From an uncultured Lachnospiraceae bacterium (GTDB lineage: Bacteria > Bacillota > Clostridia > Lachnospirales > Lachnospiraceae), in contig CAMOZY010000021.1 in NCBI GenBank assembly GCA_946631295.1, positions 1 to 37,195 of the forward strand: a stretch of DNA of 37,195 nucleotides, given 5' to 3'. Positions 1 through 37,195 of the stretch are shown here, one piece after another. Numbering within the stretch: the first letter of the stretch is position 1; the number at the start of each line of letters is the position of its first letter. The notes below the pieces were generated by a model, which saw only the letters and a program-made list of their open reading frames with translations, did not search any database and was not told where the DNA came from. A program made the position numbers and the translations under genes.

Positions 1-104
1 AAAGAGAAACGCTGCACTCAGACCTTGGCAGGCCGTCGCGCAGCGACTTAGTTCTATTGCAGGATAATAAAATATCAACCACATTTCTCATTAGCGATAT
101 GTAT
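1..104. other. Unassigned left edge
   Basis: This stretch lies upstream of a hairpin at 105-134. On the + strand frame 1 stays open to a TAG at 49-51 and frame 2 to a TAA at 65-67, so either could be the C-terminal end of a gene that begins outside the window. Both tails are too short (about 16-21 residues) to recognise. I see no RNA gene here. Confidence 0.3.
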
Positions 105-157
105 CCCCTTTTTCCGGATAAACGGAGAAAGGGGAAATTTAATTTTATAATTTTTTT
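105..157 (+). terminator. Hairpin, probable terminator of the upstream unit
   Basis: CCCCTTTTTCCG (105-116) pairs with CGGAGAAAGGGG (123-134), 12 pairs with one G-U, around a 6-nt loop. It is followed by an A/T-rich stretch ending in a run of seven T (151-157), not an immediate U-tract, so termination strength is uncertain. It separates the left edge of the window from the heat-shock promoter. Confidence 0.5.
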
Positions 158-166
158 AGATAATAA

Positions 167-193
167 TTAGCACTCACCTGTTGACAGTGCTAA
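167..193. promoter_or_regulatory. CIRCE operator (HrcA binding site)
   Basis: TTAGCACTC (167-175), a 9-nt spacer, then CAGTGCTAA (185-193). This matches the CIRCE consensus TTAGCACTC-N9-GAGTGCTAA except for one base, the first of the right arm. CIRCE is the inverted repeat bound by the repressor HrcA upstream of heat-shock genes in Firmicutes. It lies about 110 bp ahead of the Hsp20 gene and overlaps its -35 box. Confidence 0.93.
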
Positions 194-209
194 CAATGCG
201 TGTTATATT
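181..209 (+). promoter_or_regulatory. SigA promoter of hsp20
   Basis: TTGACA (181-186), 17-bp spacer, TATATT (204-209). The -35 hexamer sits inside the CIRCE element, so HrcA binding would exclude RNA polymerase. Expected transcription start is around 216, giving an 85-nt leader. Confidence 0.85.
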
Positions 210-231
210 GCATCTAGAACAAGGAAAACAA

Positions 232-280
232 AAGCGTTCAGATAACTCAAGGGTGACCATGACGGCACATCAGAACGCTT
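232..280 (+). other. 5'-UTR stem-loop of hsp20
   Basis: AAGCGTTC (232-239) and GAACGCTT (273-280) are perfect inverted repeats that would fold the leader just upstream of the ribosome binding site AAAGGAGG (286-293). The SD itself is not paired in this fold. A role in heat-dependent translation is possible but not shown. Confidence 0.45.
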
Positions 281-301
281 ATTACAAAGGAGGAATGACT
301 T

Positions 302-763
302 ATGATGATGTTCCCTAGTATCTACAACAACGATTTGTTTGATGATTTTTTTGACTTCCCTGTATGGAATGACAGAGACATGAAGAAGGCCGAGAAGAAG
401 CTCTACGGTCATCATGCGGGCAACCTTATGAAGACCGATATCAAGGAGAAGGATAAGGAGTATGAACTCCATATCGATCTCCCGGGCTTTGACAAGGACG
501 AGATCCAGGTTTCACTTGAAAACGGATATCTTACCATCCAGGCTTCCAAGGGGCTTGATAAGGATGATGAGGAGAAGGACGGCAAGTGGATCCACAAGGA
601 GCGTTATGCAGGCAGCTGCATGAGACAGTTCTATGTCGGTGACGGTCTTACTCAGGAGGATATCAGGGCGGAGTTTAAGAGCGGTATACTTAAGCTCACA
701 GTTCCCAAGAAGGAAGCACTTCCTGACAAATCACAGAACAAGTACATAGCTATTGAAGGATAA
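302..763 (+). CDS. hsp20: Hsp20 family small heat-shock protein
   Basis: A 153-residue cytoplasmic holdase chaperone of the alpha-crystallin family, which binds unfolding proteins without ATP. The alpha-crystallin domain runs from about residue 42 to 145: it opens with DIKEKDKEYELHIDLPGF, has the internal ENGYLTI strand, and ends with the conserved FKSGILKLTVPK motif (G-x-L-x-x-x-x-P). The N-terminus is rich in Asp and Phe (DLFDDFFDFP), as is usual for bacterial members. The start follows AAAGGAGG (286-293); three ATG codons occur in a row (302, 305, 308), so the exact first residue is uncertain by two. It is a single-gene unit with CIRCE-controlled promoter in front and a strong terminator behind, so HrcA-regulated heat induction is expected. 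Confidence 0.95.
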   Translation: MMMFPSIYNNDLFDDFFDFPVWNDRDMKKAEKKLYGHHAGNLMKTDIKEKDKEYELHIDLPGFDKDEIQVSLENGYLTIQASKGLDKDDEEKDGKWIHKERYAGSCMRQFYVGDGLTQEDIRAEFKSGILKLTVPKKEALPDKSQNKYIAIEG

Positions 764-799
764 TCATCCAATCTTTCGGATCTCCTCCGATAAGTGACG

Positions 800-838
800 G
801 AAGGCCGGGGCTAAATGCTCCGGCTTTCTGTTTTTTTT
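800..838 (+). terminator. Rho-independent terminator of hsp20
   Basis: GAAGGCCGGGGC (800-811) pairs with GCTCCGGCTTTC (817-828), 12 pairs including two G-U, with a TAAAT loop, followed by TG and eight T (831-838). Confidence 0.92.
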
Positions 839-846
839 ATCTTTCG

Positions 847-864
847 TATGATAAAATAGCCCTA
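847..864 (+). promoter_or_regulatory. -10 region directly in front of the GT2 start; possible leaderless transcript
   Basis: Overlapping -10 hexamers TATGAT (847-852) and TAAAAT (852-857) lie immediately upstream of the ATG at 864. With TAAAAT, the distance from the last -10 base to the A of ATG is 7 nt, so transcription would begin at the start codon. There is no Shine-Dalgarno sequence and no good -35 box; the -35 position falls in the T-tract of the preceding terminator. Confidence 0.5.
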
Positions 865-2909
865 TGTCTGCTGAAACTCTTAAAAGCAAAATATCTGCAG
901 GTTTCTGGTCATTTTTTTCCGAAGAGACCCATACCGCATTTATACATCGAAGAACTCTTTCTACGATGAATAAGTGGTATCTGAGAAAATACTATTCTGA
1001 TACCCCTGACAGTTTTGTCAGGATTCTTGACCGTGAATATGAAAAGCCTGTAAAGCTGAGCAGTATGCCTTCATTTACCGCATTCATAATTGGTGATGCT
1101 GATGACGGAATGTTTAAGCAGACTTATCTTTCGGTTTCTTCACAGGTCTGCAGGGCGGAAAGCGTCATTAATCTTTGCGGCATGAATGCAGATGCTGCCG
1201 ACAGGATGATACGCTCGGCAAAGGGCGATTATATTGCAGTAATACGAAGCGGAAATATCCTGGAAAAAAGAGCATTTTACGAATGCGGTAAGGTCCTTGA
1301 AAAAAAAGAAACTCCGGGACTTATCTACTCTGATGAAGATACTCTGATGAAGAGTGGAAAAAGATGTACTCCTTTCTTCAAGCCGGACTATGCCCCCGAC
1401 CTCCTTATGTCCATGGATTATTACGGCGGCTTTGTCTTTATTTCAAGAAAGGCTTATCTTGATGCGGGCGGTCTTGATGCGGAAGCTGAAGGTGATGCCT
1501 GTTATGACCTGTGGCTGAAGATATCCGAAAATGAAAAGGTATTTCATATAGACCGTATTCTTTTCCATAAAATGGAAGGATATAAGATCCCGGAAGCTGA
1601 TCCCGGGTCTGTTAAAAGAGCACTTGAGCGCAGAAATCTTAAAGGTGCTGTGACAGTATCAGGTAACAGGTGCATCATTGATCATATAAGCAGAGGCACA
1701 GTCAGCATAATCATTCCATCCAAGGATAATCCGGACATGCTCTCAGACTGTCTTGCTTCCATAGATGAACAGACTCTTTACAGAGATTACGAGATACTGA
1801 TAGTCGATAACGGAAGCTCTGATGATAACCGTGCGAAGGCAGAAGAACTCTGCAGAAAATATAATGCAAAGTACATATATGAAAAGAAGGATTTTAATTT
1901 TTCGTATATGTGTAATCTGGGAGCTGCCAATGCAGACGGAGATGTTCTGATCTTTTTAAACGATGATATTAAGATCACTGAACCCAGGTGGCTTGGTACT
2001 ATGGCCGGTCAGGCAAGACTTCCCTATACAGGTGCTGTCGGATGTCTGCTTGTATATCCTGATAACAACATGATCCAGCATGCGGGAACCAAGGACAGCG
2101 AGGATGGGCCAAATCATATTTACCAGGGTTATTATCTTGATGATCCTGAATGTGCGGATGCAGTGTATCCTGCAGATGTTAACGGTGTCACCGCGGCATG
2201 CCTTGCGATAAGAAAGACGGTCTTCGAAAGTATCGGCCGTTTTGATGAGAATATGCATGTCTGCTATAACGATGTTGCACTTTGTTTCGATCTTGTAAAT
2301 GCAGGATATGTCAACTGTGTGAGAGGAGATATACGCCTGATACATAAGGAGTCAGTCAGCAGAGGACAGGATACGAGTGAAGAGAAGTTCAGAAGGCTTC
2401 TTGCGGAACATGAATATCTGTATGCTCATCATGCACTGAAGGATTCACCACATCCGTTCTATAATGTAAATCTCACATACAGACACAGTGACAATAAGCC
2501 CAACTATTCAAAGTGGATGTATGATGTAAAAACGTCTGTAAGACAGATGAGTGCTGAAGAGATCGAAGAATGGAAGAAAGCTCCTGTCAGAGATGATTAC
2601 CGGATCTGTTTTGATGAATGTGATTCCTTCAAGTTTATTCATTTCTTCGGATGGGCATATGCCGAAAAATGTAAACGCAATCATACACTTAGCAGAAGGC
2701 TGGTCATATACAATGACGGGCATTACTATATAGCAGAGCTCTCTGACTGGTACAGACCTGATGTGTTTGCCATAACAAGGATAAAAAACAGCGAGTATTG
2801 CGGCTTCAGGGCAAAGTTTGATAAGTCTCTTATTGAAGAAGGGACATACAGCTTAAGTTTTTGGAGTGAGATTGGAAGGAAAGATACGGAGAATAAACTC
2901 ATAAGATGA
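864..2909 (+). CDS. Tandem-domain family 2 glycosyltransferase
   Basis: A 681-residue soluble glycosyltransferase, likely transferring sugars to a cell-wall or capsular glycan. Residues about 60-260 form a first GT-A-like region with the signature YSDEDTLMKSGKR...FKPDYAPDLL common in rhamnosyltransferase-like GT2 proteins; it lacks a clear N-terminal nucleotide-binding strand and may be degenerate. Residues about 277-520 form a complete GT2 domain: VSIIIPSKDN, the VDNGSSDD loop, and the metal-binding LNDDI motif (N366-D367-D368). The C-terminal ~100 residues look like a separate beta-rich domain with the RPDV motif seen in other Firmicute glycosyltransferases. No membrane helices. The ATG at 864 has no SD; the next in-frame Met (M35) also lacks one. 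It overlaps the next gene by 4 nt (ATGA), implying translational coupling. Donor and acceptor cannot be told from sequence. Confidence 0.85.
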   Translation: MSAETLKSKISAGFWSFFSEETHTAFIHRRTLSTMNKWYLRKYYSDTPDSFVRILDREYEKPVKLSSMPSFTAFIIGDADDGMFKQTYLSVSSQVCRAESVINLCGMNADAADRMIRSAKGDYIAVIRSGNILEKRAFYECGKVLEKKETPGLIYSDEDTLMKSGKRCTPFFKPDYAPDLLMSMDYYGGFVFISRKAYLDAGGLDAEAEGDACYDLWLKISENEKVFHIDRILFHKMEGYKIPEADPGSVKRALERRNLKGAVTVSGNRCIIDHISRGTVSIIIPSKDNPDMLSDCLASIDEQTLYRDYEILIVDNGSSDDNRAKAEELCRKYNAKYIYEKKDFNFSYMCNLGAANADGDVLIFLNDDIKITEPRWLGTMAGQARLPYTGAVGCLLVYPDNNMIQHAGTKDSEDGPNHIYQGYYLDDPECADAVYPADVNGVTAACLAIRKTVFESIGRFDENMHVCYNDVALCFDLVNAGYVNCVRGDIRLIHKESVSRGQDTSEEKFRRLLAEHEYLYAHHALKDSPHPFYNVNLTYRHSDNKPNYSKWMYDVKTSVRQMSAEEIEEWKKAPVRDDYRICFDECDSFKFIHFFGWAYAEKCKRNHTLSRRLVIYNDGHYYIAELSDWYRPDVFAITRIKNSEYCGFRAKFDKSLIEEGTYSLSFWSEIGRKDTENKLIR

Positions 2910-4765
2910 ACGAAGAAAAGATCGGAAATGTAATAATGGACCTGTCCTTCTACAAAGGAACCGACACTTATTCTGACGGAGAATCCGTTGAGGACAGACT
3001 TCTTGATATCGTAAAAAGTGACACTCCTGTCGGAAAAAGACTTGCAGAGGGAAATGACTGGGCAGAACTTTATCATCTGTCCGATATCAGAAAAAATATC
3101 CTCTCATGGGCGGACATGGATAAGAATTCAAAGGCTCTTGAGATAGGATCAGGCTGCGGTGCGGTTACCGGTATTCTCTGCGAAAAATGCGGAAGCGTGA
3201 CCAGCATAGATCTGTCCAAAAAGCGTTCGACTATTAATGCTTACAGAAATAAGGATTATAAAAATCTTCGCATAATGGTCGGGAATTTTGAGGATATAGA
3301 ACTGAATGAAAAGTTCGATATCATTACGCTGATCGGTGTGTTTGAGTATTCCATCTATTACATATCATCAGCAGATCCTTTTACCGATATGCTTAAAAAG
3401 TGCCGCGGACTTCTTAAGGAAGGCGGAAAGCTGTATATCGCCATTGAGAATAAATACGGTATGAAGTATTTTGCGGGAGCATGTGAAGATCATACCGGAA
3501 GACCTTTTGACGGAATAGAAGGGTATCACGGTGTTGAGCGTGTAAGGACTTTTTCGGGATATGCTCTAAACAATATGCTCAAGGCTGCAGGATTCACCGG
3601 TATAGAGTTCAGATATCCCGTGCCTGATTACAAGCTGCCTCTTGAATTATATTCGGACGACAGGCTTCCTGCTCCGGGTGATATAGTGAGCAGATCTCCC
3701 AATTATGACAGAGAGAGAATGGATTCTTTTGACGAAGTCAAGGTACTTGATCAGATCTGTGCCGACGGACTGTTTCCGGACTTTGCCAATTCATTCATCA
3801 TCACTGCTTATAACGGGGGTGAAAAGCCGGAAAACGGATGTCTGTATGCCAAATTCAATACGCTCAGGGCTCCTCAGTACAGGGTCGATACCAGGATCAT
3901 TGTTGAAGACGGCAGACTATATGCGGTAAAGTCGCCTTCATGCAGTGAGGCGATATCACATATAGATGAGATAGAAAAAAATGCTGCCGATGAAGGAAGT
4001 ATTTATAAGACTATCAGGGTTCCTGAAATGTCAAGAAGAGGGGATGAGCTGTATTTCGGATTCGTTAACGGACTTCCCTTTGATCATGACTGTATAGATT
4101 ATTCATCAGCGTCTGTTGAGGATATATGTGATGATCTGAAGAAGCATCTGGAAATACTTCTTGGTGATATTAAGGATGAGAACAGATGCGATTTTGAGAT
4201 GACTCAGGATTTCAGAAATTTCTTTGGTGATATTGAGATACCTTCCGGAATACCTGCCTTCAGAAAATCCGATGCCGATATGATATTCGGAAATTTCCTT
4301 AAGACTGATACCGGGATCGTATGCATAGATCCCGAATGGCGTTTTGAGTTTCCTGTTCCGGTCGACTTTATAAAATACAGAGTTTACAGAGCTGTATTTG
4401 AAACTCATACAAACATTGCATGGAAGATAAAGACAAGACAGGAATTTGCCTGCCTTATGGGAATTGATAAAAATCTTGCCGATGCATTCGATGGTATGGA
4501 AAACACATTCCAGGCAAGGGTCTCCGGTGACGGGCTCAGTGCAGCAAAGATTAACGAATACAGAAAGCCGTTCAGAAGGCTTGATGAATTCAGTGCCGAG
4601 CGTGAGGCGCTCATAAGCCGCATTGAAGCACTGGATGCAGGTAATCGTGATAAGGACAGGATAATCGCTGAGCAGCAGGCGTATATCGATAAGATGAAAA
4701 GAGCAATCAAAAATCCGCTCTTTGCAGCAAAGTGGATAGCTCAGAAGGCAAAGAAGAAAAAGTAA
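2906..4765 (+). CDS. SAM methyltransferase with kinase-like domain and C-terminal coiled coil (WbdD-like layout)
   Basis: A 619-residue protein in four parts. Residues about 60-250 are a class I methyltransferase; the SAM-binding motif is E79-I-G-S-G-C-G85, followed by an acidic strand-2 end (TSIDLS). Residues about 310-500 read as a protein-kinase/APH-like fold: AVK with K342 as the beta-3 lysine, a following HIDEIE helix, D458-x4-N463 as a catalytic-loop pattern, and D475 in IDPEW where the DFG Asp would be. Residues about 565-595 are a heptad-like coiled coil. The last ~30 residues are basic and amphipathic (ends AKKKK), suiting peripheral membrane contact. This order matches E. coli O9a WbdD, which phosphorylates and methylates the growing glycan end to stop elongation. 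The kinase assignment is my inference from spacing of key residues. Coupled to the glycosyltransferase by a 4-nt overlap. Confidence 0.75.
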   Translation: MNEEKIGNVIMDLSFYKGTDTYSDGESVEDRLLDIVKSDTPVGKRLAEGNDWAELYHLSDIRKNILSWADMDKNSKALEIGSGCGAVTGILCEKCGSVTSIDLSKKRSTINAYRNKDYKNLRIMVGNFEDIELNEKFDIITLIGVFEYSIYYISSADPFTDMLKKCRGLLKEGGKLYIAIENKYGMKYFAGACEDHTGRPFDGIEGYHGVERVRTFSGYALNNMLKAAGFTGIEFRYPVPDYKLPLELYSDDRLPAPGDIVSRSPNYDRERMDSFDEVKVLDQICADGLFPDFANSFIITAYNGGEKPENGCLYAKFNTLRAPQYRVDTRIIVEDGRLYAVKSPSCSEAISHIDEIEKNAADEGSIYKTIRVPEMSRRGDELYFGFVNGLPFDHDCIDYSSASVEDICDDLKKHLEILLGDIKDENRCDFEMTQDFRNFFGDIEIPSGIPAFRKSDADMIFGNFLKTDTGIVCIDPEWRFEFPVPVDFIKYRVYRAVFETHTNIAWKIKTRQEFACLMGIDKNLADAFDGMENTFQARVSGDGLSAAKINEYRKPFRRLDEFSAEREALISRIEALDAGNRDKDRIIAEQQAYIDKMKRAIKNPLFAAKWIAQKAKKKK

Positions 4766-4828
4766 TCCGGGCAGCGAGGGATTTGAAAAGTAAGTTATTT
4801 CATAACAGTAATTCGAAAATAAACGATC

Positions 4829-4886
4829 AAAAAAAGGGGTTTCGCCATGTTGACCTTGTCAGCTAAAGCGAAGCCCCGTTTTTTTT
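4829..4886. terminator. Bidirectional terminator between convergent units
   Basis: GGGGTTTCGC (4836-4845) pairs with GCGAAGCCCC (4868-4877), with an inner stem GTTGAC/GTCAGC (4849-4863). Seven A (4829-4835) precede and eight T (4879-4886) follow, so it can stop the + strand glycan unit and the - strand dehydrogenase. Confidence 0.92.
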
Positions 4887-4931
4887 CAGAGAATTATTAC
4901 AGAGAATTAATTATCAAAATTTAGAAACTGA

Positions 4932-5708
4932 TCACATGCAGGTGTATCCGCCGTCAACAGGAACCATGATTCCGGTGACATACGCACTTGCGGGAGAAGA
5001 AAGGAAGAGAGCAGCAGTATCGAGCTCGCCTGCATTTCCGTATCTCTCAAGAGGAATCATTGCCTTGGCGTTAGCCTGGAAGAAATCTGAATTGAGGGTA
5101 TCTACGGTAAGATCTGTGTAGAAATATCCGGGGCATATAGCATTTACGGTGATGCCCTTTGTTCCCCACTCTGCAGCGAGCGCTCTGGTGAGGTTGACTA
5201 CACCGCCCTTAGCTGCGTGATAGGGTGAGCTTCCGCAGATCTTGTTACCTACAAGTCCGTACATTGAAGAAATGTTGATGATACGTCCGTACTTTGCGGG
5301 AATCATAGCCTTCTTGGCAACTGCACGCGCTACTCTGAAGGTACCGAAGAGGTCGATGTTCATCTCATCGTTGAACTGCTCATCGGTGATGTCTTCAGCG
5401 GGAGCAACAGCACCTGTTCCTGCATTGTTGATGAGAATGTCGATACGTCCGAACTTTTCCAGAACTTCATCGATAGCGGAATCAACCATCTCGGTGCTTG
5501 TGATATCACACTGAACGCCGATGGCCTTAACTCCGAATTCCTTCTCAATCTCAGCAGCTACAGCATCGATCTTATCCTTGCGGCGTGCAAGAGCAGCGAT
5601 GTTAGCGCCCTGGCTGGCAAGTGCCTTGGCCATCTGTACTCCGAGTCCGGTAGAGCATCCTGTAACTACTGCAACCTGTCCTGTCAGATCAAAATAATTC
5701 TTAGTCAT
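4932..5708 (-). CDS. Short-chain dehydrogenase/reductase (gluconate 5-dehydrogenase-like)
   Basis: A 258-residue classical SDR, cytoplasmic and NAD(P)(H)-dependent. Visible motifs: cofactor loop TGCSTGLG (16-23), structural NNAG (94-97), catalytic Ser in NISSMYG (about S148), and Y163-H-A-A-K167. The C-terminal PVDGGYTCM is the usual SDR ending. Overall pattern is close to gluconate 5-dehydrogenase / 2-deoxy-gluconate 3-dehydrogenase members, but SDR substrate prediction from sequence is weak. I placed the start at the ATG complementary to 5706-5708 because it follows AAAGGGAAAAGG; an in-frame ATG 29 codons upstream would place the first codons across the promoter. Monocistronic, with its own promoter carrying a GC-rich dyad. 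Confidence 0.9.
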   Translation of the reverse strand: MTKNYFDLTGQVAVVTGCSTGLGVQMAKALASQGANIAALARRKDKIDAVAAEIEKEFGVKAIGVQCDITSTEMVDSAIDEVLEKFGRIDILINNAGTGAVAPAEDITDEQFNDEMNIDLFGTFRVARAVAKKAMIPAKYGRIINISSMYGLVGNKICGSSPYHAAKGGVVNLTRALAAEWGTKGITVNAICPGYFYTDLTVDTLNSDFFQANAKAMIPLERYGNAGELDTAALFLSSPASAYVTGIMVPVDGGYTCM

Positions 5709-5764
5709 GCCTTTTCCCTTTCGTTGTAAAAATAACAAACCTGTTAAAAAATTATCAATTGAGA

Positions 5765-5795
5765 ATATTATCCCCCATAAGGGGGGAAGAGTCAA
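5765..5795 (-). promoter_or_regulatory. Promoter of the SDR gene with a dyad in the spacer
   Basis: Read on the - strand: TTGACT (-35, 5795-5790) then GATAAT (5772-5767, spacer 17) or TAATAT (5770-5765, spacer 19). The spacer holds the dyad CCCCC-TTAT-GGGGG (5785-5772). A dyad centred between -35 and -10 with 19-bp spacing is the layout used by MerR-family activators; with the 17-bp reading it would be an ordinary promoter with a repressor-type operator. Confidence 0.7.
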
Positions 5796-5851
5796 GGTAC
5801 TTTTTTGTTATCTTTATTGATTAATTTTTTACTTTTTGAAACCCTTTACAA

Positions 5852-7444
5852 TCACCATTCACCCCAGATATCGGAGCTTTCATATTCGCCCCATTCGTTC
5901 CAGAGGTCATCGCCCAGGGCATCCCAGTCTATGGTCATACGATCGGTTTCTGCATAAACGAACTGCTTAAGCCAGTCGATGTATTCGCTGTCGAAGGAGC
6001 ATCTTTCCATAACTTTGGCAAGTTCAAAATAAAGGTCTCTGTCGTTGTAGGGCAGTGTTACCGATATTCCTGTAAGATTAAGGTTATCAGATGTTGCACC
6101 CACATAGAGAAGTGCTTTATCGACGGCTCTGATCAGTCTTTCTGAAAGATCCGAATCAATGATTGCTGCCAGACTCATAAGATCGGTTAGGCAATAATCC
6201 GATACATATACATCATCGGCAGAAGAGATTCCGTCCAGTATATCCTCCATCATCTCTCCATATCCGGATTCATCCAGCATATAGTCGATAGCTTCGTTTA
6301 TAAGGTCATTAAGAAGACCGGATCTTCTTCCGCGTACCTTGTGAATCCGTCCTGAAAGAACCAGATCTTCACCTTTTCCCGAACTTTCTATTTCCTGACT
6401 GAAGTTTGTGTTAAGAAGTTTTTCCTCACTCTCATAAGCAAATTCAAGCCATAATTCCCAGAGTTTTTCCATTCTGCTCTCATCTACAAGAGCAAGGATA
6501 GATCTGTCTCCGTTGAATCTGTCCTTTTCATTTTTTGCGACCATGTCGTCGATAAGGATCTTGGCAAGATCGTAGGTTGAAATAGAAGTGTCTTCATAGA
6601 GCGCCTCAAGCCATCCTGTGTAATACCATCCGAGGCTGGATTCGAAATCTTCCGAAACTATCATGTAGTCACAGTATTCCCTGAGGGCGTAGGTGATCTC
6701 CAGACAGGACATGATGCAGCAGTCCATTCCTATAAAATCAAAATGGATATCACAGTTTCTGAGAGCCTTGACCATTTCATCAACACTGAGGTTATCGTAA
6801 TCGTCCTGGAATTCATCCCATCCGAAACCATATGCGGGACCACCGCCATGATCCCAGAAAAGAAGTATATTTCTTGAAGCGGGATATGCTCTTGATCCCC
6901 ACTGAATGAATTCGTAAAGGGTATCCGCAATCGTGCAGTCGAGCTGACCGAGGTCGTCGCGTACCAGTTCGAGACCATCCTCACCTATGACATAAGTCTG
7001 TGATCTGTCTGAAGCGATATTAAGCTTGCTTGACCAGTATTTGGTGCCCATGGTCTGGATGACTACATTGACATTTTCGGAATATCCGGCAGCAATCATC
7101 TCCTGGATATCCCTGGTTGCAACGCCGCTTTCGGTTTCGAGTGTGGAACCGTTCATATATACGAAGATGGTAACGGTACCGGGTTCGGATTCAATCTCTT
7201 CATCGTGATCATATTCGTCCCAGTCAAAGGTTTCGGTGATCTCTTCCTCTTCATAATCCGGCCATGTCCAGATATCGGTATCGTATTCGGAAGGATCGAA
7301 ATCTTCATAAAATGCGGGATCTGTGATGTTCTCTGCAAATTCCATGAATAGACCGGGTAATCCGAAATATTCATTTGCACATCCTGACATCAGCATGCAG
7401 CCTATCATCAGAAGTGAAGTTATCTTCAATATATTTTTACGCAT
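5852..7444 (-). CDS. Clostripain-family (peptidase C11) lipoprotein
   Basis: A 530-residue surface lipoprotein protease. The signal peptide ends in the lipobox LMSGC with C22 as the lipidated residue. Residues about 35-90 are a very acidic linker (rich in Asp, Glu, Trp). From about 91 the clostripain fold begins (TVTIFVYMNGS), with catalytic His in WDHGGG (H199) and catalytic Cys in GMDCCIM (C243 by alignment to the D-x-C pattern of the family). C11 enzymes are Arg/Lys-specific cysteine endopeptidases, often self-activating. I chose the ATG at 7444 because GGAGG lies 8 nt upstream and the lipoprotein signal begins there, not nine codons earlier. It is transcribed away from the TetR gene at 7647. 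The role (host or dietary protein degradation, or processing of surface proteins) is not evident. Confidence 0.9.
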   Translation of the reverse strand: MRKNILKITSLLMIGCMLMSGCANEYFGLPGLFMEFAENITDPAFYEDFDPSEYDTDIWTWPDYEEEEITETFDWDEYDHDEEIESEPGTVTIFVYMNGSTLETESGVATRDIQEMIAAGYSENVNVVIQTMGTKYWSSKLNIASDRSQTYVIGEDGLELVRDDLGQLDCTIADTLYEFIQWGSRAYPASRNILLFWDHGGGPAYGFGWDEFQDDYDNLSVDEMVKALRNCDIHFDFIGMDCCIMSCLEITYALREYCDYMIVSEDFESSLGWYYTGWLEALYEDTSISTYDLAKILIDDMVAKNEKDRFNGDRSILALVDESRMEKLWELWLEFAYESEEKLLNTNFSQEIESSGKGEDLVLSGRIHKVRGRRSGLLNDLINEAIDYMLDESGYGEMMEDILDGISSADDVYVSDYCLTDLMSLAAIIDSDLSERLIRAVDKALLYVGATSDNLNLTGISVTLPYNDRDLYFELAKVMERCSFDSEYIDWLKQFVYAETDRMTIDWDALGDDLWNEWGEYESSDIWGEW

Positions 7445-7540
7445 ATGATAATCCTCCGGTGCGTGGCCCAAATGCGGGAAATAGTTAAAACTACATACAT
7501 AGTCATTTTAACATGAAAAGGTAAAGGGTGTAGTGCTTAA

Positions 7541-7606
7541 TCCTTAAATTATCCTTAATTAAGGGAAAAGTATGCGTTGACGGCATGTCAATAATTGGAT
7601 TATACT
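7541..7606. promoter_or_regulatory. Operator-like dyads and promoter between the C11 protease and TetR genes
   Basis: A + strand promoter TTGACG (7577-7582), spacer 18, TATACT (7601-7606) serves the TetR gene. The -35 is part of a perfect dyad TTGAC-GGCAT-GTCAA (7577-7591). Just upstream is a perfect 12-bp palindrome CCTTAATTAAGG (7553-7564), and the heptamer TCCTTAA occurs at 7541-7547 and 7552-7558. These are candidate TetR binding sites controlling itself and possibly the divergent protease gene. Confidence 0.6.
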
Positions 7607-7646
7607 TGTTTTGTATCGGTTCACGGGACATGGAAAGGGGTATGCC

Positions 7647-8234
7647 ATGGCAAAGAGAATGAACAATACGGAAGAAAGAAAAAAGCAGCTTCTGGATGTT
7701 GCGGAAGAACTCTTTCTTAAGCATGGTTATTACGGAGTGAATCTTGATGATGTTGCAGCCGGTGCTTCGGTCGTAAGAGGAACGGTTCTTCATTATTTTG
7801 ATTCCAAGGAGAATCTCTATAAATGTGTTCTGGACAGAAGGGCGCAGAAGGCAGCGGATCTTTTGATCGCACTTATGGTCAACAAGGACCAGTCTGTTCT
7901 TGAAATACTCAAAACCTTTGTCTATTTCTGCATGAGACAGTTCAAAGAGGATAAGGAAGATACCGACAGGTGCTTCGGAGATGAAGCCATGAGGTATCAG
8001 CTGGATTGTGTCAGGATAGGAACATATTACAAACTGCTTGATTCATTTGAAGCTCTTCTTGAAAGAGGAAATGAGGAAGGCGTACTGAGGATTGTGAATC
8101 CGAGGGCAAGAGCATCATCGATAATATTTGCGGTATTCGGACTTACGGGAGAGAGCATTTCGACAATAGAAGTTACTGCAGAACTTTATGATCTGATAAG
8201 CAATATGCTCGGTGTTGATCTGAAGAATGTATAA
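7647..8234 (+). CDS. TetR family transcriptional regulator
   Basis: A 195-residue one-component regulator. The N-terminal HTH covers about residues 10-58: RKKQLLDVAEELFLKHGYYG, then VNLDDVAAGASVVRGTVLHYF with the family's recognition-helix ending in HYF-x-SKENL. The C-terminal ~135 residues are a helical ligand-binding/dimerisation domain with no recognisable ligand signature. The start at 7647 follows GGAAAGGGG (7632-7640); an in-frame ATG 12 codons upstream has no SD. It is divergent from the clostripain lipoprotein gene with palindromes between, so autoregulation and control of that gene are likely but unproven. A terminator follows directly. Confidence 0.93.
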   Translation: MAKRMNNTEERKKQLLDVAEELFLKHGYYGVNLDDVAAGASVVRGTVLHYFDSKENLYKCVLDRRAQKAADLLIALMVNKDQSVLEILKTFVYFCMRQFKEDKEDTDRCFGDEAMRYQLDCVRIGTYYKLLDSFEALLERGNEEGVLRIVNPRARASSIIFAVFGLTGESISTIEVTAELYDLISNMLGVDLKNV

Positions 8235-8256
8235 ACTGTAAATGATTAAATAAACA

Positions 8257-8310
8257 GACGGTCTCCGGTTTTTCATTTTTGAAAACTTCAGAGACCGTCA
8301 TTTTTGTTTT
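8257..8310. terminator. Terminator between TetR and serine hydrolase genes
   Basis: GACGGTCTC (8257-8265) pairs perfectly with GAGACCGTC (8291-8299); the loop can form an inner GTTTT/AAAAC stem. ATTTTTGTTTT follows on the + strand. The two flanking genes converge on it; the - strand side has only a weak T-tract. Confidence 0.85.
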
Positions 8311-8336
8311 ATAAAAATGTTTTGTGAGAATTCTTT

Positions 8337-9506
8337 TTAGGAGAGCACTATATTTCTGATCCTTCTTGTGAGACCGAATGTTCCGGAATCTTTTTTCTGA
8401 GTCATGATGAGTATTGAAAGATCATCTGTGGGAATGTTAGCCATGTAACATCCGAGCCATCCGTCCCATCCGTACTCGCCCTTTCTTGAAATACTTACTG
8501 CCTTTTCGGGCTCGTCCATTATCCTGAGGAAATGAGAGTACGTAAAACCCTGCATTCCGTCCCAGTTATAATCTTTCTGCTGGTCGGGGGTAAGTCTTCC
8601 TGTTGTAAGGTATTTTACCGAGTTTTCCGACAGGATCCTCTTTCCGTTATACTCACCTCCGCCAAGAAGCATAAGGGCAAACTTCTGATAATCATCTATC
8701 GTTGACATCAGTCCCGCACCGCCTGATTCGAAAGCCGGATTGTGGATGGGAGGGTTTTCTATTCCGAGATTCTCTCCGTCGTAGATGATCATTTTTCCGC
8801 CACCGACAGATTCATAAACATTAGCCAGTCTGTCTTTCTTTTCCTCCGGAACATAAAATGCAGTATCCTTCATTCCCAGAGGATCGAAGATCTCTTTTTT
8901 CAGGAATTCCCCAAGGGGCATTCCCGATATCTTCTCGATTACGGCACCCATTATATCGGCACCGGTTCCGTATGCCCAGTGAGAACCGGGCTGGAACAAA
9001 AGAGGGCATCTTCCCATGCGCTGCGCAAAATCAAGAGTGGAGACATTGCCACCGGGCACTTCCTTAAGTCCGTTTATGATCGCATCGAATACCTTTCCAA
9101 CCTCGAGTCCGGCACCGTCTGCGCCGGGATAACTGAGACCGCTTGTCATGTTGAAAGTATCGAAAAGATTAATGTCTCTTGAAGCACGGGAAGGAACTCC
9201 GTTTTCTACAACCTTCATGTTTTCGAAGGAGGGGAAAATATATTTGAGCTGGTCCATCAGGTCGATCATTCCGCGCTCTGCAAGGATCATGGCAGCAGCA
9301 GCGGTTATGGGCTTTGTCATTGAGTAGAGTCTGAATATCGAATCTCTTTTAAGAGGCTTTTTGTTCTCTATATCTGCAAACCCGCTTTCGAGGTAACATT
9401 CCTCTTTTCCGTTTTTTGTTACGAGCAGAAGAGAACCTGCGGTCTCACCCCACTCTACAGATCTGTCCATTGTTTCCTGAAGGAAGTCCAGCTTTTTCTT
9501 GTCCAT
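8337..9506 (-). CDS. Serine hydrolase of the beta-lactamase class C / EstB type
   Basis: A 389-residue cytoplasmic protein (no signal peptide) of the penicillin-binding-protein-like serine hydrolase superfamily. S62-M-T-K65 is the SxxK nucleophile motif and Y179-G-T (in HWAYGTGADIMG) stands at the YxN position. These proteins are mostly esterases or D-amino-acid/peptide hydrolases; lack of export argues against a true beta-lactamase. I prefer the ATG at 9506, which lies 8 nt after GAGG, over the ATG at 9512, which overlaps the stop of the preceding regulator gene (ATGA) but is only 2 nt from the SD. It follows the AraC-type gene on the same strand, so the two form an operon and the regulator probably controls this or a neighbouring function. 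Confidence 0.88.
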   Translation of the reverse strand: MDKKKLDFLQETMDRSVEWGETAGSLLLVTKNGKEECYLESGFADIENKKPLKRDSIFRLYSMTKPITAAAAMILAERGMIDLMDQLKYIFPSFENMKVVENGVPSRASRDINLFDTFNMTSGLSYPGADGAGLEVGKVFDAIINGLKEVPGGNVSTLDFAQRMGRCPLLFQPGSHWAYGTGADIMGAVIEKISGMPLGEFLKKEIFDPLGMKDTAFYVPEEKKDRLANVYESVGGGKMIIYDGENLGIENPPIHNPAFESGGAGLMSTIDDYQKFALMLLGGGEYNGKRILSENSVKYLTTGRLTPDQQKDYNWDGMQGFTYSHFLRIMDEPEKAVSISRKGEYGWDGWLGCYMANIPTDDLSILIMTQKKDSGTFGLTRRIRNIVLS

Positions 9507-9508
9507 GT

Positions 9509-10372
9509 TCATTTCCTCTTTTTATATTCTTTTGGAGTCGATCCTGTCAGCTGTCTGAACTGACGATTAAAATTGGAGATGTTGGTATAGCCTACGTTCA
9601 GTGCGGTTTCGGATGCGGACATGTTTTCGTTTGCAAGAAGTCTGCATGCATTGTCGATCCTTACCTGCATCAGATAACTGATGACTGTGGTTCCCGTGAC
9701 CTTCTTGAAAAGATTCATGAAATAGCTCTTGCTCAGATGGCACTGCGCAGCCAGTTCGTCGATGGTTATCTTCTCGCTGTAGTTATTACGTATATAATCA
9801 ATTGCGGGTCTTACGGAGTCTGATACGATCTCATATTTATGACCCGTTTCAAGTACGCCGCTTTCAAGTACAAGTCTGAATATCTCCGATAACTTGATCT
9901 TGACTATAAAATCGCCTTCACCCGTGGATCTTTTTGCAGCTTCAAAAAGTTCCTCCGCACAGGATTTTATTGCCTGATAATTCTGGTTTTCGGAGTTTAG
10001 CGGAACCATGATCCTGGTGTCCGGTCTGTTATATACGTTCAGATATTCTGTATAGCATCTTTCGGAATGATTTCCAAACAAAATGCTCTCATCGAATACG
10101 ATAGTATCATAAATGAGTTTTCTGCTACCAGTTCTGTCAGTCGAATGCAGGCTTCCCGGTCTTATTATGACGATGTCACCTGCCGTGACAGGTACTATAG
10201 AATCGTCAATTCTGAATTCACCGTTACCCTTGTAAATACAGGCAAGTTCAAATTCCCTGTGCCAGTGAAGAGGTACTGAGGGAAAGAAATCAGGAATGCT
10301 GCATCTGTAGCATGTATATGGCACGGATGCCGTTGAATGTTTTCTTTTTTCTTCTGTAGAGTGGTCTTTCAT
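9509..10372 (-). CDS. AraC family transcriptional regulator
   Basis: A 287-residue regulator with an N-terminal cupin sensor (about residues 30-110: HWHREFELACIYKGNGEF...GDIVIIRPGSLHS, with the His-x-His of the sugar-binding barrel) and a C-terminal double HTH (about 185-287: ITIDELAAQCHLSKSYFMNLFKKVTG and ASETALNVGYTNISNFNRQF). This architecture is typical of regulators of sugar catabolism, and the gene is divergent from the GH94-led carbohydrate genes, which are its likely targets. The ATG has no SD; a perfect TATAAT ends 7 nt before it, so the mRNA may be leaderless. It is followed after 2 nt by the serine hydrolase gene. Confidence 0.92.
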   Translation of the reverse strand: MKDHSTEEKRKHSTASVPYTCYRCSIPDFFPSVPLHWHREFELACIYKGNGEFRIDDSIVPVTAGDIVIIRPGSLHSTDRTGSRKLIYDTIVFDESILFGNHSERCYTEYLNVYNRPDTRIMVPLNSENQNYQAIKSCAEELFEAAKRSTGEGDFIVKIKLSEIFRLVLESGVLETGHKYEIVSDSVRPAIDYIRNNYSEKITIDELAAQCHLSKSYFMNLFKKVTGTTVISYLMQVRIDNACRLLANENMSASETALNVGYTNISNFNRQFRQLTGSTPKEYKKRK

Positions 10373-10384
10373 AACAGCATTATA
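10372..10384 (-). promoter_or_regulatory. -10 box adjoining the AraC start codon; possible leaderless transcript
   Basis: On the - strand, TATAAT (10384-10379) is followed by GCTGTT and the ATG at 10372. The spacing places transcription initiation at the A of the start codon. No SD is present and the -35 position is a poor match. Confidence 0.6.
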
Positions 10385-10416
10385 GTATCACATTTTAGTT
10401 ATATTTTGTTTGTTTT

Positions 10417-10449
10417 TGCGTTTACGCAGAATTATTGTACAAGTATAAG
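10417..10449 (+). promoter_or_regulatory. Candidate promoter with overlapping dyad operator
   Basis: TTTACG (10421-10426), 17-bp spacer, TATAAG (10444-10449). The dyad TGCGT-TT-ACGCA (10417-10428) covers the -35. It would drive the structured RNA that follows, and lies between the divergent AraC and GH94 genes, so the AraC protein is one candidate to bind it. Confidence 0.5.
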
Positions 10450-10455
10450 GCATGC

Positions 10456-10524
10456 GGAGCTGGTGCGAGGGGTTACAGCTTCTCAGGAGGCCGGCGCGAG
10501 GGGAAAGCGGGGCCTCTTTGTTTT
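10456..10524 (+). ncRNA. Tandem-hairpin small RNA or attenuator upstream of GH94
   Basis: Two adjacent hairpins: GGAGCTG (10456-10462)/CAGCTTC (10476-10482) and GGAGGCC (10486-10492)/GGCCTCT (10511-10517). Both expose the same octamer GCGAGGGG (10465-10472 and 10496-10503). The second hairpin is followed by TTTGTTTT and resembles a terminator. With the promoter at 10421-10449 this would be a ~70-nt RNA, or a leader attenuating the GH94 unit. I do not recognise a known RNA family. Confidence 0.4.
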
Positions 10525-10567
10525 AAGGGAATTTAAGTATTCTTAACTGTTTTTTTAGGTGCCGTTT

Positions 10568-10576
10568 TGCTATACT
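10568..10576 (+). promoter_or_regulatory. Extended -10 promoter of the GH94 gene
   Basis: TGC-TATACT (10568-10576) is an extended -10 element; the -35 position is T-rich without a good hexamer. Start would be near 10583, giving a ~57-nt leader that ends in the SD AAGGGG before the ATG at 10640. Confidence 0.6.
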
Positions 10577-10639
10577 AGGCATTGGTAACGTCTCTCTTTT
10601 ACGGGGGATTAAACAATTATTTATTAAGGGGTAAAAGTT

Positions 10640-13069
10640 ATGCAGTTTGGACATTTTGACGACGAAGCCTACGAATATGTCGTAGACAGACCGGATACTC
10701 CGACTTCCTGGAGTAACTATCTCGGTACTACCCAGTATGGTGCTATCATCACCAACAATGCCGGCGGATACGGATTCTACCGCTCCGGTGCACAGGGAAG
10801 ATTTATGCGTCTTCGCTTTAATTCCATCCCCATGGATCAGCCGGGCAGATATTTCTATCTGAGAGATAACGATTCCAAGGATTACTGGTCAGCTTCATGG
10901 CAGCCTGTTGGAAAGCCTCTCGACACTTACAAGAACGTTTGCCGTCACGGCACGGCTTACACCATCATCAGCTCGGATTATGCAGACATTCACACCGATG
11001 CAACATACTTTGTTCCTCTTGGACAGACATTTGAGTATTGGAGACTGGATGTTGAGAATAAGTCCGACAAGCCCAGAAATCTTTCTGCATTCACATACTG
11101 CGAGTTTGCAAGCCAGTGGAATACCACCCAGGATCTTGTAAACCTCCAGTATTCACTCTTTATCATGGAAGCTGACAAGAAGGCTGACAACATTCTCGGC
11201 TATTCAATCCATGACAATATTTACAAGCAGCATCCCGAGTACGAACTCGGCGGGCTTGTACAGCAGGAGTGGTTTGCAGTCTGCGAAGCTCCCATGACTC
11301 ATTATGATACATCCAGAGAAAAGTTCCTCGGAACCTATGGATCATACAAGGAGCCCAAGGCTGTCATCGAAGGACAGTGCTCAGATTCATGGTGCTATGG
11401 TGATACTGCCTGCGGATCCATCCAGTCCGATATGACCTTGGCGCCGGGTGAAAAGAAGACCGTTCTTATCCTTCTTGGTATCGGCAACGCAAATGCAGTC
11501 GGTGAGAAAATCGTTAAAGAGTACGGTTCATGTGCAAGATTTGACGAGGAGTTCGAAAAGCTTAAGGAAGACTGGCATTCAAAGCTTACTTCCTTCAAGG
11601 CTAAGACTCCCGATGAAGATATCAACCACACTGCTAATGTATGGGGACTTTACAACAACCTCATCACATTCTCATGGTCAAGAGCTGCATCACTTGTTTA
11701 TAACGGTGAAAGAGACGGCCTCGGATACCGTGATTCCGTTCAGGATACTCTCGGTGTCAACGCTGCTATTCCCGGTCTTTCAAAAGACAGACTTAAGCTC
11801 ATGCTCTCCGGTCAGACCAACTGCGGAGGCGCAATGCCTCTCATTAAGCTCGGACACAATCCCGGACATGAGCAGTGCCCTGAGGAGAAGGATTTCAGAT
11901 CCGATGACTGTGAATGGTTCTTTAATGCAATTCCTGCATATGTTGCAGAAACCGGTGACATTGATTTCTTTAACGAAATAGTTCCTTATGCTGATCACGG
12001 TGAGGACACCGTTTACGGACACCTTAAGAAAGCCCTTCTTTTCAATATCGAAAGAAGCGGAGCAGACGGACTTCCTTCAGGACTTGCTGCTGACTGGAAC
12101 GATTGCCTCCAGACAGGCTATCACGGTGAGAGCGTAATGGTTACCTTCCAGCTCAGACTTGGACTTACCACTTATGCTGATATATCAAAGCTCCTCGGAA
12201 AAGAAGACGAGGCAGCATGGGCACTTAAGCAGAGAGACATTCTTGATGAAGCTATCCAGAAGAAGGCATGGGATGGCAAGTGGTGGATCTGGGCAGTCGG
12301 TGAAGACGGAACCGTTTACGGAACCGACAAGTACGATGAAGGTAAGGTATATCTCAACACCCAGGTATGGGCTGTTATGTCCGGTGCATGCAAGGGTGAT
12401 CAGGAGAAGCTCTGCCTCGATGCAGTTGATGAGCAGCTCTTCTCAGAGTACGGACTTAAGCTCTGTGCACCTGCGATTGTCTACACTCCTCAGACTGTTA
12501 TGGGCTGCGTAGTATTCCCTACAGGAATCAAGGAGAACGGTGGTATCTTCAATCATACCCAGGGCTGGGGCGTTATGGCTGAAACTGTTGCCGGCAACGG
12601 AAACAGAGCATATAAGTACTTAAAGGCTGCACTTCCCGCAAGCTATAACACCAGAGCAGAGATCCGTCAGTCCGAGCCTTATGTTCAGGGACAGACCACC
12701 TATTCAGATGAGTCACCCAGACCCGGTAACTGCCGTACATCATGGCTCTCCGGTGCGGTTGCATGGACATACTATTCACTTACACAGTATGTTCTCGGAA
12801 TCAGACCTCAGTATAACGGAATGCTCATCGATCCCTGTATCCCTGATTCATGGGACGGCTTCGAGGTTGAGAGAACGTTCAGAGGAAAGAAGCTTCACAT
12901 TGAGGTTAAGAATCCCGAGCATGTATGCAAGGGTGTTTCCTACATCGTTGTAAACGGTGAGAAACTTGAATCTGCTGTTATCCCTGTTGAGAAACTGGTT
13001 GACGGCGAGAATAAGATCGAAGCAGTTATGGGTAAGAATGCCCAGGCTGTTCCTTTCGAGAGACTGTAA
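10640..13069 (+). CDS. GH94 phosphorylase (cellobiose/chitobiose phosphorylase type)
   Basis: An 809-residue cytoplasmic glycoside phosphorylase, the usual length for cellobiose phosphorylase. It opens with the family's FDD...YV...P.SW.NYLG...N.AGGY.FY pattern, has GLGYRDSVQDTLG and the catalytic-acid motif A484-D-W-N-D488, and ends with the beta-sandwich-like C-terminal cap. GH94 enzymes cleave a beta-glycosidic bond with phosphate, releasing a sugar 1-phosphate. Which disaccharide cannot be settled: the segment after the Asp motif and the HNPGHEQCPEE loop differ from textbook cellobiose phosphorylases. Co-location with GH29 and GH31 genes suggests a cello-oligosaccharide from a branched glucan. 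Codon use is strongly biased to C-ending codons and AAG/GAG compared with neighbours, suggesting high expression. SD AAGGGG; own terminator follows. Confidence 0.88.
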   Translation: MQFGHFDDEAYEYVVDRPDTPTSWSNYLGTTQYGAIITNNAGGYGFYRSGAQGRFMRLRFNSIPMDQPGRYFYLRDNDSKDYWSASWQPVGKPLDTYKNVCRHGTAYTIISSDYADIHTDATYFVPLGQTFEYWRLDVENKSDKPRNLSAFTYCEFASQWNTTQDLVNLQYSLFIMEADKKADNILGYSIHDNIYKQHPEYELGGLVQQEWFAVCEAPMTHYDTSREKFLGTYGSYKEPKAVIEGQCSDSWCYGDTACGSIQSDMTLAPGEKKTVLILLGIGNANAVGEKIVKEYGSCARFDEEFEKLKEDWHSKLTSFKAKTPDEDINHTANVWGLYNNLITFSWSRAASLVYNGERDGLGYRDSVQDTLGVNAAIPGLSKDRLKLMLSGQTNCGGAMPLIKLGHNPGHEQCPEEKDFRSDDCEWFFNAIPAYVAETGDIDFFNEIVPYADHGEDTVYGHLKKALLFNIERSGADGLPSGLAADWNDCLQTGYHGESVMVTFQLRLGLTTYADISKLLGKEDEAAWALKQRDILDEAIQKKAWDGKWWIWAVGEDGTVYGTDKYDEGKVYLNTQVWAVMSGACKGDQEKLCLDAVDEQLFSEYGLKLCAPAIVYTPQTVMGCVVFPTGIKENGGIFNHTQGWGVMAETVAGNGNRAYKYLKAALPASYNTRAEIRQSEPYVQGQTTYSDESPRPGNCRTSWLSGAVAWTYYSLTQYVLGIRPQYNGMLIDPCIPDSWDGFEVERTFRGKKLHIEVKNPEHVCKGVSYIVVNGEKLESAVIPVEKLVDGENKIEAVMGKNAQAVPFERL

Positions 13070-13090
13070 TAAGTATTTTGTTCCGGATTT

Positions 13091-13141
13091 CCCTTACGGA
13101 GGATACCTGTTTTGGGTTATCCTCCGTGGGGATTATTTTTT
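13091..13141 (+). terminator. Terminator after GH94
   Basis: ACGGAGGATA (13096-13105) pairs perfectly with TATCCTCCGT (13118-13127), extended by CCC/GGG outside; six T at 13136-13141. It ends only 16 nt before the next start codon, so some readthrough into the next gene is likely. Confidence 0.85.
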
Positions 13142-13157
13142 GAGGTTCTTTTTGGTT

Positions 13158-14678
13158 ATGTGTAAATCTGTTAAAGCGATCATATCGGTCATCATCTCCG
13201 TTATCCTGCTGCTTCCTTTTGTTCCTTCGATACCTGTACATGCAGCTGAAGGGTATGACGGTGAGATGGTCGTCTATATATCACTCCTTGCTTCCGGAAA
13301 AGAAGCCGGTGATAAGGGACTGAAATATTACGGTCCCGAATCTGAAGACAATACTCCGGAGATCATTGCCACTACAGCAAATATAAAAGCCGGAGAAACG
13401 GTAAGTGTATCTCTGATACTTCCGGAAGAGATCACCAAGATCTATGATATCGCTCCCGTTATCTATTCTTCGGGAGATAATGTAGCTTTTTCAAATATTG
13501 ACGCCAGTGTCAGTTTGAAGATTAACGGAGAAGATACGGAAATAGTATCTGAAGGGGATCCTCAGCCTCCTCTTTCGTGGAAGGATGACAAGGCTGAAAA
13601 GATAACTGCATGGCGCTTGTATGGCGGTATCGAAGAGGGTGGCCTTAAGTATGTTTCTCCCGATGCCATAAAGGGCGCTACAGAGATTGAATATACCATT
13701 ACTCTTAATTCCGTGGATGTATATGGTCCCGCATATGAAGGAGAAGCACTGGTCTTTATTGCTTTTGACGGAGATCTGTCGGAGAGCGGAGATCACGGAC
13801 TTATATATAACGGTCCCGAAGATCAGGGAAATACGGGGGAGATTACGGCTGTTACAGCTGTCTGCGGTTTTGGCGAGACAGTCACCGTTTCGCTTACTCT
13901 TCCCAGAGCACTGCATCATGCTTATTTCGTTGCCCCTGTGATAGCACCTTCTGAAGAAGGAAGTGAGTTCAGCTTCGTGGATGCTACTGTAACGCTCAGG
14001 ATAGACGGTTCTCTCACAGATGTGGGTGAGGCACCTGAGATGAGCGCATGGCCTGAGAGTATCGGTTATCCGTCGTCTTTTTGCCTTTACGGCGGAGCAC
14101 TTGAGGACGGAAGCGGAAGTATCGGAACAGATCTTTTTGCAGGAGCAACTTTGATCGAATATACTGTCACGATCAATTCGCTTTATGAAGTTTTCAAAGA
14201 GCCGGAACCTGAGCCTGAGGTGATAGAGGTTACAGAACAGGAAGATGATCTTCAGATATATCAGGGTGTTCCTTCGGATGTACCTGTTCAGACTGAACTT
14301 CCCGAGGAAGAAAACGGTGCAGATAAGGGACTTGTCTACGGTATAGTTCTTGCCGTTTTTGCTATGGCTCTCATTGTATGCGGTTTTGTTCTTTCTAAGC
14401 AGAAGCCTGTAAAGGAGAATGCAGAGGACGGGGCAGAAGCTGAAGACGTTGAACAGTCTGACAGCAAAGAAGAGTCTGACAGCAAAGAAGAGTCTGACAG
14501 TAAAGAAGAGTCTGACAGCAAAGAAGAGTCAGATAGTAAAGAAGAAGCAGACAGTAAAGAAGAAGCAGACAGTAAAGATAAGCCTGATGATAAGGATGCA
14601 GCGGATAGTGAAACGGATGAAACCGCAGATAAGAATGCGGATGCTGCTGAGCCTGTGAAAGATCACGAGGATAAATGA
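13158..14678 (+). CDS. Secreted-domain membrane protein with duplicated domain and acidic repeat tail
   Basis: A 506-residue type I membrane protein that I do not recognise. A signal peptide (about residues 1-30, ending VHA-AEG) is followed by two homologous ~140-residue domains: each starts with a GE-x-x-V-x-I strand, continues with G-L-x-Y-x-G-P...I-x-A-x-T-A and GETV-(S/T)-VSL-x-LP, and closes with YGG...A-x-x-IEYT-(I/V)-T-(L/I)NS. An acidic Pro/Glu linker leads to one membrane helix (GLVYGIVLAVFAMALIVCGF) and a cytoplasmic Ser/Asp/Lys/Glu repeat tail. The domains look like all-beta modules and could bind carbohydrate, but this is a guess. The ATG at 13158 is 12 nt from GAGG; a TTG at 13152 has better spacing (6 nt). 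It sits between GH94 and GH29 genes, 4 nt before the latter. Confidence 0.75.
   Translation: MCKSVKAIISVIISVILLLPFVPSIPVHAAEGYDGEMVVYISLLASGKEAGDKGLKYYGPESEDNTPEIIATTANIKAGETVSVSLILPEEITKIYDIAPVIYSSGDNVAFSNIDASVSLKINGEDTEIVSEGDPQPPLSWKDDKAEKITAWRLYGGIEEGGLKYVSPDAIKGATEIEYTITLNSVDVYGPAYEGEALVFIAFDGDLSESGDHGLIYNGPEDQGNTGEITAVTAVCGFGETVTVSLTLPRALHHAYFVAPVIAPSEEGSEFSFVDATVTLRIDGSLTDVGEAPEMSAWPESIGYPSSFCLYGGALEDGSGSIGTDLFAGATLIEYTVTINSLYEVFKEPEPEPEVIEVTEQEDDLQIYQGVPSDVPVQTELPEEENGADKGLVYGIVLAVFAMALIVCGFVLSKQKPVKENAEDGAEAEDVEQSDSKEESDSKEESDSKEESDSKEESDSKEEADSKEEADSKDKPDDKDAADSETDETADKNADAAEPVKDHEDK
14457..14582 (+). repeat. Seven tandem 18-bp units encoding a SDSKEE-type repeat
   Basis: Units of TCTGACAGCAAAGAAGAG and close variants run in frame at an 18-bp period, the first four nearly identical at DNA level and the last three encoding ADSKEE/ADSKDK. 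Near-identity of third positions suggests recent expansion, and copy number is likely to vary between strains. Confidence 0.95.
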
Positions 14679-14682
14679 TCAT

Positions 14683-16164
14683 ATGAAGGATTTGAAGGAA
14701 GAATTAAATAGAATAGAAGACCGTATAGCACAGGGACCGTTTGCTCCTGACTGGGCATCACTTTCCATGGTAGGTGTTCCAAAATGGTTCAGTGATTCAA
14801 GATTCGGAATCTTCATCCATTGGGGAGTATTTACATCCGAAGAATTTGCCAATGAGTGGTATCCGAGAAATATGTATATCAAGGATTCACCTGAGTGGAA
14901 GCATCATATAGAAAAATACGGACCTCATTCCCAAACCGGATATAAGGACTATGTCGAAAGGTTCAGGGGTGAGAAGTTTAATCCCGATGAATGGATGAAC
15001 ATCTTCAGGAAATCCGGTGCCGGATATGTTGTTCCCGTTGGTGAGCATCATGACGGATTCCAGATGTACAGAAGTGAGATATCTCACTGGAATGCTGCAG
15101 AGAAGGGACCGTGCAGGGATATTGTCGGTGAACTTCAGGCTTCCGCCAAAAACAACGGAATGCACTTTGGCGTGTCATCACACAGAATAGAGCACTGGTG
15201 GTTCCTCGGAAACGGAAGGGCATTTGATTCCGACATAAAGGGTGAATTTGAAAGGGGAGATCTCTACTGGCCTTCGAATCCCGAGCCTGAGAATGTTATG
15301 GATTTTGATGTGAGTCCGGCTCCATCCGACGAATTCATGCAGGACTGGCTGATAAGAACCTGTGAGATTGTAGACAGATTCACACCGGAAGTTCTTTATT
15401 TTGACTGGTGGATAGCGCAGAAAGCACTGAAGCCTTATCTGAAAAAAGCAGCTGCATATTATTACAATGTGATGGCAGAAAAGGGACTGACAGGAGTCAT
15501 CATTTCCAAGAATGACTGTTTTGCTCCCGGAGCCTCAATAAGGGATATTGAAAGGGGCGGTCTGGCCGGATCTGCTTCATATATCTGGCAGTCTGATACA
15601 CCCATCTGTCATGGCTCATGGGGATATGTGAAGGGGGCTTCATATAAATCCTCACTCGACATAGTAAGAGAGCTTATTGATATCGTATCAAAGAACGGAA
15701 ATCTTCTTCTCAATGTAGGACCGAAAGCAGACGGATGCATATGTGATGAGGAAAAGGAAGTTCTTCTCGGAATCGGAAGATGGCTTGAAGTAAACGGAGA
15801 AATGATCTATGGAACCACTCCCTATAAGCTGTTTGGAGAAGGCAGTGTAAACAGGGAAGAAGGCGGATTCAAAGATTCAGGAAGCCTTGAGTATACGTCT
15901 TCTGATTTCAGGTTCACTGAAGGAAAAGGCAATATCTACGCTGCAGCTATGAGTCCTGCAGATGATGGTAAATACCTGATCAGGAGTTTTGCCAAAAACG
16001 GAGAGGACGGTTCGGCTTCTTTTAAGGGACTGATATCAAACGTATCTGTTTTGGGATATGAGGGAAGAACTGTCTGGGAACACGGTGAAAGCGGACTGAA
16101 GATAGAAACAGATCATGTATCCGAAGATGGGATGCCGGTTGTGTTCAAGATAGAACTTATTTAA
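14683..16164 (+). CDS. GH29 alpha-L-fucosidase
   Basis: A 493-residue cytoplasmic retaining alpha-L-fucosidase (no signal peptide). The N-terminal barrel shows WF-x-D-x-RFGIFIHWG, E121-H-H-D-G-F126, and the nucleophile motif YFD241WW; the late-barrel motif VSKNGNLLLNVGPKADG is diagnostic of the family. Residues about 370-493 form the C-terminal beta-sandwich. The enzyme removes terminal alpha-L-fucose from glycans, here most likely from imported oligosaccharides. It starts 4 nt after the preceding membrane-protein gene, with GAGG in that gene's end as SD, so they are co-transcribed; GH31 follows after 46 nt. GH29 subfamily and linkage preference cannot be assigned by eye. Confidence 0.93.
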   Translation: MKDLKEELNRIEDRIAQGPFAPDWASLSMVGVPKWFSDSRFGIFIHWGVFTSEEFANEWYPRNMYIKDSPEWKHHIEKYGPHSQTGYKDYVERFRGEKFNPDEWMNIFRKSGAGYVVPVGEHHDGFQMYRSEISHWNAAEKGPCRDIVGELQASAKNNGMHFGVSSHRIEHWWFLGNGRAFDSDIKGEFERGDLYWPSNPEPENVMDFDVSPAPSDEFMQDWLIRTCEIVDRFTPEVLYFDWWIAQKALKPYLKKAAAYYYNVMAEKGLTGVIISKNDCFAPGASIRDIERGGLAGSASYIWQSDTPICHGSWGYVKGASYKSSLDIVRELIDIVSKNGNLLLNVGPKADGCICDEEKEVLLGIGRWLEVNGEMIYGTTPYKLFGEGSVNREEGGFKDSGSLEYTSSDFRFTEGKGNIYAAAMSPADDGKYLIRSFAKNGEDGSASFKGLISNVSVLGYEGRTVWEHGESGLKIETDHVSEDGMPVVFKIELI

Positions 16165-16210
16165 CAGGAACTATTAACAAGGGGTTATTTACAATAAACG
16201 GAGGTAAGAA

Positions 16211-18205
16211 ATGTTTTATCAGGACGGAAATGCACTTGTACTTAAGAAAGGCGGCGAGACGGTCAGGATAGAGGCGTGGGGAAAGAATGCGCTTCGTCTC
16301 AGAGCAACCAGAAACAATGAGTTCACCGGAAATCTCTGGGCACTCTGCCCCAAGGATGAACTCCCTGCAGATCAGAGAGATGCAAAGGTGGAAATTACCG
16401 AGCAGAGAGCAGTTATTAAGAACGGATCAACTTCTGCATCTGTAAGCAGCGAAGGAATCATCACATATTATAAGAATGATGAATTTCTTATGAGAGAGTA
16501 TTTCAGCTGCTATGGCGGTACCGAGAATAACGCAGTCAGCTGCTTCAAGAGAGTAAACAGAGAGTATAAGCCTCATCTTAACGGTGACTTCAAGCTTACA
16601 CTCCGCTTCGAGCCTATCGAAGGTGAGAAGATATACGGAATGGGTGTATATCAGAATCCTTACATCGAACTTAAGGGAACCACTCTCGAACTTGCGCAGC
16701 GTAATGCACAGACTTCAATTCCTTTTGAGATTTCCAACAAGGGATACGGACTTCTCTGGAACAATCCCGCTGTAGGTAATGTAACCTTCGGTAAAAATAT
16801 GACCGAGTGGGTTGCAGATGCTGCGAAGGAATTTGATCTCTGGATCACCACTGATGATTCGCCCAAAGCTATCATTGAGAACTATACTGCTGTCGTAGGA
16901 CGCGCTCCCGAGATTGATGAAGAACTCCTCGGACTCTGGCAGTGCAAACTCAGATACAGAACTCAGGCAGAGGTTCTTGAGGTTGCAAGAAAGTATCAGG
17001 AACTCGGTATTAAGATCGACGTTCTTGTCATCGATTTCTTCCATTGGACTCTTCAGGGTGAGTGGAAGTTTGACACCGAGTACTGGCCTGATGTCAAGGC
17101 AATGGTTGATGAGCTTCATTCATACGGCATCAAGGTCATGGTTTCCGTATGGCCTTCAGTTGACAGAAAGAGTGAGAATTTCTATCCCATGGCAGACAGA
17201 GGACTTCTCATGAGAACGGAGAAGGGCGCTATGCAGACCTATGATTATCAGGGCGACTGCGTTGTATATGATGCGACCAATCCCGAGGCAAGAAAGTATG
17301 TATGGGATATCTGCAAGAAGAATTATTATGATTACGGCATAGACATGTTCTGGCTTGATAATGCAGAGCCTGATCTTGCATCATATGATTTTGACAATTA
17401 CCGTTATTATCTCGGACCCGGTGCTGAAGTAAGCTGTATTTTCCCCAGATGCTATGCGCAGGGATTCTTTGAGGGAGAAAAGGAAGTGCATCCCGACAAG
17501 AAGATCCTTAACCTCCTCCGCTGTGGATGGGTAGGATCACAGAAGTACGGAACACTCCTCTGGAGCGGTGATATCTATTCAACATTCGAAGCTCTTCAGA
17601 ATTCGGTAAGAGGCGGACTTGATATCGGACTTGCAGGAATTCCCTGGTGGACTACCGATATCGGAGGATTCATGAACAGTGATGTTAATACCGATTACTT
17701 CAAGGAACTCCTTGTAAGATGGTATGAGTGGGCAGTATTTACTCCGATCTTAAGACTCCACGGTGAGAGAGGACCTCTTGATATAGAGCCCCTTGATCAC
17801 AAGGACTGGGGAAGCGGATATCTCCACACCGGACATGCCAATGAAATCTGGAGCTATGGAGAGAAGGTTCAGAAGATCCTTACCGATAACCTGAAGATTA
17901 GATGGGATCTCAAGGATTACATAAAGTCTCTCTACGATGAGGCAAGTGCTAACGGATCACCTCTTATGAGAACCATGTTCTATGAGTTCCCTGAGGATGC
18001 AAAGTGCTGGGATCTTGATGATCAGTACATGTTCGGAAGTGAGTATCTTGTTGCTCCTGTAATGTACCAGGGAATGACAGAAAGACAGGTATATCTTCCT
18101 GCAGGAAAGTGGGAAGATATCCGAGACAAGAAGGTATATGAAGGAGGACAGACCATTACTGCCGCTGCACCTCTTGAGTCCATCCCTGTATTTAAGAAAT
18201 TATAA
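16211..18205 (+). CDS. GH31 alpha-glycosidase (alpha-xylosidase/alpha-glucosidase type)
   Basis: A 664-residue cytoplasmic retaining alpha-glycosidase. The N-terminal ~230 residues are the GH31 beta-sandwich; the barrel has VLVIDFFHWTLQGEWKFD...WPD, nucleophile motif W381-L-D383-N-A-E-P, and the acid/base region L-W451-S-G-D454. The FHWT-x-QGEWKFD...WPD pattern is shared with many alpha-xylosidases, which would fit xyloglucan side chains, but alpha-glucosidase activity is not excluded. The start follows GGAGG (16200-16204). Like GH94, and unlike the GH29 gene between them, it uses strongly biased codons. It ends the hydrolase unit: a terminator follows at 18219. Confidence 0.9.
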   Translation: MFYQDGNALVLKKGGETVRIEAWGKNALRLRATRNNEFTGNLWALCPKDELPADQRDAKVEITEQRAVIKNGSTSASVSSEGIITYYKNDEFLMREYFSCYGGTENNAVSCFKRVNREYKPHLNGDFKLTLRFEPIEGEKIYGMGVYQNPYIELKGTTLELAQRNAQTSIPFEISNKGYGLLWNNPAVGNVTFGKNMTEWVADAAKEFDLWITTDDSPKAIIENYTAVVGRAPEIDEELLGLWQCKLRYRTQAEVLEVARKYQELGIKIDVLVIDFFHWTLQGEWKFDTEYWPDVKAMVDELHSYGIKVMVSVWPSVDRKSENFYPMADRGLLMRTEKGAMQTYDYQGDCVVYDATNPEARKYVWDICKKNYYDYGIDMFWLDNAEPDLASYDFDNYRYYLGPGAEVSCIFPRCYAQGFFEGEKEVHPDKKILNLLRCGWVGSQKYGTLLWSGDIYSTFEALQNSVRGGLDIGLAGIPWWTTDIGGFMNSDVNTDYFKELLVRWYEWAVFTPILRLHGERGPLDIEPLDHKDWGSGYLHTGHANEIWSYGEKVQKILTDNLKIRWDLKDYIKSLYDEASANGSPLMRTMFYEFPEDAKCWDLDDQYMFGSEYLVAPVMYQGMTERQVYLPAGKWEDIRDKKVYEGGQTITAAAPLESIPVFKKL

Positions 18206-18218
18206 TTGTTTAAAATGT

Positions 18219-18261
18219 AAAGGGGATGCCGCACTTATTATTGTGCGACATCCCTTTTCTT
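18219..18261 (+). terminator. Terminator after GH31
   Basis: GGGATGCCGCAC (18223-18234) and GTGCGACATCCC (18243-18254) form a 12-position stem with one C-A mismatch, loop TTATTATT, followed by TTTTCTT; AAA/TTT extend the stem. Confidence 0.88.
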
Positions 18262-18402
18262 ATTGCAAAGCTTCATATAACAAAAAACGGTGATTTTTAT
18301 ATAGAAAATCATAAGTAAATTAAGGCGATAAATCATAAAATAATAAACATGAAGACAAAAAGTGTCGCAGGACATTGACATTAAAAGCAAAGGAGTAATT
18401 AT

Positions 18403-19374
18403 ATGGCAGTCAGATGGGGAATACTCGGAACCGCAAATATAGCAAAGTGGTGTACCATACCGGGCATAAAGGACGGAGAAAACTGCGAACTATACGCGAT
18501 AGCCGGAAGAAATCCTGAGAAAGTTGAAAGCTTTAAGAAAGAATTCGGATTTGTCAAGGGATATGTTGGATACGAACAGCTCTTGGAAGATCCCGAGGTG
18601 CAGGCTGTCTATATACCTCTTCCCAACAATATTCATAAAGAGTGGGTCATTAAGGCACTTAGAGCGGGAAAAGATGTCCTCTGTGAAAAACCTCTTGCCA
18701 TGAATGCTAAAGAAGCAGAAGAGATGTACGAGGTTGCAAGACAGGAGGGCAGGATCCTTATGGAGGCGTATGCATATCTTCACAGCCCTTATATCGAATC
18801 GCTTAAGAATGATCTTCAGAGCGGACTCATAGGTGATGTCGATTATCTTGAGACCGAATTTCTTACTCAGGGATATTTCGAGGATTTCCGACTTCATAAG
18901 GAACTCGGCGGAGGCGCTGTCTATGATCTTGGATGCTATTGTACCACTATGATCAGGTCACTGTTTGACGGAGATATCGAGCTTGTTTTTGCGGATGCGG
19001 AATTCGGTGAAACAGGTGTGGATGTGTTTGCATCTGTACTTCTTAAGGTTGATAAGAAGATCAGGGCTTCATTTAATGTGGGAATGAACTTTACTCCCGG
19101 ATGCAATTCCAGAAAGGACAAGCTTTACATTCACGGAAGCAGAGGTGTTATCGCCTCCGATGTCGAATATAATCAGGCCGGTGAACTCAGCTACACCGTT
19201 AATACAGACGGACAGGAGATTGTAAGAAATATCCACGCTAAGCAGAACTATACCCTTGAAGCTGAACAGCTTTCAAGATGCATTGAAAATGGTGAGGTGC
19301 CACATATATCTCCGGAATTTTCAATCAAAAACGCAAGACTGCTTGATGAGATTCTTGAAAAAATAGGATTTTAA
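18403..19374 (+). CDS. Gfo/Idh/MocA family oxidoreductase
   Basis: A 323-residue NAD(P)-dependent sugar oxidoreductase. The Rossmann start is GILGTANIA (residues 6-14); E95-K-P97 is the conserved catalytic/cofactor motif; GGGAVYDLGCYC is the conserved segment of the second domain. The pattern is close to the D-xylose 1-dehydrogenase / dihydrodiol dehydrogenase branch, which would fit xylose release by a neighbouring alpha-xylosidase, but inositol or other sugar substrates are equally possible. SD AAAGGAG precedes the ATG. The 140-bp AT-rich region between the GH31 terminator and this gene contains a dyad TGATTTT/AAAATCA (18291-18311) but no promoter I would defend. Confidence 0.9.
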   Translation: MAVRWGILGTANIAKWCTIPGIKDGENCELYAIAGRNPEKVESFKKEFGFVKGYVGYEQLLEDPEVQAVYIPLPNNIHKEWVIKALRAGKDVLCEKPLAMNAKEAEEMYEVARQEGRILMEAYAYLHSPYIESLKNDLQSGLIGDVDYLETEFLTQGYFEDFRLHKELGGGAVYDLGCYCTTMIRSLFDGDIELVFADAEFGETGVDVFASVLLKVDKKIRASFNVGMNFTPGCNSRKDKLYIHGSRGVIASDVEYNQAGELSYTVNTDGQEIVRNIHAKQNYTLEAEQLSRCIENGEVPHISPEFSIKNARLLDEILEKIGF

Positions 19375-19502
19375 TTCCATTCCGGAAAAGAAAGACTTGC
19401 TCATTATATCTTTACAGTATGCGGATCTGATGGTATTTTTATGTTGAAGGAGCATGTAAATGCGGATTTTGCGCATTGGTAAGGATACCGGAGGTAAGGC
19501 CT

Positions 19503-20228
19503 ATGAGTATTAATATTCAACCTAAGACAGATACGGGTTTTCTGTTTTCAAATCTTTCTTCCTCTCAGGGAAGCACATTTAATTCAATGAGCTGGCTCAA
19601 GGATTACGGACTCGTCAAGAGCGGTGCGTACTCCAAACTGATGAAGGCATATTATTCGGAGAATGAGGAGGAAGAAACCTCCAAGGCTGCCAGGAGTCTT
19701 GTTTCGGACAAGGCTAAGGTAATGTCCTCCAATAAGACAGTTTCCGACTCATACAACAAGGTATCGGAAAGTGCAAAGGCAGTACAGGATTCTGTCAAAA
19801 AGATTCAGGAAGCTGCCGAAGAGGATACAGACCTTCTTATATCATCCGTTAAGAGTTTTGTTACGAGCTTCAATTCGATGATAGATGCTGCAGCGGACAG
19901 CAGTGTTAAGGATGATCGTTCAATATCCGGAAGAATTTCGGTTCTCAGTTCGCTTTCTAATGGATATACCGAGAAGATGACATCTGTAGGAATCCTGAGA
20001 AAAAGCGGTCAGAAGCTCGAGGTTGATGAAGATAAGCTTAAAGCGGCTGATCCTGCGGAGATAAAGAAGCTTTTTGCCGATAAGTCTTCATACGGATACG
20101 GTGTGAGCATGTCTGCAGAGATGGTTCAGAGCAACGCACAGTATGCAGCAACAAGGCAGTCTCTCTATGACGGAAACGGAATTGCCAATGCAGGTTCTTA
20201 CGGATATATGTTCGACCAGTTCACATGA
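19503..20228 (+). CDS. FliD-like (flagellar cap C-terminal domain) orphan protein
   Basis: A 241-residue soluble protein resembling the C-terminal third of FliD, the filament-capping protein. The pattern SFVTSFNSMIDAA...SGRISVLSSL...MTSVGI...G-x-KLEVDEDKLKAADPAEIKKLF matches the FliD_C signature (iGI-x-x-x-G-x-L-x-(V/L)-D-x-x-K). The N-terminal ~110 residues are Ser/Lys/Glu-rich and probably helical. Full-length FliD is usually 450 residues or more, so this is either a short paralogue or an adapted non-flagellar protein. No other flagellar gene is in the window. The ATG at 19503 follows GGAGG (19490-19494); an in-frame upstream ATG at 19476 lacks an SD. It may be read from the oxidoreductase gene since no terminator separates them. 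Confidence 0.7.
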   Translation: MSINIQPKTDTGFLFSNLSSSQGSTFNSMSWLKDYGLVKSGAYSKLMKAYYSENEEEETSKAARSLVSDKAKVMSSNKTVSDSYNKVSESAKAVQDSVKKIQEAAEEDTDLLISSVKSFVTSFNSMIDAAADSSVKDDRSISGRISVLSSLSNGYTEKMTSVGILRKSGQKLEVDEDKLKAADPAEIKKLFADKSSYGYGVSMSAEMVQSNAQYAATRQSLYDGNGIANAGSYGYMFDQFT

Positions 20229-20243
20229 TGGATCACAAATGAT

Positions 20244-20275
20244 AAAGGCTCTTCCCAAGCGGGAAGAGCCTTTTT
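20244..20275. terminator. Terminator between convergent genes
   Basis: GGCTCTTCCC (20247-20256), loop AAGC, GGGAAGAGCC (20261-20270), then five T; AAA on the other side gives a weaker terminator for the - strand gene. Confidence 0.93.
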
Positions 20276-20298
20276 ACATGCTGTTGTAAATTCTTTTA

Positions 20299-20700
20299 TC
20301 AGTTAAGCAGACTGAATGCAAAATGCTGCAGCACCAGTCCGAGTGCCAGCAGACCAATCATGGTACAGATGCTCATGACCCAGAACTGTACGGGACTATA
20401 ATGGAATCCCTTCCAGCATTTGCCTATTCTGACAAGCGCTATAAAATAGAAAACAAAGAACGGTATCATGATAAAGACAAGAGCCTGATAAGACAGGAAG
20501 AACATGATGAACATTGACAGCATGGTTCCTGCCCAAAGCTTCATCAGTGAATCCTTGGGATGTTTGTCAGTGACTTCAAGAGTACGCTCATTAATCTCGT
20601 CAACATCCATGAATATCTTCTTGAAATTCATGGTAAAACGTCCCTCGTGGTCTTTCAGTTCCATTGCTTCGTAATCTACGTCTTCGCCCCAGCGCCCCAT
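20299..20700 (-). CDS. Small membrane protein, unknown function
   Basis: A 133-residue protein I do not recognise. Residues 1-50 are hydrophilic and acidic; then two close hydrophobic helices (about 54-90) and a third near the C-terminus (about 106-128), with the basic loop GKCWKGFHYSPVQ between. No catalytic motif is visible. The ATG at 20700 follows GGAGG on the - strand, and a TATAAT hexamer lies at 20733-20728, so it is an independently transcribed gene. Its neighbours (FliD-like protein, tRNA) give no functional clue. Confidence 0.7.
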   Translation of the reverse strand: MGRWGEDVDYEAMELKDHEGRFTMNFKKIFMDVDEINERTLEVTDKHPKDSLMKLWAGTMLSMFIMFFLSYQALVFIMIPFFVFYFIALVRIGKCWKGFHYSPVQFWVMSICTMIGLLALGLVLQHFAFSLLN

Positions 20701-20843
20701 ATTACAATACCTCCAAGTGATATTACAATTATAGATGAGTTATTTTAGGTTTTCTATTCAAAATCATTAATCATCTTGTCATATCATGCGGATTTTTCTC
20801 TATTTTTCGGAGCTTGCAGGTAAGCTAAATACCCCGATTATTG

Positions 20844-20872
20844 TTGACAGAAGACGGTAAATGTAATAAAAT
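20844..20872 (+). promoter_or_regulatory. Promoter of tRNA-Leu
   Basis: TTGACA (20844-20849), 17-bp spacer, TAAAAT (20867-20872); initiation near 20879, just before the mature 5' end at 20886. Confidence 0.9.
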
Positions 20873-20885
20873 TCCAATGTTGTAC

Positions 20886-20969
20886 GCAGAAGTGGCGGAA
20901 TTGGTAGACGCGCACGGTTCAGGTCCGTGTGAGAGCAATCTCTTGAGGGTTCAAGTCCCTTCTTCTGCA
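20886..20969 (+). tRNA. tRNA-Leu (anticodon CAG)
   Basis: Class II tRNA of 84 nt. Acceptor arms GCAGAAG (20886-20892) and CTTCTGC (20962-20968) pair perfectly, with discriminator A at 20969. The anticodon stem CACGG/CCGTG encloses TTCAGGT, anticodon CAG at 20920-20922, which reads CUG. A long variable arm (GAGAGCAATCTCT) is present as expected for Leu, and the T-arm is GAGGG-TTCAAGT-CCCTT. CCA is not encoded. Confidence 0.96.
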
Positions 20970-20973
20970 TTTC

Positions 20974-21019
20974 AAAAAAATAGTGGGATGGACATAGATG
21001 TCCATCCCACTATTTTTTT
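20974..21019. terminator. Long perfect hairpin terminating tRNA-Leu
   Basis: A 22-bp perfect inverted repeat (20974-20995 and 20998-21019) with core TAGTGGGATGGACAT, flanked by seven A and seven T, so it can terminate in both directions. Confidence 0.93.
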
Positions 21020-21020
21020 A

Positions 21021-21183
21021 GGAACGCAGGAGCGTTCCTTTAACCCTAGGGTTCTATCTCGGAACGCAAGGGTGCGCTCCTCGGTCGGCGCAGGGCTACC
21101 GTCCACTGGACGGTATGCGCCCCTTCTTCTGCATTTTTTGAGAAAACAGGAGCGTTCCCCTACCCCGAGGGTTCTATCTCGGA
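21021..21183. repeat. Hairpin-rich repeat with a duplicated tRNA-Leu 3' end
   Basis: A 37-nt sequence at 21027-21063 recurs at 21147-21183 with 33 of 37 identical, exactly 120 bp apart. Between and around are short hairpins: GGAACGC/GCGTTCC (21021-21038), palindrome AACCCTAGGGTT (21042-21053), GGAACGCA/TGCGCTCC with one mismatch (21061-21080), and a two-step stem GGCGCA/TGCGCC enclosing CCGTCC/GGACGG (21087-21121). CCCTTCTTCTGCATTT at 21121-21136 is an exact copy of the tRNA 3' end at 20957-20972. It looks like an interspersed palindromic repeat, not a gene, although both strands stay open for over 300 nt. Confidence 0.7.
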
Positions 21184-21207
21184 GCTCTGCATAATTTCTA
21201 AAAAATA

Positions 21208-21216
21208 TGTTAAAAT
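21208..21216 (+). promoter_or_regulatory. Extended -10 upstream of the GH43 gene
   Basis: TGT-TAAAAT (21208-21216) is an extended -10 element about 40 nt before the proposed TTG start; no clear -35. Confidence 0.5.
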
Positions 21217-21254
21217 ATCTGTGTATGCTTGGAATAAGGCAGAGGGGTATCGTT

Positions 21255-22907
21255 TTGAAAAGGATAAGTAAATATACGGGACTGTTTTGTGCACTCATTC
21301 TGGCCGGATGTGGTACTGCGGCGGTGCAGGAACAGATCGGGAGTATAAATGATCAGACAGTTGTTCAGAGCACGGATCCGAATGAACTTTTGAACGATGA
21401 AAGGGCAGAAAGCGAGGAACTGGCACTTTACATGCACAATCTGACCTGTCTGAAGAGCTATAAGAATTTTGGAAATCATAATCCCGTAATGACTCAGCGT
21501 TTCGGAGCGGATCCGTATGCCATGGTATATGATGGGAGAGTATATCTGTACATGACGGGTGATGATCCCATGTACAAAGCGGACGGCACGACGGCTGATA
21601 ACGATTATTCGAATATCGATACCATATGCGTCCTTTCTTCCGCAGACCTGGTCAACTGGACTGATCATGGAACTGTTTATGCCGCGGGAAAAAACGGACA
21701 GGCTTCCTGGGGTAATAATTCCTGGGCACCTGCTGCTGCGTGGAAGATGATCGACGGCAAGCCGAAGTTCTTTCTTTATTTTGCAAATAACGGCAATGGA
21801 ATAGCGGTTCTTACCGCAGACAGCCCGACAGGACCTTTTACCGATCCTCTGGGTAAGGCGCTTATATCAAGGAGTACGCCTAACTGCAGTGATGTAACCT
21901 GGCTTTTTGATCCTGCGGTACTGATGGATGATGATGGATCGGCATATATTTATTTTGGCGGAGGCATACCTTCACAGGATAAGGCGGATAATCCGGGAAC
22001 GGCACGTGTGGCAAAGCTCGGAGAAGACATGATATCTCTTGAATCTGATCCGGTTCCAATAGAAAATGTGCCCTATCTTTTTGAGGATTCCGGGATAAAC
22101 AGGCTTGGAGATACATATTATTATTCCTATTGCTCCAATTTCAGTGTGACAAGTGAAGCTCAGAGTGAACTTGGATTCGGAGGCGGTGAGATCATAACAA
22201 TGACCTCTGATGATCCTATGGGGCCTTTTGCCTTAAGCAGAAGTGTGCTTAGAAATCCTGGCGCTTTCTTTGGAGCCGGGGGAAATAATCATCACTGTAT
22301 TTTTGAATTCAAAGGTAATCTGTATATTACCTATCACGCAAGGCTTCTTGAACAGGCTATGGAACTGACCGGAGGATACCGGAGTACAAATATCGATCTG
22401 CTGAGCCTTGATGAAAACGGAGCTCCTGCATCTACAAAGGGTACTGCCAAGGGAGTGGAACAGGTCGGATATTTTAATCCTTATGAGGAGGTATCAGCAG
22501 CGACATTTGGCAACATGGCCGGTCTTGATACGGTTCAGTATGGTGATGAGGCTGAGAAGTACGGATCCGGTGAGATGATAGTCACGGATGTTTCTGACGG
22601 AAGCTGGCTCTGCATATACGGAGCTGATTTCGGAGATGAGGGACCTTCTGAATTTACCATTGAGGTCAGGAGAACGCCCGGAGCAGAAGCCACCGATATG
22701 ACCTGCGCCATAAGAGTTGCTCCGGATAAATTATTTGGTTCGGAACCGTTTGCTGATATATCTCTAAAGGAAATAATGGCTGCGGAAGCAAGCGGAGAGT
22801 TTGTCACTATTACAGTAAGTACAAATAATATCTCCGGTGTTCATGATCTTTATTTGATCTTTGCCGGAGAAGGATATGAGATAAGAAGCTGGAGATTTGA
22901 TAAATAA
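21255..22907 (+). CDS. GH43 glycosidase lipoprotein with C-terminal CBM6-like domain
   Basis: A 550-residue surface lipoprotein, probably an arabinofuranosidase or beta-xylosidase acting on arabinoxylan. The start is a TTG with AGAGGGG 7 nt upstream; it yields a clean lipoprotein signal MKRISKYTGLFCALILAGC. The five-bladed propeller covers about residues 70-410 with base D86 (GADPYAMVYDG), pKa-modulating D219 (FDPAVLMDDDG) and acid E277 (LFEDSGINRLGDTYYYSYC), a pattern like GH43 members that act on arabinoxylan. Residues about 425-550 resemble a CBM6, ending in GVHDLYLIFAGEGYEIRSWRF. An ATG 16 codons upstream has no SD and would spoil the signal peptide. Two diguanylate cyclase genes follow without a terminator, so it heads a three-gene operon. 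Confidence 0.88.
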   Translation: MKRISKYTGLFCALILAGCGTAAVQEQIGSINDQTVVQSTDPNELLNDERAESEELALYMHNLTCLKSYKNFGNHNPVMTQRFGADPYAMVYDGRVYLYMTGDDPMYKADGTTADNDYSNIDTICVLSSADLVNWTDHGTVYAAGKNGQASWGNNSWAPAAAWKMIDGKPKFFLYFANNGNGIAVLTADSPTGPFTDPLGKALISRSTPNCSDVTWLFDPAVLMDDDGSAYIYFGGGIPSQDKADNPGTARVAKLGEDMISLESDPVPIENVPYLFEDSGINRLGDTYYYSYCSNFSVTSEAQSELGFGGGEIITMTSDDPMGPFALSRSVLRNPGAFFGAGGNNHHCIFEFKGNLYITYHARLLEQAMELTGGYRSTNIDLLSLDENGAPASTKGTAKGVEQVGYFNPYEEVSAATFGNMAGLDTVQYGDEAEKYGSGEMIVTDVSDGSWLCIYGADFGDEGPSEFTIEVRRTPGAEATDMTCAIRVAPDKLFGSEPFADISLKEIMAAEASGEFVTITVSTNNISGVHDLYLIFAGEGYEIRSWRFDK

Positions 22908-22942
22908 ACTGTTATTCAGCAGATTTTGAGGGGTGAGAGAAA

Positions 22943-24115
22943 ATGTATTATTCCAGTGTTGGAATGATATCATTGATAATACATGCAATCATCAATTTTG
23001 AGGCGATGAGAAGACTTCGCGGAAGTAATGTTACTCCCGTCAGGTTGAGATACCGTGCATTTCTTATCAGCTGTATGCTTTACTATGTCACGGATATAGT
23101 ATGGGGATTTACATATGAATCCCGCATCCGTTTCTGGGTATTTGCCGATACTACGCTGTATTTTCTTGCAATCAGCCTGTCTCTTTTGTTATGGATGAGA
23201 TTTATAGTTACATATCTCAATAGAAAGACATTATTTAACCAGTTGCTGAAATATATGGGCGGGGGTATTTTTCTGATCCAGGCGTTAGTTCTGGTGATCA
23301 ACCCCTTTGTTCCTGTGATGTTCAGATTTGATAATGAGGGAGAATATCTTCCCGGCAAGGCAAGATATATAATCCTGACAGTGCAGATCATTCTTTTCAT
23401 AATCATCTCCTTATATACTCTGGTAAGTGCGGCAGATAAAAAGATAACTCATAAGGAGCGGCTTCACCTTATGGCAACAGGCCTTTCGGGGCTGATAATG
23501 TCCATATTCATCATACTTCAGACCTTCTATCCGTTTATGCCGTTCTATGCGCTGGGACTTCTTATTGCGGTATGTATCATTCATACCTACGTTCTGATGG
23601 ATCAGAAATTTGACTGGGACATGGAACTTGGCCTTGCAAGGGAGATGGCATATATCGATCCTCTTACAGGCGTAAAGAGCAGGACTGCATTTATCGAAAA
23701 GAAGACTTTTGTAAACAGACAGATCGGCGACAATGTAATGGAAGATTTCGGAATCGTTGTTTTTGATCTGAACGATCTGAAAAAAGTAAACGATACAAAG
23801 GGACATGATGCCGGTGACAAATATATAAAGGAAGCAAGTCATCTGATCTGCGATACATTCAAGCACAGTCCCATATACCGCGTCGGCGGAGATGAATTCG
23901 TGGCTTTTCTCGAGGGCGAAGATTTTAATAACAGAACCGAACTCATGAATTCATTTAACAGTATGATGGAAGATAACCTAAGAGATGATAATGTTGTTAT
24001 TTCTGCCGGAATAGACATTTATATTCATGATAAAGATACTGTATTTGATAATGTGTTCGGAAGAGCCGATACCGCAATGTATGAGCGCAAGAAGCAGTTG
24101 AAAGAATCAAAATGA
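22943..24115 (+). CDS. Membrane diguanylate cyclase (GGDEF)
   Basis: A 390-residue protein with about seven membrane helices (residues 1-225) and a C-terminal GGDEF domain (about 230-388). The active-site motif is intact (G315-G-D-E-F319), as are DPLTG, the FDLNDLKKVND metal/substrate motif and the closing ADTAMYERK. It should make c-di-GMP from GTP. The inhibitory I-site RxxD is absent (F and S at those positions), so product feedback is unlikely. The membrane part has the loop FRFDNEGEYLPGKARY between helices, shared in outline with the next protein, and may sense an extracellular signal. SD GAGGGG. Lies 35 nt after the GH43 lipoprotein gene and overlaps the next gene by 4 nt. Confidence 0.92.
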   Translation: MYYSSVGMISLIIHAIINFEAMRRLRGSNVTPVRLRYRAFLISCMLYYVTDIVWGFTYESRIRFWVFADTTLYFLAISLSLLLWMRFIVTYLNRKTLFNQLLKYMGGGIFLIQALVLVINPFVPVMFRFDNEGEYLPGKARYIILTVQIILFIIISLYTLVSAADKKITHKERLHLMATGLSGLIMSIFIILQTFYPFMPFYALGLLIAVCIIHTYVLMDQKFDWDMELGLAREMAYIDPLTGVKSRTAFIEKKTFVNRQIGDNVMEDFGIVVFDLNDLKKVNDTKGHDAGDKYIKEASHLICDTFKHSPIYRVGGDEFVAFLEGEDFNNRTELMNSFNSMMEDNLRDDNVVISAGIDIYIHDKDTVFDNVFGRADTAMYERKKQLKESK

Positions 24116-25272
24116 CGCAGGCTGAATACGGAATTTTATATTTTGGACTGAATGCTCTGTCGTTTATCATTATCTGGATAATCCTTCAAAAGACTAACGG
24201 ATTGTCCAAGATGGTGGCACAGAGAAATTTTGCCATGTCCATAGTTGCCGAGATGATCTTTATCGCATCCGATACGATATATGTCATGGCACATAACGGG
24301 GTGATCTATCTCGGATTTCTTGACAGATATGTCAGGCTGATGTGTAAAGAGGTATATTTCTTCTCCACATCGATGATGTGTTTTTTCTGGTTCATATATT
24401 TCGAATATATGAGAGATACGGATTTCGTCAAGGAGAAGAAAAAGGTAAACTATGCCTCACTGATAATGTGGGCAATGGGCCTTCTCCTTGTGATCAATCT
24501 TTTCAACGGATTTTTATTCTATATTGACGGTGACGGCGTTTATCACAGAGGACAGTTTTTTATCCTGACATATATTCTTTCGTATTCTTACGTTATCATC
24601 GCATATATAAGGACTATCTGCGGAATGCTTGATAAGTCATATACCGGAGATAAGCATACCCTTGTACTTTTGATAGTATTCCCGGCAGCTCCGGGACTTG
24701 CCGGTATTATTCAGTTTGTTTATCCGAGGATTCCTGTGGCGTGCGCAATGCTCGCCATTACGACCCTTCTTCTGTATCTGAACTGGATAGATCAGCTGAT
24801 ATCTCTGGATCCTCTTACAGGACTGAATAATCGTAAGCAGCTCGGACATTTCTATAATAACTGGATGAAAAATCATAACGAAGGTGATACTATCAATGTC
24901 CTTATGATCGATGCCAATAAATTCAAATCGATCAATGATACATACGGACATGTACAGGGAGACAAGGCTCTTAAGAATATTGCCGAGTCACTTAAACTCG
25001 GGTGCAGGGTGCTGCCTAAAAGAGCAAATATTGCAAGATACGGCGGAGATGAATTTGCGATACTTTACGAATCCTCAAATCCTGAGGATGCGGATCACTT
25101 AAGAAAAAGTATCACAGAACAGCTTATAGAGATAAACGAGCGTACAAAGGTACCGTTTGAACTTACTGTAAGTATAGGTGCAGCTTCTTCCGATGGGGAG
25201 CTTTCACTTAAGGAACTGATCGATAAAGCTGATGAAGCGATGTATGAAGAAAAAGAAGCTTCAAGAAAATAA
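24112..25272 (+). CDS. Second membrane diguanylate cyclase (GGDEF), paralogue of the first
   Basis: A 386-residue protein with the same layout as its neighbour: about seven membrane helices (to about residue 220) and a GGDEF domain with DPLTGLNNR, IDANKFKSINDTYGH, intact G311-G-D-E-F315 and ADEAMYEEK. Again no I-site (P and A where R and D would be). The loop FYIDGDGVYHRGQFF corresponds to the FRFDNEGEYLPG loop of the first protein, supporting tandem duplication. Translation is coupled by an ATGA overlap. Having two feedback-free cyclases with related sensors behind a xylan-type surface enzyme suggests c-di-GMP signalling tied to contact with plant fibre, which is inference. The operon ends at the terminator 25323-25376. 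Confidence 0.92.
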   Translation: MTQAEYGILYFGLNALSFIIIWIILQKTNGLSKMVAQRNFAMSIVAEMIFIASDTIYVMAHNGVIYLGFLDRYVRLMCKEVYFFSTSMMCFFWFIYFEYMRDTDFVKEKKKVNYASLIMWAMGLLLVINLFNGFLFYIDGDGVYHRGQFFILTYILSYSYVIIAYIRTICGMLDKSYTGDKHTLVLLIVFPAAPGLAGIIQFVYPRIPVACAMLAITTLLLYLNWIDQLISLDPLTGLNNRKQLGHFYNNWMKNHNEGDTINVLMIDANKFKSINDTYGHVQGDKALKNIAESLKLGCRVLPKRANIARYGGDEFAILYESSNPEDADHLRKSITEQLIEINERTKVPFELTVSIGAASSDGELSLKELIDKADEAMYEEKEASRK

Positions 25273-25322
25273 TCAGATTAAACAATAAGTTGAAGCAATA
25301 TAGCAATAATACGGATGTTTGA

Positions 25323-25376
25323 AACACGGACTGTATGATAAAATACAATCCGTGTTTTTATTTTTTTTTTTTTTTT
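25323..25376 (+). terminator. Terminator with a 16-T tract
   Basis: AACACGGACTGTAT (25323-25336) and ATACAATCCGTGTT (25343-25356) form a 14-position stem with one mismatch, followed by TTTTT-A and sixteen T (25361-25376). The loop region contains TATGATAAAAT, which resembles a -10 box and could start transcription of the following ABC gene. Confidence 0.9.
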
Positions 25377-25407
25377 GGAAGATAAAACGTTTTTCGGAGG
25401 ACTGGTT

Positions 25408-27699
25408 TTGAAGAACGATAAGATTTTAAACAAAACAGAAATTGAAAAGCTGTCGGAACTCGGGATAGAAGAGTCCGATATAATGCTCAAAAGTTCTATT
25501 GATCTTTCTTTTGATGGTGAATACATCGAAGGTTTTGTTTTTGTGACAAAGGACAGGCTGGGAGTCTGTACAAAGGAACTTTCTGACAGTTATGTCAACA
25601 TTTTCAGCGGTGTGAAGCTTAAAGATAAGGAGACTCTTCCTGTAAGTGATTCACTGATCAGTGATATCGCTCTTTATAATATTTCGGAACTTGCCCATCT
25701 TCGTCTGGACAGCTATATAGGTTCGAATGTCCTGACCGGCGAATATGAGGGGAAGCCGGTGAAGATTGCTGCATTTACCAACAGATATTCATCTGACATG
25801 AATGTTCTTTATCGGAAACTCAGAGCATACGTAAAAGGTGGAGAAATCCCTCAAGAAGATGCAGAGGGTACTTCAGAAAATGAAACTGAAGAAAGCGGTA
25901 AGAAAAACAAACGATCTATTTTTGCCAGGACTCTCAGATATTTCCTCAGATATAAGCTTCAGATAATAGTGCTGTTCATGACATATGCAATATCAGCTGT
26001 AGTGGGTGTCGCATGGCCTTATCTGACAGGTAAGGTTCTCTTTGACCATGTTCTTACAATGGATGATACATTTCTTGCTAAGTACGGACTCGACGGAAAA
26101 TATACACTTGCTCTTCTGATGGTGGCAATCACTATGATAGGCGTCCGTCTGATACAGGCTATGTCGAATTACATGCAGGTCTTTGTAATGGCGAAGGTTG
26201 CAAGTGATACCGTCAGGGATATCAAGACAGATGTATTTAATGCGATGAGTAAACTGTCGCTGAATTTCTTCGTCAACAAGCAGACAGGCGGACTTATGAC
26301 AAGAGTCTTAAGCGATTCGGAGAGAGTAAGGGAATTTTTTATAGACGGAATCCCGATGATATTTGTACACGGTATAACGATAATTGCAACGTTTACCGTA
26401 ATGTACAGACTTAACTGGAAGATGGCTCTCATCGCATGCATACTTCTTCCTCTTCTTGTATTTATGACTGTTAAGCTCCGTCCCGGCCTCTGGACTCTGT
26501 CCGGCAAGAGACACCGTGCAGAGAAGGCTGTTACGGCAAAGGCCAATGATAATCTCACGGGAGCACGCGTCGTTAAGGCATTCGGACAGCAGGATACCGA
26601 GATGAAGAAGTTCATGCATCCAAGTAATAATCTTCGTGATGCAGAGATCAATATCGTAAAACTTCGTAACAGGTTCTCGATACTTTACAATCTTGTTCAG
26701 GAGGTTTCGAGTATATGGATCTGGCTCGTTGGTGTATATTTCGTCCTCGGAACAAAAGAGATAGAACTCGGTGTGCTGATCACCTTCGTAGGATATGTAA
26801 TGCAGCTGAACGGGCCAATGAATTTCTTCTCATGGGTGTTCAGAATGTGGTCTGAAAGTATCAACTCTGCAGAGAGATTGTTTGAGATCATCGATGCGAT
26901 TCCCGAGATAAGAGAGAAGGAAGATCCTGTAAGGCTTGAACACCCACGCGGTGAGATAGAACTTAAGGATGTGACGTTCGGATACAGAACGGGACGCCCG
27001 GTACTTAAGAATATCAACCTTAAGATCAGGGAAGGAGAGATGCTCGGTATAGTAGGAAGATCCGGTGCCGGAAAATCTACACTGGTCAATCTGATTTCAA
27101 GACTCTATGACGTTAACGAGGGTTCAATCAGCATAGACGGAACTGACGTTAAGGATCTTGCTCTGAAGGACCTGAGAAGAAATGTTGCGATGGTTTCTCA
27201 GGATACATACATTTTCATGGGAACAGTAGCTAAGAACATAGCATACGGCAATGAATCGGCTACGCGTGAAGATATCATCAGGGCAGCCAAACTTGCAAGT
27301 GCGCATGAATTCATTTCCAAACTTCCCGATGGTTACGACACCATAATAGGGGCTTCGGGTAAGGATCTGTCAGGTGGAGAGAAGCAGAGGATATCCATAG
27401 CAAGGGCGATACTTGCAGATCCCAAGATACTGATACTGGACGAAGCAACAGCAAGTGTGGATACCGAAACCGAGAAGGCAATACAGTATTCGCTCAGATT
27501 CCTTGTACAGGGAAGAACCACTCTTTCTATCGCACACAGACTCTCGACACTTCACGATGCTGACAGATTGATAGTAATAGACGGCGGAAGGATCGTTGAG
27601 GAAGGAACAGAGGAAGAACTGAATAAAGTGGAAAACGGAATCTTCCATAATCTGCTCGAACTCCAGAACAAATCATTATCACTTGGTTCAGGGTTCTGA
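25408..27699 (+). CDS. ABC exporter half-transporter with N-terminal PH-like domain (DUF1854-associated)
   Basis: A 763-residue type IV ABC exporter half. Residues 1 to about 140 are an extra soluble domain (strands around EGFVFVTKDRLGVC...LAHLRLD...KIAAFTNR) that resembles the N-terminal domain of the second ABC protein. An acidic linker leads to six membrane helices (about 175-485), then the nucleotide-binding domain: Walker A GRSGAGKST (about 550), signature LSGGEKQR (about 654), Walker B ILILDEATASVD and switch IAHRLSTL. All catalytic motifs are intact. The start is a TTG at 25408 with GGAGG 7 nt upstream; a further in-frame TTG at 25375 lies in the T-tract and has no SD. It forms an operon with DUF1854, a second ABC half and a membrane protein. 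Substrate unknown. Confidence 0.88.
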   Translation: MKNDKILNKTEIEKLSELGIEESDIMLKSSIDLSFDGEYIEGFVFVTKDRLGVCTKELSDSYVNIFSGVKLKDKETLPVSDSLISDIALYNISELAHLRLDSYIGSNVLTGEYEGKPVKIAAFTNRYSSDMNVLYRKLRAYVKGGEIPQEDAEGTSENETEESGKKNKRSIFARTLRYFLRYKLQIIVLFMTYAISAVVGVAWPYLTGKVLFDHVLTMDDTFLAKYGLDGKYTLALLMVAITMIGVRLIQAMSNYMQVFVMAKVASDTVRDIKTDVFNAMSKLSLNFFVNKQTGGLMTRVLSDSERVREFFIDGIPMIFVHGITIIATFTVMYRLNWKMALIACILLPLLVFMTVKLRPGLWTLSGKRHRAEKAVTAKANDNLTGARVVKAFGQQDTEMKKFMHPSNNLRDAEINIVKLRNRFSILYNLVQEVSSIWIWLVGVYFVLGTKEIELGVLITFVGYVMQLNGPMNFFSWVFRMWSESINSAERLFEIIDAIPEIREKEDPVRLEHPRGEIELKDVTFGYRTGRPVLKNINLKIREGEMLGIVGRSGAGKSTLVNLISRLYDVNEGSISIDGTDVKDLALKDLRRNVAMVSQDTYIFMGTVAKNIAYGNESATREDIIRAAKLASAHEFISKLPDGYDTIIGASGKDLSGGEKQRISIARAILADPKILILDEATASVDTETEKAIQYSLRFLVQGRTTLSIAHRLSTLHDADRLIVIDGGRIVEEGTEEELNKVENGIFHNLLELQNKSLSLGSGF

Positions 27700-27765
27700 T
27701 GTTGAAAAGAGACTGCTGAATCTGTGTATTGTAGTATACGTGATAACTACAGATAAGGAGATAAC

Positions 27766-28302
27766 ATGGCTGAAAATACTCTTAACATATATGAGAAAAA
27801 AGCTGAAGAGATGACCCGTGTCACGTTCATCACTGCGAAGGATGTCTTTGCACAGACAGATGGAGGATTTCTGAGTCTTGATGCGAACGGTGTTCATTAT
27901 GACAGGGTAAAGGTTGTCAGACTTTTTCCTTTTTCGGACGCGAACAGGTATCTGTCAATCAGGGAATATGGAAATGAAGGCAGGGAGATAGGAATCATCG
28001 AGGATCTGGATGCTATGCCCGAAGATTCGAAGAAGGCTATAGAACATCAGCTGACGCTCAGCTATTTTACACCTGTCATCAGTAAGATCTACAGCATCAA
28101 GGATGAATACGGATATGCATATTTTCATGTCATGACCGATAAGGGTGAATGCAGGTTCGCAATCAATATGGGATCCAATGCTGTATCAAAACTCTCTGAT
28201 ACCCGTCTCATAATAATGGATGTTGATGAGAACAGATTCGAGATAAGGGATGTTGAGGTTCTCACACAAAAGGAAAAGAGAATGCTGGATATGTTCCTGT
28301 AA
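27766..28302 (+). CDS. DUF1854 domain protein
   Basis: A 178-residue soluble protein matching, from memory, the DUF1854 family: VRLFPFSD, then a REIG-x-I-EDLDAMPEDSKKAIEHQL segment, FTPVI-x-KI, and the C-terminal DTRLIIMDVDENRFEIRD...KRMLDMFL. In proteobacteria DUF1854 proteins sit next to an ABC transporter annotated as linked to cyanophycin metabolism; no cyanophycin gene is in this window. No enzyme motif is visible; it may be a cytosolic adaptor or regulator of the flanking ABC halves. SD AAGGAG; a short inverted repeat TGTAGT/ACTACA lies just upstream of it. The second ABC half starts 14 nt downstream. Confidence 0.8.
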   Translation: MAENTLNIYEKKAEEMTRVTFITAKDVFAQTDGGFLSLDANGVHYDRVKVVRLFPFSDANRYLSIREYGNEGREIGIIEDLDAMPEDSKKAIEHQLTLSYFTPVISKIYSIKDEYGYAYFHVMTDKGECRFAINMGSNAVSKLSDTRLIIMDVDENRFEIRDVEVLTQKEKRMLDMFL

Positions 28303-28316
28303 TGGAGCGGTGAATC

Positions 28317-30482
28317 ATGATATTACGTTACGATATTCCACAGACAATAAAAAATAAGATTGCACTTCCCGGTGATGAGAAGATATATTATGCCGTTCCT
28401 TATGATATAGATGAGAATGGTAAGTGGACCGATAATTCTTATCTTGTTGTTACAACGTCAAGGATATATGTATTCTCCGGAGAAGAAGTAAGAAAAGATA
28501 TTGCCATAAGTGATCTTGAACAGGCTAAGGCTGAACCCGGTGTCGGAGGCGGTATCCTTACTGTTAAGAGTCATGGAGAAAACAGAGTCCTCGCACATTA
28601 TTCTTCAAGGCATCTGAGCAGGTATGCTTATATTGCAAGAGGTATCAACATCCTGATATCCGGAAGATTTGAAGAAGTCATAAGCAATGAATATGAGAAA
28701 GTGTGTCCTCATTGCGGACGTGTGATCCCCGGTACCAAGACATGTCCGAAGTGTTCCGGAGAAGGACGGTTTCTTGGTGTATTCTTAAAAATGGCAAGTC
28801 CATATAAGAAGCAGTTTTTCGGGATATTCTTCCTGATGATCATGGCTGCCGTTACGACTCTTCTTAATCCTGAAGTGCAGAAGCATCTGATCAACAATGT
28901 CCTCAAAGATGGCGGAGATATGCAGACTGCATTCGGTTTTCTTGGGCTGATGTTCCTGCTGAGTGTCGGAATAGTCATTGTTAACATCATGAAGAGCAAT
29001 GCTTCGGCAAGACTCGGTTCGAGAATCGCATCAGACTTAAGAGGTCAGCTGTTTGAAAAATATCAGAAGCTTCCGCTTAGCTTTATCAATGACAGAAGAC
29101 CGGGTGAGCTTCTTAACAGGATAACACAGGATACCAGATATATCAGCGATTTCATGGCAGATGTATTCTGTAATCTTTTTGCAGTGTTTTTCATATTTAT
29201 ATGGGATATCATATTCATGCTGATCATCAATACCAAACTTGCACTGATCAGTTTTATCCTGGTTCCGGTTGTCAGTGCGGTGATGATTTCTTTCAGGAAA
29301 ACCATAAGCAGAATCTTCCATCTGCAATACAAGAAGAACGATGATGTATCAAGTGATCTGCAGGATGTCATTTCCGGAATGAGAGTAGTTAAAACCTACG
29401 GCAAGGAAGAGGATGAATCGAACAGATTCAAGCGGGTTGCAGGAGATTTCGCTCTTATCCAGAAGAGGAATGAGCGATTCTGGGCAATGTTCGATTTTAT
29501 AGTATCATTCCTGATGGGACTCGGCATCGTTATAGTCGTATATTTCGGCGGACTTGATGTGTTCAGTGGAAGTATGTCGGCCGGTGAACTTTATCAGTTC
29601 ATAACATATACACTTCTTCTTTTCCAGTATGTCGGATGGCTTGGAAGGCTTCCCAGAGAAATCTCCAGACTAACCAGTTCTCTTGAACGTATCTACGATA
29701 TTCTGGCTCAGGATGTGGACGAAGAAAGAAAAGATCTTAAGGAATTCGACATAAAGGGTGAGATAACATTCGATCATGCAACCTTCGGATACAAGTCATA
29801 TCAGCCTGTACTTGAGGATATCAATGCTGTTATCAAGCCCGGCGAGATGATCGGTATTGTAGGTGCATCCGGAACGGGTAAATCCACCCTTATCAATCTG
29901 CTCATGAGACTGTATGAGACCGATGACGGACGCATCCTGGTAGATGGAACCGATATGAAGGATATCAGCAGAAAATCCTATCATTCACAGCTCGGAGTTG
30001 TGCTTCAGGAGACGTTCCTTTTCTCCGGTACTATCATCGATAATATTAAATTCTCCAAGCCTGATGCTACGATTGAAGAGATAATAAAGGCTGCAAAGCT
30101 TGCAAATGCACACGACTTCATCACAAAGCTTCCCGACGGGTATAATACATATGTCGGTGAAAAGGGATATACTCTTTCAGGCGGCGAGCGTCAGAGGATA
30201 GCGATAGCAAGAGCGATACTTCCTAATCCCAATATCCTGATCCTTGATGAAGCTACAGCAAGCCTTGATACTGAGAATGAGTTCATGATCCAGAAGGCGC
30301 TTGAAAGACTTACAAAGGGTAAGACGACCTTTGCGATAGCGCACAGGCTCTCAACTCTTAAAAATGCAGACAGGATCATGGTAATAGACGGACACCATAT
30401 CGCAGAGATCGGTACTCATGCCGAACTGCTTGAGAGAAAGGGAATCTATTACAATCTCTACAACGCACAGATACAGACTTAA
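28317..30482 (+). CDS. ABC exporter half-transporter with PH-like domain and zinc ribbon (DUF1854-associated)
   Basis: A 721-residue ABC exporter half. Residues 1 to about 125 form a PH-like domain (YLVVTTSRIYVFSG...DLEQAKAE...HYSSRHLSRYAYIARGIN). A zinc ribbon follows: C130-x2-C133-x9-C143-x2-C146 (CPHCG...CPKC). Membrane helices lie at about 160-440 and the nucleotide-binding domain has Walker A GASGTGKST, signature LSGGERQR, Walker B ILILDEATASLD and IAHRLSTL. With the partner at 25408 it should form a heterodimer with two consensus ATP sites. The soluble N-terminal modules on both halves, facing the cytosol, are unusual for drug or peptide exporters and suggest regulation or docking, perhaps of the DUF1854 protein encoded between them. 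Confidence 0.88.
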   Translation: MILRYDIPQTIKNKIALPGDEKIYYAVPYDIDENGKWTDNSYLVVTTSRIYVFSGEEVRKDIAISDLEQAKAEPGVGGGILTVKSHGENRVLAHYSSRHLSRYAYIARGINILISGRFEEVISNEYEKVCPHCGRVIPGTKTCPKCSGEGRFLGVFLKMASPYKKQFFGIFFLMIMAAVTTLLNPEVQKHLINNVLKDGGDMQTAFGFLGLMFLLSVGIVIVNIMKSNASARLGSRIASDLRGQLFEKYQKLPLSFINDRRPGELLNRITQDTRYISDFMADVFCNLFAVFFIFIWDIIFMLIINTKLALISFILVPVVSAVMISFRKTISRIFHLQYKKNDDVSSDLQDVISGMRVVKTYGKEEDESNRFKRVAGDFALIQKRNERFWAMFDFIVSFLMGLGIVIVVYFGGLDVFSGSMSAGELYQFITYTLLLFQYVGWLGRLPREISRLTSSLERIYDILAQDVDEERKDLKEFDIKGEITFDHATFGYKSYQPVLEDINAVIKPGEMIGIVGASGTGKSTLINLLMRLYETDDGRILVDGTDMKDISRKSYHSQLGVVLQETFLFSGTIIDNIKFSKPDATIEEIIKAAKLANAHDFITKLPDGYNTYVGEKGYTLSGGERQRIAIARAILPNPNILILDEATASLDTENEFMIQKALERLTKGKTTFAIAHRLSTLKNADRIMVIDGHHIAEIGTHAELLERKGIYYNLYNAQIQT

Positions 30483-30560
30483 GCAGGTAAATGCCGGAGA
30501 AGTGACAGACATATCCGGGATTTCGTCCTTTGATAACTGATCCGGACAGTGGAGAAAATT

Positions 30561-31208
30561 ATGGATATAAAAGATGTGGAATTAATTGAAGATACGGTCA
30601 GTGAGAAGAAAAATGATAAGCTTCCGCTGAGTGTGAAAGCACCTATGTTCCTCAGTGTACTGTTCTATGGGATTGCCGTCGGTTTCGGTTATATGGTTGT
30701 GGATAGCCATAAGACTATAATCGAAAGGTTCACCAATCTCGTATATAATGAGGAGCCATTCCCTTATTCGCTGAAATTCATGATCATATATCTTTTCGTC
30801 TATATTCTATTTATGATCCTGATGCTTATTGCAAAGAGTTATTCAAGGAAGCGTGTGGGAAGACTTTTGCTTGGACTGTACTGTCTTATAAACTGTTTCG
30901 TCCCAGTGGTCGACAGGATCGTTATTTTCGATGCATATAAGCACAATTATTTTTACACTGCAGCTGTATGTGAACTTGATGCGCTTATCACCTTATCAAC
31001 CAATATTTTTACCGTGATCAGTACAATGTTCATGCTTGTCGCGATAGGAAGATTCGGAATGTGTAATGTGAAGAAAGATGAATCGGGTGATGAAGACGGA
31101 TATGATAAGTCTGTAAGAAAAACCGGATTCGAAAGGTCAGATGACAAAGAAGAGAAAGTGATCTTCGGAGATAATGAAGACGACAACGGCGGTTTTGTGA
31201 AGTATTAA
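30561..31208 (+). CDS. Membrane protein at the end of the DUF1854-ABC operon
   Basis: A 215-residue protein I do not recognise. A short acidic N-terminus is followed by about four membrane helices (about residues 28-45, 70-92, 105-120, 140-165) and an acidic, Lys-containing cytoplasmic tail of about 45 residues. The ATG at 30561 has GGAG 6 nt upstream; a GTG four codons earlier is a poorer choice because it would precede the SD. It lies 78 nt after the second ABC gene and before the terminator at 31247, so it probably belongs to the same transcript and may be an accessory subunit. Confidence 0.7.
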   Translation: MDIKDVELIEDTVSEKKNDKLPLSVKAPMFLSVLFYGIAVGFGYMVVDSHKTIIERFTNLVYNEEPFPYSLKFMIIYLFVYILFMILMLIAKSYSRKRVGRLLLGLYCLINCFVPVVDRIVIFDAYKHNYFYTAAVCELDALITLSTNIFTVISTMFMLVAIGRFGMCNVKKDESGDEDGYDKSVRKTGFERSDDKEEKVIFGDNEDDNGGFVKY

Positions 31209-31246
31209 TTTCAAAGATAACTCGAACATTTCCGGTAGTAAGAACG

Positions 31247-31276
31247 GACCCTCTGCGTATGGCAGAGGGTCTTTTG
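31247..31276 (+). terminator. Terminator of the DUF1854-ABC operon
   Basis: GACCCTCTGC (31247-31256), loop GTATG, GCAGAGGGTC (31262-31271), then TTTTG. Confidence 0.9.
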
Positions 31277-31282
31277 CATTAT

Positions 31283-31324
31283 TATACGGCAACTTATGTA
31301 TCCTATATGGCAACTTGCGTATAC
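31283..31324. promoter_or_regulatory. 21-bp tandem direct repeat, probable LytTR operator
   Basis: Two abutting 21-bp units (31283-31303 and 31304-31324), 17 of 21 identical, sharing GGCAACTT. On the other strand each gives AAGTTGCC, so GTT cores recur with two-helical-turn spacing, as in direct-repeat sites bound by LytTR proteins. It ends 5 bp upstream of the -35 box of the operon that encodes a LytTR protein, so autoregulatory activation is the simplest reading. Confidence 0.75.
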
Positions 31325-31329
31325 ATATA

Positions 31330-31358
31330 TTGTGAGTGAAAAAAGTGTCTGTTATCCT
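31330..31358 (+). promoter_or_regulatory. Promoter of the ABC-2/LytTR operon
   Basis: TTGTGA (31330-31335), 17-bp spacer, TATCCT (31353-31358) preceded by TG-T (extended -10). Both hexamers are imperfect, which fits an activator-dependent promoter. Start near 31365 gives a ~95-nt leader. Confidence 0.6.
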
Positions 31359-31458
31359 CGCATCATAAAGAACATGAAAGTGTCAGATATGCTGCTGATG
31401 ACCGATGATTGCCGATCATAAGATGGAAACCGGGCATATCAAAAAAGGAGGATGGAAG

Positions 31459-32304
31459 ATGATAAGCTGCAGAAATCTGTATAAAAGCTTTTCGGATAAG
31501 ACTGTTCTATCGGGAATAAACTTCAGCATAGAGGATGGTGAGATATTTGGTCTGCTCGGACCTTCCGGAGCAGGCAAGACAACACTTATTAATATAATCA
31601 CAGGACAGCTGCCTTTTGATAAAGGCTATGTCTGTGTGCTTGATAAGAATGTTAAGGAACTTACAGGAGAAGACAGTAAGAAGATCGGGATCATGATGGA
31701 CAGCTTCGGAGTGTATGAGAGATTCTCGTGTGCGGATAATCTGAAGATCTTCGCTGATATTTACGGTGTATCACATGACAGGATAATACAGACTCTTGAA
31801 GCGGTGGGCCTTAAAGATGCGGCAGGAAAGCCTGCGTCAGATCTTTCAAAAGGAATGAGAGCACGGCTTCAGCTGGCAAGAGTCTTCATGCATTCTCCGA
31901 AAATAATCTTTCTCGATGAACCTACAAGCGGACTTGATCCTCAGACAATGAAACAGATTCACCACCTGATCCTTGATAAGAAGAAGGAAGGCTGTACGAT
32001 CTTTCTTACTACTCACAACATGGAGGAAGCAACGGCACTCTGTGATAAAGTGGCACTTTTAAACGAAGGGGTGATAGTAGAGTGCGGAGCCCCCAAAGAG
32101 GTAGTCAGAAAGTATAACCATCAGAAGAAAATAAAGCTTCACCTTGTGACAGGCGAGGATGTAGAACTTCCCCACGATGAAGGCTCAGCTGAAAGAATAT
32201 TCAGCCTTATGATTGAGAAAAAAGTAGAGACCATTCATTCATCGGAGCCTGATCTGGAAACGGTATTTCTTGAACTGACAGGCAGAAAACTAGAGGAGGC
32301 ATAA
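31459..32304 (+). CDS. ABC-2 type transporter ATP-binding protein
   Basis: A 281-residue cytoplasmic ATPase that drives the permease encoded next. Walker A is GPSGAGKTT (34-42), the signature is the variant LSKGMRARLQ, and Walker B is IIFLDEPTSGLD followed by the His switch TTHNMEEA. The last ~70 residues form the small C-terminal domain common to antibiotic/lantibiotic efflux ATPases (DrrA/CcmA group). I placed the start at 31459 because GGAGG (31447-31451) lies 7 nt upstream; an ATG further upstream has no SD. First gene of a four-gene operon with permease, LytTR regulator and DUF3021 protein. Confidence 0.93.
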   Translation: MISCRNLYKSFSDKTVLSGINFSIEDGEIFGLLGPSGAGKTTLINIITGQLPFDKGYVCVLDKNVKELTGEDSKKIGIMMDSFGVYERFSCADNLKIFADIYGVSHDRIIQTLEAVGLKDAAGKPASDLSKGMRARLQLARVFMHSPKIIFLDEPTSGLDPQTMKQIHHLILDKKKEGCTIFLTTHNMEEATALCDKVALLNEGVIVECGAPKEVVRKYNHQKKIKLHLVTGEDVELPHDEGSAERIFSLMIEKKVETIHSSEPDLETVFLELTGRKLEEA

Positions 32305-32306
32305 AT

Positions 32307-32990
32307 ATGGATAATGTATCTGTGATCATAAAAAAGCAGATAAGGGATACTTTTAAGAATAAAACTGTGCTGATCCAATTTGTGATGTTTCCCGCCATGA
32401 CTCTGATAATGGAAAATGCAATTAAGATGGATGGGATGCCTGTGAACTTTTTTACGAAGCTTTTCTCGGTTATGTATATAGGTATGGCTCCTCTTACTTC
32501 AGCAGCGGCCATCATATCCGAGGAAAAAGAAAAGAATACCCTTAGAGTACTGCTTATGGCTAATGTCAAACCGTGGGAATACCTGCTCGGAATATCTGTA
32601 TATGTATGGACGCTATGCATGCTGGGGGCTGCCGTTATGGCTACAGGTCTTCCTGCCTCGGATATCCCTTTCTATATGATGACTATGGGACTTGGATTCA
32701 TTATTTCGATACTTGCAGGAGCATGCGTGGGGATTTACGCAAAAAATCAGATGGTTTCGACATCACTTGTCATGCCGGTAATGATGGTTTTATCTTTTGC
32801 TCCCATGCTTGCCATGTTTAATGATAAAATAGAAAAAGTGGCGAGATTCTTCTATACCCAGCAGATCAGAGTGGTCTTCAATACCATGAGTTTTGACGGG
32901 GTGGGTGGAAAAGGCCTGCTGATCATTGCTGTAAATGCATGTCTTGCACTCGGACTGTTTTTCGTCACTTTTCGAAAGAACAGGTTATAG
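32307..32990 (+). CDS. ABC-2 type transporter permease
   Basis: A 227-residue membrane protein with about six helices: one near the N-terminus (about 22-40), then a periplasmic-type gap and helices at about 55-72, 98-118, 125-148, 155-175 and 205-222. The segment EEKEKNTLRVLLMANVKPWEYLLG is the conserved cytoplasmic coupling motif of ABC-2 permeases (E-x-E-x-x-T-L-x-x-L). SD GGAGG precedes by 8 nt, 2 nt after the ATPase gene. Probably exports a peptide or drug or protects against one; substrate unknown. Confidence 0.9.
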   Translation: MDNVSVIIKKQIRDTFKNKTVLIQFVMFPAMTLIMENAIKMDGMPVNFFTKLFSVMYIGMAPLTSAAAIISEEKEKNTLRVLLMANVKPWEYLLGISVYVWTLCMLGAAVMATGLPASDIPFYMMTMGLGFIISILAGACVGIYAKNQMVSTSLVMPVMMVLSFAPMLAMFNDKIEKVARFFYTQQIRVVFNTMSFDGVGGKGLLIIAVNACLALGLFFVTFRKNRL

Positions 32991-33012
32991 ATATGGGTAA
33001 GGACCTGAACAG

Positions 33013-33453
33013 ATGAAGATAGAGATCGACATAAATGAAAAATATACAGAAACCGGTGTGAAGATATGTGCCCCTGCCCTGTCGAAGGATGTTGAAAATG
33101 TCATTGCTATGATGCGCATGATCAATATGCAGATAGGCGTTAAGAAGGGTGATGAGACATACCTGCTCGATGCGGACAGGATCCTTTATATCGAAGCGGT
33201 AGACCGTAAGACATTCGTTTATACGGAAGACGAGACTTTCGAATCCGAACTGAAACTTTATGAGATGGAACAGGAACTATTAAAGAGAGATTTCCTCAGA
33301 ATCAGCAAGCAGTCTATTGTAAACCTCCGTAAGATAAAAAGTCTGAAGGCGGATATAAACAGGAAGCTGAGGGTTACACTTCAGAACGGGGAACAGATAG
33401 TTGTATCACGTATGTACTCCGATGAACTCCGCAGAAAGCTGGGATTGAGATAA
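33013..33453 (+). CDS. LytTR-domain transcriptional regulator
   Basis: A 146-residue stand-alone DNA-binding protein. The LytTR domain covers about residues 42-146: YLLDADRILYIEAVDRKTFVYT, then FLRISKQSIVNLRKIKSLKADINRKLRVTLQNGEQIVVSRMYSDELRRKL. There is no receiver domain, as in LytTR regulatory systems where a membrane partner holds the regulator inactive. The next gene, a DUF3021 membrane protein, overlaps it by one base (TAATG). The likely target is the direct repeat at 31283-31324 in front of its own operon. Confidence 0.93.
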   Translation: MKIEIDINEKYTETGVKICAPALSKDVENVIAMMRMINMQIGVKKGDETYLLDADRILYIEAVDRKTFVYTEDETFESELKLYEMEQELLKRDFLRISKQSIVNLRKIKSLKADINRKLRVTLQNGEQIVVSRMYSDELRRKLGLR

Positions 33454-33929
33454 TGGAAGAAAAAAGAACCATATTCAGTTATATAGGCCAGGCGCTGGCA
33501 ACATACGGTGCGATCGTTGTTATATTCATAGTTTTCAGCCTGATACTTGATGAGGATACAGGAAAGTTCTCAACACTTTTCGAACTCGGAAACAAAGGTC
33601 TTACGCTCGGAACTCTCATACAGCTGCTGGCTCTCGCAGTGATAGTTACGGCTGCTCAGGTTGTTTTCCTTACGGATACTATGCTTAAGAATCTGTCAAT
33701 CGTTATGAGAAATGTACTGTTCTTTTCAGTGATACTTATTGCGATGGTAATATTTGCATGTGTGTTCGGATGGTTTCCCATTGATGATCCGAGAGCCTGG
33801 ATCGGTTTCGGAGTTTCGTTTGGTCTGAGCATGGCAGCGAGCATATTCATTACAAGGTTCGTTGAAAAGGCTGAAAATGACAGTCTTCAGGCTGCACTGG
33901 AGAAATATAACAGATCCGGTAAAAAATAA
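33453..33929 (+). CDS. DUF3021 membrane protein, probable inhibitor partner of the LytTR regulator
   Basis: A 158-residue protein with four membrane helices (about residues 12-32, 50-72, 84-104, 115-135) and a short charged C-terminal tail, matching the DUF3021 layout. Pairs of LytTR protein and four-helix membrane protein, such as HdrR/HdrM and BrsR/BrsM of Streptococcus mutans, form regulatory systems in which the membrane protein antagonises the regulator. The 1-nt TAATG overlap supports tight coupling. Assignment rests on topology and neighbourhood. Confidence 0.85.
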   Translation: MEEKRTIFSYIGQALATYGAIVVIFIVFSLILDEDTGKFSTLFELGNKGLTLGTLIQLLALAVIVTAAQVVFLTDTMLKNLSIVMRNVLFFSVILIAMVIFACVFGWFPIDDPRAWIGFGVSFGLSMAASIFITRFVEKAENDSLQAALEKYNRSGKK

Positions 33930-33965
33930 TGAGAGTCTGTGGTTGACATAAATACGAAAAAGCGA

Positions 33966-34013
33966 ATCCCCCTGAATTTTTAAATGTTTTTTCAGAAATT
34001 CAGGGGGATTTTT
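33966..34013. terminator. Terminator after the LytTR operon
   Basis: ATCCCCCTGAATTT (33966-33979) pairs perfectly with AAATTCAGGGGGAT (33996-34009), followed by TTTTT. Confidence 0.92.
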
Positions 34014-34072
34014 ATGCCTGCCCTGTATAAATACAATAGTGGGTTTTGTAAGCGCCATACAGGAGGCTGAAA

Positions 34073-35080
34073 ATGACCATCAGAGAGATGCTCGAAGAGC
34101 GTGAGGAATTGATCTTAAGCCCGTACGCTTCACTTGCCAAAAATTCAAAAGGCCGTGATATACCCGAAACCGAATGTGATATCAGAACAGTTTATCAGAG
34201 AGACCGAGACAGGATAGTTCACTGCAAGGCTTTCAGAAGACTCAAGGACAAGACACAGGTATTCCTGATGCCCGAGGGTGACCACTACAGGACCAGACTT
34301 ACACATACTCTGGAAGTGTCCCAGATAGCCCGTACCATTTCCAAGGCACTCAGGCTTAATGAGGATCTTACCGAGGCAATCGCTCTCGGACATGATCTCG
34401 GACATACTCCTTTTGGGCATGCCGGAGAAAGAGCACTGAACAGTGTCTGTCCCTTCAGATTCAAGCATAACGAACAGAGCGTCCGGACAGTTGAAAAGCT
34501 TGAGAGGGACGGTAACGGACTGAATCTCACATGGGAGGTCAGAAACGGTATCCTTAATCATCAGATATCGCGTATGCCCGATACCCTCGAGGGAAAAATA
34601 GTAAGACTATCCGATAAGATCGCATATATCCACCATGACATGGATGATGCAGTGAGAGCAGGCGTGCTTACGGAAATGGATGTCCCGGCTGATATCAGGG
34701 CGGTACTTGGCTGTACACCCGGTGACAGACTGGATGCCTTCCTTCACGATATTATTACTAACAGTACGGATAAGAATGACATCTGCATGACCGAGAGTGT
34801 TGCGAAGGCAATGAGGGATATCAGGTCGTTCATGTTTGAGAGAGTATATACCAACCCCGAAATAAAGGCTGAAGAGGGGAAGGCGGAAGCTCTTGTCTGT
34901 ACGCTTTATGATTACTATTTTCATCATCCCGATAAACTTCCCGAAGAAAACAGGAAGATGGCTGATGAAGGCGAACCGCTTGAAAGATGTGTATGTGATT
35001 ATGTCGGTGCAATGACTGACAGATTTGCAATCATTACATATAATGAACTCTTTGTTCCGAAATCCTGGGAGATGATCTGA
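34073..35080 (+). CDS. dgt: dGTP triphosphohydrolase (dGTPase)
   Basis: A 335-residue HD-superfamily enzyme that hydrolyses dGTP (or other dNTPs) to deoxynucleoside and triphosphate, controlling the dNTP pool. Metal-binding residues are visible: H78 (TRLTHTLEV), H107-D108 (ALGHDLGHTPFGHAGE), and the later Asp in LSDKIAYIHHDMDD. The N-terminal YQRDRDRIVHCKAFRRLKDKTQVF is typical of dGTPase-like proteins. Length matches the shorter Firmicute type. SD AGGAGG. Its stop overlaps the dnaG start (TGATG), so expression is coupled to primase, an arrangement common in Clostridia. A weak TACAAT at 34032-34037 may be its -10. Confidence 0.93.
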   Translation: MTIREMLEEREELILSPYASLAKNSKGRDIPETECDIRTVYQRDRDRIVHCKAFRRLKDKTQVFLMPEGDHYRTRLTHTLEVSQIARTISKALRLNEDLTEAIALGHDLGHTPFGHAGERALNSVCPFRFKHNEQSVRTVEKLERDGNGLNLTWEVRNGILNHQISRMPDTLEGKIVRLSDKIAYIHHDMDDAVRAGVLTEMDVPADIRAVLGCTPGDRLDAFLHDIITNSTDKNDICMTESVAKAMRDIRSFMFERVYTNPEIKAEEGKAEALVCTLYDYYFHHPDKLPEENRKMADEGEPLERCVCDYVGAMTDRFAIITYNELFVPKSWEMI

Positions 35081-36879
35081 TGCGATTCTCTGATGAATTC
35101 ATAGAGGAAGTAAAGCAGCGCAACGATATCGCTGATGTTGTCGGAAGCTACATTCCTCTTAAGAAAAAAGGAAATAATTACTGGGGACTGTGCCCTTTTC
35201 ATAATGAGAAGACACCTTCTTTTTCGGTATACCCCCCAAAGCAGATGTATCACTGTTTCGGATGCGGCGAAGGCGGCGGGGTCATCACTTTTGTGATGAA
35301 GTATGAGAATGTTTCATTTGTCGAAGCTGTAAAGATCCTCGCAGAACGCGCCGGAATGGAAGTGAAGGGGATGGAAGAAACGGGTGAGGAAAAAGCCAAA
35401 CGTGCCCGCAATGATATCCTCAGGCAGATCAATTCAGATGCGGCACTCTTTTTCATGAACAATCTCTATACTGCTCATGGTCAGAAGGGACTTAATTACC
35501 TTAAGGACAGAGGACTTTCCGATGAGACTATAAGGCATTTCGGACTCGGGTTTGCCGGTAATAACGGAAAGGCTGTCGTTGAGCATCTGAGAGAAAAGGG
35601 CTATGCCGATGATCTTATCATAGCTTCCGGCATAGCGACTAATTCGGAAACCTATGGAATGAGTTCTTCTTTTTTCGGAAGAGTCATGTTTCCGATAATA
35701 AACAGTGATAAGAAGGTTATAGGCTTTGGCGGAAGAGTCCTGGGAAGCGGTGAACCAAAATACCTGAACACATCCGAGACACCAATCTTCGATAAAAGAA
35801 GAAATCTTTACGGATATAATTTCGCAAAGAGAGCAAGGAAGAAATATTACATCCTGTGTGAAGGATATATGGATGTGATCTCAATGCATCAGGCCGGTTT
35901 TGATTCTGCGATAGCTTCACTGGGCACTGCCTTTACCGAAGAACAGGCTGCCATGATAAAACGTGACGGACGGGATGTTTACCTGGCATACGACATGGAT
36001 GAAGCCGGTGAAAAGGCGGCACTCAAGGCTGTGAGGATGCTGACAGCGGTGGGAATAACACCGAAACGTATCAGTATGAAGCCCTGTAAGGATCCGGATG
36101 AATTCCTTACGAAAAACGGCAGGGAGGAATTCGAAAAAAGGCTTGAAGGTGCAGAGAACGGATTCCTTTATATAGAGGACAGGGTCAGGGAAAGATACAA
36201 CCTGTCAGATCCTGAAGAACGATATAAATGTGAACGTGAGATCGTTGAAAATCTCTGGATGTTTGCGGAAGACGAAGTGAGAATGAATTCCTACGCCGAG
36301 GCGGTTGTGAAGCGTTTCGGATATACACTGTCTGAAGTGAGCAAGCTTCTTGAAGAGACAAGACCCAGAGAATATGCTTCAAAAGATCCACAGCTTAAGA
36401 AGACTGCATATTCACCTCCGAAAAAACCCGTTCCGAAAAAGAAGGAAAATGTCTGGACATCCGCGGAAAGCTCGCTCCTTACATGGGTTACCGATGAGCC
36501 TGAGATTTTCAGTGTAATAAAGAGGTATCTGAAGTCTGAAGATTTTTCTCCCGGATCCTGCCGGGTGGTGGCTGAGAAAGTCTTTCAGATGCTTGAAACC
36601 GGAACATATACGACTCAGGCGCTTTTTGACAGTCTGGAAGATGAAGATGTAAAAAAGGATGCCACGGGAATGCTTCAAAATTCCGCTCCGGACATTGATA
36701 CATCCGAGAAAAGAATGGCAATGCTCAAAGATCTGATAATAAAGGTCATGGAAAGAAAATGCGAACTGCTTGGAAAATCCGACGATCCGGAAAAGGATTT
36801 AAAAGTGTATAACTGCATTCTGGAGATAGATAAACTGAAATCCGGAAAGCTTCGACTTAATGATGAGGAGGAGAATTAA
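35080..36879 (+). CDS. dnaG: DNA primase
   Basis: A 599-residue primase that makes RNA primers for chromosome replication. The N-terminal CHC2 zinc domain has C38, H41, C59 and C62 (CPFHNEKTPSF...YHCFGCG). The catalytic core covers about 120-340, with Toprim residues in ILCEGYMDVISMHQAGF (Glu) and YLAYDMDEAGEKA (Asp-x-Asp). The C-terminal ~150 residues are the helicase-binding region, preceded by a Lys/Pro-rich linker (about 445-462). Starts inside the dgt stop codon and is followed 2 nt later by the next gene, forming a macromolecular-synthesis type operon. Confidence 0.97.
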   Translation: MRFSDEFIEEVKQRNDIADVVGSYIPLKKKGNNYWGLCPFHNEKTPSFSVYPPKQMYHCFGCGEGGGVITFVMKYENVSFVEAVKILAERAGMEVKGMEETGEEKAKRARNDILRQINSDAALFFMNNLYTAHGQKGLNYLKDRGLSDETIRHFGLGFAGNNGKAVVEHLREKGYADDLIIASGIATNSETYGMSSSFFGRVMFPIINSDKKVIGFGGRVLGSGEPKYLNTSETPIFDKRRNLYGYNFAKRARKKYYILCEGYMDVISMHQAGFDSAIASLGTAFTEEQAAMIKRDGRDVYLAYDMDEAGEKAALKAVRMLTAVGITPKRISMKPCKDPDEFLTKNGREEFEKRLEGAENGFLYIEDRVRERYNLSDPEERYKCEREIVENLWMFAEDEVRMNSYAEAVVKRFGYTLSEVSKLLEETRPREYASKDPQLKKTAYSPPKKPVPKKKENVWTSAESSLLTWVTDEPEIFSVIKRYLKSEDFSPGSCRVVAEKVFQMLETGTYTTQALFDSLEDEDVKKDATGMLQNSAPDIDTSEKRMAMLKDLIIKVMERKCELLGKSDDPEKDLKVYNCILEIDKLKSGKLRLNDEEEN

Positions 36880-36881
36880 CA

Positions 36882-37195
36882 ATGGCTAAGAAAGTTGATA
36901 AGAAGGATATAAAGAAGGTTATGGCAAAAAACACCAAGACTGCAGTTAAACCCGCTGCGAAGAAGGCGGCAGCACCCGCAAAGAAGGCAGCAGCACCCGC
37001 AAAGAAGGCAGCAGCACCTGCGAAGAAGGTAACAGCCCCTGCAAAGAAGGCAGCACCTGCGAAGAAGGTAACAGCACCTGCAAAGAAGGTAACAGCGCCT
37101 GCAAAGAAAGCAGCACCTGCGAAGAAGGCAGCACTTGCGAAGAAGGTAACAGCACCTGCAAAGAAGGTAACAGCGCCTGCAAAGAAAGCAGCACC
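36882..37195 (+). CDS. rpoD: Partial gene: Lys/Ala/Pro-rich repeat N-terminus, probably of sigma factor RpoD
   Basis: Only the first 104 codons are in the window and the frame is open at the right edge. The protein starts MAKKVDKKDIKKVMAKN and from residue 24 consists of tandem AAAPAKK, VTAPAKK and AAPAKK units, like histone H1 tails. AGGAGG at 36865-36870 provides the SD, and dnaG ends 2 nt before. Because rpoD directly follows dnaG in most Firmicutes, I infer that this is the sigma factor with an extended N-terminus; nothing of the sigma domains is visible yet. It could instead be a free H1-like DNA-binding protein inserted between dnaG and rpoD. Confidence 0.6.
   Translation, partial: MAKKVDKKDIKKVMAKNTKTAVKPAAKKAAAPAKKAAAPAKKAAAPAKKVTAPAKKAAPAKKVTAPAKKVTAPAKKAAPAKKAALAKKVTAPAKKVTAPAKKAA
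36951..37195 (+). repeat. Tandem 18/21-bp repeats encoding (A/V)(A/T)APAKK units
   Basis: Eleven complete coding units are present: three AAAPAKK, five VTAPAKK, two AAPAKK and one AALAKK. DNA units such as GTAACAGCACCTGCAAAGAAG recur almost identically, so unit number is likely to vary and assembly across this stretch may be unreliable. Confidence 0.95.

Follow-up and report, generated by a model that had tools for sequence, protein, structure and literature searches.

Introduction

In other ABC systems, add-on domains of the MlaB, CBS, or TOBE type exert their effect on the ATPases. TM287/288 and TmrAB consist of two different half-transporters, and one ATP site is taken to be degenerate in the accessible parts of the respective sources (PMC7756269; PMC5216877). 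IrtAB has a type IV exporter fold and, in the accessible part of its description, is a siderophore importer (PMC10246721). In the case of enterocin DD14, the accessible part of the report states that export is blocked without either of the PH-domain proteins DdE and DdF, while the ABC genes are still expressed (PMC8657885). For PH domains of the PF08000 family, protein binding has been proposed over membrane binding in the accessible text of the structural description (PMC2817789). As for DUF1854, no paper was found in a literature search, itself of restricted coverage.

Here, we analyzed a stretch of 37,195 nucleotides from an uncultured Lachnospiraceae bacterium (the window), which is contig 21 of the 95 contigs of a 2.54-Mb genome. 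It contains a putative ABC exporter, a known kind of system, with a constant accessory set that is so far unexplained.

Results

Layout of the locus

On the + strand at 25408..31208, the gene order is ABC1, the DUF1854 gene, ABC2, and the gene for a hydrophobic protein of 219 aa (Table 1). This is the arrangement given in the original prediction, and the terminators that it gave as bounds are present. Two GGDEF genes, ending at 25272, are the upstream neighbors. The intergenic gaps are 66 nt between ABC1 and DUF1854 and 14 nt between DUF1854 and ABC2. The start of ABC1 at 25408, also proposed earlier, is preferred over the mechanical ORF start at 25375, because the TTG codon follows a GGAGG sequence and gives a protein with the ORF length of a same-genus homologue (L095), and because position 25375 belongs to the last bases of the T-run that closes the upstream terminator.

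Table 1. Features of the DUF1854 locus in the window
Feature	Position	Strand	Remarks
Upstream border, intrinsic terminator after the GGDEF pair	25321..25376	+	Stem 25321-25358 then T-run; dG -18.6 kcal/mol, z -5.9
ABC1, 763 aa, TTG start	25408..27699	+	GGAGG at 25396-25400; N-domain, ABC_membrane, and ABC_tran
ABC1 N-terminal domain, borders approximate	25456..25854	+	Homologous to the ABC2 N-domain; ribbon absent
ABC1 transmembrane domain PF00664	25963..26820	+	E 7.2e-39
ABC1 nucleotide-binding domain PF00005	27004..27453	+	E 1.1e-36
DUF1854 protein, 178 aa	27766..28302	+	Domain 27898-28296, PF08909, E 2.9e-38
ABC2, 721 aa	28317..30482	+	PH-like domain, C2-C2 ribbon, ABC_membrane, and ABC_tran
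ABC2 PH-like domain	28383..28658	+	Seven strands and C-terminal helix
ABC2 zinc ribbon (predicted)	28704..28754	+	C130-x2-C133-x9-C143-x2-C146; residues 130-146
ABC2 transmembrane domain PF00664	28818..29630	+	E 1.3e-42
ABC2 nucleotide-binding domain PF00005	29811..30260	+	E 1.5e-34
219-aa hydrophobic protein	30549..31208	+	Four apparent membrane segments (by eye)
Intrinsic terminator, downstream border	31246..31272	+	dG -22.2, z -5.4

The four-helix protein had also been counted as a member of the module, and this part of the prediction did not hold. No homologue was found by BLAST in 54 other module loci (E 1e-5) or in 80 clostridial module loci (E 1e-4). The protein was matched in 10 of 31 genus genomes, own genome counted, and the homologues examined in five of the nine others all lie in a different gene context. 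The 219-aa protein is thus outside the conserved unit and may be on the same transcript as the triad.

Conservation of the triad

DUF1854 was detected in 20 of 398 genomes of a phylum sample and in 28 of 299 genomes of a family sample, the window included in both. Fifty-five loci were collected (26 from the other positives of the phylum sample, 28 from the family sample, and the window), and 43 of them contained the triad, 42 with an ABC gene on both sides of DUF1854 and 1 with ABC1 fused. The other 12 comprised 11 loci with a single ABC gene, located upstream, and 1 fragment. At one locus (L078), DUF1854 was split into two pieces. A second set of 80 clostridial loci, a retained subset of at least 474 relatives, shared five loci with the first. 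All three genes were present in 74 of these 80 loci, and the remaining 6 were interrupted by contig ends. The 74 triads were made up of 65 plain triads (including L165, with a split ABC1, and some with ABC genes truncated at contig ends), 7 fusions, and 2 irregular cases, in which ABC1 overlaps (L137) or is shifted by ~1.5 kb (L174). Gaps were measured in 108 triads, with L078 entered twice and fusions omitted; a distance of 100 nt or less separates ABC1 from DUF1854 in 101 of them (median, 20 nt) and DUF1854 from ABC2 in 100. Of the 20 DUF1854-positive genomes of the phylum sample, 6 had loci of the two-ABC as well as the one-ABC type, indicating that these types are probably not interchangeable. 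Judged by DUF1854, the closest relatives with a name are Lachnospiraceae, and the titles of many point to the rumen.

Beyond the triad, no conserved neighbor was found, and among the 25 largest neighbor clusters, no gene family kept a constant position next to the module. The lack of such a gene counts against an importer in which the N-terminal cytosolic domain would handle an incoming ligand. The same reading is disfavored by the PH-like and ribbon domains, neither being a typical enzyme. An exporter fold can serve uptake, as in mycobacterial IrtAB, which takes up iron-loaded siderophores in the accessible part of the source (PMC10246721), but we regard an importer as very unlikely here.

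Two ABC halves with canonical ATP sites

Both halves carry ABC_membrane and ABC_tran domains and the motifs of the nucleotide-binding domain (NBD), as do type IV ABC exporters. The catalytic Glu of Walker B was present in 110 of 110 ABC1 and 110 of 113 ABC2 sequences, the other three ABC2 sequences giving no motif match. A degenerate ATP site, that is, a half without catalytic Glu or signature, was not found, and both halves are canonical. This differs from TM287/288 and TmrAB as the accessible parts of their sources present them, and the PH/ribbon domain and DUF1854 are further differences. Both are nevertheless sequence relatives; the best-scoring solved relatives by phmmer include P-glycoprotein, Sav1866, TM287/288, TmrAB, and BmrA.

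In a FastTree phylogeny of 75 sequences, built on the membrane and ATPase portions, the ABC1 proteins and the ABC2 proteins each formed a monophyletic group (support of 1.0), and the 9 single-ABC proteins did not form a clade. The 10 outgroup exporters were grouped with support of only 0.49, leaving the root uncertain. One old duplication would be the simplest account of the two halves.

Partial distance correlations were calculated for 39 non-redundant triads and for a redundant set of 95. In the non-redundant triads, the transmembrane domains (TMD1-TMD2, 0.57 [0.39, 0.67]) and the nucleotide-binding domains (NBD1-NBD2, 0.44 [0.25, 0.55]) were robustly coupled, as would be expected of a heterodimer, for which the monophyly of each half also speaks. 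DUF1854 tracked TMD1 best, though weakly (0.41 [0.06, 0.58]). The partner signal of DUF1854 is fragile; coupling with NBD2, the best in the 95 redundant triads (0.39), fell to 0.01 in the 39 non-redundant ones and was rejected. Coupling between the two N-domains likewise went from 0.37 in the redundant set to 0.02 and was discarded.

DUF1854 and its natural fusions

The DUF1854 protein scored 131.1 bits against PF08909 (gathering cut-off, 26.8). Its structure was predicted with moderate confidence (pLDDT 80, pTM 0.50) and had no clear match among solved folds. In seven loci (L158, L159, L160, L161, L163, L164, and L169), the ABC1 C-terminus runs into DUF1854 in one intact frame of 940-974 aa; all seven belong to one Lachnospiraceae group. 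L165 has the same ABC1-DUF1854 joint with a split ABC1 frame. A genome of another family in the same phylum (G264) carries an ABC1-DUF1854 fusion in a 1024-aa frame, and two independent fusion events are likely. All fusions observed join the ABC1 C-terminus, and none of ABC2 with DUF1854 was seen, which points to the ABC1 ATPase as the site of DUF1854 action. From the fusions, the gene order, and the weak rate signal, the ATPase end of ABC1 is the likely seat of DUF1854.

N-terminal domains and the zinc ribbon

The N-domains of ABC1 and ABC2, described earlier as mutually similar, proved homologous by hhalign (118 columns, E 7e-21), although pairwise BLAST between them was weak (E 0.002). Their proposed PH-like nature was borne out for ABC2, whose N-domain is a seven-strand sandwich with a C-terminal helix, as in bacterial PH-like domains. 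Pfam bPH_3 was matched by 18 of 61 relatives (best E 2.3e-4), the window's copy giving no match at E 0.1. Compared with other bacterial PH domains (bPH_3 and the PF08000 structures 3dcx and 3hsa), the domain here differs in being fused to a zinc ribbon and in forming part of an ABC half. A protein-binding PH domain would fit contact with DUF1854, the ATPases, or a protein cargo.

The original prediction had placed the ribbon in one half. This is correct for the window, in which ABC2 has two CxxC knuckles and ABC1 no CxxC pair, but not as a mark of one half. The C2-C2 pattern was present in 113 of 113 ABC2 sequences, five loci being counted twice, and in 42 of 43 under stricter spacing; its four Cys were invariant in 61 sequences. 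It was also found in 9 of 9 single-ABC relatives, and was missing from the single Gemmatirosa copy. In ABC1, it occurred in 32 of 41 sequences of one set, 31 of 62 full-length unfused copies, and 5 of 7 fusions. The ribbon is, judging from these distributions, ancestral to both halves and lost from ABC1 in the window's clade.

The N-domain itself is entirely absent from ABC1 of L105 and L109 and is replaced by a 75-aa low-complexity lead in that of L098; in each case, the start of the protein coincides with the end of the frame before it. These three cases show that the N-domain is dispensable in one half. The ABC1 N-domain is eroding in several lineages, and that of ABC2 is retained.

An ABC2-type N-domain was found (profile from Lachnospiraceae, E 1e-4) in 27 of 28 DUF1854 genomes and in none of the 271 DUF1854-free genomes of the family sample (Fisher p 1.5e-37, kinship of genomes ignored). 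This result applies to the ABC2 type, and more diverged N-domains may occur in genomes lacking DUF1854. Loss of conservation with DUF1854 had been named in advance as the observation that would speak against the module, and the domains are conserved with it. The sole exception (G558) is of the single-ABC type, and its N-domain was missed by the profile. One DUF1854 genome (G494) has an extra partial N-domain match on a separate contig.

These results bear on whether the locus encodes an ordinary multidrug exporter, with the N-domains and DUF1854 merely helping folding or assembly. The solved relatives listed above, the lack of a conserved biosynthetic neighbor, and the patchy presence of DUF1854 (16 of 31 genus genomes, many of these assemblies being incomplete, and 28 of 299 family genomes) are in line with such an exporter. 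Against it stand the restriction of the ABC2-type N-domain to DUF1854 genomes in the family sample and its single occurrence in the window's own genome, where the ABC2 core is matched 26 times; the remaining full-size matches fall in shorter frames of ~580-650 aa. Retention of the ABC2 ribbon without exception in the 113 sequences suggests a specific job. We therefore consider an ordinary multidrug exporter unlikely.

Relationship to cyanophycin

Among the NCBIfam models, NF052233 (cyanophycin metabolism-associated ABC transporter) fits both ABC halves best and extends over the N-domain (from positions 30 and 24), but the scores of 525.6 and 520.0 bits lie below its cut-off of 880. The DUF1854 protein matched NF052234 (CphA-associated DUF1854 protein) with 89.8 bits, below the curated cut-off of 150. 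Three single-ABC relatives from Bacillota scored 640-646 on NF052233, also below 880. The systems behind these models thus resemble the module in a profile spanning the N-domain and in a DUF1854 partner, and differ in that the module has two ABC halves, sub-cut-off scores, and no cyanophycin synthetase over cut-off. Indeed, no synthetase (TIGR02068) over cut-off was found in the window's own genome, the best match being 79 bits in an assembly ~91% complete. CphA over cut-off was likewise absent from all 28 family-sample genomes that carry DUF1854, and in the phylum sample it was present in 1 of 20 DUF1854 genomes vs 117 of 378 others (Fisher p 0.011, kinship ignored). The absence of a cyanophycin link here, as originally claimed, agrees with these results.

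A transporter that moves, for example, Asp-Arg dipeptides, as the NCBIfam names would imply, draws some support from sludge bacteria, in which, in the accessible part of the source, an unclassified ABC transporter adjoins two cphA copies within Group 1 cphA clusters (PMC10687191). That transporter may be a single-ABC relative. Given the scores and the distribution of CphA, a cyanophycin-linked role is extremely improbable for the module and already disfavored in the sampled Bacillota.

Discussion

A heterodimeric exporter with a cytosolic control layer formed by the PH/ribbon domain and DUF1854 is the best overall explanation of these results, and we hold it with moderate confidence. ABC1 and ABC2 would pair obligatorily as the two halves of a type IV ABC exporter, a heterodimer whose ATP sites are both intact. 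They probably trace back to a single-subunit ABC protein, already partnered with DUF1854, that was duplicated once, and each would ancestrally have had a cytosolic PH-like domain, a C2-C2 zinc ribbon, and then the first membrane helix. ABC2 would have kept the PH/ribbon domain, as it has in every sequence examined, while the ribbon is apparently being lost from ABC1. DUF1854 would be a dedicated third subunit, seated at the C-terminus of the ATPase domain of ABC1. The PH/ribbon domain of ABC2 and DUF1854 could together sense cargo or a signal, and this control layer would license ATP-driven outward transport, comparable to the action of the MlaB-, CBS-, or TOBE-type add-ons. The original reading as a regulated exporter or lipid/peptide flippase is partly supported, its transport and regulatory roles being inferred.

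Our leading guess for the cargo is an amphipathic cell-made peptide or a lipid-like molecule, which is plausible by analogy with the requirement for PH-domain proteins in the export of enterocin DD14, the best functional precedent that we found. There, in the accessible part of the report, export also involves the ABC transporter DdHIJ, and DdE and DdF are separate proteins of the PHb2 type, whereas here the PH-like domain is built into the ABC protein; that part mentions neither a ribbon nor DUF1854. A narrower version, in which the heterodimer exports a cell-made amphipathic peptide in a PH-dependent manner like that of a leaderless bacteriocin, is a sub-case whose probability is counted within that of the exporter with its control layer. 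The deletion of DdE or DdF blocks enterocin DD14 export in the same accessible text (PMC8657885), but no conserved small-peptide gene adjoins the module (ORFs above 60-80 aa), and we regard this sub-case as rather improbable.

More tentatively, the module could represent an undescribed and widespread class of exporter gated from the cytosol, in which the PH domain and ribbon read a ligand or the cargo and DUF1854 couples them to the ABC1 ATPase. In this doubtful though possible extension, DUF1854 would be a double beta-alpha module and perhaps a diverged PH/polo-box pair. We know of no other ABC exporter family that combines a built-in PH domain with a third subunit dedicated to one ATPase, and no earlier description of this module was found in a literature search of limited coverage.

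The only functional label of DUF1854, cyanophycin, misfits these bacteria. This survey gives DUF1854 a likely place, at the ATPase end of ABC1, and a constant partner, the PH/ribbon N-domain, and traces the module to what is probably a single duplication of an ancestor with one ABC protein. Together, these make the role of DUF1854 directly testable. If the mechanism is true, exporter-type ABC proteins would have a mode of control that is new.

Genes flanking the module

The genes on either side of the ABC1-DUF1854-ABC2 module are listed in the table below. A strong terminator separates the GGDEF pair from the module, and when the genes around the module loci were clustered, no GGDEF genes were found among the recurring neighbour clusters recognised. 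On the downstream side, the ABC-2 and LytTR genes apparently form a separate operon of their own. Five homologues of the orphan 219-aa protein in the genus (L205-L209, ~24-28% identity) adjoin a gene resembling a helix-turn-helix regulator and, in four of the five loci, a lipoprotein-like gene as well (both labelled by eye).

Features flanking the module in the window
Feature	Position	Note
Two tandem GGDEF proteins (PF00990)	22943-25272	Immediately upstream of module
Hydrophobic 219-aa protein	30549-31208	Orphan
ABC-2 type ATPase and permease, then LytTR regulator and membrane protein	31405-33929

Variation among DUF1854 loci

The cytosolic N-terminal domain of ABC1 was absent at three loci (L098, L105, and L109), where the end of the preceding frame coincides with the start of ABC1. 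Despite this loss, DUF1854 and a complete ABC2 were still present at all three, and ABC1 of L098 retained a 75-aa low-complexity lead in place of the domain.

DUF1854 was detected in only one of 14 control genomes, that of Sulfolobus acidocaldarius. Outside Bacillota, a Gemmatirosa kalamazoonensis plasmid (L225) carries DUF1854 with a single ABC gene, in which an N-terminal extension is present and the zinc ribbon is absent.

Two-ABC and one-ABC modules occurred together in 6 of the 20 DUF1854-positive genomes of the phylum sample (G012, G040, G054, G093, G127, and G264; loci L057-L060, L066, L068, L070, L071, and L073-L076), and genome G493 carried two distinct complete triads (L100 and L106).
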